NCBI RefSeq assembly: GCF_011299595.1
Contig: NZ_CP049867.1
Span: forward strand, 1,364,001 to 1,428,000
From: Nocardioides sp. HDW12B
Lineage (GTDB): Bacteria > Actinomycetota > Actinomycetes > Propionibacteriales > Nocardioidaceae
Reading direction: 5' to 3'
Length of the DNA stretch: 64,000 bases
Notes under the pieces: model-generated
Seen by the model: the letters and a program-made list of their open reading frames with translations, nothing else
The model's database searches: none
Told to the model about the DNA's origin: nothing
Part shown: piece by piece, positions 1 through 64,000 of the stretch
How the letters are laid out: each line of letters opens with the position of its first letter
Numbering within the stretch: position 1 is the first letter of the stretch
Translations under genes and position numbers: made by a program

Positions 1-231
1 CTCGCCGTCTTCTTCACCGAGGTCTCGCTCTTCACCGGCCTGGTGGGCGGCTCGTTCGGCCAGCTCGCGGTGCGTGTCGGCATCGCGCGCCTCGACGGTC
101 GTCCGATCAGCATCCTCAACGCGATGGTGCGCACCGCTCTGATCTGCCTGGTCGTCCCGCCGGTGGTCTTCAACCCCGACCGTCGCGGCATCCACGACCT
201 CGTGGTCGGCACGATCGCGCTCAAGCGCTGA
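1..231 (+). CDS. RDD family membrane protein, C-terminal part
   Basis: Open at the left edge of the window; about 76 residues are visible. The fragment has a hydrophobic segment, then a charged stretch with GRPISILNAMVRT, then a second hydrophobic segment, and ends with NPDRRGIHDLVVGT. This ending is typical of RDD-domain integral membrane proteins, whose last helix is followed by a short RGxHDxxAGT-like tail. RDD proteins are poorly characterised; some are linked to ion exchange. No specific role can be assigned. It converges with the esterase gene that follows on the other strand. Confidence 0.8.
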   Translation, partial: LAVFFTEVSLFTGLVGGSFGQLAVRVGIARLDGRPISILNAMVRTALICLVVPPVVFNPDRRGIHDLVVGTIALKR

Positions 232-258
232 CGCCGGGCCGCCGACGCAGCCCAGGCG

Positions 259-1149
259 CTAGCGGACAGCGGCGCTGAGCGCGTCCGTCACCACGTCGAG
301 GGTCGCGCGCGCCTGGGTCCGGTCGCCGTCGAGGAAGTAGTGGTCGCGCCGCGGCACGACCCGGTGCGTCACCGGCACCCCCGCCTCCTCCAGCCGTACG
401 GCGTAGCGGTCGCCCTCGGCGCGCAACGCGTCGTACTCCGCGGTCAGCAGCACCGTCGGGGGGAGGCCCGACACGTCGGGCGCGAGCAACGGTGAGGCGT
501 AGGGCTCGGCCCGCCGCGCCGCGTCCTTGAAGTACGTCGCCCGCACGAGCGCCAGCAGGTCGGGGCCGACCATGGGCCGGCCCAGCACCGACGTCTTGGC
601 CCGGGCGTCCTCGGCGACGTCGAGCGACGGCACGCCCAGCACCTGCAGCCGCGGTGAGCACGACGCGAGGTCGCGGGCCTGGAGGGCGGCGGAGGCCGCC
701 AGGTTGCCACCGGCGCTGAAGCCGCCGACCGTCACGACGGCCCACCCGTCGAGGCCGGGCACGCCCAACCGACTCGGGTGGTGCGCCACCCACGCCAGCA
801 CGTCGTGGGCCTGCTCCTGCGCCACCGGGTAGCGCTTCTGCGGTGCCACGTCGTAGTCGACGTTGACCACGACGAGCCCGCACTCGGCGGCGACGTGGCG
901 GCAGAAGAAGTCGTCCATCTGCGGGTAGCGCATGAGGAACGCACCGCCGTGCAGGTGCACGTAGGCGCCGACCGGGTCGCCGGGCGGTCGGTAGACCCAG
1001 CACGTCACCTCGCCGCGACGCGTCGGCACCGTCAGGCGCGTCGGGTCGGGCAGGTCGGTGCCGGAGAAGCGCAGCGCGTCGCCGTACCGCGCGCTGCGCG
1101 ACGCCGAGCGCTGCAGGAACCACGCCGTCGCGTCGGCGCGCAGGCCCAC
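259..1149 (-). CDS. alpha/beta hydrolase of the HSL (hormone-sensitive lipase) type
   Basis: A 296-residue carboxylesterase or lipase-like enzyme of the alpha/beta-hydrolase-3 family. The oxyanion-hole motif HGGA is at residues 67-70 and the nucleophile motif GFSAGG puts Ser145 at the elbow. Asp240 (in LTAEYD) and His270 (in RRDHYF) complete the likely triad. There is no signal peptide, so it is probably cytosolic. The GTG start lies 10 bp after the stop of the fatty acid synthase-like gene, which makes it the last gene of that operon. A role in acyl-ester turnover linked to the lipid modification is inferred from this position only; the substrate is unknown. Confidence 0.85.
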   Translation of the reverse strand: MGLRADATAWFLQRSASRSARYGDALRFSGTDLPDPTRLTVPTRRGEVTCWVYRPPGDPVGAYVHLHGGAFLMRYPQMDDFFCRHVAAECGLVVVNVDYDVAPQKRYPVAQEQAHDVLAWVAHHPSRLGVPGLDGWAVVTVGGFSAGGNLAASAALQARDLASCSPRLQVLGVPSLDVAEDARAKTSVLGRPMVGPDLLALVRATYFKDAARRAEPYASPLLAPDVSGLPPTVLLTAEYDALRAEGDRYAVRLEEAGVPVTHRVVPRRDHYFLDGDRTQARATLDVVTDALSAAVR

Positions 1150-1159
1150 GTCGGACCGC

Positions 1160-2455
1160 TCAGACCGCGGGGGAGGCGGGACGCTCGATGGTGATGATGG
1201 CGTCGTCGAGGTAGCCGCTGCGGAAGCCCGCCTCGCAGTAGGCGAGGTAGAACTCCCACATCCGGCGGAAGATGTCGTCGAAGCCGAGGGCCTCGACCTC
1301 GACCCAGTTGGCCAGGAACTGCTCGCGCCACAGCCGCAGCGTGTGGGCGTAGTGCGGCCCGATCGCCTTCACGTCGCTGGTGTGCAGGGTGGTGTGGCGG
1401 CCCAGCACGTCCTCGATCGCCTCGGTCGAGGGCAGCAGCCCGCCGGGGAAGATGTACTTGTGGATCCAGGTGTAGGTGTTCCGCGTGGCCACCATCCGGT
1501 GGTGCTCGATGAGGATGGCCTGGATCGCGGCCTTGCCACCGGGGGCGAGCACCTCGTCGATCTTGGCGAAGTAGGTGGGCCAGTACTTCTCCCCGACCGC
1601 CTCGATCATCTCGACGCTGACGACGGCGTCGAAGGTGCCCTCCTGGTCGCGGTAGTCCCGCAGCTCGACCGAGACCCGCTCGGTCTGGCCGGCCGCCTCG
1701 ATGCGCTCGCGGGCGAGCTCGGCCTGCTGGGCCGAGATGGTGATCGAGGTGACCTGCGCGCCGCGCTCGGCGGCCCGGATGGCCAGGCTGCCCCAGCCGG
1801 TGCCGATCTCCAGCAGGCGGGTGCCGTCGGTGACCCCGGCGGCGTCGAGCACGGCGTCGATCTTGGCCAGCTGGGCGCCCTCGTGGTCGGCCTGCGTCGG
1901 CGCCGGGTCGAGGGTGTCGAAGAGGGCGGACGAGTAGGACAGCGACGGGTCCAGGAACAGCGCGAACATCTCGTTGGACAGGTCGTAGTGCCGGTGGATG
2001 TTCTTGCGCGAGCCGTCCTTGGTGTTCTCCTCCGAGCTCAGCATCTGCGGGAGAACGACGTGCCGCATCCGGTAGAACGTCGGCGGGATGAGGTCGGTCA
2101 GCCGCTCCGCGAAGGGCGTGAGCGCGTCGGCGAGGTCGGTGCCGGGTGCGACGTCCCACTCGCCGGCCATGTAGCCCTCGCCGAGACCGATCATGGGGGA
2201 GTGGCCGAGACGGGCGAAGAAGGCCTTGTCGTCGTGCAGCACCAGCCGCGGCAGGGCGCTGCTGTCACCGCCGAAGTGGGTGCCGTCGGCGAGGTCGAGG
2301 GCCACCGGCACCTTGCGCAGGATGCGGCGCAGCGCGAACTTCGCCGCGCGGGCCCGCGGCCCGTAGGTGGGAGCCTCCGGCACGGGCCGCGCCTGGGCGG
2401 TCTCGCCGGAGGTCAACGAGTCGGTGACGTCGAAGTGGGGCTGGGTGCTGGTCAT
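1160..2455 (-). CDS. cyclopropane-fatty-acyl-phospholipid synthase family methyltransferase
   Basis: A 431-residue SAM-dependent methyltransferase of the CFA synthase family, acting on unsaturated acyl chains of phospholipids at the membrane. The family signature HYDLSNEMF is at residues 156-164 and the SAM-binding loop LEIGTGWG at 215-222. The C-terminal lipid-binding region contains WIHKYIFPGG. Length fits the family. The chosen ATG overlaps the stop of the DUF1365 gene (ATGA), so translation is probably coupled. Homologues in oxidoreductase-DUF1365-CFAS operons make cyclopropane, methyl-branched or furan fatty acids; which product is made here cannot be told from sequence. Confidence 0.9.
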   Translation of the reverse strand: MTSTQPHFDVTDSLTSGETAQARPVPEAPTYGPRARAAKFALRRILRKVPVALDLADGTHFGGDSSALPRLVLHDDKAFFARLGHSPMIGLGEGYMAGEWDVAPGTDLADALTPFAERLTDLIPPTFYRMRHVVLPQMLSSEENTKDGSRKNIHRHYDLSNEMFALFLDPSLSYSSALFDTLDPAPTQADHEGAQLAKIDAVLDAAGVTDGTRLLEIGTGWGSLAIRAAERGAQVTSITISAQQAELARERIEAAGQTERVSVELRDYRDQEGTFDAVVSVEMIEAVGEKYWPTYFAKIDEVLAPGGKAAIQAILIEHHRMVATRNTYTWIHKYIFPGGLLPSTEAIEDVLGRHTTLHTSDVKAIGPHYAHTLRLWREQFLANWVEVEALGFDDIFRRMWEFYLAYCEAGFRSGYLDDAIITIERPASPAV

Positions 2456-3192
2456 GCCATTCCTTTCGGAGCCCGGTGCGGGGGGCGCGAGACGACGGGC
2501 AGGCGGCGCAGCCAGAGGCGTACGCCGTGCCAACGGATGAGCGCGCTGACGCGCTGGGAGGCCAGGGGGTCGCGCAGCAGCGCGCGCAGCGCCGTGCGCC
2601 GGGTGGCCGGCTGGAGACGGCCGACGACCGAGCCGGTGAACACCTGCTCGTCGCCCTGGGTCAGGGTGATCGCCACCGAGACGCGGTCGTCGGTGAGCCG
2701 GGCCCGGATGTCGTAGCGCCCCTCGACCGCGAAGAAGGGCGAGACATAGAAGTCCTTGTCGGTGGTCGTGCCGCCCGACGCGGTCTCGGCCGTCAGGGGG
2801 TAGACGTGACGCTCGCCGTAGGTGTTGTGCACCTCGGCGAGGATGCCCTCCAGCGCGCCGTCGGCGGCGAAGACGAAGTAGGTCGTCAGCGGGTTGAACA
2901 CGTAGCCGGCGGTGCGCGCGTTGGTCAGCACCAGCACCCGGTCGGCGCTCCAGGACAGCTCCTGCTCGTCGAGCAGCACCCGCAGCTTCTCCGGCAGCGA
3001 CGCGCCGCGGGTGCCGAGGTGGTCGGAGGCCCGGATGCTGGCCAGCCAGCGCCAGCGCCGCGGGATGCCGGCGTCGGGGTCGCCGGCGTCGACCAGCCAC
3101 TGCGTGGTCCGGTGCGAGAACGTGTAGTCGAAGGGACGGGTGCGCCGGTGCGCGACCGTCGCCTTCACGACGTACGGGGGAGCGAGGGTCAC
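2452..3192 (-). CDS. DUF1365 family protein
   Basis: 246 residues with no assigned reaction. DUF1365 proteins are nearly always encoded beside a flavin-dependent amine-oxidase-like protein and a CFA synthase-like methyltransferase, as here. Visible family features are an N-terminal RRTRPFDYTFSH, a central GYVFNPLTTYFVF and a DKDFYVSPFF segment. The GTG start overlaps the upstream stop (GTGA) and its own stop overlaps the next ATG (ATGA), so the three genes form a tightly coupled operon. A cofactor or chaperone-like role in unusual fatty acid synthesis is an inference from context. Confidence 0.88.
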   Translation of the reverse strand: MTLAPPYVVKATVAHRRTRPFDYTFSHRTTQWLVDAGDPDAGIPRRWRWLASIRASDHLGTRGASLPEKLRVLLDEQELSWSADRVLVLTNARTAGYVFNPLTTYFVFAADGALEGILAEVHNTYGERHVYPLTAETASGGTTTDKDFYVSPFFAVEGRYDIRARLTDDRVSVAITLTQGDEQVFTGSVVGRLQPATRRTALRALLRDPLASQRVSALIRWHGVRLWLRRLPVVSRPPHRAPKGMA

Positions 3193-4559
3193 CGGGCCGC
3201 CCGGACCAGGTCGTCGCGCTCGTCGCGTGTGGCGAGGACGTCCCCGTCCCGCGGCGGGAGGTCGGGCGTGACCGCGCCGAGCGAGGCGGCCGCGCGCAGG
3301 CCGGCCTGGCAGCCGTCCTCGTGGAAGCCCCACCCGTGGTAGGCGCCGGCGAAGGCGACACGTCCGTCGTTGAGCGCCGGCAGCTCGTGCTGGGCGGCCA
3401 CCGACTCGGTCGTGTAGGTCGGGTGCTGGTAGCTCATCTCGGCGATGACCTCGCCGGGCAGCGCGTCGTCGCCGGGGTTCAGCGTGACCACGAGCGGCGC
3501 CTGCCCCGGGTGGCCCTGGAGCCGGTTCATCCAGTAGGAGACGCGGGTCCGGTCCTCGACCGCGTCGCAGCTGTCGAGGCGGTAGTTCCAGCTGGCGCGC
3601 ACGGCGTGCTGCGCGGGCAGGAAGGACTCGTCGCGGTGCAGGAAGGTCCGGTTGGTGGAGTAGCCGAAGGCCCCCAGCACGCGGCGCTCGTCCTCCGTGG
3701 GCTCGGTCAGCATCTCGAGCGCGGTGTCGGCGTGGGTGGCCACCACGACCTGGTCGTAGGTGGCGGCGTCCGTCGAGCCGTCGGGTGCACGCGTCTCCAC
3801 GCGGACGCCGTCCGCGGTCCGCGTCACGCCGGTCACCCGGGCGTCGGTGCGCACGACGTCGAGCCGGGCCGCCACGGCCTCGACGTACGCCCGGGAGCCG
3901 CCGACCACGGTGTGCCAGGTCGGAGCGTCGCGCAGCACGAGGAAGCCGTGGTTGCGCAGGAAGGCGAAGAGGTACGCCGCCGGGTAGCCCAGCGCCTCCT
4001 CGTGGCCCATCGACCACACGCAGGAGACGATCGGCAGGGCGTAGTGCTGCACGAAGAAGGGATTGAAGCCCTCGCGCTCGAGGAACTCGCCGTAGGACAG
4101 GTCGCTGCCGGTCTCCAGCAGCTCGAGGGCCGCCTTCTGGAAGCGCCGGACCGACAGCAGCAGGCGCCAGAACCGCGGGTCGACGACGCGACGCTTCTGG
4201 GCGAAGATGCCGCGGGCCGAGCGCCCGCCGACGTAGCCGAGGCCGCAGCCGGCGCACGTCACGCTCATGCTCATCTCGGTGGGGCGCGTGGCAACCCCGA
4301 GGTCGGCGAAGAGGCGGCGCAGGCCCGGGTAGGTGCGGTCGTTGAGCACGATGAACCCGGAGTCCACGGGCACCTGGCTGCCGCCGGGGAGGTCGACGGT
4401 GTGCGTGTGGGCGTGGCCCCCGAGCCGGCTCTCGACCTCGAGCAGCGTGACGCGGTGCGTCGCCTGCAGGGCGTGCGCCGCGCTGAGTCCGGAGACGCCG
4501 GCGCCCACGACCGCCACGGTGGGGCGCTCCGGCACGGCGGAGCCAGGGGTGGTGGTCAT
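3189..4559 (-). CDS. FAD-dependent amine oxidase-like oxidoreductase
   Basis: A 456-residue flavoprotein of the NAD(P)-binding Rossmann/amine oxidase superfamily. The dinucleotide-binding motif VVGAGVSGLSAAHAL lies at about residues 17-31, followed by the conserved LLEVESRLGGHAHTH. Near the C-terminus, FAGAYHGWGFHEDG resembles the second FAD-contact region of this family. It is the first gene of the operon with DUF1365, the CFA synthase-like enzyme and the esterase. In this context it probably oxidises or desaturates the modified acyl chain. The ATG start is followed directly by basic residues, with no export signal. Confidence 0.87.
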   Translation of the reverse strand: MTTTPGSAVPERPTVAVVGAGVSGLSAAHALQATHRVTLLEVESRLGGHAHTHTVDLPGGSQVPVDSGFIVLNDRTYPGLRRLFADLGVATRPTEMSMSVTCAGCGLGYVGGRSARGIFAQKRRVVDPRFWRLLLSVRRFQKAALELLETGSDLSYGEFLEREGFNPFFVQHYALPIVSCVWSMGHEEALGYPAAYLFAFLRNHGFLVLRDAPTWHTVVGGSRAYVEAVAARLDVVRTDARVTGVTRTADGVRVETRAPDGSTDAATYDQVVVATHADTALEMLTEPTEDERRVLGAFGYSTNRTFLHRDESFLPAQHAVRASWNYRLDSCDAVEDRTRVSYWMNRLQGHPGQAPLVVTLNPGDDALPGEVIAEMSYQHPTYTTESVAAQHELPALNDGRVAFAGAYHGWGFHEDGCQAGLRAAASLGAVTPDLPPRDGDVLATRDERDDLVRAAR

Positions 4560-4730
4560 GTGGATGGTTCGTGCCTCTCGCTGGAGCGGATTGCCCGAGC
4601 GGGGCGGTTTCCCGGTCGCGGACCCTGTGAAATCTACCCAGCCGGTGGAGGCGCCACGCGTCCGGTCCGCGACGGCGGGGGACGAGCGCGACCGCCTGAC
4701 AGCGCCCCGCCGCTCTCATACCGTTGTCAC
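4560..4730. promoter_or_regulatory. divergent promoter region, lipid operon / lipoprotein
   Basis: 171 bp between two divergent starts: the oxidoreductase operon to the left and the lipoprotein to the right. It must hold both promoters. No clear -10/-35 pair or operator stands out by eye. Confidence 0.4.
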
Positions 4731-5528
4731 ATGAGGCTCACGGGGGGACGGCGCGCCGGCGCGGCGCGGTCCGGTACGTCGACCGCAGCGGGGCTCGCCG
4801 CGCTCGTCGCCACCGTGCTTCTCGCCGGCTGCTCGGGCGCTGACTCGCCGACCCCGGAGGCGACGGAGACGTCCTCGTCGGCTTACTCGGCCGAGGGCGA
4901 CCCCCGTGAGGCCATGCTCGCCGCCCTGCTGCGCCGCCTGGACCTGTCCTTCGACGACCCGTCGAGCTACACGTTCACCACGCGTTCGACGGGCACCTAC
5001 GTGGCCACGGCTCGCGGCGAGGGCAACCTGCGCGAGACCATCGCGCAGCACACGTCGTCGTGGCGGCTGCAGGCGCCCGACGGCGTCGACCGCTTCCGCT
5101 TCGCGATGAACGGTGCGACCGGGGCGTACGTTGGGTCGGGGCTGCCGCCCTCGGAGTCACCGCGGTTCGTGGAGGTCAACGGCGAGACCTTCGACGTGGT
5201 CGAGGCCGTCAACGGGCCGGGCGCGGACAGCCTCCCGGCCTGGACCGACGGGATCGACGAGGTGGCCGACCAGATGAGCGACATCGACCTCGACCCCGAC
5301 GGCACGGGCGACACGGTGGCCTTCACCCTGCCGACCCGGAGGTGGCTGTCCCCCGACGAGGTGCTCCCCCCGGGCATCGACGCCACCACCGACTACGAGC
5401 TGACCTTCGACGGGGAGGAACTGGTCCGGATCGAGGCGCTGCGTGACGACACCATCGTCACGACGCGCATCGAGCACGGTCCCTACCGGGGCATCGCCCT
5501 GCCCGCGGTCGCACGTCAGGGTCCCTGA
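4731..5528 (+). CDS. secreted lipoprotein, LppX/LprG-like
   Basis: 265 residues with a lipoprotein signal: basic N-terminus, hydrophobic stretch and lipobox LLAGC with Cys34 as the lipidation site. A Ser/Thr/Glu-rich linker follows, then a domain with alternating beta-rich segments (SYTFTTRSTGTY, SSWRLQAPDG, DYELTFDGEELVRIEALRD). This resembles the LppX/LprAFG group of actinobacterial lipid-carrier lipoproteins, but the match is judged by pattern only. The ATG at 4731 is chosen because the open frame upstream has no signal peptide. It is divergent from the lipid-modification operon, so a role in envelope lipid handling is possible. Confidence 0.75.
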   Translation: MRLTGGRRAGAARSGTSTAAGLAALVATVLLAGCSGADSPTPEATETSSSAYSAEGDPREAMLAALLRRLDLSFDDPSSYTFTTRSTGTYVATARGEGNLRETIAQHTSSWRLQAPDGVDRFRFAMNGATGAYVGSGLPPSESPRFVEVNGETFDVVEAVNGPGADSLPAWTDGIDEVADQMSDIDLDPDGTGDTVAFTLPTRRWLSPDEVLPPGIDATTDYELTFDGEELVRIEALRDDTIVTTRIEHGPYRGIALPAVARQGP

Positions 5529-5541
5529 GCGCAGCGACGGC

Positions 5542-6237
5542 TCAGCGGCCACGCATCTGGCCGCGCATGCCCTTCATGCTCGTCGGCACGGGGCCCTTCG
5601 GCAGCGGGACGGCCGGGCGGGAGGCGTCGATGGCGCGCAGCCGGGCGACGATGTCGGTCATCTGCGCGGGGGTGATCTGCTTCTTCATCTTCGTCAGGTG
5701 CCGGGCCAGCTTGCCCAGCGGGATCTGGCCCTCGGCGTTGCCGACCACGACCTGGTGCACCGGGACGTCGGCGACCACGCGCTGGTGCCGTCGCTGCTCG
5801 GCCGTCATGAGCTGCTTGACCCGCTGCGGGTCACCCTCGCCGAGCAGGACGATGCCGGGCGGACCGGTGAGCCGGTGCACGACGTCCTGCTGCTTGGTGA
5901 ACGCGATCATCTCGTCGGTGCGCCAGCGGCGTCGCAGCACACGGAGCACGGCCAGCGCGGCGCCGGGCTTTCCCTCGATCTGCTTGATCTGGCTCTTGGT
6001 GGCGCGGCGTCCGAAGACGATGAGCGTGCCGAGCAGTCCGAACATGACCCCGACGACGATGTCGAGGACCAGGAAGTCCGGCGGGATCAGGATCATCAGC
6101 GCCGTGCCGACCAGCGCCGCGAAGACGAAGGTCCCCAGCAGGATCAGACCGAGGCGGGGGTCCCCGGGCTTGGTGAGGCGGTAGGCCTCACGGATCTGCT
6201 TGATCCTGCCGGGCTTGCCGGACTTCTCACGTGCCAT
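5542..6237 (-). CDS. DUF4191 family membrane protein
   Basis: 231 residues with a basic N-terminus (REKSGKPGRIKQIREAYRLTKPGDPRLG), two close transmembrane segments at about residues 28-47 and 52-72, and a long cytosolic C-terminal domain ending in a basic tail. This matches DUF4191, an actinobacterial family typically encoded next to lipA (Rv2219 in M. tuberculosis as I recall). It lies 3 bp downstream of the lipA stop and is probably co-transcribed. Its function is unknown; conserved linkage suggests some tie to lipoylation or its regulation. Confidence 0.88.
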   Translation of the reverse strand: MAREKSGKPGRIKQIREAYRLTKPGDPRLGLILLGTFVFAALVGTALMILIPPDFLVLDIVVGVMFGLLGTLIVFGRRATKSQIKQIEGKPGAALAVLRVLRRRWRTDEMIAFTKQQDVVHRLTGPPGIVLLGEGDPQRVKQLMTAEQRRHQRVVADVPVHQVVVGNAEGQIPLGKLARHLTKMKKQITPAQMTDIVARLRAIDASRPAVPLPKGPVPTSMKGMRGQMRGR

Positions 6238-6240
6238 GGG

Positions 6241-7269
6241 TCAGGATCCTACGGCCTGCACCGGGCGCTGCGCGCCGAGGTCTCCACGTCGGTCGAGGGC
6301 CTGCTGGTACAGGCGTCCGGCGCGGTACGACGAGCGCACGAGCGGGCCCGAGAGCACCCCGGCGAACCCGATCTCCTCGGCCTCGGTCGCCATCTCGACG
6401 AACTCCTCGGGCTTGACCCACCGCTCGACCGGGTGGTGGCGCGGCGACGGGCGGAGGTACTGCGTGATCGTGATCAGCTCGGTGCCGGCGTCGTGGAGGT
6501 CGCGCAGCGCCTGGGAGATCTCCTCGCGGGTCTCGCCCATGCCGAGGATCAGGTTGGACTTGGTGACCAGGCCGAACTCGCGCGCCGAGGTCAGCACGGC
6601 CAGGGAGCGGTCGTAGCGGAACGCCGGGCGGATGCGCTTGAAGATCCGCGGCACGGTCTCGACGTTGTGGGCGAGCACCTCGGGACGGGACTCGAAGACC
6701 TCGCGGAGCTGGTCGGGGTCGCCGTTGAAGTCCGGGATGAGGTTCTCCACCCCGGTGCCGGGGTTCAGCTCGTGGATCTGCTTGACGGTCTCGGCGTACA
6801 GCCAGGCGCCGCCGTCGGGCAGGTCGTCGCGGGCCACGCCGGTGATGGTGGCGTAGCGCAGCTGCATCTTCTGCACGCTCTCGGCCACCCGGCGCGGCTC
6901 GTCACGGTCCAGCGGCTGCGGCTTGCCGGTGTCGATCTGGCAGAAGTCGCAGCGCCGGGTGCACTGGTCGCCGCCGATGAGGAACGTCGCCTCGCGGTCC
7001 TCCCAGCACTCGTAGATGTTGGGGCAGCCGGCCTCCTGGCACACCGTGTGCAGTCCCTCGGACTTCACCAGCGCCTTGAGCTCGGTGTACTCCGGCCCCA
7101 TGCGCGCGCGGGTCTTGATCCACTCCGGCTTGCGCTCGATCGGCGTCTCGGCGTTGCGCGCCTCGAGGCGCAGCAGCTTGCGCCCCTCGGGGGCGGCGGA
7201 GCCCGCGCTGGGGCGGGCAGCACTGCGCTCGGGGTTGCGCTCAGGACGTCGCTCGAGATCGGAAGTCAC
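6241..7269 (-). CDS. lipA: lipoyl synthase
   Basis: A 342-residue radical-SAM enzyme that inserts two sulfur atoms into octanoyl-lysine on the E2 and GcvH proteins. The auxiliary [4Fe-4S] cluster ligands are Cys77, Cys82 and Cys88 ([13 protein letters not shown]). The radical-SAM ligands are Cys103, Cys107 and Cys110 (CTRRCDFC). The C-terminal RSSYRAG carries the Arg-Ser-Ser-Tyr motif whose serine binds the auxiliary cluster. The N-terminal 30 residues are an unconserved charged extension. LipB is encoded about 2 kb upstream on the same strand but an ABC exporter pair lies between them. SucB, a substrate, is encoded in the same block. Confidence 0.97.
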
Positions 7270-7347
7270 GAGCCCGATCGTACGCCGCGAGCAAGCCCGT
7301 CCCGAATCGACGACGCCTGTCGGTCCGGTCCTCCGGGGACGTGCGGG

Positions 7348-8319
7348 TCAGGAGATGTCGCGGCGCGTGAACGAGAGCAGCGAGACGCCCACGGCGAGGA
7401 GCAGCAGCACCCCGAGGTAGACCGCCCCGTGCTCCAGGGTGAGCACGTAGGTGGGGTCGCACCCGTCCCGGAAGGCCCCTCCGGCGCCGCAGATGCTCTC
7501 GTCGTAGACCTCGGTGCCGTTGCCGATCCAGGCCGTGAGGTTGTTGAGCAGGGACCACTGCGTCATCCGCTCGAACGGCAGCGTCAGTGCGAGCAGCTCG
7601 ACGACCACGGTGAGGCCGAACATGGCGCCGATCGCGCCGCTCGTGCGGCGCAGCCACATGGTGATCGCGTAGCCGCCGAGGGCGGCCGCGGCCACCAGGG
7701 CCAGCGTGCGCAACGAGGTCAGCACGATGCCCCGCCAGAGGGGCTCGGTGACCGCGATGTCGCGTGCCTCCGCGACGGCGACCACCCCGGCCCAGAAGCC
7801 GACCACCGCCACGGTCGCGGCGAGGCTGGTGCCCAGCGTCACGGCGGCCGCCTTGGCCAGCCACATCCGCAGCCGACGGGGACGGAACAGCAGCTGGTTG
7901 GTCAGTGACCCGCTGCCCCAGTCGGCGCCCACGAAGGTGGCGCCGACGAGCACCGAGATCGCCGCCAGCAGGATGCCGATGCCGGGAGCGGTGGTCCGCA
8001 CCGTCTCGGCGACGTCGAGGACGGGTCGCGCGGTGAAGTACTCCAGCTGGGGGCCGAGCGTCTCGCACTCGTCCGGGTCGACCGGGCCGCCGAAGAACTG
8101 GGACGGGTCCTCGCGGCACTCCTCGATCTGGGGGAGGGCGTCGGCCTGCTCGCGCTCGAAGCGCTGCTCGGCGCGCGTCATCTCGGCGCCGGTCAGCGGG
8201 CGGGTCTCGTAGACGACCGCGGCGAGCACCACGAAGGTCAGCCCGAGCATGACGAGGACCAGCGCGACGACGGCGCGCCGGCTGCGCCAGCGGCTCAGCT
8301 CGACCAGCAGCGCCCTCAT
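7348..8319 (-). CDS. ABC transporter permease, ABC-2 type
   Basis: 323 residues: a first transmembrane helix at about residues 17-37, a large extracytoplasmic loop of about 80 residues containing CREDPSQFFGG and CETLGPQ, then several hydrophobic helices. This is the usual layout of ABC-2 type export permeases. The ATG overlaps the stop of the ATPase gene (ATGA), so the two form a pair. It ends 78 bp before lipA. Substrate unknown. Confidence 0.85.
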   Translation of the reverse strand: MRALLVELSRWRSRRAVVALVLVMLGLTFVVLAAVVYETRPLTGAEMTRAEQRFEREQADALPQIEECREDPSQFFGGPVDPDECETLGPQLEYFTARPVLDVAETVRTTAPGIGILLAAISVLVGATFVGADWGSGSLTNQLLFRPRRLRMWLAKAAAVTLGTSLAATVAVVGFWAGVVAVAEARDIAVTEPLWRGIVLTSLRTLALVAAAALGGYAITMWLRRTSGAIGAMFGLTVVVELLALTLPFERMTQWSLLNNLTAWIGNGTEVYDESICGAGGAFRDGCDPTYVLTLEHGAVYLGVLLLLAVGVSLLSFTRRDIS

Positions 8320-9272
8320 GGCCGGTCCTTCTCGTCGGTGCGGCCGGACGGCGGGAGGCCCTCGCCGCCGGTCAGGCGCAGGAACACCTGCTCCAGGTCG
8401 GCACGGTCGGGGACCAGCTCGCTGACGAACAGGCCGGCCTCGGCGAGCACCTGGGTGATCCGGGCCGGGTCCTGCACGCATTCGACGTACAGCCGGGTGC
8501 CGTCGGGGGTAACCGCGAGGCCGGCGTCCTCCAGCAGGTGGCGCGCCCGCTCGGGCTCGCTGACACGGACGCGCACCCCGGGGGCGGTCTCGCGGCCGAC
8601 CAGCTCCTCGACGCTGCCCGAGGACAGCACGCGGCCGTTGCCGATGATGGTCGCGGAGTCGCAGACCTGCTGGACCTCGGCGAGGATGTGCGAGCTCAGC
8701 AGCACCGTGACGCCCGAGGCGCCCAGGTCGCGCACCAGCTGGCGGATGTCGCGGATGCCGGCGGGGTCGAGGCCGTTGGTCGGCTCGTCGAGGATCAGCA
8801 CGTCCGGCGACTTCAGCAGTGCCGCGGCGATCGCGAGGCGCTGCCGCATGCCGAGGGAGTAGGTGCGGTAGCGGTCACCGTCGCGACCCTCGAGCCCGAC
8901 CTCGGAGAGCACCTCGTCGACGCGGGAGCGGGGGACGCCGATGGAGCGTCCCAGCAGGCTGAGGTTGCGGCGACCGGTGAAGGTCGGCAGGAACTTCGGC
9001 TCCTCGACGATGGCGCCGACGCGGTCCATCACCGCCGGCAGCCGGCGCGGGACCTCCTCGCCGAGCAGGCGCATCGAGCCGGCCGTGGGCCGCGACAGCC
9101 CGAGCAGCATGCGGATCGTCGTGGTCTTGCCGGAGCCGTTGGGACCCAGGAAGCCGTGGACGCCGCCGCGGGGCACGGCGAGGGCGAGGTCGTCGACGGC
9201 GACGTGCTTGCCGCCGCGGACGCGTCGGAACTCCTTGCGGAGCCCGTCGGTCTCGATGACGTGGTCGGTCAT
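8316..9272 (-). CDS. ABC transporter ATP-binding protein
   Basis: 318 residues, a complete ABC-2 exporter ATPase. Walker A GPNGSGKT is at residues 43-50, the signature YSLGMRQRLAIA and Walker B VLILDEPTNGLDP follow in order, and a C-terminal extension of about 90 residues is typical of DrrA-like ATPases. The upstream in-frame extension is not used: the ATG at 9272 begins the conserved MTDHVIETDGLRKEF. It works with the overlapping permease gene downstream. Such pairs export lipids, peptides or drugs. Its place between lipA and lipB is unusual, since in mycobacteria these two are adjacent. Confidence 0.92.
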   Translation of the reverse strand: MTDHVIETDGLRKEFRRVRGGKHVAVDDLALAVPRGGVHGFLGPNGSGKTTTIRMLLGLSRPTAGSMRLLGEEVPRRLPAVMDRVGAIVEEPKFLPTFTGRRNLSLLGRSIGVPRSRVDEVLSEVGLEGRDGDRYRTYSLGMRQRLAIAAALLKSPDVLILDEPTNGLDPAGIRDIRQLVRDLGASGVTVLLSSHILAEVQQVCDSATIIGNGRVLSSGSVEELVGRETAPGVRVRVSEPERARHLLEDAGLAVTPDGTRLYVECVQDPARITQVLAEAGLFVSELVPDRADLEQVFLRLTGGEGLPPSGRTDEKDRP

Positions 9273-9357
9273 GGCTCGTTCCGGTCGTGGGTGGACGCCA
9301 CGGGGGCGGGGCTCGAGGTGAGCCGCGATGCCCGTCCCACTCTGCCGCAGCCGGTGC

Positions 9358-10110
9358 TCAGCGGTGGGGATTGAGGACCGGGACACGCACGGTCGGACCC
9401 GGTGACGTCCGGCGCCCCGGCTCGGGACGCGGCTCGTAGTCGGGCGTCCGCTCGTAGGGCTCCCAGGCCAGCAGCTCGCGCAGGTGGGTGCTCACCAGCG
9501 GAGCGACCTCTTCGACCCCGACCCGCCGCCCGCACTCCTGGCTCAGGGTGGTCACGCCGGCGTCGCTGATGCCGCAGGGCACGAAGCGGTCGTACCACCC
9601 GAGGTCGACGTCGCAGTTGATCGCGAACCCGTGCATCGCCACGCCCTGGGCGACCCGGATGCCGATGGCGGCGACCTTGCGCTCGGGGCCGCTCGCGTCC
9701 GCCTGCAGCCACACGCCGCTGCGACCGGGGACACGGGCCGTCGTCACCTCCAGGTCGGAGCAGGCCCGGATCAGGGCCTCCTCGAGGCGGCGGACGTAGT
9801 CGACGACGTACACGTGGCCGGGTAGGCGCACGATCGGGTAGCCCACGAGCTGACCCGGGCCGTGGAAGGTGATCTTGCCGCCCCGGTCCACGTCGACGAC
9901 GGGGGTGCCGTCGGTCGGTCGCTCGTGGGGCTCGGTGCGCTTGCCGGCGGTGTAGACGGGCGGGTGCTCGAGGAGCAGGACGGTGTCGGTGCCGCCGCCG
10001 ACCACGCCGGCGTGGACCTCGCGCTGCAGGTCCCAGGCCTCGACGTACGGCACGGCGTCGGCGCCGAAGCCGACGGTGCGGAGCTGCAGGTCGCCTCGCG
10101 TCTCGCTCAC
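9358..10110 (-). CDS. lipB: octanoyltransferase (lipoyl(octanoyl) transferase)
   Basis: 250 residues. LipB moves octanoyl from acyl carrier protein to the lipoyl domains of E2 subunits and GcvH, and LipA then adds sulfur. Visible motifs are [12 protein letters not shown] at residues 76-87, the catalytic Lys145 in KVAAIGIRV, and Cys179 in VPCGISD, matching the Cys/Lys dyad of the family. The GTG at 10110 gives the canonical N-terminus; the longer open frame upstream has no similarity to LipB. It is transcribed in the same direction as the ABC pair and lipA. Confidence 0.95.
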
Positions 10111-10175
10111 GGCGCCGAGCCTACGCCTGTGGAGAGAGCGAGCGGGCGGGGCCGGTCGCGGGTCAGGATGCCTCG

Positions 10176-10730
10176 ATGCGCCCCTCGTCCCACGCTGTCG
10201 CTGCCGCCTCGTCGCTCGCCGGGGCGTTCGTCGGCGCCGCGGTCGCGCTGCAGCTCGGCGTCGTCGAGCTCCCCGGGGCCGACAGGTCGACGGCGCAGGC
10301 TCCGGCGGGGGCGCCGGCAGCGGCCGTTGACGCGTCCCGCGCCGACGGGACGCGCCCGCCCCGCAGCAGCGAGCTCCGCGAGCGGCGCGCCACCGTCGAG
10401 GCGCTCCGGCTGCTGCACCGCTGGGACGCGCGACGCGAACGCGCCTGGGCGCGCGGCGACGCCGCGTCGCTGGCGCGTCTCTACACCGGTCGGTCGGTCG
10501 CCGGTCGGCGCGACGTCGCGCTGCTGGAGAGGTACGTCGCTCGCGGCTGGACGGTCGACGGCACGACCCCACGGATCGTCGACGCCGCGGTGGAGGAGAG
10601 GGCCGCCGACCGCGTGCGCCTGCGGTTGAGCGAGGCGGATCCGGGTGCGGGCCCCGACCTCCACGCACGCGTGGTGACGCTGGTGCGCTCGACGACCGGC
10701 TGGCGGGTCGGGCGCGTCACCGCCGGGTGA
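10176..10730 (+). CDS. conserved hypothetical secreted or anchored protein
   Basis: 184 residues. An N-terminal hydrophobic segment (about residues 8-28, [20 protein letters not shown]) is followed by a proline/alanine linker, then a compact domain [36 protein letters not shown]. That pattern resembles SnoaL/NTF2-like or DUF4878-type domains of actinobacterial exported proteins. It is convergent with the epimerase gene and divergent from lipB. The coding strand is chosen because the reverse frames give only arginine-rich low-complexity translations. No function can be assigned. Confidence 0.6.
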
Positions 10731-10763
10731 GGTCCCGGCGCCGGGACGACGGGGCGCGGCCGA

Positions 10764-11657
10764 TCAGCGCAGAGCGTCCGTGATCCGGTCGTGGATGTCG
10801 TTGTGGGCGAAGGCGAAGCCCTCGTCGAGCAGCCGCTGCGGCTCGATGCGCTGTGACGCCAGCACCTCGCCGCCGATCGGCCCCACGAGCGGGTTGCGCA
10901 GCGCGAACGACGGCACGCGGATCTTCGCCGGCCGGTGCAGCGCCTGGGCCAGCTGCTCGGTGAACTGTGCGTTCGTCGACGGCTCGGGCCCGGTGAGGTT
11001 GTAGGCACCGCTCGCGCCGTCGGAGTGGGCGAGGTACGTCGCCGCACCCAGCCAGTCCGTCAACGAGATCGTCGCGAAGTACTGCGTCCCGGGACCCAAC
11101 GGACCCGCCACCCCGGCCTTGAAGGCGGGGAGCATCGTCTTGAGGGCGCCACCGCGCTTGCTGAGCACCACGGCCGTGCGCATGACCGCCACCCGGACAC
11201 CGGCGTCGACGGCCGGGGCCGCGGCCTCCTCCCACTGCCGCGTCACGTCGGCCATGAAGCCCTCGGCGTCGGTCGGGGAGTGCTCGGTGATCGTCGTCGC
11301 ACCACGGTCGCCGTAGCCCGAGATGCCGTTCTGGGCGAGGAACGAGGGGCGGCGCTGCGACGCGGCCACCGCCTCCGCGAGCGTGCGGGTGGTGGTGGTC
11401 CGGCTCTCGAGGAACGTGCGCCGGTAGGACTCGTTCCACGGGACGTGCACGAGCCCGGCGCCGGCCAGGTTCGCCACCACGTCGGCGGACTCCACCAGCG
11501 ACGTGTCGAGGCGCCCGGCGCTCGGGTCCCAGCGGGACTCGTCGGGGCCTGACGGGTCGCGGCGGACCAGGGTCACCACCCGGTGACCCTGGGCCCGCAA
11601 CGACTCCGTCCAGGCGCGACCGAGGAAGCCGGACGCGCCGGCGATCAGGAACTGCAT
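10764..11657 (-). CDS. TIGR01777 family NAD(P)-binding epimerase/SDR protein
   Basis: 297 residues of the extended SDR fold. The Rossmann motif GASGFLG is at residues 7-13; LAQNGISGYGD and a C-terminal domain with ALHRPAKIRVPSFALR are typical of the TIGR01777 group (DUF1731 C-terminus). It lies 11 bp after the sucB stop, so it is probably co-transcribed with sucB. The same gene sits between dlaT and lipB in mycobacteria (Rv2216 as I recall). The reaction is unknown for this subgroup. Confidence 0.88.
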   Translation of the reverse strand: MQFLIAGASGFLGRAWTESLRAQGHRVVTLVRRDPSGPDESRWDPSAGRLDTSLVESADVVANLAGAGLVHVPWNESYRRTFLESRTTTTRTLAEAVAASQRRPSFLAQNGISGYGDRGATTITEHSPTDAEGFMADVTRQWEEAAAPAVDAGVRVAVMRTAVVLSKRGGALKTMLPAFKAGVAGPLGPGTQYFATISLTDWLGAATYLAHSDGASGAYNLTGPEPSTNAQFTEQLAQALHRPAKIRVPSFALRNPLVGPIGGEVLASQRIEPQRLLDEGFAFAHNDIHDRITDALR

Positions 11658-11668
11658 GGGTCCTTCCG

Positions 11669-13600
11669 TCAGACCTCGAACGATCCGGCCTCAAGGCGCT
11701 CCTTGACCTCCGAGAGGAAGCGAGCGGCGTCGGCGCCGTCGACCAGTCGGTGGTCGTAGGTCAGGGCCAGGTAGACCATCTGGCGCACCGCGATCGTCTC
11801 GCCCAGGTTCGGGTCGGAGATCACGACGGGACGCTTGACGACGGTGCCGGTGCCCAGGATCGCGACCTGCGGCTGGTTGATGATCGGGGTGTCGAAGAGC
11901 GCGCCCCGGCTGCCGGTGTTGGTCAGCGTGAACGTGCCGCCGGACAGCTCGTCGGGTCCGATCTTGTTCGACCGGGTGCGCTCGGCCACGTCGGCGATCT
12001 TGCGCGCCAGGCCGGCCACGTTGAGGTCGCCGGCGTTCTTGATGACCGGGGTGAGCAGGCCCTTCTCGGTGTCCACCGCGACCGCGACGTTCTCGTGGTC
12101 GAAGTAGGTGACCTCGCCGGCCTCGGTGTCGATGCGCGCGTTGAGCGACGGGTGCGCCTTGAGCGCGTCGATCGCCGCCTTGGCGAAGAACGGCATGAAC
12201 GAGAGCTTCACGCCCTCGCGCGCCGCGAACTCCGCCTTGTGGGCGTCGCGCAGCCGCGAGATGTTCGTGACGTCGACCTCGACCACGGTGGTCAGCTGGG
12301 CGCTGACCTGCAGCGACTCGACCATGCGCTTGGCGATGACCTTGCGCAGCCGGCTCAGCGGCTCGGTGCGTCCGCGCAGGGGGCTGGGCTCCGGCGCCTT
12401 CGCCGAGCCCCCACCGGAGGCAGCCGGTGCGGCCGCCGCGGCCGGGGCCTCGGACGGCTTCTCGGCGCCCTTCTCGGCGGCCTTCGCCGCGTCGAGGACG
12501 TCCTGCTTGCGGATGCGACCGCCCACACCGGTGCCCTCGACGTCGCTGAGGTCGACCCCGTGCTGCTGGGCGAGCTTGCGCACCAGCGGCGTGACGTAGG
12601 CGTCGCCGTCCGAGGACGAGCGGCTCGAGCCGGACGACGAGGACCCGCCACGCTCCTGGCCGGTCTCCTGGCGCGTCACCTTCGACGGCGCCGGGGCCTT
12701 CTCGTCGGTCTTCGGCTCGCTGGCGGACTCCTTCGCGGAGGCCTTCTGCTCGTCCTTCGCCGGCTCCGGCTCGGGCTCCGGCTCCGGCTCCGGCTCCGGC
12801 TCGGGCTCCGGCTCGGGCTCCGGCTCGGGCTCGGGCTCGGGCTCGGCGTCGTCCGATCCGCTCGACGACGGCTCGCCGTCGCCGACGATCGCGAGCTCGG
12901 CACCGACCTCGACGGTCTCGTCCTCCTCGACCTTGATCTCCAGCAGGGTGCCGGCGACGGGGGAGGGGATCTCGGTGTCGACCTTGTCGGTCGAGACCTC
13001 CAGCAGGGGCTCGTCCACGGCCACGTCGTCGCCCACGGACTTCAGCCACCGGGTCACGGTGCCCTCGGTGACCGACTCGCCCAGCTCGGGCAGCACGACC
13101 GCCTGGCCGCCGCCGGAGCCGCCCTTCGAGCCGCCGCCGGACGACGCGGGCTTCTCAGCCGGCTCGTCGTCGGTGTCGTCCTCGTCGGCGCTCTCGTCCT
13201 CGGCGTCGTCGGCCTGCTCGGCCTCGTCGTCCGCGGACTCGTCGGACTCGTCGGACTCGTCGGACTCGTCGGACTCGTCGGACTCGTCGGACTCGTCGGA
13301 CTCGTCGGACTCGTCGGCGTCGGCCGAGTCGTCGGAGCCACTGTCGTCCGAACCGGCCTCGTCGGAGTCACCGATCACGGCGAGCTCGGCACCGACCTCG
13401 ACGGTCTCGTCCTCCTCGACCTTGATCTCCAGCAGGGTGCCGGCGACGGGGGAGGGGATCTCGGTGTCGACCTTGTCGGTCGAGACCTCCAGGAGGGGCT
13501 CGTCCACGGCGACCTCGTCGCCGATCGACTTCAGCCAGCGGGTCACCGTGCCCTCGGTCACGGACTCGCCCAGCTCGGGGAGGTTGACGGGAGTCGCCAT
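11669..13600 (-). CDS. sucB: 2-oxoglutarate/pyruvate dehydrogenase E2 (dihydrolipoamide acyltransferase)
   Basis: A 643-residue E2 acyltransferase of the 2-oxoacid dehydrogenase complexes. Two near-identical lipoyl domains carry the lipoate at Lys43 and Lys206 (STDKVDTE). The linkers are strikingly simple: nine DES tripeptides after the first domain and an acidic Glu-Pro run after the second. An E3/E1-binding domain follows at about residues 333-370 ([14 protein letters not shown]). The catalytic domain reaches the C-terminus with DHRLVDG at 616-622 (His617, Asp621). In actinobacteria this E2 (DlaT) can serve pyruvate dehydrogenase, so the sucB name is conventional. The ATG at 13600 begins the canonical [13 protein letters not shown]. 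Confidence 0.95.
12766..12846 (-). repeat. hexanucleotide (Glu-Pro) repeat in sucB
   Basis: Tandem ggctcc/ggctcg hexamers on the + strand, about 13 copies, encode an alternating Glu-Pro linker between lipoyl domain 2 and the E3-binding domain. The two codons for the same dipeptide are mixed, so the run is partly interrupted at DNA level. Confidence 0.85.
12892..13097 (-). repeat. lipoyl-domain duplication, second copy
   Basis: About 206 bp nearly identical to 13381-13586, offset by exactly 489 bp (163 codons). The first 110 or so bases are identical; changes cluster at the other end. It encodes lipoyl domain 2. Such near-identity suggests recent duplication or gene conversion. Confidence 0.9.
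13234..13314 (-). repeat. nine perfect 9-bp repeats (DES) in sucB
   Basis: Nine uninterrupted copies of cggactcgt on the + strand, encoding nine Asp-Glu-Ser units in the linker after lipoyl domain 1. All copies use the same codons, which suggests expansion by slippage and likely length variation between strains. Confidence 0.95.
13381..13586 (-). repeat. lipoyl-domain duplication, first copy
   Basis: Partner of 12892-13097; it encodes lipoyl domain 1 with Lys43. Confidence 0.9.
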
Positions 13601-13748
13601 GCGGTGTTTTCGCTCCTTCTGCGCTCTGCGTGAGAGGTCGGGGGCGCTGCGATCCAGCTGCGCACTGGGTGTCGCCACAGCACCGGGCCCGGGTCCCGGC
13701 TGTCGGGGTCCGGACCATCCTTGCACCTTTCACGAATAGGTCACACTG

Positions 13749-14117
13749 ATGCCCATGGGAATGCTCGACAGGTTGCGGGGGAAGAAGCGCCGTCCGCGCA
13801 ACGGCGGCTTCACGACGGTGCGCGGCTCGGACTCGGCCGACAAGGCGCACCTCGTCGAGTTCGCGAAGAGCCGCCGCGGGGTGGAGGGCTTCGTCGAGCC
13901 CCGCACCGCCATCAGCGACATCACGATGCTGCTCGTCGCGCACGACGGGGAGTGGACCCGGCGGCGGGTGCCCTCGGTGCAGTGGGCGCACTCCTTCTGC
14001 AACGACCAGGGCATGCCGTCGTACGACGCCGCCGTGGTCGGCTACCCCGAGCGCATGCGTGCCTACAACCGGCGCCAGAGCCAGGCCCGCAAGCAGGGCG
14101 GCTCCGAGCCGTCCTGA
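13749..14117 (+). CDS. conserved actinobacterial hypothetical protein
   Basis: 122 residues, basic at the N-terminus (LDRLRGKKRRPRNGG) and at the C-terminus. The core TAISDITMLLVAHDGEWTRRRVPS and FCNDQGMPSYDAAVVGYPERMRAYN looks like a small conserved protein found next to sucB and pepA in related actinobacteria, often labelled oxidoreductase without evidence. No cofactor motif is visible. ATGs at 13749, 13755 and 13761 are all possible starts; no strong ribosome-binding site separates them. It converges with pepA. Confidence 0.7.
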   Translation: MPMGMLDRLRGKKRRPRNGGFTTVRGSDSADKAHLVEFAKSRRGVEGFVEPRTAISDITMLLVAHDGEWTRRRVPSVQWAHSFCNDQGMPSYDAAVVGYPERMRAYNRRQSQARKQGGSEPS

Positions 14118-14121
14118 CGGT

Positions 14122-14157
14122 TCAGCCCGGTCAGCCCGGTCAGCCCGGTCAGCCCGG
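14122..14157. repeat. four 9-bp tandem repeats between convergent genes
   Basis: Four perfect copies of tcagcccgg fill the 40-bp gap between the 13749-14117 gene and the pepA stop (14158-14160), with a partial fifth copy running into the stop codon. No stem-loop is evident. Confidence 0.9.
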
Positions 14158-15714
14158 TCAGTCGGTCGGGGCGTCGGCCAGGTCGCGCGCGAGCTCAACC
14201 AGGGTCGCGACGGACACGCCCGTGCCGCCGGCCGTGACGTGGCCGTAGGCGGACTTGTCGTTGTAGGCGGGGCCGGCGATGTCGAGGTGCAGCCACGGCA
14301 CCTCGTCGACGAACTCGCGCAGGAACGCAGCGGCGTACGACGCCCCGCCCCACCGCTCGGCGTTGTGCTGCGCGAGGTCGGCCATCTTGGAGTTGCCGCG
14401 CACCTTCTCGCCGAACTCGTCGGGGATGGGCAGGTGCCAGAAGGCCTCGCCGGCGCGGTCGCTGGCCTCCTCGAAGCGGGCCAGGGCGGCGTCGTCGTTG
14501 CCGAACAGGCCGCTGACGCGGTCGCCCAGGGCCACCATGCAGGCGCCCGTCAGGGTGGCGACGTCGACGACGAGGTCGGGCTCGGCCTCGACGGCGTGCC
14601 CGAGCGCGTCGGCCAGGATCAGGCGGCCCTCGGCGTCGGTGTTGAGGACCTCGACGGTCTTGCCGCGGTACATCGTCAGCACGTCGCCGGGGCGGGTGGC
14701 GCGGCCGGAGATCATGTTCTCCGCCATCGGCGCGAACGCCGTCACGCGCACCGGCAGCTCGAGCTCGGCGATGGCGAGGACGGCGTTGACGACGCTGGCC
14801 GCCCCCGCCATGTCCATCTTCATCGTCGTCATCGAGGCACCGGGCTTGATCGACAGACCGCCCGAGTCGTAGGTGATGCCCTTGCCGACCAGCGCCAGGT
14901 GGGCCGTCGCGTCCTGCGGCTCGTAGCTGAGCCGGACCATCCGGGGCGGGGCGTCGGAGCCGCGGCCCACACCGAGGATGCCGCCGCAGCCGGCGTCGGC
15001 GAGCTCGGAGTCGTCCCAGACCGTGAGCGTGACCGCCGCTGTGCCGGTGGCGTTCTTCCCGCGCTTGCCGGTGGCACCGCCGAGCTCGGCGTGCGTGGCT
15101 GCCACGGCGTCGGCGAAGACGGCCGGGGTCAGGTCGCCGGGCGGGGTGTTGACCCAGTCGCGGGTGCGCGCCACGGCCGCCGCGACGACCTCGGCCGTCC
15201 GCAGCGCCTCGACGTACTCCGCGCGGCGGGCGCCCTCGCACAGCACGATGACGTCGCTGGGCCGGTCCGCGGGGTCGGAGGTGCGGTAGGTGTCGAAGTC
15301 GTAGCCGCCGAGCGCGAAGCCCTCCGCGGCGGCGCGCACCAGCGCCGGGTCGTCGGAGGGCAGCGCGAGCGCGACGGAGGTGGCGTTGGTGACGGCGCGT
15401 GCCGCGGTGCCGGCCGCACGGCGTACGGCGGTGGTGGTCGCCTCCTCGCCCAGGCCGACGAGCAGCAGCAGCGGCGACTTGACCACCCCGTTGGTGGGGA
15501 CGGTGGCGACCTGACCGGCCTTGCCGGTGAAGCCGAGCGTGGCCAGCAGCGGCTTGAGCTTCTTGCCGTAGGCGTCGGCGACGGCCTCGCCGCCCGGCGC
15601 GATCTGCGGTCCCCGGCCCGACGAGCCCGAGGAGCCCGAGGAGAGGACACCGACGACGAGGGCGTCGGCTCCGGTGCGGTCGGCAGCGGCCTTGCGGAGG
15701 ATGTAGGAGGTCAC
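14158..15714 (-). CDS. pepA: leucyl aminopeptidase (M17 family)
   Basis: A 518-residue cytosolic M17 aminopeptidase that removes N-terminal residues using two metal ions. The signature NTDAEGRL is at about residues 358-365. The metal-ligand region VGKGITYDSGGLSIK with Lys and Asp ligands and MKMDMAGAA precede it, and WLHLDIAGPAY is near the end. The N-terminal domain is divergent, as is usual. It is convergent with the small gene before it and divergent from gcvT, 42 bp away. The same pairing with sucB and gcvT occurs in mycobacteria (pepB, Rv2213, as I recall). Confidence 0.95.
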   Translation of the reverse strand: MTSYILRKAAADRTGADALVVGVLSSGSSGSSGRGPQIAPGGEAVADAYGKKLKPLLATLGFTGKAGQVATVPTNGVVKSPLLLLVGLGEEATTTAVRRAAGTAARAVTNATSVALALPSDDPALVRAAAEGFALGGYDFDTYRTSDPADRPSDVIVLCEGARRAEYVEALRTAEVVAAAVARTRDWVNTPPGDLTPAVFADAVAATHAELGGATGKRGKNATGTAAVTLTVWDDSELADAGCGGILGVGRGSDAPPRMVRLSYEPQDATAHLALVGKGITYDSGGLSIKPGASMTTMKMDMAGAASVVNAVLAIAELELPVRVTAFAPMAENMISGRATRPGDVLTMYRGKTVEVLNTDAEGRLILADALGHAVEAEPDLVVDVATLTGACMVALGDRVSGLFGNDDAALARFEEASDRAGEAFWHLPIPDEFGEKVRGNSKMADLAQHNAERWGGASYAAAFLREFVDEVPWLHLDIAGPAYNDKSAYGHVTAGGTGVSVATLVELARDLADAPTD

Positions 15715-15756
15715 CCGCGCATGCTAGTGGGGAGCGGTGAGCAGTAGGTTCGACCC

Positions 15757-16851
15757 ATGAGCGAGCTGACCTCCCCGCTGCACGACCGCCACGTCGCCCT
15801 CGGCGCGAAGCTCGCCTCCTTCGGGGGCTGGCAGATGCCGTTGGAGTACGGCAACGGTGGGGTGCTCAAGGAGCACGCCGCGGTCCGGGAGCGGGTCGGC
15901 GTCTTCGACGTCAGCCACCTCGGCAAGCTGATGGTCTCCGGCGAGGGCGCGGCGGCGTACGTCAACAGCACGCTCTCGGCCGACCTCGACCGCGTCGGTC
16001 CGGGCGGGGCGCAGTACACCCTGTGCTGCGACGAGGGCGGCGGCGTCGTCGACGACCTCATCGCCTACCGGTACGCCGACGACGAGGTGGGCCTGGTGCC
16101 CAACGCCGCCAACAGCGCCGAGGTGGCGCGCCGGCTGACGGAGTCGGCGCCCGCCGGGGTCACCGTCACCGACCGACACCGCGACCTCGCCGTGCTGGCC
16201 GTCCAGGGGCCCTCCTCCGACGAGACGCTGGCGGCGCTCGGCCTGCCCGCCGGCCACGACTACATGAGCTTCCAGGTCGCTGAGCTGGACGGCGTGCCCG
16301 TCACCGTCTGTCGCACCGGCTACACCGGCGAGCGCGGCTACGAGCTGATTGTCGGCGCCGAGCAGGCGCCGGCGCTGTGGGACGCGCTGCTCGAGGCCGG
16401 CGCGGCGTACGGCGTGCTGCCGTGCGGCCTCGGTGCTCGCGACACGTTGCGCACCGAGATGGGCTACCCCTTGCACGGGCAGGACATCTCCCTCGACATC
16501 AGCCCCGTCGAGGCCCGTCTCGGGTGGGCCGTGGGCTGGAAGAAGCCCGCGTTCTGGGGGCGCGACGCGCTGCTGGCGCAGAAGGAGGCCGGCCCGGCGC
16601 GGGTGCTCCGCGGGCTGGTGGCCCAGGGCCGCGGCATCGCCCGACCGGGCATGCGGGTGATGCTCTCCGAGCACGTCCCGGTCGGCACCGTCACCTCCGG
16701 CACCTTCTCCCCGACGCTCCGCACGAGCGTGGGGCTCGCGCTGATCGACGCGCAGGTCACCGACGGGGCGGAGGTCGCCGTCGACGTCCGGGGGCGCCGG
16801 GAGATCTTCGTGGTCACCAAGCCGCCGTTCGTGCAGCCGTCCGTGCGCTGA
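15757..16851 (+). CDS. gcvT: glycine cleavage system aminomethyltransferase (T protein)
   Basis: 364 residues, standard length. GcvT takes the aminomethyl group from lipoylated GcvH and transfers methylene to tetrahydrofolate, releasing ammonia. Characteristic segments are [14 protein letters not shown], the folate-region [15 protein letters not shown] and [20 protein letters not shown], and the C-terminal barrel with [22 protein letters not shown]. No other gcv gene is in the window. Presence in the lipoate neighbourhood fits, since GcvH is a target of LipA and LipB. The 42-bp upstream gap is too short for a glycine riboswitch. Confidence 0.95.
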
Positions 16852-16888
16852 GCACCGGTCCGTCGGCGCCGCCGACTACGGTGGGCCC

Positions 16889-17161
16889 ATGAGCATCGGC
16901 ATGGAATCGGCGTTCGGCTCGGACCGTCCCTCGGCGCAGTCGACCTGGTGGTGGCGGCGCGAGGACTCCGCGGGCGGCACCGTCGCGCCGGCGGACGGCG
17001 GTGAGGCCGACCAGCCGCGCTTCCCGTCCCAGAGCGACGCCGAGACCTGGGTGGGGGAGACCTGGCGCGATCTGCTCGACGCCGGTGTCGAGCAGGTCGT
17101 GCTCATGGACGGTGACCGCGAGGTCTACGGCCCGATGAGCCTGCGCCCCGCGGGCAGCTGA
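16889..17161 (+). CDS. small conserved hypothetical protein
   Basis: 90 residues. The N-terminal half is polar with STWWWRREDS; the C-terminal half SQSDAETWVGETWRDLLDAGVEQVVLMDGDREVYGPMSL looks like a folded alpha/beta unit. It lies 37 bp after gcvT on the same strand and converges with the aldo/keto reductase. Codon use is normal for the region. I do not recognise a named family. Confidence 0.65.
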   Translation: MSIGMESAFGSDRPSAQSTWWWRREDSAGGTVAPADGGEADQPRFPSQSDAETWVGETWRDLLDAGVEQVVLMDGDREVYGPMSLRPAGS

Positions 17162-17168
17162 GGTCCGG

Positions 17169-18176
17169 TCAGCCGAAGTCGCGCGTCGCCGGCGACTGGG
17201 TCTTGGCCGGGTCGCGCTCGACGCGGTCGCCGAGGATCTCGTCGACCTTGCTCATCAGCTCGTCCTCGAGGACGACACCGGAGGCGCCGACGTTGTCGGC
17301 GACCTGCTCGGGTCGCGAGGCGCCGATGATCGCGGCCGAGACGTTGTCGTTCTGCAGCACCCAGGCCACCGCGAGCTGCGCCATCGACAAGCCGGCCTCC
17401 TCGGCCAGGGGCACCAGCTGCTGCACGCGCGACAGGACGTCGTCGTCGAGGAAGCGCTTGATCATGTCGGCGCCACCCTTCTCGTCCGTCGCACGGGACC
17501 CGGCCGGGAGGTCCTCACCCGGCTTGTACTTGCCGGTCAGGACGCCCTGGGCGATGGGTGACCAGACGATCTGCCCGATGCCCAGCTCGCGGCTGGTGGG
17601 GACGACCTCGTCCTCGATGACGCGCCAGAGCATGGAGTACTGCGGCTGGTTGGACACCAGCGGGATGTGGAGCTCGCGGGCCAGCTCGTGCGCCGCCCGG
17701 ATCTCCTCGGCCCGCCACTCGGACACGCCGATGTAGTGCGCCTTGCCGGAGTGCACGACGTCCGCGAAGGCCTCCATGGTCTCCTCGAGCGGCGTCTCGT
17801 AGTCGTAGCGGTGTGCCTGGTAGAGGTCGACGTGGTCGGTCTGCAGGCGGCGCAGCGAGCCCTCGATCGACTCGCGGATGTGCTTGCGCGACAGTCCGTG
17901 GTCGTTGTGGGCTCCCGGGCCGGTGGGGAAGTAGACCTTGGTGAAGATCTCCAGACCCTCGCGGCGCTCGCCCTTGAGGGCCTCGCCGAGGACGGTCTCG
18001 GCCGCGGTGTTGGCGTAGACGTCGGCGGTGTCGAAGGTGGTGATGCCGTGCTCGAGGGCGGCGTGCACGCAGGCGGTGGCGGCGTCGGCCTCCACCTGGG
18101 AGCCGTGGGTGAGCCAGTTGCCGTAGGCGATCTCGCTGATCTTCAGGCCGCTGGCCCCGAGGTTTCGTGTCTTCAT
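17169..18176 (-). CDS. aldo/keto reductase, voltage-gated K+ channel beta-subunit type
   Basis: A 335-residue TIM-barrel NADPH-dependent reductase. The catalytic tetrad is visible: Asp49 (GITTFDT), Tyr54 (DVY), Lys80 (FTK) and His122 (AHRYD). WSPIAQGVLTGKY and a C-terminal AAIIGASRPEQV form the cofactor site. Length and motifs match the YghZ/Kv-beta-like AKR group, which reduces small aldehydes. It is not in an obvious operon. Confidence 0.92.
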   Translation of the reverse strand: MKTRNLGASGLKISEIAYGNWLTHGSQVEADAATACVHAALEHGITTFDTADVYANTAAETVLGEALKGERREGLEIFTKVYFPTGPGAHNDHGLSRKHIRESIEGSLRRLQTDHVDLYQAHRYDYETPLEETMEAFADVVHSGKAHYIGVSEWRAEEIRAAHELARELHIPLVSNQPQYSMLWRVIEDEVVPTSRELGIGQIVWSPIAQGVLTGKYKPGEDLPAGSRATDEKGGADMIKRFLDDDVLSRVQQLVPLAEEAGLSMAQLAVAWVLQNDNVSAAIIGASRPEQVADNVGASGVVLEDELMSKVDEILGDRVERDPAKTQSPATRDFG

Positions 18177-18222
18177 CCCTCGACCGTAGCCAGGGCGTCG
18201 GAGGGCGAAACCCCCACGGGGC

Positions 18223-18834
18223 TCAGCGGTAGTGCGCGGGCAGCGCCTGACCCAGCTTGACCTGGGTCTTCGGCAGGCGCATGAAGCGGAGCTGGAGCGA
18301 GCGCATCAGGGCGTAGAGCGTGGTCCGCTTGTGGCTCTCGTCGGGGAAGCGTCGCTTGAGCTCGCGGCGCAGCCGGAAGCGGAGCAGCACCGAGTCGAGC
18401 ACGACGACCACGAGGGTGGCGTTCATGATGCCGTTGCCGGCGGCCACGACGCCGGAGGCCGACAGCAGCAGGCTGGCCAGCAGCAGCGGCATCGCGAACT
18501 CCGCCATGCACAGCCGGTGGTCGACGTAGTCGCGGATGAAGCGCTTCACCGGGCCGCGGTCGCGGGCGGGGAGGTAGCGCTCGTCGCCGTCCTTGATGCC
18601 CTGCCGGATCGTGCGGCTCTTCTCCATCTGGAACTGGCGCTGCTGCTTGCGCGAGGCCTTGGGGTCCAGGGCGGCCTTGGCACGGGCCCGCGCGGCGGCC
18701 TCGGCCTCGCGACGGGTCGGGGTCGGGCGGCCCTTCTTCTCACCCACGCCCGACGAGCCGGTGGAGGCCGTCGCGCCTGCGGTCGTCGTGCTGGCCGGGG
18801 CGGTCGTGGAGCCGGAGCTTCGTCGGGAGAACAC
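18223..18834 (-). CDS. DUF3043 family membrane protein
   Basis: 203 residues: a Ser/Thr/Ala-rich start, a very basic region (KKGRPTPTRREAEAAARARAKAALDPKASRKQQRQ in pieces), then RDRGPVKRFIRDYVDHR, and two transmembrane segments at about residues 112-150. This matches DUF3043, an actinobacterial family of unknown function. It is divergent from pspA, with 137 bp between the starts. Confidence 0.85.
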   Translation of the reverse strand: MFSRRSSGSTTAPASTTTAGATASTGSSGVGEKKGRPTPTRREAEAAARARAKAALDPKASRKQQRQFQMEKSRTIRQGIKDGDERYLPARDRGPVKRFIRDYVDHRLCMAEFAMPLLLASLLLSASGVVAAGNGIMNATLVVVVLDSVLLRFRLRRELKRRFPDESHKRTTLYALMRSLQLRFMRLPKTQVKLGQALPAHYR

Positions 18835-18971
18835 GGGGTCAGGCTACCTCCGCCGCGGGTCGAGGGCACCCCGGCAGCACCCGAGCGGCTCGGCGTGTAC
18901 CGCGACGTGCTCCGGCCTCGTAGGCTGGGGAGCGTAGGCACGTCCGTCCCATCGAAAGGGGCTGCAGGGCA

Positions 18972-19799
18972 ATGGCTCTCTGGCAGCGGTTCCGCATGAT
19001 CTTCAGCGCGAAGGCGAGCAAGGCGCTCGACCGTGCGGAGGACCCCAACGACACGCTCGACTACAGCTACCAGAAGATGCTGGAGATGCAGCAGAAGGTA
19101 CGCCGCGGCGTGGCTGACGTGGCGACGAGCCGCAAGCGTCTGGAGATCCAGATGACGCAGCTGCAGCAGGGGTCGGACAAGCTCACCACCCAGGCGCAGA
19201 CCGCGCTGGCGCAGGGGCGCGAGGACCTCGCCCGCGAGGCGCTGACCCGCAAGAGCGGCCTGACCGGGCAGCTCTCCGACCTCCAGCAGCAGCACGCGCA
19301 GCTGCAGGCGGAGGAGGAGAAGCTGACGCTGGCCTCGCAGCGGCTGCAGACCAAGATCGAGGGCTTCCGCACCCGCAAGGAGACGCTGAAGGCGACCTAC
19401 AACGCCGCCAAGGCCCAGACCTCGGTCAACGAGGCGTTCTCGGGCATCTCCAACGAGATGGGCGACGTCGGCCTGGCCATCGAGCGGGCCGAGGACAAGA
19501 CCGCGCAGATGCAGGCCCGCTCGGGCGCCATCGACGAGCTCATCGCCTCGGGCGCGCTCGAGGACCGCGTCGGCGGGGGCGGCGACGACATCGACCGCGA
19601 GCTCGCCGCCATGTCCTCGACCTCGCAGGTCGAGGCCGAGCTGGCGCAGCTCAAGGCCGGTGTGCAGCCGCCGCAGTCGATCGACAGCACCCCGGCGCCC
19701 CAGGCCATCGACGCCTCCGGTCCGGCCGCCACCGCACAGCCGAGCCAGCCCGCCGCCCAGCCGGTCGCCGAGCCGGTGGAGGACCAGGACAAGCAGTGA
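18972..19799 (+). CDS. pspA: PspA/IM30 family phage shock protein
   Basis: 275 residues, predicted almost entirely helical. MALWQRFRMIFSAKASKALDRAEDP is the amphipathic N-terminal membrane-binding helix of PspA. Residues about 25-190 form long coiled-coil helices with heptad-like Gln/Leu/Ala patterns, and the tail is low-complexity Pro/Ala/Gln. PspA proteins polymerise on damaged inner membrane and limit proton leakage. The gene overlaps the metalloprotease gene by four bases (GTGA). Together with HtpX and PspAB it forms a known actinobacterial psp-type operon. Confidence 0.93.
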   Translation: MALWQRFRMIFSAKASKALDRAEDPNDTLDYSYQKMLEMQQKVRRGVADVATSRKRLEIQMTQLQQGSDKLTTQAQTALAQGREDLAREALTRKSGLTGQLSDLQQQHAQLQAEEEKLTLASQRLQTKIEGFRTRKETLKATYNAAKAQTSVNEAFSGISNEMGDVGLAIERAEDKTAQMQARSGAIDELIASGALEDRVGGGGDDIDRELAAMSSTSQVEAELAQLKAGVQPPQSIDSTPAPQAIDASGPAATAQPSQPAAQPVAEPVEDQDKQ

Positions 19800-20758
19800 G
19801 TCGCACCCGCTTCGCCCCCGACCACGGGCTCACCGCCCGGATGACCGCCACGATGTTCCTGCTGGGGCTGCTGTTCGTGGCGGTCGTGGTCGGCGCCATC
19901 CTGTTCGCCGGGCGCGGACTGGGGCTGATCATCGGCATCGCCGCGCTGGGCTTCGTCTGGTGGCAGTGGTGGAACTCCGACAAGCTCGCGCTCAAGGCCA
20001 TGAAGGCCCGGGTCGTCAGCCCCCAGGAGGCGCCCGAGCTGCACGCCATGATCGACCGGCTCTGCACGCTCGCGGACATGCCCAAGCCCACCGTTGCCAT
20101 CGCCTACACGAACCTGCCGAACGCCTTCGCCACCGGCCGCTCGCCGAGCCACTCGGCGGTCTGCGTCACCACCGGCATCCTCGACCGACTGACGCTCGAG
20201 GAGCTCGAGGGCGTGCTCGCCCACGAGCTGTCCCACGTCGCGCACCGCGACGTCATGGTGATGTCGCTGGCCTCCACCGCCGGCATCATCACCGGCATGG
20301 TGCTGCGGGGCGCGCAGTTCGGCGGGCTCGGCATGCTGGGCGGGCGCCGCGACGACCGCAGCGGCGTCCCGGTCTGGCTGCTGATCCTGCTGGCCAGCAT
20401 CGTGGTCTACGCCATCAGCTTCGTCGCCACCAAGATGCTCTCGCGCTACCGCGAGCTCGCGGCGGACCGCGCCGGCGCGTTCATGACCGGCAACCCGTCG
20501 GCCCTGGCCAGCGCGCTGACGAAGATCAGCGGGGAGATCGCCGTCATCCCGAAGAAGGACCTGCGCGCGGCGGAGCCGATGAACGCGCTGTTCATCGCCC
20601 CCGCGGTGGCCGGGGTGTCGTGGAAGACGCTGACCTCGACCCACCCCTCCCTGGAGCAGCGGCTCGCGCAGCTGGCCCAGGTGGCGACCGAGCTCGGCCG
20701 ACCGCTCGACGGCGGCTTCCCGTCCGGGCCGACCGGCCCCGCCGGGCCCCCGCGCTGA
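19796..20758 (+). CDS. htpX: zinc metalloprotease HtpX (M48 family)
   Basis: A 320-residue integral membrane protease that degrades misfolded membrane proteins. Two N-terminal transmembrane helices span about residues 17-57. The zinc motif HELSH is at 143-147, and the third ligand is probably the Glu of YRELAADRAGA. Further hydrophobic segments flank the site. The GTG start overlaps the pspA stop. Co-transcription with pspA indicates envelope quality control. The Pro/Gly-rich C-terminus is unconserved. Confidence 0.93.
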   Translation: MSRTRFAPDHGLTARMTATMFLLGLLFVAVVVGAILFAGRGLGLIIGIAALGFVWWQWWNSDKLALKAMKARVVSPQEAPELHAMIDRLCTLADMPKPTVAIAYTNLPNAFATGRSPSHSAVCVTTGILDRLTLEELEGVLAHELSHVAHRDVMVMSLASTAGIITGMVLRGAQFGGLGMLGGRRDDRSGVPVWLLILLASIVVYAISFVATKMLSRYRELAADRAGAFMTGNPSALASALTKISGEIAVIPKKDLRAAEPMNALFIAPAVAGVSWKTLTSTHPSLEQRLAQLAQVATELGRPLDGGFPSGPTGPAGPPR

Positions 20759-20766
20759 GCCCCGGG

Positions 20767-21330
20767 ATGGGTATCTGGGACAGCCTCCGCGGCCGGCGCA
20801 CGGTCCGCGGACCACAGCTCGACGGCCTCTTCGCCCTGCCCTCGGCCGCCGTGACGTTGCAGTCCGCGGCGTCCTTCGTGCCGACCGGCACCGGCGCGAT
20901 CTGCTTCCGCGGCGCCCAGGGGCCGGCGTTCGCGCAGACCCTGAGCGACCTCGTCGAGCTGCTCGACGCCGACGACGACCTGCCCGTCGAGCTCGTCACC
21001 GACGGCTACGGCTTCACCTGGCTGGTCTCGCGCCAGGACGACGTCGAGTCGCTGGTCACCGACCTGCACACGGTGGTCGGCAGCCTCGAGGTGCAGGGCT
21101 TCGCCGCGCAGATCCTCTGCTCGCAGATCGGCTTCCGCGACGCGACCGGGCGGGTCCTCGCCCTGGTCTACCTGCACAAGAGCGGCAGCTTCTACCCGTT
21201 CGCGCCCTTGGAGGGCCAGCAGCGCGACAACGTGCTCGAGCTCCAGGTGCGCGACCTGCTGCGCAACGAGCTGCCCGTCGAGGCGGACCTCAGCCGCTGG
21301 ATGGCACTCTGGGGCGCCCCGGGTCTGTGA
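20767..21330 (+). CDS. pspAB: PspA-associated protein PspAB
   Basis: 187 residues beginning MGIWDSLRGRRTV, with internal FALPSAAVTLQS, YGFTWLVSRQDDVESLVTDLH and YLHKSGSFYPFAP. This matches the PspAB family found next to PspA in actinobacteria. It has no membrane segment and no known enzymatic motif. The start lies 8 bp after the htpX stop, so it is the third gene of the operon. It probably acts as a PspA partner; the mechanism is not known. Confidence 0.88.
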   Translation: MGIWDSLRGRRTVRGPQLDGLFALPSAAVTLQSAASFVPTGTGAICFRGAQGPAFAQTLSDLVELLDADDDLPVELVTDGYGFTWLVSRQDDVESLVTDLHTVVGSLEVQGFAAQILCSQIGFRDATGRVLALVYLHKSGSFYPFAPLEGQQRDNVLELQVRDLLRNELPVEADLSRWMALWGAPGL

Positions 21331-21359
21331 CCCGGCCTCCGAGGTGAAGGGAAGCTGAC

Positions 21360-22469
21360 ATGAGGGTTCTCGTGGCTCCGGACAAGTTCGCCGGCACGTT
21401 GACCGCGGTCGAGGCCGCCGAGGCGATCGCCGCGGGCTGGCGCCGGCACGCGCCCGACGACGAGCTCGACCTCGCCCCGATGGCCGACGGCGGCCCGGGC
21501 TTCGTCGACGTCGTCCACACCGCGCTGGGCGGGGAGCTCGAGGTCGTCACCGTGCGCGGCCCCGCCGGCGACCCCACCCCGGCTGCCTTCCTGGTCGCGC
21601 GTGAGCAGGGCGACGGCGGCACGGCGTACGTCGAGGCGGCCCAGGCGTGCGGTCTGCACCTGGTGCCGGTCGAGCAGCGCGACCCCGAGCGGGCCACGTC
21701 GTACGGCGTCGGCGAGCTGCTGGCGGCCGCGGTCGACGCCGGGGTGTCGCGGGTGGTGCTGGGCCTCGGGGGCTCGGGCACCAACGACGCCGGCGCGGGA
21801 CTGCTGGCCGCCCTGGGGGCGACCCACACCGGCGGGACGCTGGAGGAGGGCCCGCTCGGGCTCGAGGGCGTGAGCGCCGTCGCCCTGGCACCCGCCCGCG
21901 CGCGGCTCGGTGAGGTCGAGGTCGTCGTTGCCTCCGACGTGGACAACCCGCTGCTCGGCCTGCTGGGCGCCACCAAGATCTACGGCCCGCAGAAGGGGGT
22001 CGCCGAGGAGCGCATCAGCACTCTCGACGCGCTGCTGGAGGGCTTCGCCCGCGCGACGGCGCCGCGCTCGATCTCGACCCCGGGGGCCGGCGCCGCCGGC
22101 GGCCTCGGCTTCGCGCTGATCGCGCTGGGGGCGGCCCGCCGCCCCGGCATCGACGTGGTGTCCGAGGCCTGCTCGCTCGCCGAGCGGGCCCGGGCCGCGG
22201 ACCTCGTGATCACCGGGGAGGGGGCGTTCGACTTCTCCTCGCGCTCGGGCAAGGTGCCCTCCGGGGTGGCTGCGGTCGCCGCGTCCGCGGTGCGCCCCTG
22301 CGTGGCGATCGCCGGCGCGGTGCTGCTCGGCTCGCGCGAGATGCGCACCATGGGTGTCGAGGCGGCCTACGCGCTGGTCGACGTCGTGGGGGAGGAGGCC
22401 GCCTTCGCCGACCCCGCGGGCAGCCTGGCGACCGTGGCCGAGCGCGTGGCGCGCTCGTGGTCGCGGTGA
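21360..22469 (+). CDS. glycerate kinase (GlxK type)
   Basis: 369 residues phosphorylating D-glycerate for entry into glycolysis or the serine cycle. The N-terminal signature VLVAPDKFAGTLTAVEAAEAI, then DLAPMADGGPGFVD and GLGGSGTNDAGAGLLAALG, are characteristic. The C-terminal part has DLVITGEGAFDFSSRSGKVPSGVA. The standard family reads GxxTxD-Q in places where this copy differs slightly, but all main motifs are present. It follows the psp operon by 29 bp and may be co-transcribed. Confidence 0.92.
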   Translation: MRVLVAPDKFAGTLTAVEAAEAIAAGWRRHAPDDELDLAPMADGGPGFVDVVHTALGGELEVVTVRGPAGDPTPAAFLVAREQGDGGTAYVEAAQACGLHLVPVEQRDPERATSYGVGELLAAAVDAGVSRVVLGLGGSGTNDAGAGLLAALGATHTGGTLEEGPLGLEGVSAVALAPARARLGEVEVVVASDVDNPLLGLLGATKIYGPQKGVAEERISTLDALLEGFARATAPRSISTPGAGAAGGLGFALIALGAARRPGIDVVSEACSLAERARAADLVITGEGAFDFSSRSGKVPSGVAAVAASAVRPCVAIAGAVLLGSREMRTMGVEAAYALVDVVGEEAAFADPAGSLATVAERVARSWSR

Positions 22470-22551
22470 GGGGAATAACCGTCGGTGTGCGACGATTGAG
22501 GTGATCGACGGGACCTCCGTCGCACCTCTCTCGACGAAAGCGAGCTGCACT

Positions 22552-22914
22552 GTGACCGAGCAGGTCGAGACCCAGACCCCGATCAGGGCGGACGGCATCA
22601 ACCTCTCCACGGGGGCCGCCGCCAAGGTCAAGAGCCTCCTGGACCAGGAGGGTCGTGACGACCTCAAGCTGCGCATCGCCGTCCAGCCCGGTGGCTGCTC
22701 CGGCATGCGCTACCAGCTGTTCTTCGACGAGCGCGACCTCGACGGTGACATCGTCACCGACTTCGACGGCGTGGAGGTCGTGGTCGACCGGATGAGCTCG
22801 CCGTACCTCAACGGCGCCACCATCGACTTCGTGGACACCATCGAGAAGCAGGGGTTCACCATCGACAACCCCAACGCCGGCGGATCCTGCGCCTGCGGCG
22901 ACTCCTTCCACTGA
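22552..22914 (+). CDS. erpA: iron-sulfur cluster insertion protein (HesB/IscA/ErpA family)
   Basis: 120 residues, an A-type Fe-S carrier. The three conserved cysteines are Cys49 (GGCSGM) and Cys113/Cys115 (SCACGDSF), in the usual spacing. The GTG at 22552 begins the conserved protein; the longer open frame upstream is not conserved. Its place two genes before adoK and ctaC matches mycobacteria (Rv2204c as I recall). LipA and the Rieske protein encoded in this window both need Fe-S clusters, though a direct link is not shown. Confidence 0.93.
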   Translation: MTEQVETQTPIRADGINLSTGAAAKVKSLLDQEGRDDLKLRIAVQPGGCSGMRYQLFFDERDLDGDIVTDFDGVEVVVDRMSSPYLNGATIDFVDTIEKQGFTIDNPNAGGSCACGDSFH

Positions 22915-22947
22915 GCCTCGGGCCGACCGGTCACCGGTCAGCCCTGA

Positions 22948-22981
22948 TCGAGCCGCTCCCGCCTCGGCGGGGGCGGCTCGA
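22948..22981. terminator. hairpin between convergent erpA and 23-kb gene
   Basis: Nine-base perfect arms tcgagccgc and gcggctcga enclose a second GC-rich inner stem. It sits between two convergent stops and can act on both strands. There is no T-tract, as is common in high-GC actinobacteria. Confidence 0.65.
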
Positions 22982-22996
22982 GCCGTTCCTGCACCC

Positions 22997-23536
22997 TCAG
23001 GGAGCCGGCTCGACCCGCACCTGCTGGGCGAGGGCCCCGTCGAGGACGGCCCTCCCGTCGAGCGGCGAGTCGAGGCGCACCGAGACCGTGTCGGTCAGGT
23101 CGCGGGCCGTGGGGGAGCAGTCCGGCTCGGTGGAGTGGGTGACGGTCACGGTCACCGACACCTCGCTCTCCACCAGGCGCGGGGACAGCAGGTCCGCACA
23201 GGTGCCCCGGGGGACGGCGACGTCGAGGTCGAGACGGTCGCCGTCGGTCACGACGTACGACGTGAGCCGCAGGCCGTTGCTCAGCGCGACCGGGACCGGG
23301 CCCTCGCTGCTGCCCGCGTCGGCCGAGGCGTCGACGTCCGGGACGGCGAGGACCGGGTCGTTGCCGTCCGGGCCCTGGGGTCCGTTGCCGCTGAAGAGCC
23401 ACCACAGGAGCACGAACGCGATGACCGCAGCCATCGCGAGGAGGCCGGTCGGGCGACCCTTGCGGCGCACCGCCGGCTCGACCGGAGCGGGAGGCCGGTC
23501 GTCCGGGGGCAGGAAGTCGAACGCGGAGGGGGTCAT
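22997..23536 (-). CDS. single-pass membrane protein, unknown function
   Basis: 179 residues from the ATG at 23536 (an upstream ATG at 23566 adds ten residues). A proline-rich cytosolic start (FLPPDDRPPAPVEPAVRRKGRP) is followed by one transmembrane helix at about residues 35-52 (LAMAAVIAFVLLWWLFSG) and an exported domain with two cysteines (CADLL and CSPTARD) that could form a disulfide. A membrane protein occupies the same place between erpA and adoK in mycobacteria (Rv2203 as I recall), but similarity is only positional here. Confidence 0.7.
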   Translation of the reverse strand: MTPSAFDFLPPDDRPPAPVEPAVRRKGRPTGLLAMAAVIAFVLLWWLFSGNGPQGPDGNDPVLAVPDVDASADAGSSEGPVPVALSNGLRLTSYVVTDGDRLDLDVAVPRGTCADLLSPRLVESEVSVTVTVTHSTEPDCSPTARDLTDTVSVRLDSPLDGRAVLDGALAQQVRVEPAP

Positions 23537-23617
23537 CGCAGACCCGACGCTAGTCCGGTGCGGCAACCCGGAGAGGTGGCGCGGCCCGGACGGGGCTCAG
23601 GCGAGGTGCAGCCAGGC

Positions 23618-23821
23618 TCAGGCGAGGTGCAGCTCGAGGTCGGCGGCCCGCGCGGCCAGCGACTCGCTGATCGCCGGCGTGCCGGCTCCGGCGGCCGCGG
23701 CGTGGGCCGGGGCGTCGGCGCGCTGCTGAGGGAGGTGCAGCCGGGTGGTCACGGCGCGGGCGTCGCCGAGCATGTCGGTGAGGGCGACGGCGTCGTCGTA
23801 CGCGAGTCTCGTGGTGCTCAT
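23618..23821 (-). CDS. small alanine-rich hypothetical protein
   Basis: 67 residues starting MSTTRLAYDDAVALTDMLGDARAV and ending AISESLAARAADLELHLA. Composition and codon bias (GC third positions) are coding-like, and it looks like a short helical protein. It ends 81 bp upstream of the MTPSAF gene start on the same strand. No ribosome-binding site is obvious, so it is a tentative gene. Confidence 0.45.
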   Translation of the reverse strand: MSTTRLAYDDAVALTDMLGDARAVTTRLHLPQQRADAPAHAAAAGAGTPAISESLAARAADLELHLA

Positions 23822-23834
23822 GCTTCGACGGTAG

Positions 23835-23850
23835 GGGTTACCGACGGGTC
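23835..23850 (+). promoter_or_regulatory. 16-bp motif shared with the ldt upstream region, copy 1
   Basis: gggttaccgacgggtc occurs here, 71 bp before the adoK start, and again at 28133-28148, 50 bp before the ldt start, both on the + strand. Its role is unknown; it may be an operator. Confidence 0.4.
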
Positions 23851-23921
23851 CACCCATTCGTACCGGCAAGTAGTGTTCGAGGGCCCTGTGTCCCCCTGCG
23901 TCCCGGCCCCGTGAGGTACTC

Positions 23922-24935
23922 GTGTCCCTGCTCGTCACCGGCTCCATCGCCACCGACCACCTGATGTCCTTCCCCGGCAAGTTCGCCGACTCGCTGGTGG
24001 TCGAGCAGCTGGACAAGATCGCGCTGTCGTTCCTCGTCGAGGACCTCGAGGTCCGCCGCGGCGGGTGCGCGGCCAACATCTCCTTCGGTCTCGGCAGCCT
24101 CGGGCTGCGCCCGGTGCTGGTCGGGGCGGTGGGGGAGGACTTCGTCGACTACCGCTCCTGGCTCGAGCGCCACAACGTCGACTGCAGCGCCATCCACGTG
24201 TCCGGCAGCCGCCACACCGCCCGCTTCGTGTGCACCAACGACGCGACCATGGCCCAGATCGCGTCCTTCTACGCCGGTGCCATGACCGAGGCGCGCGACA
24301 TCGAGCTGCGCCCCATCGTCGACCGGCTGGGTGAGCACCTCGGCAACGACGCCTGGGACGGCCGCCCGGCCGTGCTCATCGGCCCCAACGACCCCGAGGC
24401 GATGCTGCGCCACACCCAGGAGTGCCGCGACCGGGGCTACGCCTTCCTGGCCGACCCCTCGCAGCAGCTCGCCTTCGGCGACGGGGAGATGATCCGCGAC
24501 CTCGTCGACGGCGCCACCATCCTGTTCTCCAACGAGTACGAGGCCGCCCTCATCACGCAGAAGAGCGGCTGGAGCGCCGAGGAGGTGCTCGCGCGGGTGG
24601 GCACGTGGGTGGTGACCCTGGGCGCCCAGGGCGTGCGCATCGAGACCCACGGTGCCGAGCCCGTCCACGTGGCGGCGGTCCCCGGGGTCGTCCCGGTCGA
24701 GCCCACCGGCGTCGGCGACGCCTTCCGCGCCGGGTTCCTGGCCGGGCTGGAGTGGGGCCTCGGCCACGAGCGGTCCGCCCAGCTGGGCTGCGCGCTGGCG
24801 GCGTACGTCGTGGAGCGGGTCGGCACCCAGGAGTACGCCCTGCACCACCAGGCGTTCGTGGACCGGTTCGCGTCGGCGTACGGCGCGGAGGCGGCCGCCG
24901 AGGTCGCCGTCCGGGTGCGCACCTCCCGCCCCTGA
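23922..24935 (+). CDS. adoK: adenosine kinase (PfkB/ribokinase family)
   Basis: 337 residues starting LLVTGSIATDHLMSFPGKF, very close to the N-terminus of the M. tuberculosis adenosine kinase. Other shared segments are RRGGCAANISFGLG, MAQIASFYAGAMTEAR, DPSQQLA and the anion-hole/catalytic PTGVGDAFRAGF near residues 260-271, with the catalytic Asp in GVGDAF. It phosphorylates adenosine to AMP in purine salvage. Placement immediately before ctaC matches mycobacteria. The start is GTG. Confidence 0.93.
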   Translation: MSLLVTGSIATDHLMSFPGKFADSLVVEQLDKIALSFLVEDLEVRRGGCAANISFGLGSLGLRPVLVGAVGEDFVDYRSWLERHNVDCSAIHVSGSRHTARFVCTNDATMAQIASFYAGAMTEARDIELRPIVDRLGEHLGNDAWDGRPAVLIGPNDPEAMLRHTQECRDRGYAFLADPSQQLAFGDGEMIRDLVDGATILFSNEYEAALITQKSGWSAEEVLARVGTWVVTLGAQGVRIETHGAEPVHVAAVPGVVPVEPTGVGDAFRAGFLAGLEWGLGHERSAQLGCALAAYVVERVGTQEYALHHQAFVDRFASAYGAEAAAEVAVRVRTSRP

Positions 24936-25089
24936 GGGGGCAGGTGTGTCCGACTCGGGACCCTCTGGGGGCGACGCTGTGGAGGACGTGACGTAACACC
25001 TCCCGATGTGTGCGGCCCTAGGGTCCTCTGAGGAACCAGTGAGTAGTAGGGTTTCGATGTCCGTCTGTTCGAGGAGAGAGGCCTTCTCA

Positions 25090-25947
25090 GTGGGTCTGCA
25101 GCTGCCCCGACGTGTGCGCAGGGCCTTCGCCGGCCTCGCACTGGTCCTGCCCGTCCTCCTGCTGGGGGCCTGCTCGCAGGACCAGCAGGACGCCTGGCAG
25201 CGCGGTGCCATCCCGGAGGGCGCCTCCGACCGCTCCGACGCCATCATCACGCTGTGGCAGTGGACCTGGGTCGCGGCCCTCGCCACCGGTGTCCTCGTGT
25301 GGGGGCTCATCGCCTACGCGGTGATCAAGTTCCGCCGTCGCAGCGACGACGAGATCCCCGTCCAGACGCGCTACAACCTGCCGATGGAGATCCTCTACAC
25401 CGTCGCCCCGGTCGTGATGGTGCTGGTGTTCTTCAACTTCATCATCCAGGCGCAGGACGAGGTCCAGGCCGCCCCGGGCGAGCCCGACCACACGGTGAAG
25501 GTCGTGGGCCAGCAGTGGTCGTGGACCTTCAACTACATCGAGGACGAGGCCCTCGACGGTTCCACCACGGTCTACGAGGCCGGCACCCCGGCGGACCCGC
25601 CGACGCTCTACCTCCCGGTCAACGAGTCGGTGAACTTCGAGCTCTCCTCGCCCGACGTCATCCACTCCTTCTGGGTGCCGGCGTTCACCTACAAGATGGA
25701 CGTCGTGCCCGGTCGCGACAACGAGTTCACGATGACCCCCACCCGCGAGGGCACGTACGCCGGCAAGTGCGCCGAGCTGTGCGGCACCTACCACTCGCGG
25801 ATGCTGTTCGACGTCAAGGTCGTCAGCGCCGAGGAGTACGCCCAGCAGCTGTCCGAGCTCGAGGAGCAGGGCAACGTGGGCGAGGCGCTCGGCGGCTCGG
25901 ACTCGGTGACCCAGGACGGCCTCGACGAGACAGGAGAAGGCGAGTGA
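25090..25947 (+). CDS. ctaC: cytochrome c oxidase subunit II
   Basis: 285 residues of the aa3 oxidase. A lipoprotein-type signal ends at LLLGAC (Cys28). Two transmembrane helices follow at about 58-80 and 98-122. The CuA site is in the C-terminal cupredoxin domain: His in VIHSFWVP, then Cys227, Glu229, Cys231, His235 and Met238 ([12 protein letters not shown]). The GTG at 25090 is preferred over longer in-frame starts because it gives a proper signal and has gaggagag about 10 bases upstream. It overlaps ctaD by four bases. Confidence 0.94.
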
Positions 25948-27644
25948 CCGCCACCGCTGAGCCGACCAGGACCACCGCGGCCCCGCGCAAGACGCTGGGC
26001 CAGCAGGTCGTCCGGGTCCTCACGACCACCGACCACAAGCTCATCGGCAAGCTCTACCTGGGCACGTCGTTCGCCTGGTTCCTGGCCGCCGGTGTGATGG
26101 CGCTGGTCATCCGCTCCGAGCTCGCCAGCCCCGGTCAGCAGTTCGTCAACGACGAGCTCTACAACCAGCTCTTCACGATGCACGGCACGATCATGCTGCT
26201 GCTGTTCGCGACGCCGCTGTTCTTCGGCTTCGCCAACGTGATCATGCCGCTGCAGATCGGCTCGCCCGACGTGGCGTTCCCGCGGCTGAACATGCTGAGC
26301 TACTGGTTCTTCCTCTGGGGCGGCCTCATCGCGGGCTCCGGGTTCCTCACGCCCTCGGGCGCGGCCGGCTTCGGCTGGTTCGCCTACACGCCGCTGTCGG
26401 ACGCCGTCCGCAGCCCGGGCGTCGGTGGCGACCTGTGGGTCATGGGTCTGTGGCTGGCCGGTCTGGGCTCGATCCTCGGTGCGGTCAACTTCGTCACCAC
26501 CGTCATCTGCATGCGCGCGCCCGGCATGACGATGTTCCGGATGCCGATCTTCACCTGGAACGTGCTGGTCACCAGCATCCTGGTGCTCATCGCCTTCCCG
26601 ATCCTGGCCGGCGCCCTGCTGAGCCTCGAGGCCGACCGATTGTTCGGGGCCCACATCTTCGACGCCGCCCATGGTGGCCCGATCCTCTGGCAACACCTGT
26701 TCTGGTTCTTCGGGCACCCGGAGGTCTACATCATCGCGCTGCCGTTCTTCGGCATCGTGACCGAGATCCTCCCGGTGTTCAGCCGCAAGCCGGTCTTCGG
26801 CTACGTCGGCCTGGTCGGTGCCACGCTCGGCATCGCGTTCCTCTCGGTCGCGGTGTGGGCGCACCACATGTACGTCACCGGCGCGGTCGACCTGGCCTTC
26901 TTCTCCGGCATGACGTTGCTGATCGCCGTACCCACGGGTGTGAAGTTCTTCAACTGGATCGGCACGATGTGGGGCGGCTCGCTGTCCTTCGACAACGCCA
27001 TGCTCTGGTCGGTCGGCTTCCTCACGACGTTCCTCTTCGGCGGCCTGACCGGCGTCATCCTGGCGGCCCCGCCGCTCGACTTCCACGTGTCCGACAGCTA
27101 CTTCGTGGTCGCGCACTTCCACTACGTCGTGTTCGGCACGGTGGTGTTCGCGATGTTCGCCGGCTTCTTCTTCTGGTGGCCCAAGATGACGGGCAAGATG
27201 CTCGACGAGCGTCTCGGCAAGCTGCAGTTCTGGATGCTGTTCGTCGGCTTCCACACCACGTTCCTGGTGCAGCACTGGCTCGGCGCGGAGGGCATGCCGC
27301 GGCGCTACGCCGACTACCTGCCCAGCGACGGCTTCACCTTCCTGAACCAGGTCTCGACCGTCGGCTCGTTCGTGCTGGCCGCGTCGATGCTGCCGTTCTT
27401 CTACAACGTCTACAAGTCCTCGCGCGGTCCCGACGTCACCGTCGACGACCCGTGGGGCTGGGGCCGCTCGCTCGAGTGGGCGACCTCCTGCCCGCCGCCG
27501 CGTCACAACTTCGTGACCATCCCGCGGATCCGTTCGGAGTCCCCGGCCTTCGATCTCCACCACCCCGAGGTGGCGGCGATGGAGCTGGGCGAGAGTGACC
27601 CGGAGTCCTCCGGCGTCGGTGGTGGAAAGGGCGTGCACGGGTGA
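25944..27644 (+). CDS. ctaD: cytochrome c oxidase subunit I
   Basis: 566 residues, twelve transmembrane helices expected. Haem a and CuB ligands are visible: His in [11 protein letters not shown], His and cross-linked Tyr in [17 protein letters not shown], the His pair in [10 protein letters not shown], and AHFHYVVFG for haem a3 and a. The C-terminus extends about 40 polar residues beyond the last helix. It reduces O2 to water and pumps protons. The GTG start overlaps ctaC, and the stop overlaps ctaF. In M. tuberculosis ctaD is elsewhere, so this grouped arrangement differs. Confidence 0.97.
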
Positions 27645-28039
27645 AGACCGAGTCCTGGATCTTCGGGATCTGCGCAATCTTCGTGTGGCTGGTGAGCCCG
27701 CTCTACTGGGTCATGTCGAAGGACTGGACGGGCACGTCGGCGCTGGTCATGACCGCGCTGCTGGCCACGATGGTCTTCGGCTACCTCTTCTTCCACGCCA
27801 ACCGGCTGGACCCGCGACCGGAGGACCGCTCCGACGCGGAGATCGCCGACGGCGCCGGTGAGCTGGGCTTCTTCCCGCCCTACTCCTGGTGGCCGCTGTG
27901 GTGCGGGCTCTGCCTCGCGGTCATGGTCTTCGCCGTGGCGAACGCCGCCTGGTGGCTCTTCATCCTGGGCGGGATCATCGGTGCCTCGGCGCTGAGCGGA
28001 CTGATCTTCGAGTACTACAAGGGCGAGCACGCGCACTGA
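27641..28039 (+). CDS. ctaF: cytochrome c oxidase subunit IV, actinobacterial
   Basis: 132 residues with four hydrophobic helices: about 5-24, 32-52, 82-103 and 104-122. [32 protein letters not shown] and [12 protein letters not shown] are typical of CtaF of actinobacterial bcc-aa3 supercomplexes. The GTG start overlaps the ctaD stop, so it is the third gene of the operon. Confidence 0.93.
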
Positions 28040-28132
28040 CGCCGGCAGGATTTGAGCTGCCGCTCCCTGACGCGCGCGCCCGGTGAAGCGTTGTCCGCGA
28101 GGCAGGTGATTCCCGCCACGCTCGCGGAGTGC

Positions 28133-28148
28133 GGGTTACCGACGGGTC
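28133..28148 (+). promoter_or_regulatory. 16-bp motif shared with the adoK upstream region, copy 2
   Basis: Second copy of gggttaccgacgggtc. A TANNNT -10-like hexamer (tacgct, 28155-28160) follows seven bases later, so the motif would overlap the -35 region of a possible ldt promoter. Confidence 0.4.
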
Positions 28149-28198
28149 GGTTGTTACGCTGACGAAGACAGCCGTCGATCCCGAGGGGGGATTCCCGC

Positions 28199-29455
28199 AT
28201 GCCGTCCCGTCGTGCACGTTCCGCACGCACGCTCCGCCGCTCCGTCGCGCTCTCGACCGCCGCCGTGACCGCGGTCGGGTTGCTGGGCGCCTGCAGCATC
28301 ATCGAGGGTGACGGCAGCAGCCCGTCGCAGGAGCCCGGCTCCTCCGACCGGGCCGGCGCGAGGGCCGAGGGCACGGTCGCGAAGCCGCAGTCGGCCGTGC
28401 GCCTGGACCTCAACCTCCCGGCCCGTGCCCAGGCCCCGGTGCCGGTAGACACGCTGCTCGCGGTCTCGGCCGAGTCCGGCTCGCTGGACAAGGTCTCCTT
28501 CACGACCGGCCGCGGTGCGGCCGTGCCGGGGGAGATGAACAAGAAGGGGACGGCCTGGACCGCCTCCGAGCGGCTCGAGCCGGGCACGACGTACCGGGTG
28601 GAGGCGAAGGGTGAGGACGCCGACGGCCTGCCCAAGACGCTGTCGCGCACGTTCCGCACCGCCGACCTGACCCTGGACGACCAGACCTACGCCAGCATCG
28701 CCCCGCTCGACGGCGAGACCGTCGGCGTCGGCATGCCGGTCATCGTGACCTTCGACGTCCCGGTCACCGACCGGGCCGAGATCGAGCGCCACCTCGACGT
28801 GCAGTCGAGCCCGGTCCAGCAGGGCTCGTGGTACTGGATGTCCGACACCGAGGTGCACTGGCGTCCCAAGACGTACTGGAAGCCCGGCACCGAGGTCACC
28901 GTGGACGCCGACGTCAACGGCGTGAACGCCGGCAACGGCATCTTCGGCCAGGAGGACCGCGAGGCCAGCTTCACCGTCGGCGACTCGCTGTTCATGAACA
29001 TCGACGTGCAGGCGCACACGATGAAGGTCGTGGAGAACGGTCGTCTGCTCCGCACCATCCCGATCAGCGCCGGCAAGCCCGGCTTCACCACCCGCTCCGG
29101 CGTGAAGGTGATCATCGAGAAGTTCGAGAGCAAGCGGATGGACGCCGCGACGACCGGCATCTCCGAGAGCGACCCGGAGTACTACAACCTGAGCAACGTG
29201 CAGTACGCCCAGCGCGTGACCTACTCCGGCGAGTTCATCCACGCCGCCCCGTGGTCGGTGGGCTCGCAGGGCTCGGAGAACGTCAGCCACGGCTGCGTCG
29301 GCATGAGCACCGAGAACGCCGGGTGGCTGTACTCGCTCACCCAGCGCGGTGACGTCGTCGACGTGACCGGGACCGACCGCCCCATGGAGCTCTCCAACGG
29401 CTTCGGCGACTGGAACCTGTCGTGGGCCGACTACCAAGAGGGCTCCGCCCTCTAA
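28199..29455 (+). CDS. L,D-transpeptidase lipoprotein (Ig-like + YkuD)
   Basis: 418 residues acting on peptidoglycan outside the membrane, forming 3-3 cross-links. A lipoprotein signal ends at GLLGAC (Cys32). Two Ig-like/CAD domains are expected at about residues 60-270 (DQTYASIAPLDGETVGVGMP is the second). The YkuD catalytic domain occupies about 270-400, with SHGCVGMS placing the nucleophile at Cys366 and HAAPWSVGSQG just before. Domain order matches mycobacterial LdtMt2-type enzymes. It is a single gene between ctaF and the first 22-bp repeat array. Confidence 0.94.
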   Translation: MPSRRARSARTLRRSVALSTAAVTAVGLLGACSIIEGDGSSPSQEPGSSDRAGARAEGTVAKPQSAVRLDLNLPARAQAPVPVDTLLAVSAESGSLDKVSFTTGRGAAVPGEMNKKGTAWTASERLEPGTTYRVEAKGEDADGLPKTLSRTFRTADLTLDDQTYASIAPLDGETVGVGMPVIVTFDVPVTDRAEIERHLDVQSSPVQQGSWYWMSDTEVHWRPKTYWKPGTEVTVDADVNGVNAGNGIFGQEDREASFTVGDSLFMNIDVQAHTMKVVENGRLLRTIPISAGKPGFTTRSGVKVIIEKFESKRMDAATTGISESDPEYYNLSNVQYAQRVTYSGEFIHAAPWSVGSQGSENVSHGCVGMSTENAGWLYSLTQRGDVVDVTGTDRPMELSNGFGDWNLSWADYQEGSAL

Positions 29456-29464
29456 CCCTCCCTC

Positions 29465-29574
29465 GCGAGGCGTCGGTTGTGCAGGCGCGAGGCGTCGGTT
29501 GTGCAGGCGCGAGGCGTCGGTTGTGCAGGCGCGAGGCGTCGGTTGTGCAGGCGCGAGACGTCAACAAGTGTCGC
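29465..29574. repeat. 22-bp tandem repeat array downstream of ldt
   Basis: Four perfect 22-bp units (29465-29552) begin 9 bp after the ldt stop and are followed by a decayed fifth. The unit contains gcgaggcgtcggttgtgcag. It belongs to the same family as the array at 34436-34514, 18 of 22 positions agreeing after reverse-complementing. There are no spacers between units. Confidence 0.9.
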
Positions 29575-29655
29575 CGTCTGATCCCTGACCCGCTCGATAT
29601 CCACAGATCATGGGCGTGAACCCATCGACCGAGCGGCTTGATCGACACTGCTGCG

Positions 29656-30678
29656 ATGCAGTTCGATAATCACTCGCTCGACCTGGGCCGCCTGGCCCAC
29701 GTCGGACTCGCAGACGGGCCCTTCACCCGGTACGACGCGCTCCGAGCCAGCGTCTCGCGTCACCTCCTGGATCGCTGGGTCAAGGAGGGGATCGTGCGCG
29801 TGCCGTTGCGCGGCGCCTATCTCTCCTCGGCGCTGACAGACACGGTCGAGTTGCGGGCTCGCTGCCTGGCGAAGGTGGTCGCCCCGCATGTCGTCATCGT
29901 CGATCGGACAGCGGCATGGTTGTGGGGCGTCGACACCTACGCCCTGGCTGAGCTGAAGTTCCCTCTACCCATCGACGCATTTTCCTTGCGGGGCGGTTCG
30001 CGTGTCCGTCGCGGCGGAGTTCGAGGTGGCACCAGGTCACTCTCGGTCGACGACTGGACTTGGGTCGAGGGCGTGCGCGTGTGTACGCCGCTGCGCACCG
30101 CTCTCGACCTGGCGTGCAGCTTGAGTCGCTACGAAGCCGTCGCCGCTCTGGATGCTCTGCTCCGTGCTCAGGGGATGAGCCAGGAAAGCTTGCTGCAGCA
30201 GCTGCCGCGCTTCAGAGGACGTCGGGGGGTCATCCAGGCGCGCGAGGTCGTGCGGCTCCTCGATCCTCGCGCTGAGTCCCCAGGTGAGTCCGTCACCCGC
30301 GTCGTGATCGTGGAGGAGGGACTGCCGAGCCCCGAGCTCCAGGTCTCGGTGTTCGACGAGCGTGGCAATCCGGTTTATCGGCTCGACCACGCTTACGAGG
30401 AGCTCAAGATCGGGATCGAGTACGACGGCGAGGAGCACCACACCTCAGCGGAGGACCGTCGGCACGATGCGGAACGGCGAGCGTGGCTGCGCGCCCACGG
30501 GTGGATCATCATCGTCGTCACGAAGAGCGACTTCGCCGTACACAAGCGCAGCGAATGGATCGACGCCATCCGCAGCGCTCGGTGTGAGCGTCTCGAGGAG
30601 CGGCGTGCACTTCGTGCTCGGCCGCTGCAGCGCGCTGACCGCGTGACGAGGGAGCAGCTTGGCCTGCGCTCGGCGTAA
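29656..30678 (+). CDS. orphan AbiEi-like / Vsr-fold (DUF559-type) protein
   Basis: 340 residues. The N-terminal region LASVSRHLLDRWVKEGIVRVPLRGAYLSS-like is a winged-helix AbiEi antitoxin-type domain, followed by DRTAAWLWGVD and CTPLRTALDLAC typical of this actinobacterial group. The C-terminal region ELKIGIEYDGEEHH and DAERRAWLRAHGWIIIVVTKSDF looks like a very-short-patch-repair/PD-(D/E)XK-like nuclease fold. No AbiEii toxin gene is adjacent. TTG at 29638 is an alternative start. Its stop codon lies inside the 8-bp target duplication of the mobile unit. Function unknown; codon use is less GC-rich than in neighbours. Confidence 0.75.
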   Translation: MQFDNHSLDLGRLAHVGLADGPFTRYDALRASVSRHLLDRWVKEGIVRVPLRGAYLSSALTDTVELRARCLAKVVAPHVVIVDRTAAWLWGVDTYALAELKFPLPIDAFSLRGGSRVRRGGVRGGTRSLSVDDWTWVEGVRVCTPLRTALDLACSLSRYEAVAALDALLRAQGMSQESLLQQLPRFRGRRGVIQAREVVRLLDPRAESPGESVTRVVIVEEGLPSPELQVSVFDERGNPVYRLDHAYEELKIGIEYDGEEHHTSAEDRRHDAERRAWLRAHGWIIIVVTKSDFAVHKRSEWIDAIRSARCERLEERRALRARPLQRADRVTREQLGLRSA

Positions 30679-30681
30679 AGG
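30674..30681. repeat. 8-bp target site duplication, left copy
   Basis: cgtaaagg directly before the left terminal repeat at 30682. The identical octamer follows the right outer end at 34399-34406. ISL3 elements make 8-bp duplications. Confidence 0.85.
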
Positions 30682-32120
30682 GGCTCATCCCAATCGGGGG
30701 TGTAGGAGTTGGGGTCTTAAGCCGCCGGTCTCGAGCAGGCTTCGGGCGATGTAGTTGGTCAGGTTGCGGAACCCGAGTGCGGAGCCGCGCAGGTGTTCGA
30801 GCTGTCCGTTGAGCGCCTCGGTCGGCCCGTTGCTGGTGCCGGGTCGTTCGAAGTAGGCGAGCACGTCAGCGGCTCGCTTCTTCAGGGTCCGGCCCAGGGT
30901 GGTGAGCTCGGTGAGCACCTTGGGGACGCCGGCGCTGAGGTCGGTGATCAGCTTCTCCATGAGCTCGCGGCCGCGTTGCCGGTCCTCGTGGCGATAGGCG
31001 GCGATCATGCGCTGGTAGACACCCCAGGTCGCCTCGACCTCGACGTGAGCGTCATCAACGAACAGCGCGCGTAGCCTGTCGCTCTGCTTGTCGGTGAGCA
31101 GGTCCGCGCCGGTGTGCAGCGTGCGCCGCGACTTGTAGAGCGGGTCGTCCCTGAACCCACGGTGCCCGTGGATCGCGAGTTGGACCCGGCGCCGGCACCT
31201 GTCGAGGGCGTCACCGGCCAGGCGCACGACGTGGAAGGGATCCATCACCGTGACCGCGCCCGGGACCTCCTCTGCAGCGGCGGTCTTGAACCCGGTGAAG
31301 CCGTCCATCGCGACCACCTCGACCGCGTCACGGAAGGCGTCGTCGCGGTCGGCGAGCCAGGTCTTGAACGCCGCCTTCGACCGGCCCTCGACCATGTCCA
31401 GCAGCCTTGCTGGGCCGGCGCCATCGCGGACCGGGGTGAGGTCGATGATCACGGTGACGTACTTGTCGCCACGCCTGGTGTGGCGCCAGACGTGCTCATC
31501 GACGCCAATGACCTTCACGCCCTCAAACCGCGTGGGGTCGTTGATCAGCAGCCGCTTGCCTTCAGCCAGGACCGCGTTGTTGGCGGTGTCCCACGCGACC
31601 CCGAGTCCCTCGGCGACACGGGCGACGGTGAGGTGTGCGACCACGATCCCTTCCAGCGCCCACCGCAGTCCGGTGCGCGAGAGCTTCGCGCGTGGCTCCG
31701 CCGCGGCGCTGGTGTCTTGGCGCCACACGTGTCCGCAGTCGGCACAGCGGTAGCGGCGCACTACAACTTCCAGCACGGTCGGTCGCCAGCCCAGCGGCTC
31801 GTGGGCCAACCGCCGGATCACGGTGTCACGAGCAGCGCCTTCGCTGCCGCACCGTCGGCACCACTGATCTGGTTCCACCACGCGGCACGCGAGGACTGCA
31901 CGATCCGGTTCAAGTCGTTGTCCGGTCACGCTCAGACCGAGGCCGTCGAGTCGAGCGAAGGCGGTCAGGTCAGGGCGGCCGAAGCCGGCCGGCGGGGTAG
32001 CGTCGGACACGTCGAGGTCTTTCGGATGGATGGCGTAGGAACCTCCGTCGTCGGCAGACCTCGACGTCTATCTGCGGACCGACGCGCCCGGCCGACCTAC
32101 ACCGTCATCTGAGAAGACCC
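30682..32120 (-). mobile_element. ISL3-family insertion sequence, intact
   Basis: 1439 bp with one transposase gene and imperfect terminal inverted repeats about 25 bp long (left ggctcatccc, right inverted gggtcttctc, both with ggtgtagg further in). Length suits ISL3 elements. The inner right end at 32120 is not followed by a copy of the left flanking octamer, so this IS alone does not show a target duplication. Confidence 0.85.
30685..32010 (-). CDS. ISL3 family transposase
   Basis: 441 residues, apparently complete. The N-terminal zinc ribbon has two Cys pairs (CRRCGSEG and CADCGHVW), followed by the DDE catalytic domain with KVIGVDEHVWR (first Asp), VVAMDGFTGFK and DPFHVVRLAGDALD, and C-terminal NGPTEALNGQLEHLRG with the catalytic Glu region. 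These are ISL3 (transposase_12) features. The gene fills nearly all of the element, with its stop three bases inside the left terminus. An intact frame means the element could still be active. Confidence 0.95.
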   Translation of the reverse strand: MSDATPPAGFGRPDLTAFARLDGLGLSVTGQRLEPDRAVLACRVVEPDQWCRRCGSEGAARDTVIRRLAHEPLGWRPTVLEVVVRRYRCADCGHVWRQDTSAAAEPRAKLSRTGLRWALEGIVVAHLTVARVAEGLGVAWDTANNAVLAEGKRLLINDPTRFEGVKVIGVDEHVWRHTRRGDKYVTVIIDLTPVRDGAGPARLLDMVEGRSKAAFKTWLADRDDAFRDAVEVVAMDGFTGFKTAAAEEVPGAVTVMDPFHVVRLAGDALDRCRRRVQLAIHGHRGFRDDPLYKSRRTLHTGADLLTDKQSDRLRALFVDDAHVEVEATWGVYQRMIAAYRHEDRQRGRELMEKLITDLSAGVPKVLTELTTLGRTLKKRAADVLAYFERPGTSNGPTEALNGQLEHLRGSALGFRNLTNYIARSLLETGGLRPQLLHPRLG

Positions 32121-32181
32121 CTGAAACGTCTTCGACGACGACGGGACCGGCGAGGAGGAGGGCGCGGTGAGCTAAAGGAAT

Positions 32182-32216
32182 GGAGCTTGCTCGGCTTCGA
32201 CGCCGCCGCAAGCTCC
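32182..32216. terminator. hairpin of unknown role
   Basis: Perfect arms ggagcttgc and gcaagctcc with an inner cggc/gccg stem. It lies 62 bp outside the intact IS, and no gene ends right next to it. Confidence 0.4.
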
Positions 32217-32348
32217 GGTGAAACGGTCGGTACTGGTCGGTCGTCGTCGGTCGCCACCGGATGGCGGCGTCCCCCACGCTCGGCGTTTGCGCAGGTCAGC
32301 GGCTCGTTCGCCCAGTGGGCGCATCAAGCGATAGACGCAAAGCCGACG

Positions 32349-32385
32349 TGATTAGGTCGTCGCTTCGATTCCGACAGGCGGCTCC
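32349..32385 (+). other. tRNA-Thr 3' end fragment (probable old attachment site)
   Basis: The stretch from taggtcgtcg through ttcgattccgac to aggcggctcc reproduces the variable loop, T arm and 3' acceptor strand of actinobacterial tRNA-Thr starting GCCGCCT. One T-stem pair is broken (g to c) and CCA reads ccg. The 5' half of the tRNA is absent. Integrases leave such 3' fragments as att sites. Confidence 0.6.
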
Positions 32386-32394
32386 GGCGAACAG

Positions 32395-32424
32395 CCCCTG
32401 ACCTGCGGAAACGCAGGGCAGGGG
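32395..32424 (+). terminator. strong hairpin downstream of the tRNA fragment
   Basis: Arms cccctgacctgcg and cgcagggcagggg pair with one A-G mismatch around a gaaa loop. Its position ten bases after the tRNA fragment suggests it is the former tRNA terminator carried along with it. Confidence 0.7.
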
Positions 32425-32642
32425 CGGTTCGGTTCTGGTGGTCGCGCGATGCGCTGGCCTCACGGCTCTGCCCGACACCGACGTCGCTCTCCTCTGCGAC
32501 GGACCCCTCGCCGGCTGAGCGCTCGCGGCCGGCATCCTGTCCGCGTGCCGATAGGCCTCGCACCGCTCGGCAACGCAGCGTGGCGTTGCGTCGCGACCCG
32601 GCGACGGCTCGGCGGGGCGCGATCGTCTCGTGCGTTGGCGGA

Positions 32643-32954
32643 CTACGGGAGCTTGGACGCGAGGACGTCGGCCGCCAGGATCTCGGGTGCTGCGCCGAGG
32701 AGGTGCTGGTTGGCCATCAGGGCTGCGACGATGGCGCCGTTGGCGTGGGCGTCGCGAGCGGCCTCGTCGGGGAATGCATCGAAGATCCAGAAGGTGTCGG
32801 CGTGGGTCCTGACCGCGAACCAGACAATCGTTCCTACTTCTTCGTTGGCGAGCGCGACAGCGCCGGCGAGCAGATCGGCGAGCGCGTCGTGCTGTCCATC
32901 GGCCGCGACGATCTTGGCGACGAAGGCATACGGAAGTGATGCGGGTGCGGACAT
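32643..32954 (-). CDS. putative quinol/antibiotic biosynthesis monooxygenase (ABM, YgiN-like)
   Basis: 103 residues with the ABM dimeric ferredoxin-like fold pattern: YAFVAKIVAADGQHDALADLLAGAVALANEEVGTIVWFAV, then DTFWIFDAFPDEAARDAHANG and a C-terminal strand. These small enzymes oxidise quinols or aromatic compounds without cofactors, or help detoxify reactive carbonyl and quinone compounds. A good ribosome-binding site (aggagaa, seven bases upstream) supports the ATG at 32954. It is divergent from the GlxA-like regulator, the likely controller. It is cargo of the composite element. Confidence 0.85.
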   Translation of the reverse strand: MSAPASLPYAFVAKIVAADGQHDALADLLAGAVALANEEVGTIVWFAVRTHADTFWIFDAFPDEAARDAHANGAIVAALMANQHLLGAAPEILAADVLASKLP

Positions 32955-33062
32955 GAGGGGTTCTCCTAGGTGTCGAGGTTTCTTGGTGAAGCGAGTTCAG
33001 CGTATGACGGGCAAGGGCAGGCGAGAAGTGGCGTATACGGCAGTATTGCTATTGTTCGCGCC
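32955..33062. promoter_or_regulatory. shared divergent promoter, monooxygenase/regulator
   Basis: 108 bp between divergent starts. It is AT-richer than its surroundings near 33030-33060 (gtatacggcagtattgctat), a plausible regulator binding and promoter region. Confidence 0.45.
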
Positions 33063-34004
33063 ATGCGTATCGGACTGATCGCGATCGACGGCTGCTTCGG
33101 TTCGGCTGTCGCGTCGGTCATCGACATCGTGCGGGTGGCCGACGGAGCCCGCGGCGATGTCGACCCGCGGATCGACCCGATCGAACTCGCCATCCTCGGA
33201 CCGAAACGGAGTGTGACCACGACGGCATCGATGACCCTGTCGGTGGACCACCCGCTGTCGGAGTCCGCAGAGTTCGACGTGGTCGTCGTCCCTGCGCTTG
33301 GAACCCTCACGGCCGCCGCTACCAACGACGCCCTCCAGAGCCGAGATGCTCGTTCGGTTATCGCCTCGCTCGGGCGCCTCGACGACGCGACCACCCGGAT
33401 CGCCGCGGCGTGCACCGGCGTGTTCGCTGTCGCCGAGACCGGACGGATGCATCATCGGCGGGCGACGACCAGCTGGTTCCTGGGGCCGGAGTTCCTGAAG
33501 CGCTATCCGACCGTCGCCCTCGATCTCGACACCATGGTCGTGGTCGACGGGAACCTCGTCACCGCCGGCGCCGCGTTCGCCCACATCGACCTCGCGCTCT
33601 CACTCGTGCGATCGATCAGCCCCGACCTGGCCCAACATGTCGCCAAGCTCCTCATCATCGACGAGCGTCCGTCGCAGGCGGCCTTCGTCGCCTACGAACA
33701 TCTCCGGCACGAGGACCCGATCGTCGTCGAGTTCGAACGCTTCGTGCGCGCCCGCCTGGACGAACCGTTCAACGTCGCCTTCGCCGCGCAGTCGCTCGGC
33801 ACCAGCCGGCGCACCCTCGAACGACGAGTCCGTGCGGCGCTCAACCTCACTCCGCTCGGCTTCGTCCAACGGCTTCGCATCGAACGAGCTCGGCACCTCT
33901 CAGCAACCACGGACCTCACCTCCGCCGAGATCGCGCTACGGGTCGGCTACGCGAACGCCGAGACTCTGCGCTCCCTCCTGCGTAGGGAGCGACGCCGTTC
34001 CTGA
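33063..34004 (+). CDS. GlxA-like AraC family transcriptional regulator
   Basis: 313 residues. The N-terminal DJ-1/PfpI-like domain (about residues 1-190) has AACTGVFAVAETG, the nucleophile-elbow region of GlxA regulators, with the cysteine kept. The C-terminal AraC-type double helix-turn-helix begins near 215 (RLDEPFNVAFAAQSLGTSRRTLERRVRAAL) and includes ALRVGYANAETLRSLLRR. The protein ends just after the second recognition helix, about ten residues earlier than usual, so the extreme C-terminus may be cut. It probably controls the divergent monooxygenase gene. Confidence 0.85.
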   Translation: MRIGLIAIDGCFGSAVASVIDIVRVADGARGDVDPRIDPIELAILGPKRSVTTTASMTLSVDHPLSESAEFDVVVVPALGTLTAAATNDALQSRDARSVIASLGRLDDATTRIAAACTGVFAVAETGRMHHRRATTSWFLGPEFLKRYPTVALDLDTMVVVDGNLVTAGAAFAHIDLALSLVRSISPDLAQHVAKLLIIDERPSQAAFVAYEHLRHEDPIVVEFERFVRARLDEPFNVAFAAQSLGTSRRTLERRVRAALNLTPLGFVQRLRIERARHLSATTDLTSAEIALRVGYANAETLRSLLRRERRRS

Positions 34005-34232
34005 CCTATCGCCATGCCTGTAGCCGGTGTCCTAGTGCTCGACTGGAACCACCTCTCAGCACGTCGCGTCGACGCTCCTGCGTCGCCCCTGGACGACCCA
34101 CTCGACACGCCCGCAGCACAGGCCATGTGACGTGTCCCGGCTTCCCGGACGGTCGGGGTTGGGTGGCTGTGATGTCGCTGCGTTCTCGTCGAGGGGGTCA
34201 GCAGACTCGATCAGGGTCGATTGGGATGAGAC

Positions 34233-34398
34233 GCGAAGGCGGTCAGGTCAGGGCGGCCGAAGCCGGCCGGCGGGGTAGCGTCGGTCACGTCGAGGTCTTT
34301 CGGATGGATGGCGTAGGAACCTCCATCGTCGGGAGACCTCGACGTCTACCTGCGGACCGACGCGCCCGGCCGACCTACACCCTCATCTGGGAAGAGCC
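34233..34398. mobile_element. ISL3 right-end remnant
   Basis: 166 bp aligning without gaps to 31955-32120 with seven differences. It includes the first 56 bp of the transposase coding sequence and the terminal inverted repeat. It forms the right outer end of the composite unit. Confidence 0.9.
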
Positions 34399-34406
34399 CG
34401 TAAAGG
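34399..34406. repeat. 8-bp target site duplication, right copy
   Basis: cgtaaagg, identical to 30674-30681. Confidence 0.85.
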
Positions 34407-34435
34407 CCGACGGTGCGAGCACCGCCAACGGCCGG

Positions 34436-34514
34436 ACTGGCGTCTCGCGCCTGCAGAACTGGCGTCTCGGACCTGCAGAAGTGGCGTCTGGCGCCTGCAG
34501 AACTGGCGTCTCGT
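34436..34514. repeat. 22-bp tandem repeat array downstream of qcrB
   Basis: Three 22-bp units (starts 34436, 34458, 34480) and a partial fourth. The unit contains actggcgtctcgcgcctgca, with small differences between units. Read on the - strand, downstream of qcrB, it is the same repeat, in the same sense, as the array downstream of ldt. Confidence 0.88.
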
Positions 34515-34545
34515 GGGGGGAGGGGAGGGGTGGGGGAAGCGGACG

Positions 34546-34586
34546 CGGAACGCCCCCCCGGCGCTGGGCGCGGGGAGGGCGTTCCG
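34546..34586 (-). terminator. hairpin downstream of qcrB, outer
   Basis: Ten-base perfect arms cggaacgccc and gggcgttccg with a 21-base loop. It is the second hairpin after the qcrB stop. Confidence 0.55.
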
Positions 34587-34596
34587 GTGGTGCAGT

Positions 34597-34624
34597 GACC
34601 GGGTCGGGTCGACCGGACCCGGTC
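34597..34624 (-). terminator. hairpin immediately downstream of qcrB
   Basis: Nine-base perfect arms gaccgggtc and gacccggtc with a ten-base loop, two bases after the qcrB stop. It is the likely end of the ctaE-qcrCAB transcript. Confidence 0.7.
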
Positions 34625-34626
34625 GG

Positions 34627-36372
34627 TCAGTGGCCGGGGCGGAGGGGCTCGTCGGCCGGGCCGACCGAGCGGCCGTCGTACTGGTGACCGTCCGCGGCGT
34701 GGCCGGCGAGGGCCGCCTGCCGCTCCGCCTCGAGCTCGTGGTCGGCGTGGTGGTGCGCCGCCTCGAGCTCTTCGCGGGTCGGCACGGCGACGTTGTCGGC
34801 GAACCACAGCTTCGACAACCGCGACCGCAGCTGCATGACCTTGAGCTGGCGGGCCTTGACGCCGTTGGCGTCGGTCTCCGACGGCGCGTGGTAGACCTCG
34901 TCGCGGTGCCCCGCGGTGAGGGTGTACGCCGACTCCACCGAGATGGGCAGGTGCCGCTCGGAGTAGCCGCCCTCGGGGGAGCGCATGATCACGCCGGTCT
35001 CGTAGCCGTGCAGGAGCTTCTCCGCGTCCTGGCGCTGGAGCGAGATGCACCAGCGTCGGACCAGGATGAACGCCAGCGGCGGCAGGATGAACACCGCACC
35101 ACGCATGAAGTACGTGATCGTGTTCAGGTCGAGACTGAACAGGTTGGCCAGGATGTCGTTGCCGCCGGCGGCCCAGAGCAGGCCGTAGAGCGTCATCATC
35201 GCGACCAGGAACGCCGTCCGGTTCGGGGCGTTGCGCGGGCGCTGCAGCAGGTGGTGCTCCCGCTTGTCGCCGGTGATCCACGCCTCGATGAACGGGTAGG
35301 CCATCATCGCGCCGAGGATCACGAACGGCATGATCTGCCCCGGGATCATGACGTTCCAGCTGATGGTGACGCCGAAGATCGAGGTCTCCCAGCCCGGGAA
35401 GATGCGGAGCAGTCCCTCGGCCAGACCCATGTACCAGTCCGGTTGGGAACCTGCCGTGACCTCGGCCGGGTTGTAGGGGCCGTACTTCCACACCGGGTTG
35501 ATCGACAGCAGGCCACCCATGAGGGCGGTGACGCCGAAGACGATGAAGAAGAAGCCACCCGCCTTGGCGGCGTAGATCGGCATCATCGGGTAGCCGACGA
35601 CGTTCTTCTCGGTGCGGCCGGGCCCGGGCCACTGGGTGTGCTTCTGGAAGACCAGCAGCATCATGTGGGCACCGATGAGCCCCAGCAACAGTCCGGGTAT
35701 CAGCAGCACGTGGGCGATGTAGAGGCGTGGAATGATCACCTCTCCTGGGAACTCGCCGCCGAACATGAAGAACGACATGTAGGTGCCGACCACCGGTGTG
35801 GCCTTCACCAGGCCGTCCGCGATGCGGAGACCGGTGCCCGAGAGCAGGTCGTCGGGAAGCGAGTAGCCGGCGAAGCCCTCGAGGATGCCGAGGAGCAGCA
35901 GCACGCCGCCGATCATCCAGTTCAGCTCACGCGGCTTGCGGAACGCGCCGGTGACGAAGACGCGGATGAGGTGGACGAACATCGCGGCCACGAAGAGCAT
36001 GGCGGCCCAGTGGTGCATCTGCCGCATGAGCAGACCGCCGCGGACGTCGAAGGAGATGTGCAGCGTCGACTCGTAGGCCTCCGACATCTCCAGGCCGCGG
36101 TAGGGCTGGTACGAGCCGTCGTAGATGACCTCGCCCATGCTGGGCTTGTACCAGAGCGTGAGGAACACGCCGGTCAGCAGCAGGACCACGAAGCTCCACA
36201 GCGCAATCTCGCCGAGCATGAAGGACCAGTGGTCGGGGAAGACCTTGCGCAGCTGCTTCTTGCTCAGCCCGGCCATGCCGGTGCGCTCGTCGGCCCAGTT
36301 GGCGACGGCACCGGCCGGGTTCTTCTTGGCCGGCTTGCGCGGTGACTTGGCGGCAGTGGTGCTCGTGCTCAT
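34627..36372 (-). CDS. qcrB: cytochrome bc1 complex cytochrome b subunit
   Basis: A 581-residue membrane subunit of the cytochrome bcc complex that oxidises menaquinol. It has the N-terminal four-helix haem-binding core (MHHWAAMLFVAAMFVHLIRVFVTGAF with histidines; RLYIAHVLLIPGLLLGLIGAH with the second pair), and the Qo-site motif PDWYMG, the actinobacterial form of PEWY. A long polar C-terminal extension (about 130 residues, His-rich at the end) is typical of actinobacteria. It starts 3 bp after the qcrA stop and ends the operon. Confidence 0.97.
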   Translation of the reverse strand: MSTSTTAAKSPRKPAKKNPAGAVANWADERTGMAGLSKKQLRKVFPDHWSFMLGEIALWSFVVLLLTGVFLTLWYKPSMGEVIYDGSYQPYRGLEMSEAYESTLHISFDVRGGLLMRQMHHWAAMLFVAAMFVHLIRVFVTGAFRKPRELNWMIGGVLLLLGILEGFAGYSLPDDLLSGTGLRIADGLVKATPVVGTYMSFFMFGGEFPGEVIIPRLYIAHVLLIPGLLLGLIGAHMMLLVFQKHTQWPGPGRTEKNVVGYPMMPIYAAKAGGFFFIVFGVTALMGGLLSINPVWKYGPYNPAEVTAGSQPDWYMGLAEGLLRIFPGWETSIFGVTISWNVMIPGQIMPFVILGAMMAYPFIEAWITGDKREHHLLQRPRNAPNRTAFLVAMMTLYGLLWAAGGNDILANLFSLDLNTITYFMRGAVFILPPLAFILVRRWCISLQRQDAEKLLHGYETGVIMRSPEGGYSERHLPISVESAYTLTAGHRDEVYHAPSETDANGVKARQLKVMQLRSRLSKLWFADNVAVPTREELEAAHHHADHELEAERQAALAGHAADGHQYDGRSVGPADEPLRPGH

Positions 36373-36375
36373 GGA

Positions 36376-37449
36376 TCAGCCTCTTTCCCAGAAACTCGGG
36401 CCGACGGGCTCCAGGAAATCGCTGGTGGCGATCAGGTAACCCTCGGAGTCAACTGCCAGAGGCAGCTGGGGAAGGGCCCGCGCTGCGGGTCCGAAAATAA
36501 CCTTGCCATTGTCGGCCAAATCGAAGGTCGACTGGTGGCACGGGCAGAGCAGGTGGTGCGTCTGCTGCTCCCACAGGGAGATGGGGCAACCCACGTGGGT
36601 GCAGATCTTGGAGTAGGCCAGGATGCCGCCCACACCCCAGTCGGCCTTGTCCTCGTCGGGGGTGATGTCGTCGGGCTCCATGCGTACGACGATGATCGCC
36701 GCCTTGCCCTTCTCGACGAGCTGGTCGTGGCCCTCGATGGTCTCCTCGCCGTAGGGCTCGCCGTTGTAGAAGATCTCGGGCTCGGCGTTGATGAGCTGGC
36801 CGATCTCGACGTACTCGGGCTTGATCGGGGTGCCGGCGACGTCGTTGACGACGCGCATGCCCTCGGTCCAGACGGTCTTGTACCACCCCTTCGGCGGCAG
36901 CGGACCGAGGTCGCGCAACGCCACGATGGCGGGGAGCCCGAGGGCGCCGACGGCACCGAGGAGCGAGTTGCGGATCAGGGGACGTCGGGCGATGCCGGAG
37001 TCGTCGATGCCCTGCTGCAGGGCGCCGATGGCCTCCTCGCGGTCGGCGTCGGAGGAGCGGATCGCGTGGCGGTCCTCGGCGATCTCCTCGTCGTTCATCA
37101 GCTTGCGCGACCACTGGATGGCACCGATGCCGATGCAGAGCAGGGCCAGGCCCAGGGTGACGCCGAGGGCGACGTTGGAGGCGCCGAAGCCGAGGACGAC
37201 CGTGGGCTCGTCGCCGATCTCGAAGACGAAGTAGGCCACGCAGAACGCCAGCGACATCACGGTGGCGAAGCCGAAGAGGCCGGCGATCTGCCGCTCCGCG
37301 CGCTTCTCGGCCCGCGGGTCGACGTCGGTCGGCCGGGGGAGGTGCTCGGGCAGACCGGGGTCGGCGATGGGGCCGGTCTCGGCCCACGTGCGATCACGCT
37401 CGGCGGGCGTCTGCCCCGTGCCGTTGGTGGTGCGGTCGATCTCGGTCAC
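36376..37449 (-). CDS. qcrA: cytochrome bc1 complex Rieske iron-sulfur subunit
   Basis: 357 residues. Three transmembrane helices before the soluble domain, the actinobacterial arrangement, lie at about residues 57-80, 87-112 and 164-185. The [2Fe-2S] site is CTHVGC and CPCHQSTFD, with two Cys and two His ligands. It passes electrons from quinol to the dihaem cytochrome c QcrC. The GTG start overlaps the qcrC stop by four bases. The longer upstream open frame belongs to another reading frame of qcrC. Confidence 0.95.
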   Translation of the reverse strand: MTEIDRTTNGTGQTPAERDRTWAETGPIADPGLPEHLPRPTDVDPRAEKRAERQIAGLFGFATVMSLAFCVAYFVFEIGDEPTVVLGFGASNVALGVTLGLALLCIGIGAIQWSRKLMNDEEIAEDRHAIRSSDADREEAIGALQQGIDDSGIARRPLIRNSLLGAVGALGLPAIVALRDLGPLPPKGWYKTVWTEGMRVVNDVAGTPIKPEYVEIGQLINAEPEIFYNGEPYGEETIEGHDQLVEKGKAAIIVVRMEPDDITPDEDKADWGVGGILAYSKICTHVGCPISLWEQQTHHLLCPCHQSTFDLADNGKVIFGPAARALPQLPLAVDSEGYLIATSDFLEPVGPSFWERG

Positions 37450-38300
37450 GCCTGTGCCCCCTTCCGGGAGGTTCGTGCGGTGTGGGAGGCGATCCAGATC
37501 GCGAAGCCCACGAGGGAGCCGATGCCGACGACCCAGGCGAACATGCCCTCGCTGACGGGGCCGAGGGCACCCATGCCGGAGCCGCCGTAGTTCGGGGCCT
37601 CCTCGATGCTCTGCAGGTAGGCGATGATGTCGCGCTTCTGCTCGGGCTCCAGGACCTCGTCGGAGAACACCGGCATCTGCTGCGGGCCGGTGATCAGGGC
37701 CTCGTAGATGTGGACGGGCTCGACGCCGACCAGGGTGGGTGCGTACTTGCCGCCCGGCAGCGCGCCGCCGGTGCCGGCGAAGTTGTGGCACGCCGTGCAG
37801 TTGGTGCGGAAGAACTCGCCACCGCGGACGATGGCCTCCTCGCGCTCGTCCTCGGGGATGGTGTCCGGGTCGTACATCTCCGCGTCGGGGATGGCCGGTC
37901 CGGGGCCGAGGCTGGCGACGTACGCCGCGAGCGCTGCGGTCTCCTCCTCGGTGTACACGGGCGCCTTGTCGGGTGCCTGCGCGCCGGGGGCGGCCATGGG
38001 CATGCGACCGGTGCCGACCTGGAAGTCGACGGCGGCGGCGCCGACGCCGACCAGCGAGGGGCCGTACTGGCCGCTCTCGGTGGTGATGCCCTCGCCGTTC
38101 TTGCCGTGGCACGACGAGCAGCCGACCAGGAACAGCTCGCGGCCCTGGGACACCTGGTCCTCGGTGGCCGCATCCTCGGCTGAGGCCGGAGCGAAGGCGG
38201 AGTAGAACCCGCCCGTCATGAGCAGGGCGAGGAGCAGCACCACGGGCCCGGCGATTCGGCTGCGCCGGCCGGCGGAAAGTCGAGCACTCAGGATTCGCAC
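37446..38300 (-). CDS. qcrC: cytochrome bc1 complex dihaem cytochrome c subunit
   Basis: 284 residues. An N-terminal signal/anchor at about 18-40 ends near ASAEDA. Two haem c motifs are present, CSSCH at residues 61-65 and CTACH at 168-172, each followed by a Met-containing stretch for axial ligation. One C-terminal transmembrane helix (about 250-272) holds the protein in the membrane. Two haems let QcrC deliver electrons straight to CtaC without a soluble cytochrome c, the hallmark of actinobacterial supercomplexes. GTG start. Confidence 0.96.
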   Translation of the reverse strand: MRILSARLSAGRRSRIAGPVVLLLALLMTGGFYSAFAPASAEDAATEDQVSQGRELFLVGCSSCHGKNGEGITTESGQYGPSLVGVGAAAVDFQVGTGRMPMAAPGAQAPDKAPVYTEEETAALAAYVASLGPGPAIPDAEMYDPDTIPEDEREEAIVRGGEFFRTNCTACHNFAGTGGALPGGKYAPTLVGVEPVHIYEALITGPQQMPVFSDEVLEPEQKRDIIAYLQSIEEAPNYGGSGMGALGPVSEGMFAWVVGIGSLVGFAIWIASHTARTSRKGAQA

Positions 38301-38358
38301 TTGGTTGTCCTCGTTGTCCCTCTACTCAGTGTTCGTGCGGTCGGGCGGTGCGGATGGC

Positions 38359-39009
38359 TCATTGCAGGACGTAGATCGTGAAGAACAGCGCGATCCACAC
38401 CACGTCCACGAAGTGCCAGTAGTACGACACGACGATCGAGGTGACCGCCTGCTCGTGGGTGAACTTTCGCGCCAGGTAGGTGCGGCCCAGCACGAAGAGG
38501 AAGGCGATGAGCCCGCCGGTGACGTGGAGACCGTGGAAGCCGGTGGCGAGGTAGAACGCCGAGCCGTAGGCCGACGACGAGAGCGTCAGTCCCTCGTGGA
38601 CGAGCTCGGTGTACTCCAGCGCCTGGCCACCGATGAAGACGGCACCCATGACGTAGGTCAGGATGAACCACTCGCGCAGGCCCCAGCCGCGGACGTTGAA
38701 CACCTTGCCTGTCCGGCCGACCTGACCGCGCTCCGCGGCGAACACGCCGAGCTGGCAGGTCACCGACGACAGCACCAGGATCACGGTGTTCGTCGTGGAG
38801 AACGGGATGTTGAGCAGCTCGGTCTCCTGCGCCCACAGCTCGGGGCTCACCGCACGGATCGTGAAGTAGGCCGCGAAGAGTGCGGCGAAGAACATCAGCT
38901 CCGAGGAGAGCCACACGATCGTGCCGACGCTGACCATGCTCGGTCGGTCGTGATGCCCGTGGAGCCGGGACGCGGGGATGACTGCAGTCGATGTCGCCAC
39001 GAGCGCCAT
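38359..39009 (-). CDS. ctaE: cytochrome c oxidase subunit III
   Basis: 216 residues with five transmembrane helices. [42 protein letters not shown] and the C-terminal [17 protein letters not shown] are subunit III signatures. The ATG at 39009 gives the canonical short N-terminus. It is the first gene of the operon ctaE-qcrC-qcrA-qcrB, 58 bp before qcrC. The other oxidase subunits are 10 kb away on the opposite strand. Confidence 0.95.
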
Positions 39010-39261
39010 TATGTCGTGAACCCTCGCCCATGGCACCCCGACCCCCGCGTGGGAGTGGTCATCTTCTTCACACCGTGACGTCGGCGCGGCAGGGGTGTCC
39101 GGATTGCCCGATACCTGGGCAGTGCTGTGGACAATTGCGCCAGACCTCTTTTCGGGCTTCCACACCCCGATCAGGTCGTACGGCGATGGGCCGCGCCCGG
39201 CGCGCCACCGCCGCGGCCGGGCCCGGGTCCCGGTCGGGGGCCCGACGAGTACCATCGTCGC

Positions 39262-39681
39262 GTGACCGACGCCCAGCAGCCGACCACGCCCCTGTCCGTC
39301 CTCGTCTACAGCGACGACAGCCACACGCGTGAGCAGGTCATGCTGGCCCTCGGGACGCGGCCGCACCCGGACCTCCCGTCGGTGGACTACATCGAGGTGG
39401 CGACCGAGCCGATGGTGATCCGGCACCTCGACACCGGCACGATCGACCTGGCCATCCTCGACGGTGAGGCCGCACCGGTGGGCGGCCTGGGCATCGCCCG
39501 CCAGCTCAAGGACGAGATCTTCAACTGCCCCCCGGTCCTGGTCCTGACCGGTCGCCCGGAGGACGCGTGGCTGGCCACCTGGTCGCGAGCCGAGGCCGCC
39601 GTACCCCACCCGCTGGACCCGCTGCTGCTGGCCGAGACCGTGATCCGGCTGCTGCGCGAGCGCGTCCCGGCCACCCGCTGA
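39262..39681 (+). CDS. receiver-like (response-regulator fold) protein
   Basis: 139 residues shaped like a stand-alone receiver domain: [20 protein letters not shown] at the start, [24 protein letters not shown] with an Asp at the phospho-acceptor position, [19 protein letters not shown] and [19 protein letters not shown]. The usual Lys near the end of strand five is replaced by a His-Pro context, so phosphorylation may be atypical. No output domain is present. The GTG start lies 7 bp upstream of trpD when measured stop to start, so they are likely co-transcribed. Confidence 0.75.
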
Positions 39682-39688
39682 GCACCCG

Positions 39689-40717
39689 GTGACCCCCACC
39701 TGGCCCGAGGTGCTCTCGGCTCTGACGGCACGAGCGGACCTCTCCGGCACGCAGGCCACGTGGGCCATGGAGGAGATCCTGGCCGGTGCGGCCAGCCCGT
39801 CGCAGATCGCGGGCTTCGCCGTCGCGCTGCGGTCCAAGGGCGAGACCGTCGAGGAGCTCGGCGGCCTCGTCGAGGCGATGTTCGCCCACGCCCGCCCGCT
39901 CGACCTCCCGGGCCGCTGGCTGGACGTCGTCGGCACCGGGGGAGACCGCTCGATGTCGGTCAACATCTCCACGATGGCGGCCATCGTGGCCGCGGCCGCC
40001 GGCGCGCCCGTGGTCAAGCACGGGAACCGGTCGGCGTCGTCGAAGGCCGGCACCGCCGACGTGCTCGAGGAGCTGGGCGTCCGGCTCGACCTGGCTCCCG
40101 AGGACGTCGCGCGGGTCGCCCACGAGGTCGGCATCACGTTCTGCTTCGCTCCTGCCTTCCACCCGGCGCTGCGTCACGCGGCGGTGCCGCGACGTGAGCT
40201 CGGGATCGCGACCACCTTCAACGTGCTGGGCCCGCTGGCCAACCCGGCCCGTCCCGCCGCGCAGGCGATCGGCTGCGCCGACGTCCGGATGGCGCCCCTG
40301 ATGGCGGGGGTCTTCGCCCGCCGCGGCGTCGACGCCTGGGTCTTCCGGGGCGAGGACGGCCTCGACGAGCTCACGACCACCGGCGCCTCGCGGGTGTGGG
40401 CGGTCCGCGGCGGAGCCGTCACGGAGGCGCGGGTGACGCCCGGCGACGTGGGACTCGAGCAGAGCTCCCCGGAGTCCCTGCGCGGCGGCGACGTGACCCA
40501 CAACGCCCAGGTCGTGCGCGACCTGCTGGCGGGGCGTCCCGGACCGGTCCGCGACGCGGTGGTGCTCAACGCCGCGGCCGGCGTCGCGGTGCACGCCGCG
40601 GGTGACGGCGAGGTCGTCGAGCAGCTGCGCGCCGCGAGGTCGCAGGTCGAGACCGCCATCGACAGCGGCCAGGCCGCCGGCCTCCTGGAGCGGTGGGTCG
40701 CCGCGACTCGCGCCTGA
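39689..40717 (+). CDS. trpD: anthranilate phosphoribosyltransferase
   Basis: A 342-residue enzyme of tryptophan synthesis joining anthranilate and PRPP. The PRPP loop [15 protein letters not shown] is at about residues 87-101, then [21 protein letters not shown] and the anthranilate-site region [20 protein letters not shown]. Length is standard. No other trp gene is nearby, as in mycobacteria, where trpD also lies beside ctaE. A short inverted repeat (ctgacc/ggtcag, 40714-40730) covers its stop. GTG start. Confidence 0.95.
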
Positions 40718-40726
40718 CCCGCCAGG

Positions 40727-41344
40727 TCAGTCGAGCTCGAGCACGTACGACGTACCGTCGCGGCGGAAGCCGAGGCGGTCGTAGTAGGGCGCGACCATCC
40801 CGGCCGGGGTGACGATGCGGCGGAAGCCGGCCTCGCGGAGCACGGTGCTGCGCCGCCACACGAACTCGCCGGGGGAGAAGTCGCGGTAGCGACGTGTCAC
40901 GAAGTCGAGCAGCACGTGCGCGGTGCCCTCGCCGTCGTCGTGCACCAGCACCACGCCGACCGTCTCGTCGCCGTGGAGCACGAGGAAGGCGCGCCGACCC
41001 GCGGCCGACCCGTCCCAGACGAAGTCGGGCTGGAAGGTGAGGATCTCCTCGCTGTGCTGGCGCAGGGTGTAGCGGAGGTACTCGTCCTCGGGACCGACCT
41101 CGATGACCGAGAAGGCCGCGGTGTCGTGGCGCTGTCGCAGCAGCGTGACGAGGTAGTAGGCGTTGATGAGGGCGAGCACGCCGTTCATCGCGACCATCGA
41201 CCACACCTCGATGAGGGCGTTGAAGCCGGTGAGGACGAGCGAGGCCACGAGGTTGAGGAGCCGGAAGCGGATCACCCGCGCCTGCAGCAACGAGACGACC
41301 AGCAGCACCGACCCGGCCCAGCCGAGCGCGTCGAGCCAGCTCAT
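40727..41344 (-). CDS. YgjV-like membrane domain fused to GNAT-like acetyltransferase domain
   Basis: 205 residues. The N-terminal 75 residues form three hydrophobic helices (LDALGWAGSVLLVVSLLQARVIRFRLLNL-type), similar to YgjV inner-membrane proteins. The C-terminal half has GNAT features: RRAFLVLHGDETVGVVLVHDDGEGTAHVLLDFVTRRYRD and a terminal FRRIVTPAGMVAPYYDRLGFRRDGTSYVLEL. No substrate is suggested. ATG at 41344 is chosen over a GTG nine bases upstream. It converges with trpD. Confidence 0.7.
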   Translation of the reverse strand: MSWLDALGWAGSVLLVVSLLQARVIRFRLLNLVASLVLTGFNALIEVWSMVAMNGVLALINAYYLVTLLRQRHDTAAFSVIEVGPEDEYLRYTLRQHSEEILTFQPDFVWDGSAAGRRAFLVLHGDETVGVVLVHDDGEGTAHVLLDFVTRRYRDFSPGEFVWRRSTVLREAGFRRIVTPAGMVAPYYDRLGFRRDGTSYVLELD

Positions 41345-41395
41345 GGGCGTCACCCTAGCGGTCCGCGGGGCTGCCGGCCTCGCGCGCGACCCTGC

Positions 41396-42385
41396 TCAGA
41401 GGGGCACGGTGGTCCCGGAGCGGGCCGAGGCCAGCAGCGCCTCGGCCACCTCCACGACCCGGGTCGCCTCGGCGAGGCCCACCACGTGGTCGTGGAGCCC
41501 GAGGACGGCGTCGCGGAAGCAGGTCAGCTCCACGGCCAGCGGCTCCGGCTTCGCGATCGCGTAACGGATCACGTCGCCCTGCACGACCCCCTTGAACGAC
41601 CGCAGCGTCTCCCACTCCACGGGGGCGACGCCGTTGGCGTAGAAGGTCAGGTCCATCGCCACCGTGTCGGCGACGAGGCTGCCGCGCTCGCCCGTGACGA
41701 CCGTGATCCGCTCCTTGAGCGGCGACAGCCAGTTGACGACGTGGTTGGCCACGATGCCGTTGTCGAGCATGGCGACGGCCGTGACGAGGTCCTCGTGGAC
41801 GCGCCCGGAGCGGTGCGCGGTGTGCGCGCTCACCGAGCGGTACGCCGATCGCGTCACCCACGCGGTGAGGTCGATGTCGTGGGTGGCGAGGTCGAGAGCG
41901 ACCCCGACGTCACCGATGCGGGCCGGGTAGGGCCCGGTGCGTCGGGTGGCCACCTGGTAGATCTCGCCGACCTGGCCGTCGTCGAGCCGTCGCCGCATCT
42001 CCTGCAGGGCCGGGTTGTAGCGCTCGATGTGGCCCACGCCGGCGACGAGCCCCGTCCCGGCGAAGGCCTCGACGAGGGAGCGGCCGTCGTCGGCTGAGCC
42101 GGCCACGGGCTTCTCGATGAGGGTGTGCACGCCGGCGGCCGCCAGCCGGCGTCCGAGGTCGAGGTGCGTCGAGGTGGGGGTGGCCACGACGGCGAGGTCG
42201 GGCTCCAGGGCCAGCAGGTCGTCGACGCCGTCCTGCAGGGGCAGGCCCGCGACGGCAGCGCTCTCCCGCGTGAGCGCGGGGTCGTGGACCCCGACCAGCT
42301 CGACGCCCTCGAGCGCACCGAGCGCGCGGGCGTGGTGGCGGCCCATCTGGCCGAGGCCGACCAGCACGGCGCGGAGCTCGCTCAT
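41396..42385 (-). CDS. Gfo/Idh/MocA sugar-nucleotide dehydrogenase, WlbA/WbpB-like
   Basis: 329 residues. Rossmann motif VGLGQMGRHHARAL at about 9-22, the catalytic EKPVA Lys, and GHIERYNPA, which matches the WlbA/WbpB-type UDP-GlcNAcA 3-dehydrogenases. Its ATG overlaps the stop of the aminotransferase gene, and an acetyltransferase precedes that. The three together equal the 3-oxidation, transamination and N-acetylation steps to UDP-2,3-diacetamido uronic acid in other bacteria. The first enzyme of that route, a UDP-GlcNAc 6-dehydrogenase, is not in the window, so the exact sugar is uncertain. Confidence 0.8.
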   Translation of the reverse strand: MSELRAVLVGLGQMGRHHARALGALEGVELVGVHDPALTRESAAVAGLPLQDGVDDLLALEPDLAVVATPTSTHLDLGRRLAAAGVHTLIEKPVAGSADDGRSLVEAFAGTGLVAGVGHIERYNPALQEMRRRLDDGQVGEIYQVATRRTGPYPARIGDVGVALDLATHDIDLTAWVTRSAYRSVSAHTAHRSGRVHEDLVTAVAMLDNGIVANHVVNWLSPLKERITVVTGERGSLVADTVAMDLTFYANGVAPVEWETLRSFKGVVQGDVIRYAIAKPEPLAVELTCFRDAVLGLHDHVVGLAEATRVVEVAEALLASARSGTTVPL

Positions 42386-43458
42386 CGGGGCACCTCCTCA
42401 CGGACCGCAGCGATCACGCGGGCCACGTCGTCGTCGGACAGGTAGGGGTGCATCGGCAGCGACAGCACCTCGGCGCAGGCGAGCTCGGTCGCGGGGAGGT
42501 CCACCTGCACGTCGTACGCCGGGAGACGGGGGACCGGGGTCGGGTAGAACACGTTGGTCTGGATGCCGCGCGCCAGCAGGCGCCGCTGCACCTCGTCGCG
42601 GTCGGCCAGCCGCAGCGTGAACTGGTGGTAGACGTGCTCGTTGCCCTCGGCGACGAACGGCAGGCGTAGTTCTGCGAGCCCTGCACGGTAGGCGTCAGCG
42701 ACTGCGCGTCGACGCGCGTTGAGCTCCGGGAGCCGCCGCAGCTGCACCCGCCCGATGGCCGCGGCGACGTCGGTCATCCGGTTGTTCAGGCCCACGAGCT
42801 CGTTGGCGTAGCGAGTCTCCATGCCTTGGTTGCGCAGCATCCGGGCACGGCGGGCGAGGTCGGCGTCGGCGAAGGTGATGAGTCCGCCCTCGCCGGTGGT
42901 GAGGTTCTTGGTGGCGTAGAAGCTGAACGCCGCGGCGTCGCCGAGGCTGCCGGCGCAACGGCCGCGGCTGTGTGCGGCGTGGGCCTGGGCGGCGTCCTCG
43001 AGCAGGAACAGCCCGTGACGCGTCGCGAGGGCCTGGAGCCCGTCCATGGCCGCCACCTGGCCGAAGAGATGGACGGGCACGATGCCGGCCGTGCGGGGGC
43101 CGATCGCGGCCGCCACCGACGACGGGTCGACGCAGAAGGTGTCGGGGTCGATGTCGGCGAACACAGGGGTGGCGCCCGTCAGCGCGACCGCGTTCGCCGT
43201 CGCGGCGAACGTGAAGGCCGGTACGACGACCTCGTCACCGGGGCCGATGCCCGCCGCGAGCAGCGCCACGTGCAGCGCGCTGGTCCCCGAGTTCACCGCC
43301 ACGGCGTGCTGCGCGCCGAAGGCGTCGGCGACCTCCTGCTCGAAGGCCGCCACCTCGGCGCCCTGGGTCAGGCGTCCGCTGGCGAGCACGGCCGCGGCTG
43401 CGGCCTGCTCCTCGGGTCCGAGGACCACGCGTACGGCGTCGACCGGCGGCCGGCTCAC
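42382..43458 (-). CDS. DegT/DnrJ/EryC1 sugar aminotransferase, WlbC/WbpE-like
   Basis: A 358-residue PLP enzyme. The PLP lysine is Lys184 in FYATKNLTTGEGG; NSGTSALHVALLAAG near the start binds phosphate, and the C-terminal TNVFYPTPVPRLPAY and LSLPMHPYLSDDDV are family features. It transaminates 3-keto sugar nucleotides. Four-base overlaps join it to the dehydrogenase gene downstream and the acyltransferase gene upstream, so all three are translated together. Confidence 0.88.
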   Translation of the reverse strand: MSRPPVDAVRVVLGPEEQAAAAAVLASGRLTQGAEVAAFEQEVADAFGAQHAVAVNSGTSALHVALLAAGIGPGDEVVVPAFTFAATANAVALTGATPVFADIDPDTFCVDPSSVAAAIGPRTAGIVPVHLFGQVAAMDGLQALATRHGLFLLEDAAQAHAAHSRGRCAGSLGDAAAFSFYATKNLTTGEGGLITFADADLARRARMLRNQGMETRYANELVGLNNRMTDVAAAIGRVQLRRLPELNARRRAVADAYRAGLAELRLPFVAEGNEHVYHQFTLRLADRDEVQRRLLARGIQTNVFYPTPVPRLPAYDVQVDLPATELACAEVLSLPMHPYLSDDDVARVIAAVREEVPR

Positions 43459-44039
43459 GACGTCTCCCGGAGCTGGTCGTCGACCTCGACGAAGCGCTGC
43501 CCGGTGACCGGGCAGGTCCAGGCCCCCTCACCGGCGGGGCTCAGGCGGTGTCCGCTCGGGCCGACCCAGCCGATCCGCCGGGCGGGGACACCGGCGACGA
43601 GGGCGAAGTCGGGCACGTCGCGGGTCACGACCGCCCCGGCGGCGACCATGGCCCACCGTCCGATGGTCACGGGCGCCACACAGACGGCCCGGGCACCGAC
43701 GGAGGCGCCACGACGTACGACGACGGCGACGGGGGTCCAGTCGGCGCCCGTCTTGACCTGGCCGTCGGGATCGACGGCGCGAGGGTGGAGGTCGTTGGTG
43801 AGCACGGCGGCCGGACCGATGAAGACGCCGTCCTCCAGGACGGCCGGGCGGTAGACGAGGGCACCCGCCTGCACCTTCACCCGGTCACCGAGCACGACGC
43901 CGGCGTCGATCGTGGCGCCGCGGCCGACCACGCACTCCTCGCCGATGCGCGCCCCGGCACCCACCTGCGCCAGACCCCACACCCGCGAGGTGGCGCCGAC
44001 GACGGCGTCGGGGGCGACGTCAGCTGTCTGCTCGAGCAT
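43455..44039 (-). CDS. left-handed beta-helix N-acetyltransferase, WlbB/WbpD-like
   Basis: 194 residues made mostly of hexapeptide repeats (VGATSRVWGLAQVGAGARIGEECVVGRGATI and onwards). TNDLHPRAVDPDG is the acceptor-loop region, and GWAMV.. then VAGVPARRIGWV ends the helix. It is followed by a short C-terminal piece with CPVTGQRF. This matches N-acetyltransferases of 3-amino sugar nucleotides. Start overlaps the end of the upstream membrane protein gene by 20 bp. Confidence 0.85.
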   Translation of the reverse strand: MLEQTADVAPDAVVGATSRVWGLAQVGAGARIGEECVVGRGATIDAGVVLGDRVKVQAGALVYRPAVLEDGVFIGPAAVLTNDLHPRAVDPDGQVKTGADWTPVAVVVRRGASVGARAVCVAPVTIGRWAMVAAGAVVTRDVPDFALVAGVPARRIGWVGPSGHRLSPAGEGAWTCPVTGQRFVEVDDQLRETS

Positions 44040-45534
44040 CCCGCCTCCTCAGCAGCGGGCCGCTGGTCGGCTGCGCTGCGGCGTGCCACATCAGGTACGC
44101 CGCCAGGCCCGCCACGGCACCCAGCACCCAGGGAGAGACGAGGATCCAGTCGCCGTTGGCGATCCCGGGGCTCTCGGGGATCTCGCGTGCCGCGGTCACG
44201 GCAGGGCTGAGGGCCTGCGCCAGCGCGTACAGCACCGCCGCGATCAGCGCGGCCGGTCCCCACAGCGAGGCGGAGGCACGGTCCAGGGCGGCCCCGCAGA
44301 GCATCAGGAACCCGAGGGAGAACGGGATCGTGTACCTGCCCTGCCACGCGATGCCGTACTCGTCGAACGTGCTGATCGTGAGTCCGAGCGGGACCAGCAG
44401 GGCCAGGGCCATCACGACGCTGACGGCCAGGCGCTCGGAGCGCACGCCGAAGCGGTACGCCAGGATGACGAACCACACCACGACGAGCAGGTAGAACGCA
44501 TAGACAGCCATCGGGGCCGGGACGTTGCGGTAGGGAAAGGCCCCGATGCTCTGGAAGGTCCACGCGACCAGCGACTTGACGAGTGCCTCTGTCTTCTCGC
44601 CCATGCTCATCCCGAGATCGTCCGGCACCTTGCCGATGGTGAGCGAGCTCGAGCTCACGATCCACGCGAGGCTCAGCAACGTCACGACCAGGACGACGCC
44701 GGCGGCCGCGAGAACGGCTCGGTCCGTCACGAGGCGGCGGAAGGCGGCTCGTCGGTCGGGCACGCTCAGCAGGACGGCGCCGAGGATGAGCAGGGCCCAC
44801 AACGGGCCGAGCGAGCGGACCGTCACGAGGACCGACGCGGACAGCGTCCCGATCAGCAGCAACTGACTCTTGCGGGGCACCACGTCGTCGCGCACCAGGC
44901 CGAGGAGCGCGGCCCACAGACCGAGGCCGGCTGCCATCTCGAGGCCGTTGGGTGCAGCCATGGACGCGCTGAACACCATGACGGGGCTGCAGGCCAGGGC
45001 GGCCCCGAGGTAGGGCCACCCGGTCCGAGCCGTCGAGCGCAGCGCGACGAGCGCCAGGACGATCAGGCCCCAGCACAGGAGTGCGCCGGCGATCCGCATG
45101 ACGTAGAGAGCCGTGGCGCCGTCGAAGGGGAGGGCCGGAACACCGACGAGTGCGTAGAAGAGGGGGTGGTAGCGCCCGGCACCCGTCGCCACCTCGGTGC
45201 CCTCCGAGCGTTCGGTGCCGACGCAGTCGGCCTCGTCGGTGTACCCGAGTCGCTTGCACTCCGGGTACGCCGCTCGAACGATGTCGTCCGGGACCGTCAC
45301 AAGGGCGCCGGTCCCGCGGGTCGCGTCGGACGGGTCCGCGCGGATGTCGCCGCGCGCCACCGCCGCGGAGCGGTAGACGTGGTCGAACTCGTCGCTCGCC
45401 CGGAACGGTGGGACGGCGAGGATCCAGACGGCCTGGAGGACCAGGAGTCCGGCCGCCATCAGACGGATCGAGGGAGTCCTCGACCTGCCCGTGCGTCCCT
45501 CCGAGCGCTGCTGCACGCTCCGGTCGTCGATCAC
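44020..45534 (-). CDS. DUF2142-type polytopic membrane protein
   Basis: 504 residues with about ten to twelve transmembrane helices and one large extracytoplasmic loop after the first helix. FRASDEFDHVYRSAAVARGDI near the start and TEVATGAGRYHPLFYALVG are typical of DUF2142 proteins, which resemble GT-C glycosyltransferases and lie in surface polysaccharide clusters. The Asp-Glu-Phe-Asp in the first loop may be functionally equivalent to the GT-C acidic motif. GTG at 45534 overlaps the glycosyltransferase stop. The acceptor and donor are unknown. Confidence 0.8.
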   Translation of the reverse strand: MIDDRSVQQRSEGRTGRSRTPSIRLMAAGLLVLQAVWILAVPPFRASDEFDHVYRSAAVARGDIRADPSDATRGTGALVTVPDDIVRAAYPECKRLGYTDEADCVGTERSEGTEVATGAGRYHPLFYALVGVPALPFDGATALYVMRIAGALLCWGLIVLALVALRSTARTGWPYLGAALACSPVMVFSASMAAPNGLEMAAGLGLWAALLGLVRDDVVPRKSQLLLIGTLSASVLVTVRSLGPLWALLILGAVLLSVPDRRAAFRRLVTDRAVLAAAGVVLVVTLLSLAWIVSSSSLTIGKVPDDLGMSMGEKTEALVKSLVAWTFQSIGAFPYRNVPAPMAVYAFYLLVVVWFVILAYRFGVRSERLAVSVVMALALLVPLGLTISTFDEYGIAWQGRYTIPFSLGFLMLCGAALDRASASLWGPAALIAAVLYALAQALSPAVTAAREIPESPGIANGDWILVSPWVLGAVAGLAAYLMWHAAAQPTSGPLLRRRDARADS

Positions 45535-46463
45535 GGGCTGTTCTCCTGGATGTCGAGGTAGAGCGCCGTGATGAGCAGGTGGAAGCCCGTCAGCAGCGGG
45601 CCGAAGGACAAGATGATCGTGCCCGGGCTCGCCACGGGCGGCCCCAGTGTGTTGACGACGACGAACACCCCCACCGCGACCCCGAAGAGGACGAACGCCA
45701 ACCCGGAGAAGAACATCAGGGCGACGGGGGAGAAGGACTGGACGACGTACTTCCACCACATGCGGTACCAGAAGCCTCGCCAGAGCTGCCGCAGGATGCG
45801 CGGGGCGACCGAGGTGAGGCGGATCCCCGACACCTCGTCGCCGTAGCTGGCGGGCACAGGTACGTCCTTCGCCGGCACGCGGAGGACGTTGAGCTGGATG
45901 AGGAGATCGTTCTCGAACTCGTAGCGATGGGCGATCCGGTCGAACTCGAGACGTTCGAGGGCCGTGCTGCGGATCGCGGTGTAACCGTTCTGCGGGTCGA
46001 AGAGGTTCCAGTAGCCCGACGCGGCCTTGGTGAGGAACGAGAGGACCACGTTGCCGAGGATGCGGTGCCGGGGCATGCCTCTAAAGGAGCCCGGGCCGAA
46101 GAACCGGTTGGCCTTGGTGAAATCCGCGTCGCCGTCGGCGATCGGGTCGAGCAGGGCGGGGAGGAACGACGGATCCATCTGGGCGTCGCCGGCCATCACC
46201 ACACAGACGTCGGCGCCGAGGTCGAGAGCCCGGCGGTGCCCTGCGAGGATCGCGCCCCCGACGCCTTGGTTCTCCGTCAGCGTGATGAGCTGCAGGCGAG
46301 GGTCGCGGGTGTCGGCCGCGGCCTGGGAGGTTCCGTCTGTGCTGGCGTCGTCGACGACCACGACGAGATCGACCAGGTCGGGGGCTGTCGTGACGACGCG
46401 CCCCACCAGACGTTCCTCGTTGTGCGCGGGAACCACGATCGCCACACGAAGGTCGCGGTACAT
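45531..46463 (-). CDS. GT2 glycosyltransferase, polyprenyl-phosphate sugar synthase-like
   Basis: 310 residues. An N-terminal GT-A domain (IVVPAHNEERLVGRVV, VVVVDDASTDGTSQ, and MAGDAQMDPSF with the metal-binding Asp-x-Asp-like acid) is followed by two C-terminal transmembrane helices at about 240-262 and 275-300. This layout suits dolichyl/undecaprenyl-phosphate sugar synthases. It heads the operon leading to the amino-sugar genes. Start ATG at 46463; 111 bp separate it from the divergent aminotransferase. Confidence 0.85.
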   Translation of the reverse strand: MYRDLRVAIVVPAHNEERLVGRVVTTAPDLVDLVVVVDDASTDGTSQAAADTRDPRLQLITLTENQGVGGAILAGHRRALDLGADVCVVMAGDAQMDPSFLPALLDPIADGDADFTKANRFFGPGSFRGMPRHRILGNVVLSFLTKAASGYWNLFDPQNGYTAIRSTALERLEFDRIAHRYEFENDLLIQLNVLRVPAKDVPVPASYGDEVSGIRLTSVAPRILRQLWRGFWYRMWWKYVVQSFSPVALMFFSGLAFVLFGVAVGVFVVVNTLGPPVASPGTIILSFGPLLTGFHLLITALYLDIQENSP

Positions 46464-46574
46464 CGTCCGTCTCCTCAGCCTCGATGGGGTGATTCAACCC
46501 CACTGAACTCGTCCGCCGCGGCATTTCGAGCGGGGAGGGGGAACACACGGAGGCATGTCATCTAGGCTCGTCGC
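46464..46574. promoter_or_regulatory. divergent promoter of the glycan island
   Basis: 111 bp between divergent starts of the GT2-led operon and the second aminotransferase. No clear operator is seen. Confidence 0.4.
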
Positions 46575-47729
46575 ATGTCGTCCGGTCCGGTCGAGGCCCC
46601 GGTCCCGCTCACGAGACCATCGTTCGGCCCGGCAGAGCGCGAGGCCATCGAGCGTGTCATGGCCTCCGGATGGGTGGCGGGACAGGGACCCGAGGGTGCC
46701 ACGCTCGAATCCGTCGTCGCCAGGCTCGCCGGTCGCACCGACGCCGTGGCGGTCAGCAGCTGCACCGCGGGTCTGCACCTGCTGCTCGATGCCCTCGACG
46801 TAGGTCCAGGGGACGAGGTGATCGTGCCTGACTACACCTTTCCGGCAACGGCATATGCGGTGATGCACTGCGGGGCTCGGCCCGTGTGCGTCGACGTGGA
46901 TCCACTCGACGGGTGCCTGGATCCGGCGCTCGTCGGTGCGTCCGTCACTGACAGGACTCGCGCGATCATCGGTGTCGACGCTCTCGGACTCTGCGCGGAC
47001 TGGGACGCGCTCCGGGAGGTGTCGGAGGCTCACGACCTACCGCTCGTCGAGGACGCCGCGTGCTCCTTGGGAGGCTCCTACCGCGATCGGCCGGCTGGGG
47101 CCTTCGGGGTGGCGGCAGTGTTCTCGCTGCACGCACGCAAGGGCGTCACCTGCGGTGAGGGCGGCGTCGTGGTCACTGACGACCAAGCGCTGGCAAGGCG
47201 CGTGCGACGCGCCTCGAGCTTCGGGCTCAGCAGCGCGCACGCCCGCGCCGGAGAAGCCGGCTTCGCCGCGCCCGAGTTCACCGAGCTCGGATGGAACTAC
47301 AAGCTCAGTGACCTCGCGTCCGCCCTGGCCGGCGCGCAGGTCGGGCGGGTGCGCGAGCTGATTGCGCTGCGGACGGCCGCAGCCGAGAGGTATGCCGTGC
47401 TCGCGGCGGTGGAAGGCGTATCAGTTCCGTTCGTACCGCCAGAGCGCACTCACACGTGGCAGACCTATGCCGTCACCTTGGCCGACCACCTAGACCGTGA
47501 CCACGTCGTCGACTCGTTGCGAGAGCGCGGCATCGGCTGCACCATGGGCACCTACGACCTCTCCTCGCAACCCGTGCTCGGGGGGGAGCGGCGTCCGTCG
47601 GTGGCTCGCCGACTGGCTCGCCAGCAGCTGGCTCTGCCGATGTTCGCTGACATCACAGCTGAGCAGCAGCGACGTGTCGTGGCCGCGGTGCAGGACGTGG
47701 TTGCGTCAGGGGCCCGTCGGGTCAGCTGA
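46575..47729 (+). CDS. second DegT/DnrJ/EryC1 family aminotransferase
   Basis: 384 residues, PLP-dependent. SCTAGLHLLLDAL, DEVIVPDYTFPATAYAV, VEDAACSLGGSY and the PLP lysine Lys189 (SLHARKGVTCGEGG) are in the usual order. It differs clearly from the 42.4-kb aminotransferase, so a second amino sugar or a different step is likely. It is the only + strand gene of the island. Its last 8 bp overlap the end of the convergent acyltransferase gene. Confidence 0.87.
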   Translation: MSSGPVEAPVPLTRPSFGPAEREAIERVMASGWVAGQGPEGATLESVVARLAGRTDAVAVSSCTAGLHLLLDALDVGPGDEVIVPDYTFPATAYAVMHCGARPVCVDVDPLDGCLDPALVGASVTDRTRAIIGVDALGLCADWDALREVSEAHDLPLVEDAACSLGGSYRDRPAGAFGVAAVFSLHARKGVTCGEGGVVVTDDQALARRVRRASSFGLSSAHARAGEAGFAAPEFTELGWNYKLSDLASALAGAQVGRVRELIALRTAAAERYAVLAAVEGVSVPFVPPERTHTWQTYAVTLADHLDRDHVVDSLRERGIGCTMGTYDLSSQPVLGGERRPSVARRLARQQLALPMFADITAEQQRRVVAAVQDVVASGARRVS

Positions 47730-48135
47730 TCAGACCCGTGTCAGGGTCGATCCGACCGACGACGCGGGCCGGGACCCCGACGACGCAGGTGCGGTCGGGC
47801 ACGTCATGGGTGACGACTGCCCCCGCACCGACGACACATTCGCTCCCGATGCGGACACCCATGAGGACGACGGCGCCCGCTCCGACGTGGGTCCGGTCGC
47901 CGATGAAGGTCGCGGCTCGGTCCACGTCTTCGTACCGCCGCCCGGACACGCAGCGCCTGACGGTCGTGTGACTGTAGATCTGAGCGCCGGCACTGATGTC
48001 GCAGCCGCTCCCGATGACAAGTCCGCCACTGCCGTCGAGGAGTACGAAAGGGCCGACCCAGGTGTCCTCCCCGACCTCGGGTGCCCCGACGATCACCGCG
48101 GTCGGGTGGTACGGGTGCGCCGGACGGTCAGGCAC
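47722..48135 (-). CDS. left-handed beta-helix acyltransferase
   Basis: 137 residues of hexapeptide repeats: VIVGAPEVGEDTWVGPFVLLDGSGGLVIGSGCDIS, then IYSHTTVRR, GAGAVVLMGVRIGSECVVGAGAVV and a final VGVPARVVGRI. This is a sugar O- or N-acyltransferase of the WbbJ/FdtC/maltose-acetyltransferase-like group. GTG at 48135 is preferred; a TTG at 48156 would add seven residues and overlap the epimerase gene by 29 bp. It may acylate the product of the convergent aminotransferase. Confidence 0.8.
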   Translation of the reverse strand: MPDRPAHPYHPTAVIVGAPEVGEDTWVGPFVLLDGSGGLVIGSGCDISAGAQIYSHTTVRRCVSGRRYEDVDRAATFIGDRTHVGAGAVVLMGVRIGSECVVGAGAVVTHDVPDRTCVVGVPARVVGRIDPDTGLIS

Positions 48136-49075
48136 GGTGCTGTTTGATCCAGTCAAGGACGCTGGCGAGGCCTTCGTCTATCTCGACCCTGGGGCGCCAG
48201 CCGAGCACCTCCGCGATCCGCTCCACGCTCGCCTCGCGTCGTGCGACCAGCACCTCGCGTGGCCGGAACTGGGGCACCACGTCGGCCCCCATGGCCACGA
48301 CGAGGCGCTCCGCCAGCTCGGCCACCGTCGTCTGGCGACCGGTGCCGACGTTCAGCGACTCTCCGGACGCGTCTGAGTCGAGAGCCAGGCCGATCGCTCG
48401 CGCGACGTCAGCAACGTGCACGAAGTCCATGCTCTGGTCGCCGCGACCGTCGATGACCGGAGGCTGGCCGGCCAGCAACCGCTTCACGAAGGTCAGGATG
48501 ACCGAGGTGTAGAAGGCATCGGTCGGTTGCCCGGGACCGTAGACGTTGAAGAAGCGAAGGGCCAGCCAGGTGAGAGCCGATCGTTGCGCGTGGAACGCAA
48601 GGAGCTGCTCACCGGCGAGCTTGGCGGTGCAGTAGGGCGTGAGCGGGTCGACGGGTCCGTCCTCGCGCATCGGCAGCTGGGTGGCGTTGCCGTACACCGA
48701 GGCCGAGGAGGCGAAGACGACACGACGTACGCCGTGCCGGCTGACGGAGTCCAAGAGGTGTTGCGTGCCCATGAGGTTCACGTCGAGGCTCTCTGCCGGG
48801 TCGGCGATGCTCTTGTTGATGCAGACCGCCGCGAGGTGCACGACAGCCTCGACCCCTTGGACGGCCCGATCGACGGCGTGCGGGTAGCGGACGTCCCCCT
48901 CCACGAGATCGACACCGGGCATCGCGCACAGGGCATCCGCTGCATCGGCGTCACATCGGTACCGGTTGTCGAGGATGCGTACCCGCCATCCACGGTCCAG
49001 GAGCTCAGGAACCGCGTGGCTCCCGATGTAACCGAGTCCGCCAGTCACCAGGACGGTGCTTCTACCAACCCTCAC
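48128..49075 (-). CDS. NAD-dependent epimerase, UDP-glucose 4-epimerase-like
   Basis: 315 residues of the extended SDR family. NAD-binding GGLGYIGS near the start, SSASVYGNA and the catalytic YCTAKLAGE (Tyr-x3-Lys), with FFNVYGPGQ and MDFVHVADVARAI after it. It interconverts or supplies a nucleotide sugar for the glycan. GTG at 49075 is chosen because it begins the conserved protein; a start at 49105 would overlap the glycosyltransferase gene by 44 bp. Confidence 0.88.
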   Translation of the reverse strand: MRVGRSTVLVTGGLGYIGSHAVPELLDRGWRVRILDNRYRCDADAADALCAMPGVDLVEGDVRYPHAVDRAVQGVEAVVHLAAVCINKSIADPAESLDVNLMGTQHLLDSVSRHGVRRVVFASSASVYGNATQLPMREDGPVDPLTPYCTAKLAGEQLLAFHAQRSALTWLALRFFNVYGPGQPTDAFYTSVILTFVKRLLAGQPPVIDGRGDQSMDFVHVADVARAIGLALDSDASGESLNVGTGRQTTVAELAERLVVAMGADVVPQFRPREVLVARREASVERIAEVLGWRPRVEIDEGLASVLDWIKQHRA

Positions 49076-50054
49076 GGGCCCCCCTCGAGTCGCGTTCGGA
49101 CGCATCGGCAGTGATGTCTCGTCTCACGACGTACAGGGGACGGTGGCGAACCTCTTCAATGATCCGCCAGATGTACTCGCCCATGACCCCGACGACCGTG
49201 AGCTGTATGCCTCCGAGAAGCAGCACGACGACGAGCAGCGTCGGCCATCCCGACGGAGTGTCGACGCCGGCCACGGTGCGCGCCACCAGTAGAGCGGCGT
49301 ACCCGACGCCGAGCAGGGCTGTGATGAGACCGACGAGGGTGCACAGCCGGAGCGGGAGTGACGAGAACTGGAGCACGGAGTCGACAGCGAGCTTCACCAT
49401 CGCTCTGCGGGTCCACCGCGACTCGCCGCTCACGCGCGGCAGCTGGCTGTACGAAACTCGGGTCTGGCGGTAGCCCAACCATGCGACGAGGGCCAGAACG
49501 TTGCGATTCCGCTCGGGCAGCCGACCCAGCGCTGTGATGACGCTGCGATCGAGCAGTACTCCCGACGGGCCTTCGGCGGGGTAGTTGTCCAGGCCCGCGA
49601 TTCGCGTGAAGAGGACGGAGAAGAGGCCTGACGTGACCTGCCGTCCGCGACTCACGGCAGCGCGATCCTTGCGCACTCCCCAGACGACCTCGAAGCCGCC
49701 GTCCCACTGCTCGAGTGCGTCGGAGACGAAGGTGGTCGGCTCCTGGCCATCAGCTCCGATGACGACAGCGCAATCGCCCGAGCACCGTTCGAGCCCGGCG
49801 GAGATGGCCGAGTGCGATCCGAAGTTCCGGGACAGCTGCACGAGGCGGATCGGAAAGTCGGTCGGCGCCGCGAGTAGTAGATCGGCGGTTCCGTCCGTGG
49901 AGCCGTCATCGACGAGCACGAGCTCGAACCTGACGTGAGGGTTGGCCTCGACGTGGGCCTGAACCTGCCGGAGGAGGGGTCGCACGTTGTCTGCCTCGTT
50001 GAGGGCAGGCACGACCAAGGAGACGAGCGGAACGCTCTTGGGAGGTGTGGTCAT
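49062..50054 (-). CDS. GT2 glycosyltransferase, GtrB/DPMS type
   Basis: 330 residues. GT-A domain with SLVVPALNEADNVRPLL, LVDDGSTDGT and VIGADGQEP, then two transmembrane helices at about 232-257 and 266-292. The layout fits bactoprenol-phosphate sugar transferases such as GtrB, which load a sugar on undecaprenyl phosphate for use outside the membrane by GT-C partners. The adjacent 601-residue membrane protein, overlapping by ATGA, could be that partner. Confidence 0.88.
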   Translation of the reverse strand: MTTPPKSVPLVSLVVPALNEADNVRPLLRQVQAHVEANPHVRFELVLVDDGSTDGTADLLLAAPTDFPIRLVQLSRNFGSHSAISAGLERCSGDCAVVIGADGQEPTTFVSDALEQWDGGFEVVWGVRKDRAAVSRGRQVTSGLFSVLFTRIAGLDNYPAEGPSGVLLDRSVITALGRLPERNRNVLALVAWLGYRQTRVSYSQLPRVSGESRWTRRAMVKLAVDSVLQFSSLPLRLCTLVGLITALLGVGYAALLVARTVAGVDTPSGWPTLLVVVLLLGGIQLTVVGVMGEYIWRIIEEVRHRPLYVVRRDITADASERDSRGAREGW

Positions 50055-51856
50055 GGTCTCGTGCTCCCTCCCACCGGGACGTAGATGCGGAGGGACTGGG
50101 GGCCGCCTCGGGATTCTCCGGCGCGGTACGAAGCGTCGAGGGGCCATCCGCAGTCGTTCAGCGTTGCCATCTCGACGGGCGCGAGAGGCCGGTCGGTGAG
50201 AATGAGCGGAGCGAGGGGTGTTGGGGACGTGCTGCAGTACGCCAACAACCCCGCGGCGGCCCTGGCGGGGTCTCGCCGCGAGTTCCAGGCTTCACCGGCA
50301 GGTGGCCGGTCCAGTGCCAACACGATCCCAGCCATTTCGTCCACCGCGTACACCGGCGTCCCCGGAGGCAGTTGCTCGTCGACGTCGCGCTTGAGCGAGG
50401 CCAGTTCGTCTGCAAGTGTCCCATCGATCGTCACGTGCCGAAGGTTTTCGCTGCCACGGACAGTGGCGGTCGCGACCGTGGGGTCAGCGCTGCGGTAGGG
50501 GTGCGCATACAGACCGGTCACCGCCACGATCGCGACGAGCACCGCGCACGTCGTGCCCGCCGAGGTCGCGGCCACGTCTGCATCAGCGGTGGCCCAGTCC
50601 GCGGCGAGCAGAACAAGTGCAGCGAACCACGAGGCAAGAGCGTGGATGGCCAGAAGAAACAGCGCGTTGCCCGTGCCGAACCCCTGGGCAGCAGGAAGCA
50701 CCAGCAGCAGGACGATCACCGGCCATCGAGGTACTGGATGACCGGGTCCGTCGTCGCCCGACCGACGTTCCTGCCACACGGTCACGGCAGCCGCTGTCAG
50801 CGCGGCAAGGAGACTCACGGTGTAGATCTCGATGATGGCTGCCCCACCCCGTGGTGCGACACGGCCGGCCGCCCACGGCAGCAGCGCAGCAAGGGGAGCG
50901 GACATCGCCGCCGCGAACCTGGTGGCGCGGCGGCTCGTGTGCAGAGAGAGGGCGTCGCGCCTACGAAGGGCGTAGTGGGGGAGCAGCCCGAACCCCGCGC
51001 TGACGAGGGTGAGAGCGAGGACTTTCACCGTAGAGAGTGAGTAGAGGATCAAGAGCGCCACGGGCGAGTTGGTGTCCTTGGCGACGAGACTGTTGACAGC
51101 CTTCATCGGCGGCAGCACCTGCGCCCACGGACCGAAAGTCAGGTGACCCACGACGACGAACACGAGCACTCCGACGGCGACGGCTGCGGTCGCGAGGGCA
51201 AGCCTTCCCGGCGACCGGTACAGCAACCCGGCGAGGACGACGGCGGCAAGGATCGCGATCGCAAGCGCTGCTGACCACTTGGCCAGGGCGACGGCCGTGA
51301 GAACGCTGCCGGCCACGACGAGCGCGACGAGGGGCGGTCTGGCGTCGAGCCACTGGGCGGTGGCGCATCGCAGCAGTGCTGACGCCACGAGGAGCCCCCC
51401 CAGCAGCGCTATGTCGTTGTAACCGGGAGCCAGCGGCAGCCATCCATAGCTGATGCCACCGATGGCCAGGACCAAGAGCGGGATCGACGCCCCGCTGGAC
51501 CACCCGGGCCTCCCGGTCCGGCTCAGGTGGTGGTGCAGGGCCAGTCCGAAGAAGCCGTGGACCACGAGGATGAGGACGAGCCGAGCAACGCGCAGGGCAG
51601 CGATGTCATAGCCGAGAAGCTCGAAGAGAGGCCCGTACAGGTACTGCGCTCCTGACACGGTCCACGGCGTGACGTCCCACCAGCGATAGCTCAGCAGGTA
51701 GAAGGACTCGTCGCTGAGGTCGAGTCCCGGCCGGGCCGATGCCAGTACCGCGAGGGTCCACGAGCAGGTGGCTGTCAGTGCAGTGATCCCTACCCCGAGG
51801 CGCGCGTACCTGGGCAGTCTGTCGGCACGATGCGCCGTCCATCGCGCGACCTGCAC
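50051..51856 (-). CDS. large polytopic membrane protein, possible GT-C glycosyltransferase
   Basis: 601 residues with ten or more transmembrane helices. The first extracytoplasmic loop starts DLSDESFYLLSYRWWD, an acidic motif in the place used by GT-C enzymes for polyprenol-linked donors. The C-terminal 150 residues form a soluble exported domain. It is followed by the GtrB-like gene with a four-base overlap. Function inferred from layout only. GTG start, three bases after the Lrp-like gene stop. Codon third positions are slightly less GC-rich than in housekeeping genes here. Confidence 0.72.
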   Translation of the reverse strand: MQVARWTAHRADRLPRYARLGVGITALTATCSWTLAVLASARPGLDLSDESFYLLSYRWWDVTPWTVSGAQYLYGPLFELLGYDIAALRVARLVLILVVHGFFGLALHHHLSRTGRPGWSSGASIPLLVLAIGGISYGWLPLAPGYNDIALLGGLLVASALLRCATAQWLDARPPLVALVVAGSVLTAVALAKWSAALAIAILAAVVLAGLLYRSPGRLALATAAVAVGVLVFVVVGHLTFGPWAQVLPPMKAVNSLVAKDTNSPVALLILYSLSTVKVLALTLVSAGFGLLPHYALRRRDALSLHTSRRATRFAAAMSAPLAALLPWAAGRVAPRGGAAIIEIYTVSLLAALTAAAVTVWQERRSGDDGPGHPVPRWPVIVLLLVLPAAQGFGTGNALFLLAIHALASWFAALVLLAADWATADADVAATSAGTTCAVLVAIVAVTGLYAHPYRSADPTVATATVRGSENLRHVTIDGTLADELASLKRDVDEQLPPGTPVYAVDEMAGIVLALDRPPAGEAWNSRRDPARAAAGLLAYCSTSPTPLAPLILTDRPLAPVEMATLNDCGWPLDASYRAGESRGGPQSLRIYVPVGGSTRP

Positions 51857-51859
51857 CGC

Positions 51860-52138
51860 TCAGTCGAGCCCGAGGGAGAAGGCGGCCTCGAGGTCGTGTC
51901 GCGAGTGGCTGCGGAACGCGATGTGCGTCTCCGTGGCGGTGACACCGGGGACCTTGTTCAGGTGGTCGGCGACCACCAGCGCGATCTCCTCGTGGGTCCT
52001 GACGCGGACCATCACGATCAGGTCGATCTGTCCGGTGACCGAGTAGACCTCGCTGACGCCCTCGAGGTCGGCGATCGCAGCGGCGACCTCGGGGATCTTC
52101 GAGACCTCGGCGTTGACGAAGACGATGGCCGTGATCAT
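51860..52138 (-). CDS. stand-alone Lrp/AsnC ligand-binding (RAM) domain protein
   Basis: 92 residues with the alpha/beta RAM fold: MITAIVFVNAEVSKIPEVAAAI, VSEVYSVTGQIDLIVMVRV and a C-terminal GVTATETHIAFRSHS. There is no DNA-binding helix-turn-helix. Such proteins bind amino acids or partner with full Lrp regulators. The ATG overlaps the stop of the exonuclease-UvrC gene. Confidence 0.88.
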   Translation of the reverse strand: MITAIVFVNAEVSKIPEVAAAIADLEGVSEVYSVTGQIDLIVMVRVRTHEEIALVVADHLNKVPGVTATETHIAFRSHSRHDLEAAFSLGLD

Positions 52139-53871
52139 GTGGGCACGCTATCGCGTCGGAAGCCGGCGATCGGCTCTTCACGGTGCTTCTGCGCTGACAC
52201 GACCGGGCAGGTCCACTCGCCGTCGACGTGCACCAGGCGGACCCCGTCGCCCTCCAGCCACCGCAGCAGTCGCTCGGTCTCCTCGACGGTGGCGACCGGG
52301 GTCGGGCCACCGGCTCCGAGGACCGTCTCGCCGTCGCGGCGCAGGTCGAGCACCCAGGCGGCCGCGTCCGCACCAGGAGGGATGACTCCGGCCGCGGCCA
52401 GACGACCGGCCCGGACGACGTGGACCTCCCAGCGCCCTGCCTCCTTCCGAGCGGCCACGACCTCGGTGCACCGTGTCAGGGCAGTCAGTCGCTGGGCGCG
52501 CGCGGCGCCGGTGACGAAGCTCGTCATCCGGTCGCGCGCCGCCCCTGCGTCCTCGTAGCGCTCCTGCGCGGACAGGTCGGTGATGCGAGCGAGGTGGGCG
52601 TCGACGACAGGAGCGGGGCAGCCCGTGAGGGTGTCGCGGACGGAGCGGACGAGATCGGCGTACGTCGACGCGTCGACCGACTGGTCACACGGGGACAGGC
52701 ACCGTCCGAGCTCGGCCAGCGCACAGGCGGAGAGGCGGGGGAGACGGGGCATCCGGGTCGCGCACTGACGCAGCGGGAAGACGTGCTGCAGCGCGGCCAC
52801 TGCGCGCTCGGCGGCCTGCTTGTTGGCGAAGGGCCCGATGACCGGGCTGTCGTCCTCGACGCGGCGCACGATCGACAGCCGTGGCCACGCCTCCGCGGTG
52901 AGGCGGACCCAGTGGACCCGCTCGGGGAATCGCGACCGGCGGTTGAACTTCGGCTTGTGCTCGGCGATCAGCCGCAGCTCGCGCACCGCCGCTTCGAGCG
53001 CAGTCGCGCACTCGATGCCCTCCACGCGGCTGGCGAGCGTCACCATCTGTCCCATGCGTGAGCGGGTCTCCGACGCGGTGAAGTAGGAGCGCACCCGTTT
53101 CCGCAGGTCCTTGGAGGTGCCCACGTAGAGAACGCGCTCCTGCGAGTCGCGGAAGAGGTAGACGCCGGGGGAGTGGGGGAGGTGCTCGGCGAGGTGGCGC
53201 TTCTTGCGCTGGGCGGCAGTGACCCGGGACGTGTAGGTCTGCAGCTCCTCGAGCGTCTGCACCCCGAGGTTGCCGAGCCGGCCGATGAGCCCGTGCAGGA
53301 CGTCCACCGTGGCCCGGGCGTCGGACAGGGCCCGGTGGTTCGGGGTGACCGTCGCGTCGAACAGCTGCGCCAGGGACGACAGCTTGTGGTTGCGGACCTC
53401 GCCACGGTGGACGACGCGACGCGCCAGCACCGCGGTGTCGAGGACGTCGAAGCGCGGCCACGCGCGCTCCTGCTGCGCCGTGGCGTGCTTGAGGAAGCCG
53501 ATGTCGAAGGGGGCGTTGTGCGCCACCAGCACGCAGTCGCGCGCGAACGCCAGGAACTCCGGCAGCGCCACCTCGATGCGCGGCGCGGAGCACACCATCG
53601 CGTCGCTGATGCCGGTGAGCAGCGCGATGAAGGGCGGGATGGCCTGCTCCGGGTTCACCAGGGTCTGGAACTCGCCCAGCACCTCCCCGCCGCGCACCTT
53701 CACCGCCCCGATCTCGGTGATGCGTGACCCGCCGGCGGGAGACCCGCCGGTGGTCTCGAGGTCGACGACGCAGAACGTGAGGTCCCGCAGCGGTCGACCC
53801 AGCTCCTCGAACGACTGCTGCTCCGCCCAGCGCGACGAGCCGACGCGGTCGGTGGCGAGTCCTGCGGTCAT
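52135..53871 (-). CDS. DEDDh exonuclease - UvrC-like (GIY-YIG) fusion protein
   Basis: 578 residues. The N-terminal third is a DEDDh 3'-5' exonuclease like the DnaQ epsilon subunit: VVDLETTGG gives Asp37 and Glu39, and LVAHNAPFDIGFL and HRALSDARATVD follow. From about residue 225, SPGVYLFRDSQERVLYVGTSKDLRKRVRSYF is a GIY-YIG nuclease domain, then a UvrC-like region with KHKPKFN-type motif and CLSPCDQ. It lacks the UvrC C-terminal RNase H-like nuclease. This fusion is known in actinobacteria (Rv2191 as I recall); a DNA repair role is assumed. Confidence 0.9.
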   Translation of the reverse strand: MTAGLATDRVGSSRWAEQQSFEELGRPLRDLTFCVVDLETTGGSPAGGSRITEIGAVKVRGGEVLGEFQTLVNPEQAIPPFIALLTGISDAMVCSAPRIEVALPEFLAFARDCVLVAHNAPFDIGFLKHATAQQERAWPRFDVLDTAVLARRVVHRGEVRNHKLSSLAQLFDATVTPNHRALSDARATVDVLHGLIGRLGNLGVQTLEELQTYTSRVTAAQRKKRHLAEHLPHSPGVYLFRDSQERVLYVGTSKDLRKRVRSYFTASETRSRMGQMVTLASRVEGIECATALEAAVRELRLIAEHKPKFNRRSRFPERVHWVRLTAEAWPRLSIVRRVEDDSPVIGPFANKQAAERAVAALQHVFPLRQCATRMPRLPRLSACALAELGRCLSPCDQSVDASTYADLVRSVRDTLTGCPAPVVDAHLARITDLSAQERYEDAGAARDRMTSFVTGAARAQRLTALTRCTEVVAARKEAGRWEVHVVRAGRLAAAGVIPPGADAAAWVLDLRRDGETVLGAGGPTPVATVEETERLLRWLEGDGVRLVHVDGEWTCPVVSAQKHREEPIAGFRRDSVPT

Positions 53872-54040
53872 GGGAACGACGGTAGGTAAACGGCCCGACA
53901 CTTGCGCGCCGACGCGCGGTGAGCGGGGCGTTGGTCCCATCGTCGATGCGAGACCTGCGGCAGGGACTTCGGGCACTCGGGCGCTGATCTGTCGGGCCTC
54001 TCTGCCAGCCTCCAGGCACATCACCGACGTGGAGGTTGAC

Positions 54041-54292
54041 ATGGGACTTCGAATCGACTGCGACACCTGTCTGGTGCGCGGCCTGGCCTGCCACGACTGC
54101 GTGGTCACGGTGCTGCTCGGGCCGCCCCCGGAGACCGGTTTCGACGACGACGAGCAGCGCGCGCTGTCAGTGCTCGCCGACTCCGGGCTTGTGCCCAAGC
54201 TGCGCATGGTCGACGCCGTCGCCACCCACGTCGTCGACGACGAGCTCGACGACAACGGGGACGGCAATGTCGCCGACGTCGCCGGGTGGTGA
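54041..54292 (+). CDS. small conserved protein with two CxxC motifs
   Basis: 83 residues beginning MGLRIDCDTCLVRGLACHDC, two CxxC pairs 12 residues apart, suited to bind zinc or an Fe-S cluster. Then VVTVLLGPPPETGFDDDEQRALSVLADSGLVPKLRMV and an acidic C-terminus. A clear ribosome-binding site ggaggt lies four bases before the ATG. This type of gene commonly lies beside the NlpC/P60 gene in actinobacteria. Function unknown. Confidence 0.75.
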   Translation: MGLRIDCDTCLVRGLACHDCVVTVLLGPPPETGFDDDEQRALSVLADSGLVPKLRMVDAVATHVVDDELDDNGDGNVADVAGW

Positions 54293-54417
54293 GTCCGCCG
54301 GTGTGACGACGTCCACATCCCGCCGAGGCGCTGCCGGGTTGGGATCGAGCGGCCTCACCCCTTAGGGTGAGCGGCTGGTGTCTGTCGACTGCTGGGCCTC
54401 CGCCCGGCGCAGCCACC

Positions 54418-54547
54418 ACGTCGAGTCCGCGCCTGGCGCGGAGCCGGGGAACCATGTTCCTGGGGTGAATCGGAGCAGTTCGCGCCCGTCGCGGACCTTC
54501 GTAGGGTCTCTTTGCCGCCCGAATCCGTCAGCTAACCCGGTAGGCGC
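54418..54547 (+). promoter_or_regulatory. c-di-AMP riboswitch (ydaO-yuaA leader)
   Basis: The untranslated leader of the NlpC/P60 gene carries the conserved blocks of the ydaO class in order: gagccggggaacc, ggggtgaatc, tagggtctctttgccgcc, and ccgtcagctaacccggtagg. The last block is the strongest signature. In actinobacteria this class senses c-di-AMP and turns off cell wall hydrolase genes when it is high. The leader ends 21 bp before the GTG start, so control could act on a terminator or the ribosome-binding site. Confidence 0.88.
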
Positions 54548-54568
54548 AGGACAAAGGAGATCGCCGCC

Positions 54569-55522
54569 GTGACCGTCGGCCGCACACGCACGGCCGGAGC
54601 CCTCGTGCTCTCGGGCCTCACCGTCATCGCGACCATGGCGCCTGCCGTGGCCGCCCCCTACGACCAGGCGCGCGAGCGCGCCGCCGCCCTCGGAGCAGCT
54701 GCCCAGCGCCTGAGCACGGCGCAGGAGCGGGTCACGACCGACCTGCGCGCCAGCAACCGCCAGCTCGCACGCGTTCAGGACCAGCTGAAGGAAGCGCGCA
54801 CGACCGGGCGCGAGACCCGCAGCGAGATCGTCTCGGCCCTGCTGGACGACGCCGCCACCGGGAGCAACGAGCTCGCCCTGGACCTCTTCTCCGGCTCCGA
54901 GGACCTCGACATCGAGCTGGTCTCCGAGAAGGACACCGACATGGTCGCCACCCAGCGCCGTGCGGCGCGGGCCGTCGAGCGACTCGAGGAGCGTGAGCAG
55001 GAGCTGCAGATGCAGCTGCGACGCCTCGACGTCACGCGCGACCGGCAGCAGCCGAAGGTCGCCGCCGCGCAGCAGCGCGCGGACCAGGCTGCGCAGCTCG
55101 TGGAGCAGATCCGCGAGGAGCGCGCCAGCCGCGCCGCCGAGCGGGCGGAGCAGCAGGAGGCGGCGCAGGCCGCGACCGGTGCGTCCGCGGTCGTCTCCTA
55201 CGCCCTGGCCCAGGTCGGCGACCCCTACGTGTGGGGTGCCGCCGGACCGGACTCGTTCGACTGCTCGGGCTTCACCATGGCCGCCTGGGCCCAGGCCGGC
55301 GTCAGCCTGCCGCACAACTCCGGCGCCCAGATGGGGTCGGGCACCCCCGTGTCGACCGACTCCCTGGTGCCGGGCGACCTGGTGTTCTACTACAGCCCGG
55401 TCAGCCACGTCGGCATCTATGTTGGTAACGGACAGATCGTCCACGCCGGAAACCCGTCCATCGGTGTCACCACGGCGCCGTTGCACCAGATGCCACTCGT
55501 GGGAGCCGTTCGCCCTGGCTGA
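54569..55522 (+). CDS. NlpC/P60 family peptidoglycan endopeptidase, RipC-like
   Basis: 317 residues. Signal peptide to about residue 28 (TMAPAVAAPY). A long coiled-coil region at about 32-190, rich in Gln, Arg and Glu, is likely regulatory, as in FtsEX-controlled PcsB/RipC enzymes. The catalytic NlpC/P60 domain begins near 207, with Cys232 in DSFDCSGF, His in SPVSHVGIYVG and a third polar residue in IVHAGN. GTG start with aaaggag upstream. Regulated by the preceding riboswitch. The same gene is next to the exonuclease-UvrC gene in mycobacteria (Rv2190c as I recall). Confidence 0.94.
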   Translation: MTVGRTRTAGALVLSGLTVIATMAPAVAAPYDQARERAAALGAAAQRLSTAQERVTTDLRASNRQLARVQDQLKEARTTGRETRSEIVSALLDDAATGSNELALDLFSGSEDLDIELVSEKDTDMVATQRRAARAVERLEEREQELQMQLRRLDVTRDRQQPKVAAAQQRADQAAQLVEQIREERASRAAERAEQQEAAQAATGASAVVSYALAQVGDPYVWGAAGPDSFDCSGFTMAAWAQAGVSLPHNSGAQMGSGTPVSTDSLVPGDLVFYYSPVSHVGIYVGNGQIVHAGNPSIGVTTAPLHQMPLVGAVRPG

Positions 55523-55568
55523 CAACCACCACCCTGAGCACCGGGACGAGGACGTCCCGACCACCGCG

Positions 55569-56837
55569 ATGCGGTCGTCGGGGCGTCCTCGTGTCGTTGC
55601 CGGGCTGGCGCTGGCCGTCGTGCTTGTCCTCGCGCTTGTCCTGGGGGTGCGCTGGTGGGCGCCGGGGGAGCAGTCGGCGCGGCTCTCCGGGCCGCAGCGG
55701 TCAGCAGCGCCTGCGGACCCGGCGGACGACCGGGACGCTCGTGCCGCGGCCCTCGTCGAGACCCTCGAGGAGACGCTGCTCGCCGGTCGGCCCGCTCGGG
55801 CCGCGACGCTGGCGGGTGACGAGCCCCGCGCGGCACGCGAGCTGCGGGACCTCGTGGTCGCCGCCCGTCAGGTCGGCCTCGCCACGGTCGACCTGAGGTA
55901 CGTCGCCGCCACAGGCGCGACCCAGGACCAGGTCGACGACGGGGCCGACCGGTTCGGCGTCGACGTGGAGCTGACCTGGCAGGTCCGCGGCTTCGACGAC
56001 GTCCCCTCGTCGGTGGACGTGCCGGTGGTGCTGCGCGACGACGGGACCCGGACCTGGTTCGTCACGGCTCGCGAGAGGCCGGCCGACCGTGCGCCGATCT
56101 GGTTCAACGACGCCGTCGACGTACGGCGTCCGTCGCCCGACCTCCTGGTCGTCCGCTCCCGCAGCTCCACCACGCCCGTCGACCGGATCGCCCGCGAGGG
56201 GGTCCGGACCGTCCAGGACGCTCTCCCTCGCTGGGACGGTCGGGCGGTCGTCGAGGTGCCTGGGTCCGTCGCACGCTTCGCCCGCGCGACCGGTCTCGCC
56301 ACGTCGTCGGCTCGCGGGCTCGCCGCGGTCACGACGTCGAGCGCCGTGGTCGACCTGGAGGGCGGTCCGGAGCGCGTGGTGCTGAACGAGAGCGTCTACG
56401 GACCGCTGGGTGCCGTCGGGCAGAGCATCGTGATGAGCCACGAGCTGACCCACGTCGCCGTGGGGGCCGCGTCGTCGGCGATGCCGCTGTGGTTGTCCGA
56501 GGGGTACGCCGACTACGTCGCGTTGCGGCGCAGCGACATCTCGGTCGACGTGCTCGCCGCCCAGATCCGGGAGCTCGTGAGGAGGGAGGGTCCGCCACGG
56601 GCGCTCCCGGGCCCGGACGAGTTCGACGGCGCCAACCCCGACGTCGGGGCCTGGTACGAGTCGTCCTGGTTGGCGGCTCGCCTGATCGCCCAGCGGTACG
56701 GCGAGCAGGCCCTCGACGACTTCTACCAGCAGGCGGACCGTGACGGTGGCACCGACCGTGCGTTCCGCGAGCTCGGCACCTCGGAGCGCGCCTTCACGAA
56801 GGCGTGGAGCGCCGAGCTCGACACGCTGTCCCGATGA
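55569..56837 (+). CDS. membrane-anchored zinc metallopeptidase (gluzincin)
   Basis: 422 residues. One N-terminal transmembrane helix (about 10-30, VVAGLALAVVLVLALVLGVRWW), then an exported region. The zinc motif HELTH at residues 291-295 (His291, Glu292, His295) and the third ligand Glu in PLWLSEGYADYVAL, about 18 residues further, define a gluzincin with the EGxADY form. It lies 46 bp after the NlpC/P60 gene and overlaps the pimB-like gene by four bases. Its substrate is unknown. Confidence 0.85.
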   Translation: MRSSGRPRVVAGLALAVVLVLALVLGVRWWAPGEQSARLSGPQRSAAPADPADDRDARAAALVETLEETLLAGRPARAATLAGDEPRAARELRDLVVAARQVGLATVDLRYVAATGATQDQVDDGADRFGVDVELTWQVRGFDDVPSSVDVPVVLRDDGTRTWFVTARERPADRAPIWFNDAVDVRRPSPDLLVVRSRSSTTPVDRIAREGVRTVQDALPRWDGRAVVEVPGSVARFARATGLATSSARGLAAVTTSSAVVDLEGGPERVVLNESVYGPLGAVGQSIVMSHELTHVAVGAASSAMPLWLSEGYADYVALRRSDISVDVLAAQIRELVRREGPPRALPGPDEFDGANPDVGAWYESSWLAARLIAQRYGEQALDDFYQQADRDGGTDRAFRELGTSERAFTKAWSAELDTLSR

Positions 56838-57832
56838 CGGACCCCGTGAGGTCCGAGGGCCGCGTCCTCGTCGTCACGAACGACTTCCCGCCCCGCCTGG
56901 GTGGCATCGAGAGGGTGGTGCACCAGCTCTGCGAGGGCTTGCCGGCCGACCGCGTGGTCGTCCACACCTCGTCGACCCCCGGAGACCGGGCGTTCGACCG
57001 GGACCTCGCGTACCCGGTCGTGCGCGACCCCGCGCGGATGCTGCTGCCGACGCCGGCGGTCCGTCGGCGGGTCGTCGAGACCTTCGAGCGCCACGGGTGC
57101 GACCGGGTGGTCTTCGGGGCCAGCGCACCTCTCGGGCTGCTCGGCCCGGCACTACGCGACGCGGGAGCGAAGCACATCCAGGCCCTGACCCACGGCCACG
57201 AGGTCTGGTGGGCCGCTCTGCCCGGCACCCGACAGCTGCTCGGACGGATCGGCGACAGCACCGACGACCTCACCTACGTCAGCGAGTACTGCCGCGACCG
57301 CATCGCGCCCGCGCTGAGTCCCGCGGCTCGGGCGAGGTTCCGGCGTTACGTCATCGAGGTGGACCGCGAGCGCTTCCGTCCCGACTGTGGGGGAGCCGAG
57401 GTGCGCGCCGCCCTCGGCATCCCGGCCACGGCACCGGTGGTCGTGTGTGCGGGGCGCCTGGTGCGGCGGAAGGGCCAGGACACGCTGATCGCCGTGTGGC
57501 GCGAGGTCCTCGAGGTCGTCCCTGACGCCTGGCTGCTCATCGTCGGCGACGGGCCCGACCGGCGGCGGCTGCGCGCGATGGCCAGGGTGCTGGGCGTCGA
57601 CCAGCGCGTGGTGTTCACGGGCTCGGTGTCGTTCGATCAGATGCCGGCTCACCTCGACGCGGGTGACGTCTTCGCGATGCCGGCGCGATCCCGCTGGTTC
57701 GGACTCCAGGTGGAGGCCTTCGGCATCGTCAACCTCGAGGCGGTGGCCTCAGGCCTCCTGCTCGCGGGCGCCCGCAGCGGGGGCACCCCGGAGGCCGCGG
57801 CCCAGGTGCGGGTCGATCACGCGAGACCCTGA
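56834..57832 (+). CDS. pimB': PimB'-like GT4 mannosyltransferase, C-terminally shortened
   Basis: 332 residues. GT4 enzymes of this group add the second mannose to phosphatidylinositol mannoside. VTNDFPPRLGGIERVVHQL, ALTHGHEVWWAALPG, VVCAGRLVRRKGQDTLI and the donor-site E-x7-E in VEAFGIVNLEAVASG are present. Normal relatives have about 380 residues. This one stops soon after GGTPEA, losing about 50 residues including the last helices that cross back to the N-terminal domain. The stop is 11 bp from the first pilin gene. It could be a damaged gene or a functional short form. Confidence 0.82.
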   Translation: MTDPVRSEGRVLVVTNDFPPRLGGIERVVHQLCEGLPADRVVVHTSSTPGDRAFDRDLAYPVVRDPARMLLPTPAVRRRVVETFERHGCDRVVFGASAPLGLLGPALRDAGAKHIQALTHGHEVWWAALPGTRQLLGRIGDSTDDLTYVSEYCRDRIAPALSPAARARFRRYVIEVDRERFRPDCGGAEVRAALGIPATAPVVVCAGRLVRRKGQDTLIAVWREVLEVVPDAWLLIVGDGPDRRRLRAMARVLGVDQRVVFTGSVSFDQMPAHLDAGDVFAMPARSRWFGLQVEAFGIVNLEAVASGLLLAGARSGGTPEAAAQVRVDHARP

Positions 57833-57843
57833 CCGGGCTCGCG

Positions 57844-58026
57844 CTAGTTGCAGCTCGCGGTGGTCGAGGCCTGTCCCGTGATCTCGTCGCAGGACACCTG
57901 GAACAGACCGACGACCTGCTCGCCCAGCGCGAAGATGATGAGGGCGACGACGGCCGCGATGGCGACCACGAGAAGCCCGTACTCGGTGGCACTGGCTCCC
58001 CGCTCGTCGCGATCAGCGTGGCCCAT
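57844..58026 (-). CDS. Flp/Fap family type IVb pilin, first copy
   Basis: 60 residues: a short basic leader, GASATEYGLLVVAIAAVVALIIFALG as the hydrophobic helix with the Flp-type Glu and Tyr (EYG), and a C-terminal pair of cysteines (SCDEI, SCN). Ribosome-binding site gaaagg is seven bases before the ATG. It is separated from the second pilin gene by a strong terminator. It is the last gene of the locus and converges with the shortened mannosyltransferase gene. Confidence 0.9.
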   Translation of the reverse strand: MGHADRDERGASATEYGLLVVAIAAVVALIIFALGEQVVGLFQVSCDEITGQASTTASCN

Positions 58027-58072
58027 TCCATTACCTTTCACGTGTCGACGTGAGATCGGTGGAGAGAAACGC

Positions 58073-58101
58073 AAGGGGTGGGGCTGAAAGCCCCACCCCT
58101 T
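58073..58101 (-). terminator. perfect 13-bp hairpin between two pilin genes
   Basis: Arms aaggggtggggct and agccccacccctt with a gaa loop. On the - strand it follows the second pilin gene and is trailed by a T-rich gcgtttctctcc stretch. It is a strong terminator or attenuator that would limit read-through into the downstream pilin gene. Confidence 0.85.
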
Positions 58102-58118
58102 CGCGCCAGACGTGATGC

Positions 58119-58319
58119 TCAGGTGCAGGTGGAGCTGGTGCTCGCGCTGGCCTTGATGGTCGAGCAGGTGTCGGTGAAGACCTCCTTCACCACACCACCC
58201 AGCGCGAAGACGATGAGGACGACGAGGGCGGCGATGGCGGCGACGAGCAGGCCGTACTCCACGGCGGAGGCTCCGGTCTCCTCGTCACGGCGGAGGAGCC
58301 GCTGGATGTGCTCAAGCAT
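58119..58319 (-). CDS. Flp/Fap family type IVb pilin, second copy
   Basis: 66 residues: MLEHIQRLLRRDEETGASAVEYGLLVAAIAALVVLIVFALGG then VVKEVFTDTC and a C-terminal Cys. The motif G/ASAVEYG is the prepilin peptidase and assembly site of Flp pilins. A good ribosome-binding site (gggag) precedes the ATG. 175 bp upstream separate it from the response regulator gene and should hold its promoter. It is the upstream member of the pilin pair. Confidence 0.92.
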   Translation of the reverse strand: MLEHIQRLLRRDEETGASAVEYGLLVAAIAALVVLIVFALGGVVKEVFTDTCSTIKASASTSSTCT

Positions 58320-58494
58320 GATTTCTCCCAAATGATTCGTGGGGCGGGTTCGGGTAACCCCCACTCACAAGAAATAGTGCAGCACACCGCCGGTGTATTC
58401 ATCGGGGGAACGGGTAGCGTGCCTTCACCAAATGGCTGAACAGTCCGCCGTGGAGTAGTCCGTGTTGACTAGTCACCAGCGCACACGGGTCGGT

Positions 58495-59151
58495 TCAGTC
58501 GCGGGCGTCGGAGAGCAGACCGGCACGGATCGCCAGCATGATGGCCTGCGCCCGGTTGGCTGCACCGAGCTTCTCGTAGATCTTGGAGATGTGGGTCTTC
58601 GCGGTCGACTCGGACACGAAGAGCTCGCGCGCGATGGAGGCCACCCCGTGCCCCTCGGCCAGCAGGTGGAGCACCTGGGACTCGCGTCCCGACAGCTGAG
58701 GACCGGTCGGGGTGAGCTTGCGGCGCATGGCGTCGGCCAGGTCCGCAGCGGTGAAGGATCGGGGAGAGACGCTGGCGTGGCGTGCTGCCGCGATGACGTC
58801 GTCGGACGGCGAGTCCTTCGCGACGAAGGCGGACGCGCCTGCCTCGAGCGCCCCGAAGAGCTGCTCGTCGCCGGCGTACATGGTGAGAACGACCAGACCG
58901 ACCTCGGGCCGCTCGGACCGCAGCGCGCGGACCAGGTCGAGGCCTGTGCCGTCCGGCAGCCGCACGTCGGTCACCACGACCTGAGGGAGGTGGCGCCGCG
59001 CCAGCGACAGGCCCTCGCCGACGGACCCGGCCTCGGCCACCACGGTGAAGTCCTGTGCGCGCTCGAAGGCGCGCGCGAGGCCCTGCCGGATGAGCTCGTG
59101 GTCGTCGACGAGCAGGACCGAGAGCGAGTCGGTCTGCCTGGCTGTGGACAC
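58495..59151 (-). CDS. NarL/FixJ (LuxR) family response regulator
   Basis: 218 residues. Receiver domain with LLVDDHELIRQGL, phospho-acceptor Asp62 (VVTDVRLPDG) and VLTMYAG; LuxR helix-turn-helix at about 150-210 (QLSGRESQVLHLLAEGHGVASIARELFVSESTAKTHISKIY). The GTG at 59151 with ggaggcgac upstream is chosen over an ATG at 59178 that would overlap the kinase gene. It pairs with the upstream histidine kinase and lies next to the pilin genes, which it may control. Confidence 0.92.
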   Translation of the reverse strand: MSTARQTDSLSVLLVDDHELIRQGLARAFERAQDFTVVAEAGSVGEGLSLARRHLPQVVVTDVRLPDGTGLDLVRALRSERPEVGLVVLTMYAGDEQLFGALEAGASAFVAKDSPSDDVIAAARHASVSPRSFTAADLADAMRRKLTPTGPQLSGRESQVLHLLAEGHGVASIARELFVSESTAKTHISKIYEKLGAANRAQAIMLAIRAGLLSDARD

Positions 59152-59164
59152 GTCGCCTCCTGGG

Positions 59165-60730
59165 CTAGTCGTCGGCATCGCCGAGCGTCACCGCGACTGT
59201 AGTCCCGACCCGGACGTTCCCGGCGGTTCTCTGCCTGATCTGGAGCGTCGCGCCGATCCGGTGGGCCCGCTCCTTCATGATGCTGATGCCGTAGGAGTCC
59301 GCTCGCGGACGACCCAGCCCCCGGCCGTCGTCCTCGACCGTGATCTCGGCGAAGGGAGGGCGGACCCGGCAGTTCACCCACAGGTTGTGGGCCTCGGCGT
59401 GCTTGCGGGCGTTGGTCACCGCCTCCTGGGTGATGCGCAGCAGCTCGGTCTCGACCTCGCTGCGCAGCCGGTTGTGGCCTTCGTCGAGCGTGAGATGGAC
59501 GGTCAGGCCGGAGCGCGCGCCGACGGTGCGGACGTAGTCCGACAACGCCGACCCCAGGCCGGTCGAGGTGTTGACGTCGCTCCGCAGGTCGAAGATCGAC
59601 AGGCGGAGCTCGTTCACGACCCGGGTGATCTCCCCGCGCAGGGCGTGCAGCTTGGTCCGCTGGTGGTCACCGGCGGCGTTGGCGGCGAGGTCGTCGACGA
59701 GGTAGCCCAGGGACGCGATCTCCTGGGCGACACCGTCGTGGATCTCCCGGGCCAGCCGCTGACGTTCCTCGACGGTGGCCAGGGCACGCACCTCGTCGAA
59801 AGCGAGCGCGGTCTCCAGGCGCAGGGCCCGGTCCTCCAGCATGCCGAGTACCGTCTCGAGCAGACGCGTCGGCGCCGCTGAGCCGGCCTCGGCGATCACG
59901 ATGCCGATGAGACGGCCGTCGGAGATCACGGGCAGCACCAACCGGTGGCGGCGCTCGGCCAGGCCGCTGGGCTGGGGGCACTGCTGGGGTTCGAGCGTGT
60001 CGACGGCTGCGGCGACCAGCGCACCGTCGGGGGTCAGGGACTGTCGCGGGTCGCGTCCACGGTGCACCAGAGGAACCAGACCCTCGGCGTCGCCGTACAC
60101 GAACAACGACGAGCGTGAGCTCCCCAGCTCCTCCTCGCACGTCTGCAGGATCTCCGAGCCGATGTCGACCGGGTCGAGTCCGGACGACAGCCGGCGCGTG
60201 ACCTTCCGGAGCTGCGTCAGCAGTCGGCGCGCGGACTCGTACGACGCGTCGTCGCCCCGGCCGGGGTAGCCACGCAGGGCGTTGACCCAGGTGCCCATGA
60301 GCCCGGCGCCGATGCTGGCCGCCGCCCACGGTGCCGTGAGCTCGATGCCGAGCCGCGCGGTGGTGGCGGACGCACCCAGCGTCAGGACGAGCAGGAGCCC
60401 GAAGACCTGCCCCCCGGCGACGGTGACGACCGCGCGGGCCCCCGCGGCGACGCCGGCGAGCAGGGGAGGGGCGATGAGGTAGGGCATGAGGATGGCGCCC
60501 TCAGGGAGGCTGAAGCCGATGATGAGGCCGGCGAGGACACCCTCGAGCAGGGCCACCCACCGGTCCTGGCCGACCAACAGGTGGTCGGCGACCGTGGCCA
60601 GGGCGGCGACCACCGCCAGGAAGACCAGGGCCTGGAACACACGAGGTTCGACGAAGATCAGCGCCAGGCCCAGGACGGTGGCGACGAAGAAGGCGCGTGC
60701 CGCCAGTGAGAGACGGACCGCGCCGGTCAC
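59165..60730 (-). CDS. NarL-type sensor histidine kinase
   Basis: 521 residues. Four to six hydrophobic helices in the first 130 residues, a GAF-like region at about 160-310, then the HisKA_3 dimerisation domain with phospho-acceptor His331 (LAREIHDGVAQEIASLGYLVDDL) and a C-terminal HATPase_c domain with ITQEAVTNARKHA and VEDDGRGLG. The GTG start overlaps the stop of the tadC gene, so the sensor is translationally coupled to the pilus machinery. It phosphorylates the adjacent response regulator. Confidence 0.92.
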   Translation of the reverse strand: MTGAVRLSLAARAFFVATVLGLALIFVEPRVFQALVFLAVVAALATVADHLLVGQDRWVALLEGVLAGLIIGFSLPEGAILMPYLIAPPLLAGVAAGARAVVTVAGGQVFGLLLVLTLGASATTARLGIELTAPWAAASIGAGLMGTWVNALRGYPGRGDDASYESARRLLTQLRKVTRRLSSGLDPVDIGSEILQTCEEELGSSRSSLFVYGDAEGLVPLVHRGRDPRQSLTPDGALVAAAVDTLEPQQCPQPSGLAERRHRLVLPVISDGRLIGIVIAEAGSAAPTRLLETVLGMLEDRALRLETALAFDEVRALATVEERQRLAREIHDGVAQEIASLGYLVDDLAANAAGDHQRTKLHALRGEITRVVNELRLSIFDLRSDVNTSTGLGSALSDYVRTVGARSGLTVHLTLDEGHNRLRSEVETELLRITQEAVTNARKHAEAHNLWVNCRVRPPFAEITVEDDGRGLGRPRADSYGISIMKERAHRIGATLQIRQRTAGNVRVGTTVAVTLGDADD

Positions 60731-61665
60731 AGGCGCCCGGAGAAGGACTCGTAGATGGAGATGCCTGCCGGCCCGAGCACGGCGATGAAGAGGCACGGCA
60801 GGATGCAGAAGATCAGGGGGATGAGGATCTTGATGGCGACCTGCTGCGCCTTCTCCTCGGCCCGCTGTCGACGCTTGGTCCTGATCTCGCGCGACTGGAC
60901 GCGCAGGACCTGGGCCATCGGGATGCCGAGGGCGTCGGCCTGCACCATGGACGAGACGAATCCCTTGACCTCGGGGACGTTCGTCCGCTCCCCGAGCGCG
61001 CGGAGGGCTGCGGACCGGCCCTTGCCGATCTGCATCTCCTGCAGCACGCGGGCGAACTCCTCGGCCAGGGCGCCGTCGGTGTTGCGGGCGACCTGGGAGA
61101 GAGCGGCGTCGAAGCCGAGACCGGACTCCACCGAGATCGTCAGGAGGTCGATGGCGTCGGGGAGGGCACGCTGCATGGTCTGCGTGCGGTCGTAGGCCCG
61201 CTGGTAGAGGTACATGTTCGGCGCCATGAACCCGGCGAGCGCGAACATGATGCACACCCCGAGGGTGACGAGCAGCCCGGCTCCGAAGAGCTGGGTCAGG
61301 GCGAAGCCGACGACGAACGCGCCGATGAAGCCGAGGAACTTGAAGGACGCCACGCGGTCGGGTGACCAGCCGGGCGGGTTGCCGGCGAGCTCGAGCTTGG
61401 CGCGGATGTTCTCCACGTGGTCGTTGGCCGTGAGCTTGTGCGCGATGCCCTGCACCTTGTCGGCGAGCGGGCCCAGCACGCGGTCGTGGAAGCCGGGCTC
61501 GAGCTCGCGCTGCATCTCGGGCGGGGCGGTGGAGAAGGCCTCCATCACCGCCAGCGACTTGCTGACCCCGCGTGCTTCGTTGGTGAAGACACCGACGGCG
61601 GTGAGCGCGAGGAAGATGGCCGCGAAGATCCCGAGGATCCCGCCGATGAGGATGAGGGTGCTCAC
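60727..61665 (-). CDS. tadC: Tad pilus inner-membrane protein TadC
   Basis: 312 residues of the type II secretion F family. Hydrophobic segments are at about residues 4-25, 100-145 and 280-310. The F-domain motif AIDLLTISVESGLGFDAALSQVA and LEEMQIGKGRSAALRALGERT-like region follow. TadB and TadC form the membrane platform of the Flp pilus. It starts 4 bp after the VWA-TadB gene. Confidence 0.92.
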   Translation of the reverse strand: MSTLILIGGILGIFAAIFLALTAVGVFTNEARGVSKSLAVMEAFSTAPPEMQRELEPGFHDRVLGPLADKVQGIAHKLTANDHVENIRAKLELAGNPPGWSPDRVASFKFLGFIGAFVVGFALTQLFGAGLLVTLGVCIMFALAGFMAPNMYLYQRAYDRTQTMQRALPDAIDLLTISVESGLGFDAALSQVARNTDGALAEEFARVLQEMQIGKGRSAALRALGERTNVPEVKGFVSSMVQADALGIPMAQVLRVQSREIRTKRRQRAEEKAQQVAIKILIPLIFCILPCLFIAVLGPAGISIYESFSGRL

Positions 61666-61669
61666 GAGC

Positions 61670-63622
61670 TCACACCTCCACCTTGACGAGCTTCTTCATC
61701 CAGAAGATGCCGACGGTGAGCAGGACGCCCATCAGGATCAGCATGGCCCACCCGAGCGGGGTGGAGTACATGACGCCGACGTACGTCGGGTTGGTGAGGA
61801 CGAGGTACAGCATGAAGACCGGCGGGAGGCCTCCGAGGATCCACACCGACAGTCGACCCTCCGCGGACAGCGCCATCACCTGTCGCTCCAGGTACTCCCG
61901 CTCGCGGATGGTCTCGGCGACCTTGTTGAGCAGCTCGGCCAGGTTGCCACCGACCTGGCGCTGGATGCGGATGGCCATGACGACCCACTCGAAGTCGACG
62001 CTGCCCATGCGCTCGGCGATCGCAGCCAACGCGTCCTCGATCTCGACGCCGAGCCGGGTCTCGATCAGGGCGCGTCGGAACTCGCTGGCCATCGGGTCCG
62101 TGCCCTCCTTGACGACCGTGTCCACGGACTGCGCCAGGGACAGACCGGCCGACAACGCGCCGGACATGAGCTGCAGCGTGTTGGCGAGCTGGTTCTTGAA
62201 GGCCTTGAGACGGCGGCGGTGCTTGAAGGACAGGAAGACCCAGGCCCCCACCCCGCCGAGGAACAGCCCGCCCACCATGTAGAGCACGTTCCCGCCGCTG
62301 AGCAGCAGCGCAACCATGCCGAAGACCACGGTGACCCCAGCGTGCACGAGGAGCCACTCGGCCGGCTTCAGGGCCAGCCCTGCGGCGTCGAGCTTGGCGC
62401 CCAGCTTGACCTCGAGCCCCTCACGTCCCTCGAGGACGCCTTCGGCGACCGCGACAGCCTGCTGGGTCACCGACTGGTTCTCGCTCGCGCGGTTCGCCTC
62501 GGCGAGCCGCTTGGCACCCTTGCGCGTGTAGGCCTCGATGCCGCGGTCGACGGCGTCCTGACGTGCCTCGCGGCCGCCGGAGACCAGCAGGCCGATGATC
62601 GCGAGGAAGCCGAGCGCCGCCGCCGCGATGCCGGCGTACATGTACTCGACGGGAACGGTGAGCCCGGGGTCCACCGGCTGCGGGGTGGCCGGGGCGGCCT
62701 CCGCCGGCTCCTCCGAGGCAGCGGCCAACGTCACGAACGCGTCGTCGAGCACGGGCTGCCCGCCGACGTCGAGGGCGAGGGACAGCGTTCCCTCGTCACC
62801 GGCCAGCTCGGCCGGGGGAGTGACGGTCACCAGGTACTGGCTGGCCAGGTCGGCCGCCCGGTCGGCGAAGAGGTCGGTGAGGGCGGCGGGGTCGTCGGCC
62901 GAGAGCACCTGGCCGTTGCCGGCCCGGGCGATGCCGCTCAGGGTGTCCGTGTCGGCCGCGTTCTGAGCCAGCGCGACGACGTCGACGACGACCTCGGAGC
63001 GCTCGACCTTGGACTCGACCTCGGCAAGGGGCGTGTCGGAGGTGTCCGCACCGTCCGACAGCAGCAGCACCGAGCGTGAACCCTCGTCACCGCTGACGGT
63101 CACCGCCTCGAGCAGGCCGTCGTAGAGCCTGGTCTGCGCGCTCAGCTCGAGCTCGTCGATGACAGCGCGCACGGCGTCGCGGTCGGTGGTCGGCTCCTGC
63201 GCGACGGTGACCTCGCTGGCGAAGGTGACCAGACCGACCTCGATGTCGGACGGCACCTCGTCGAGGAAGGCCGACGCCGCGCTCTTGGCCGCTTCGAACT
63301 TCGCCCCCCGCATGCTGTTGCTGACGTCGAGCGCCAGCACGGCGGTCCGGGCGATGCTCTCCTCACCGGACGCGTCGTCGATGGCCTCGATGGAGGCGTC
63401 CAGCTGCTGGCCCTCGAAGCTGGCGGAGAGGGAGTCCAGGTCGGGGGTCTCACCCGGTGCCAGCTCGGAGAGCGACAGCACGAGCTGCAACGAGCCGCCG
63501 TCCGGCTCGGAGTAGTCGATCGAGGCCGTGGCAGCAGCTGCCGGTGAACCCACGAGAAGGGCGGGTCCACCGACCAGCGGAAGGAGGAGGAGCGCACGAA
63601 GCGCACGACGTCCGGCGCCCAC
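61670..63622 (-). CDS. tadB: VWA domain - TadB fusion protein of the Flp pilus
   Basis: 650 residues. A signal peptide (about 1-30) leads to an exported von Willebrand A domain at about 95-270, with the MIDAS-like DVSNSMRG and LLSDGADTSD acids. One transmembrane helix at about 330-350 is followed by a T2SSF platform domain: ANTLQLMSGALSAGLSLAQSVDTVVKEG, FEWVVMAIRIQRQVGGNLAELLNKVAETIRER and two terminal helices. TadB normally lacks the VWA part. It lies between the TadA gene (2-bp gap) and tadC. Confidence 0.9.
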   Translation of the reverse strand: MGAGRRALRALLLLPLVGGPALLVGSPAAAATASIDYSEPDGGSLQLVLSLSELAPGETPDLDSLSASFEGQQLDASIEAIDDASGEESIARTAVLALDVSNSMRGAKFEAAKSAASAFLDEVPSDIEVGLVTFASEVTVAQEPTTDRDAVRAVIDELELSAQTRLYDGLLEAVTVSGDEGSRSVLLLSDGADTSDTPLAEVESKVERSEVVVDVVALAQNAADTDTLSGIARAGNGQVLSADDPAALTDLFADRAADLASQYLVTVTPPAELAGDEGTLSLALDVGGQPVLDDAFVTLAAASEEPAEAAPATPQPVDPGLTVPVEYMYAGIAAAALGFLAIIGLLVSGGREARQDAVDRGIEAYTRKGAKRLAEANRASENQSVTQQAVAVAEGVLEGREGLEVKLGAKLDAAGLALKPAEWLLVHAGVTVVFGMVALLLSGGNVLYMVGGLFLGGVGAWVFLSFKHRRRLKAFKNQLANTLQLMSGALSAGLSLAQSVDTVVKEGTDPMASEFRRALIETRLGVEIEDALAAIAERMGSVDFEWVVMAIRIQRQVGGNLAELLNKVAETIREREYLERQVMALSAEGRLSVWILGGLPPVFMLYLVLTNPTYVGVMYSTPLGWAMLILMGVLLTVGIFWMKKLVKVEV

Positions 63623-63624
63623 GT

Positions 63625-64000
63625 TCAGCCCCCGTCGCGCGCGAACAGCATCGGGTCGACGCTCACGTTGTTGTGCGCGAGCTTCTCGACGAACTTCGGG
63701 CGGAGTCCGGTGGCCTTCATCGAGCCGCGGGTCTTCCCGTTCTCGTCGAAGCCCTGCGAGTGGTCGTAGAGGAAGATGTCCTGCAGCGTGATGATGTCGC
63801 CCTCCATCCGCTCCACCTCCGTGACGTGGGTGATGCGACGCGACCCGTCACGCAGGCGGGCCTGGTGGACGATGAGGTCGACGGCTGACGCGACCTGCTC
63901 GCGGATGGCGCGGATCGGCAGGTCCATGCCCGCCATCAGCACCAGCGTCTCGAGCCGGGCGAGGGTGTCGCGAGGCCCGTTCGAGTGCACGGTGCAGATC
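63625..64000 (-). CDS. tadA: Tad pilus ATPase TadA/CpaF, C-terminal part
   Basis: Cut by the right window edge; about 125 residues are visible. The piece runs CTVHSNGPRDTLARLETLVLMAG, then IREQVASAVDLIVHQARLRDGSRRITHVTEV and ends with PKFVEKLAHNNVSVDPMLF. These are the C-terminal secretion-ATPase segments of CpaF/TadA, the motor of Flp pilus assembly. The gene is upstream of the VWA-TadB fusion in the same operon. Confidence 0.93.
   Translation of the reverse strand, partial: ICTVHSNGPRDTLARLETLVLMAGMDLPIRAIREQVASAVDLIVHQARLRDGSRRITHVTEVERMEGDIITLQDIFLYDHSQGFDENGKTRGSMKATGLRPKFVEKLAHNNVSVDPMLFARDGG

Follow-up and report, generated by a model that had tools for sequence, protein, structure and literature searches.

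What moved into this locus of Nocardioides sp. HDW12B, an insertion sequence (IS) on its own or a longer unit with genes inside it? In the window, the whole 64,000-nucleotide stretch of DNA that was analysed, the octamer CGTAAAGG abuts, to the base, each outer end of a unit of 3717 bp (30682-34398). Besides its left copy (30674-30681) and right copy (34399-34406) no further exact match to it exists on either strand, against an expectation of 0.22, and at least two occurrences were obtained in 1 of 100 shuffles of the window. Duplications of 8 bp at the target are typical of the ISL3 family. The original prediction had placed the duplication at these outer ends and had seen none around the IS's own pair of ends, and both observations are confirmed, the octamer 3' of the inner IS end being CTGAAACG, with three mismatches to the left octamer CGTAAAGG. 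A recount by eye also reproduced its end agreements over 25 bases, namely 20 for the outer pair, which forms the imperfect terminal inverted repeats of the ISL3 family (left repeat GGCTCATCCCAATCGGGGGTGTAGG, 30682-30706, plus strand), and 17 for the inner pair. As it had further proposed, the insertion hit the stop codon of an AbiEi-like gene and kept it, with TAA at 30676-30678 inside the left octamer. Across 26 duplicated octamers the target preference is A/T-centred, at duplication positions 4 and 5. Given this preference, two octamers match by chance with a probability of ~2.3e-4, so that a chance pair is unlikely even on the window copy alone and was rejected.

The left part of the unit is an ISPfr2-like ISL3 insertion sequence of 1439 bp (30682-32120), a form that is also found solo. 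It carries an intact open reading frame for a transposase of 441 aa (30685-32010, minus strand) that matches the ISL3-type DDE models PF01610 (1.7e-55; 188.9 bits, cut-off 23) and NF033550 (2.6e-108; 362 bits, cut-off 180). The inner right IS end (32096-32120, minus strand), which has no duplication, is altered, reading GGGTCTTCTCAG... versus GGCTCTTCCCAG... The cargo region (32121-34232) encodes two divergently oriented passengers. The first is an ABM-fold (antibiotic biosynthesis monooxygenase type) protein of 103 aa (32643-32954, minus strand), assigned by its match to PDB 2pd1 (3.7e-23), by the annotation of plasmid records and by a PF03992 match that falls below the model's cut-off (E 0.001). 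The second is a transcription regulator of the DJ-1/PfpI-AraC type (33063-34004, plus strand; PF01965, PF12833), whose start is taken from plasmid record annotation. The cargo also contains a relic 37-bp match to the 3' end of tRNA-Thr(CGT) (32349-32385, plus strand) and a gap point (32601/32602) at which 359-364 bp of other copies are absent from the window copy. The right boundary is a solo right end (34233-34398), which consists of the terminal 166 bp of a second IS copy. It shares ~96% identity with the right end of the IS and closes with a canonical right terminus (34374-34398). A 13-bp inverted fragment of the left terminus (34218-34230, minus strand) ends 2 bp before it, and at locus L155 a 15-bp exact inverted left terminus abuts the solo end.

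Further copies of the whole 3.7-kb unit, which the original prediction had suggested looking for, are widespread. The set examined, 79 distinct loci, came from the best 80 of 553 relatives. Of 51 loci whose IS exceeded 95% identity, the duplication count covers those with complete ends, 20 having missing or truncated ends. Among the matches listed, an exact 8-bp outer-end duplication flanks 22 of 24 complete units, the window copy included; the 22 octamers are all different and come from 17 named genera plus the window host. The same holds for 4 of 12 copies on plasmids; a single Tsukamurella strain contributes two of the four, each from a separate plasmid. It also holds, as exact duplications around the IS itself, for 4 of the 7 complete solo copies of the 1439-bp IS among the matches listed. 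Near-identical copies with their own duplications thus occur in many actinobacteria, and distinct octamers in so many genomes mean that the element moves as one unit. The proposed last jump, in which the left end of the IS and the solo right end carried the entire 3.7 kb, is supported, the outer-end duplication being shared by the 22 units and the 4 plasmid copies. These counts bear on the idea that two IS copies inserted independently next to octamers that happened to match, with deletions later producing the present form. The A/T preference does lift the chance of such a match to ~2.3e-4, but the observed 22/24 and 4/12 exact matches far exceed it, and octamers taken with a shift of 30, 60 or 90 bp in the relatives give no matches; we therefore consider independent insertions extremely improbable.

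The outer duplication is absent from two of the 24 units (L067, L071) and from 8 of the 12 plasmid units. Recombination between copies may account for these; L152, L153 and L159 share the same right-flank octamer, and the left octamer of L152 differs. No two full direct IS copies were seen among the unit or plasmid rows examined in the matches listed, and L148 and L151 have a near-full second IS copy, inverted. No duplication was detected at L098, where a related IS abuts the cargo. Two candidates were set aside. At L142 CGTAAAGG follows the right end and the left octamer differs, which was taken as a coincidence; the best match between its flanks and the window spans 20 bases at E 0.003, no strong similarity. 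L146 (G001:C13) was rejected as a unit, its IS at 78% proving solo with its own duplication and the right-end fragment lying ~10 kb from it. Of the 396 genomes in the phylum sample, 7 have the transposase, counting that of the window, which is too few for a ratio of solo to passenger-carrying copies; the cargo occurs in 6 of the 396, again counting the window's, four of them as diverged homologues (68-89%).

A different history would have a solo IS insert with its duplication and an IS-cargo circle recombine into that IS later, leaving the duplication outside by descent. At one site this predicts the identical outer duplication, and solo and unit forms do seem to exchange their IS: that of L085 and solo copies in its own genome share 1273 bp without a difference. 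The circle would, however, have had to integrate in this way 22 times, each time at a site with its own octamer, and the window genome has one full copy only. We judge this history very unlikely. With 9 of 57 inner branches starred, the IS tree is poorly resolved; it also contains the window copy twice (L001, L017), and was therefore consulted for L085 and the type-B copies alone.

The fate of the inner right end suggests how the IS and its cargo came to travel together. Among the matches listed, none of 16 copies has an octamer at this end matching that of the left flank; 14 of the 16 share the same third-base change and the end is deleted in 8 further units, so that 22 of 24 units have either an altered inner end or none. 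In L067 and L085 this end is still canonical, and the lock is thus not present in every unit. The element might instead be a conventional composite transposon that can still split, the IS also leaving alone through its inner end. Solo copies of the same IS with duplications (the 4/7 above) and the canonical inner ends of L067 and L085 would fit, but the GGGTC inner-type end is found in none of the 7 solos among the matches listed and the inner end is intact in so few units that this reading seems improbable.

What these comparisons very probably describe is a fixed ISL3 transposon with passengers, a transporter IS, probably autonomous, in which the left end of the IS works together with the solo right end. 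In its proposed mechanism, an ISPfr2-like IS would provide the transposase and the left end, and the 166-bp solo end, left over from what was once a second IS copy in direct repeat, would provide the right end. Pairing of the outer ends by the transposase would mobilise the whole 3.7 kb with both passengers inside, and insertion would make the 8-bp duplication, with A/T favoured at its positions 4 and 5. Decay of the inner right end by substitution or deletion would then tie the IS to the cargo, and fresh solo IS copies are likely to re-arm units. We infer that the origin was an IS-cargo-IS composite with two full IS copies that was later fixed, and judging from sequence the transposase may still be active today. 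With inner ends that are canonical in some copies, altered in others and deleted in yet others, the set shows the stages expected on the way from an IS-flanked segment to a gene-carrying transposon that is locked.

The two passenger genes are intact in 43/43 and 40/40 full-length copies with pN/pS of 0.21 and 0.24, compared with 41/46 and 0.57 for the transposase; these ratios are crude counts, restricted to rows that are full-length and reach 94% identity. Partial matches to the regulator all stop at a locus or contig end. The stronger constraint on the passengers suggests that the cargo pays its way. A literature search joining ABM, ISL3 and AraC gave no match.

At the insertion site itself, three of four congeneric genomes have the AbiEi-like gene and qcrB as immediate neighbours with no insert, and the fourth is without a close homologue of the gene. 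The empty site that the original prediction called for is seen as an uninterrupted gene pair, in sequences too diverged for the octamer to be read. The gene (29638-30678, plus strand), outside the transposon, encodes an AbiEi-type HTH with a Vsr/DUF559-like nuclease domain in which D250, E261, D263, H268 and D277 are conserved, in comparison sets that include neither L020 nor L021. Two arrays of a 22-bp repeat, also outside the transposon, bracket it (29457-29567, plus strand, and 34436-34502, plus strand, inverted relative to the first), and the transposon separates the gene from the right array. The gene's own repeat is dispersed in three relatives (269, 110 and 91 copies) and has fewer copies, 19, in the window genome; in the four genomes tested the bracketing repeat is dispersed in its own genome and rare in most others. 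Arrays were surveyed at 33 loci, of which L017, L018, L019 and L022 were picked after their arrays had been seen; at the close homologues L020 and L023, both outside this survey, no array was seen. It is an even call whether this is a nuclease-repeat system of Actinomycetes that either disperses or polices repeats of its own, by analogy with REP/RAYT (REPtron) systems, which have a tyrosine transposase where this one would have a PD-(D/E)XK-type nuclease. If the link is true, this side finding may outweigh the transposon in importance.

With regard to class, 'composite', as the element was originally called, suits its origin and suits its present form less, since just 166 bp of the second copy are present and two IS copies do not flank the cargo as in a Class I composite. 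In ISEcp1-type one-ended mobilisation the right boundary varies between events, whereas the 24 complete units, selected for the solo end, share the solo right end, with a small insertion in it at L052. ISEcp1 is named in PMC9330008, whose available text describes a transporter IS (tIS) as an IS derivative with passenger genes that moves as a unit; here the ABM and regulator genes lie within the outer-end duplications. The original prediction regarded mobilisation of passengers as unusual for ISL3 and the cargo as neighbouring genes, and neither view is borne out. The cargo is a fixed passenger across 17 named genera and no host gene picked up at this locus, and 7 of 15 octamer-bounded relatives carry other cargo between exact duplications (7 loci, 6 kinds). 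In Actinomycetes the same IS clade transports small modules of several kinds, regulator plus enzyme or efflux. Surveys that score ISL3 as a plain IS would consequently miss gene carriers.

Gene-carrying ISL3 elements are an already known kind, published cases being ISPst2 (PMC6305408) and ISPpu12 (PMC4447125, PMC12060670). Plasmid records call the unit's transposase 'ISL3-like element ISPfr2 family', an assignment by annotation; for ISPfr2 of Propionibacterium freudenreichii, the available portions of PMC2909200 and PMC6579920 describe no passenger-carrying form. Like the present unit, ISPst2 combines an ISL3 transposase and two passengers with terminal repeats and 8-bp direct repeats, the latter also reported for ISArsp7 (PMC6305408); its passengers differ, being a permease and an ArsR-type regulator, and the accessible part of that source mentions no solo or decayed inner end. 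Two actinobacterial systems are also comparable. The composite transposon Tn14751 of Corynebacterium has IS31831, which is linked with ISL3-type sequences and A/T-rich targets, and unlike our unit carries 17.4 kb of host chromosome, according to a title cited in PMC1590026. The iron-uptake region flanked by ISAar39 and ISAar42, a proposed composite transposon, has two different ISL3 elements as its ends, again unlike ours (PMC6579920). ISPpu12a, of 3372 bp, resembles the unit as an ISL3 IS with passengers (CzcD), and the DEH transposon is flanked by two almost identical ISPpu12 copies, where the second copy in our unit is a 166-bp end (PMC4447125, PMC12060670, as far as their available text goes).

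The 3.7-kb ISL3 transposon of Nocardioides sp. HDW12B is 3717 bp long (30682-34398). Its left end at 30682 and right end at 34398 are abutted exactly, on the outer side, by CGTAAAGG, which has two occurrences in the 64-kb window, at 30674-30681 and 34399-34406. The octamer duplication proposed for the outer ends in the original prediction is thus confirmed, as is its claim that the intact ISPfr2-like IS (30682-32120) has no matching duplication at its own ends: the octamer beyond its own right end, CTGAAACG, has three mismatches to the left octamer. The final 166 bp of the unit (34233-34398), the solo right end, repeat the IS right end with ~96% identity. The unit encodes an ISL3 transposase on the minus strand (30685-32010; PF01610, NF033550), an ABM-type gene, also on the minus strand (32643-32954; PF03992 at E 0.001, below its cut-off; PDB 2pd1, 3.7e-23), and a DJ-1/AraC-type regulator on the plus strand (33063-34004) that is divergent from the ABM-type gene. 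The window's genome contains one full copy.

Other copies of the whole unit were sought by a transposase scan of genome contigs, which retained 79 loci from the best 80 of 553 relatives. Among these listed loci and the window's own copy, at least 51 carry the IS with >95% DNA identity, and they split, among the matches listed, into 24 complete units with cargo, seven complete solo IS copies (1439 bp, without cargo) and 20 with absent or truncated ends. Of the 24 complete units listed, 22 have exact 8-bp duplications at their outer ends, the exceptions being L067 and L071, and all 22 octamers are different. By record titles, the 21 duplicated units beyond that of the window represent, among the matches listed, at least 17 genera: Dietzia, Serinicoccus, Nocardiopsis, Gordonia, Brachybacterium, Hoyosella, Pseudarthrobacter, Brevibacterium, Arthrobacter, Microbacterium, Nostocoides, Nocardioides, Mycetocola, Agrococcus, Nesterenkonia, Pseudonocardia and Cryobacterium. 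An exact duplication is also found in four of the seven complete solo copies listed. The unit matches 25 PLSDB plasmid records, 15 of them across at least 80% of its length; all 15 were examined and 12 have both outer ends, with exact duplications in four, two of which come from separate plasmids of a single Tsukamurella strain. The eight copies without duplication are all on Rhodococcus plasmids. L152, L153 and L159 have a common right-flank octamer and the left octamer of L152 differs, a pattern that recombination between copies would give. Over 26 duplicated octamers, the A/T fraction at positions 4 and 5 is 0.92 and 0.96, and two octamers drawn from that profile would match by chance with a probability of ~2.3e-4.

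The IS's own, inner right end (32096-32120 in the window) is kept in 16 of the 24 units listed and deleted in the remaining eight, which are ~3.2 kb each. Its third base is changed from C to G in 14 of the 16 listed, most with further changes, while L067 and L085 keep the canonical sequence; the GGGTC end occurs in none of the seven listed solo copies, one of which, L045, has a different first base at its right end. The octamer past the inner right end matches the left flank in none of the 16 listed units. Five copies, L088 being the fifth, are of type B, in which a canonical inner end is followed by cargo from position 216 onwards. A supported group in the IS tree joins four of these (not L088) with solo copies, and the IS of L085 is identical to the solo copies of its own genome across the 1273 bp used; the unit may therefore be replaced or re-armed by fresh solo IS copies.

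At L155 (5396-5410) an exact 15-bp inverted left terminus adjoins the solo end, and the window (34218-34232) keeps 13 bp of it, which suggests that the solo end originated from a junction made by the transposase. Relative to the window, five copies read contain an additional 359-364 bp between cargo positions 481 and 482, and a sixth, L085, has a further insertion within this stretch. Beyond the class, three genomes (G117, G251 and G262) have a cargo core with 81-89% identity and without any IS match, which is likely the kind of source from which the cargo came. The loci with this IS-free core are L139, L140 and L141, and a mycothiol-S-transferase type gene adjoins it at L141. A 37-bp piece of the window's cargo (32349-32385) matches the 3' end of tRNA-Thr(CGT), with 95% identity to the genome's own gene, and may be what is left of an integrative element's attachment site.

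Among full-length copies with at least 94% identity, reading frames are intact in 43/43 ABM genes, 40/40 regulators and 41/46 transposases, with crude pN/pS of 0.21, 0.24 and 0.57, respectively. No partial ABM matches were found, and the four partial regulator matches all stop at a locus or contig end. The ABM fold, the divergent regulator nearby and the types of passenger carried by relatives point weakly to a likely small detoxification or sensing module. Beside the unit on a Dietzia plasmid (L157:5360-6380), a second ABM gene, a type 1 glutamine amidotransferase-like gene and a formaldehyde dehydrogenase are annotated, a hint of an aldehyde or electrophile theme.

Four other genomes of the genus were compared. 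The insert-free gene pair is found in three (G001, G003 and G004), where the AbiEi-like homologue directly adjoins qcrB, the protein matches being 116 to 215 bp apart, but the sites are too diverged for the octamer to be read. The homologue of G004 is interrupted by stops, and G002 has no close one (best E 1.1e-10).

In the window, the AbiEi-like gene (29638-30678) lies between two inverted arrays of 22-bp repeats (29457-29567 and 34436-34502), and the left flank scores 67 against the reverse complement of the right flank past the transposon, the best of 50 shuffles reaching 29. Two further tandem arrays in the window, at 12753-12851 and 13222-13337, have an 18-bp period. Among 29 homologue loci (L168-L196), taken from 34 matches outside the window's genome, a tandem array lies within 700 bp of the gene in 21 and on both sides in 13 (25/33 and 16/33 with the four loci that prompted the idea), compared with 5 and 0 of 150 random places. 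Inverted flank similarity exceeds all 50 shuffles at 29/32 close loci, 8/15 distant paralogues and 12/200 random places, and scores at least 60 at 19/32, 4/15 and 0/200, respectively. Whole-genome counts were made with one unit per genome, up to three mismatches and the reversed pattern as control. The window's unit occurs 19 times in its own genome (control 2), including four in the array next to the gene, and 0 to 2 times in four congeners; that of G001 occurs 269 times at home (control 6) and 1 to 4 times in the other four genomes (controls 3 to 15), and that of G003 110 times at home (control 0) and 0 to 1 times in other genomes. The G414 unit, whose copies are often paired head-to-head and close together, occurs 91 times in G414 (control 0), 37 in G575, 4 in G522 and, in each of five others, 0 to 1 times. 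Close homologues accompanied by kindred repeats are present in both G575 and G522, so the genome specificity of the repeats is not absolute. On a plainer reading, the arrays may be operators or terminators, with an older origin for the dispersed repeats. The nuclease-like domain keeps D250, E261, D263, H268 and D277 in 30, 33, 31, 33 and 33 of 33 sequences. The layout resembles that of REPtrons, the nearest known arrangement (PMC3733652); their enzyme is a tyrosine transposase, whereas the window's gene is of the AbiEi-HTH/DUF559 (Vsr-like) nuclease type. A literature search for AbiEi, DUF559 and repeats together found nothing, and no paper among the matches listed, 20 of 40, joins DUF559 or AbiEi with REPIN; one of them, PMC8934634, contains AbiEi and a word starting 'rayt'.

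The transposon itself is less exceptional than the original prediction held, which regarded the mobilization of neighbouring genes through a second partial end as unusual for ISL3. Of 37 more distant relatives (39 less L093 and L100), 15 lie between exact octamers and none between shifted ones. Seven of the 15 are plain IS, with L105 an eighth under a looser rule, and L096 contains a second IS relative. Another seven, with 80-82% transposase identity, are longer and have other cargo between exact octamers: L094 and L095 (2976 bp each), L104 (2318 bp), L107 (3703 bp), L112 (2974 bp), L118 (3839 bp) and L120 (3354 bp). Passenger carriage therefore recurs in the clade of the window's IS. Pfam was run on the ORFs of six of them, all but L094, which has the size and ORF coordinates of L095, and identified two SMR efflux proteins and a TetR-like protein (L095), TetR and SDR (L107), an F420H2 quinone reductase type protein, SDR and TetR (L118), an alpha/beta hydrolase and AraC (L120), and a methyltransferase type protein (L112); the ORFs of L104 gave no Pfam match. 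The retrieved portions of the open-licence literature yielded no prior description of this unit. Excerpts of published work describe two ISL3 elements with passengers: ISPst2, which has two of them and 8-bp direct repeats (PMC6305408), and ISPpu12a, which is 3372 bp long and carries a CzcD gene (PMC4447125). Others cover a DEH element flanked by ISPpu12 (PMC12060670), a definition of tIS (PMC9330008) and an actinobacterial region between two ISL3 elements proposed as composite (PMC6579920). The unit in the window belongs to this known kind, the passenger-carrying ISL3 elements.
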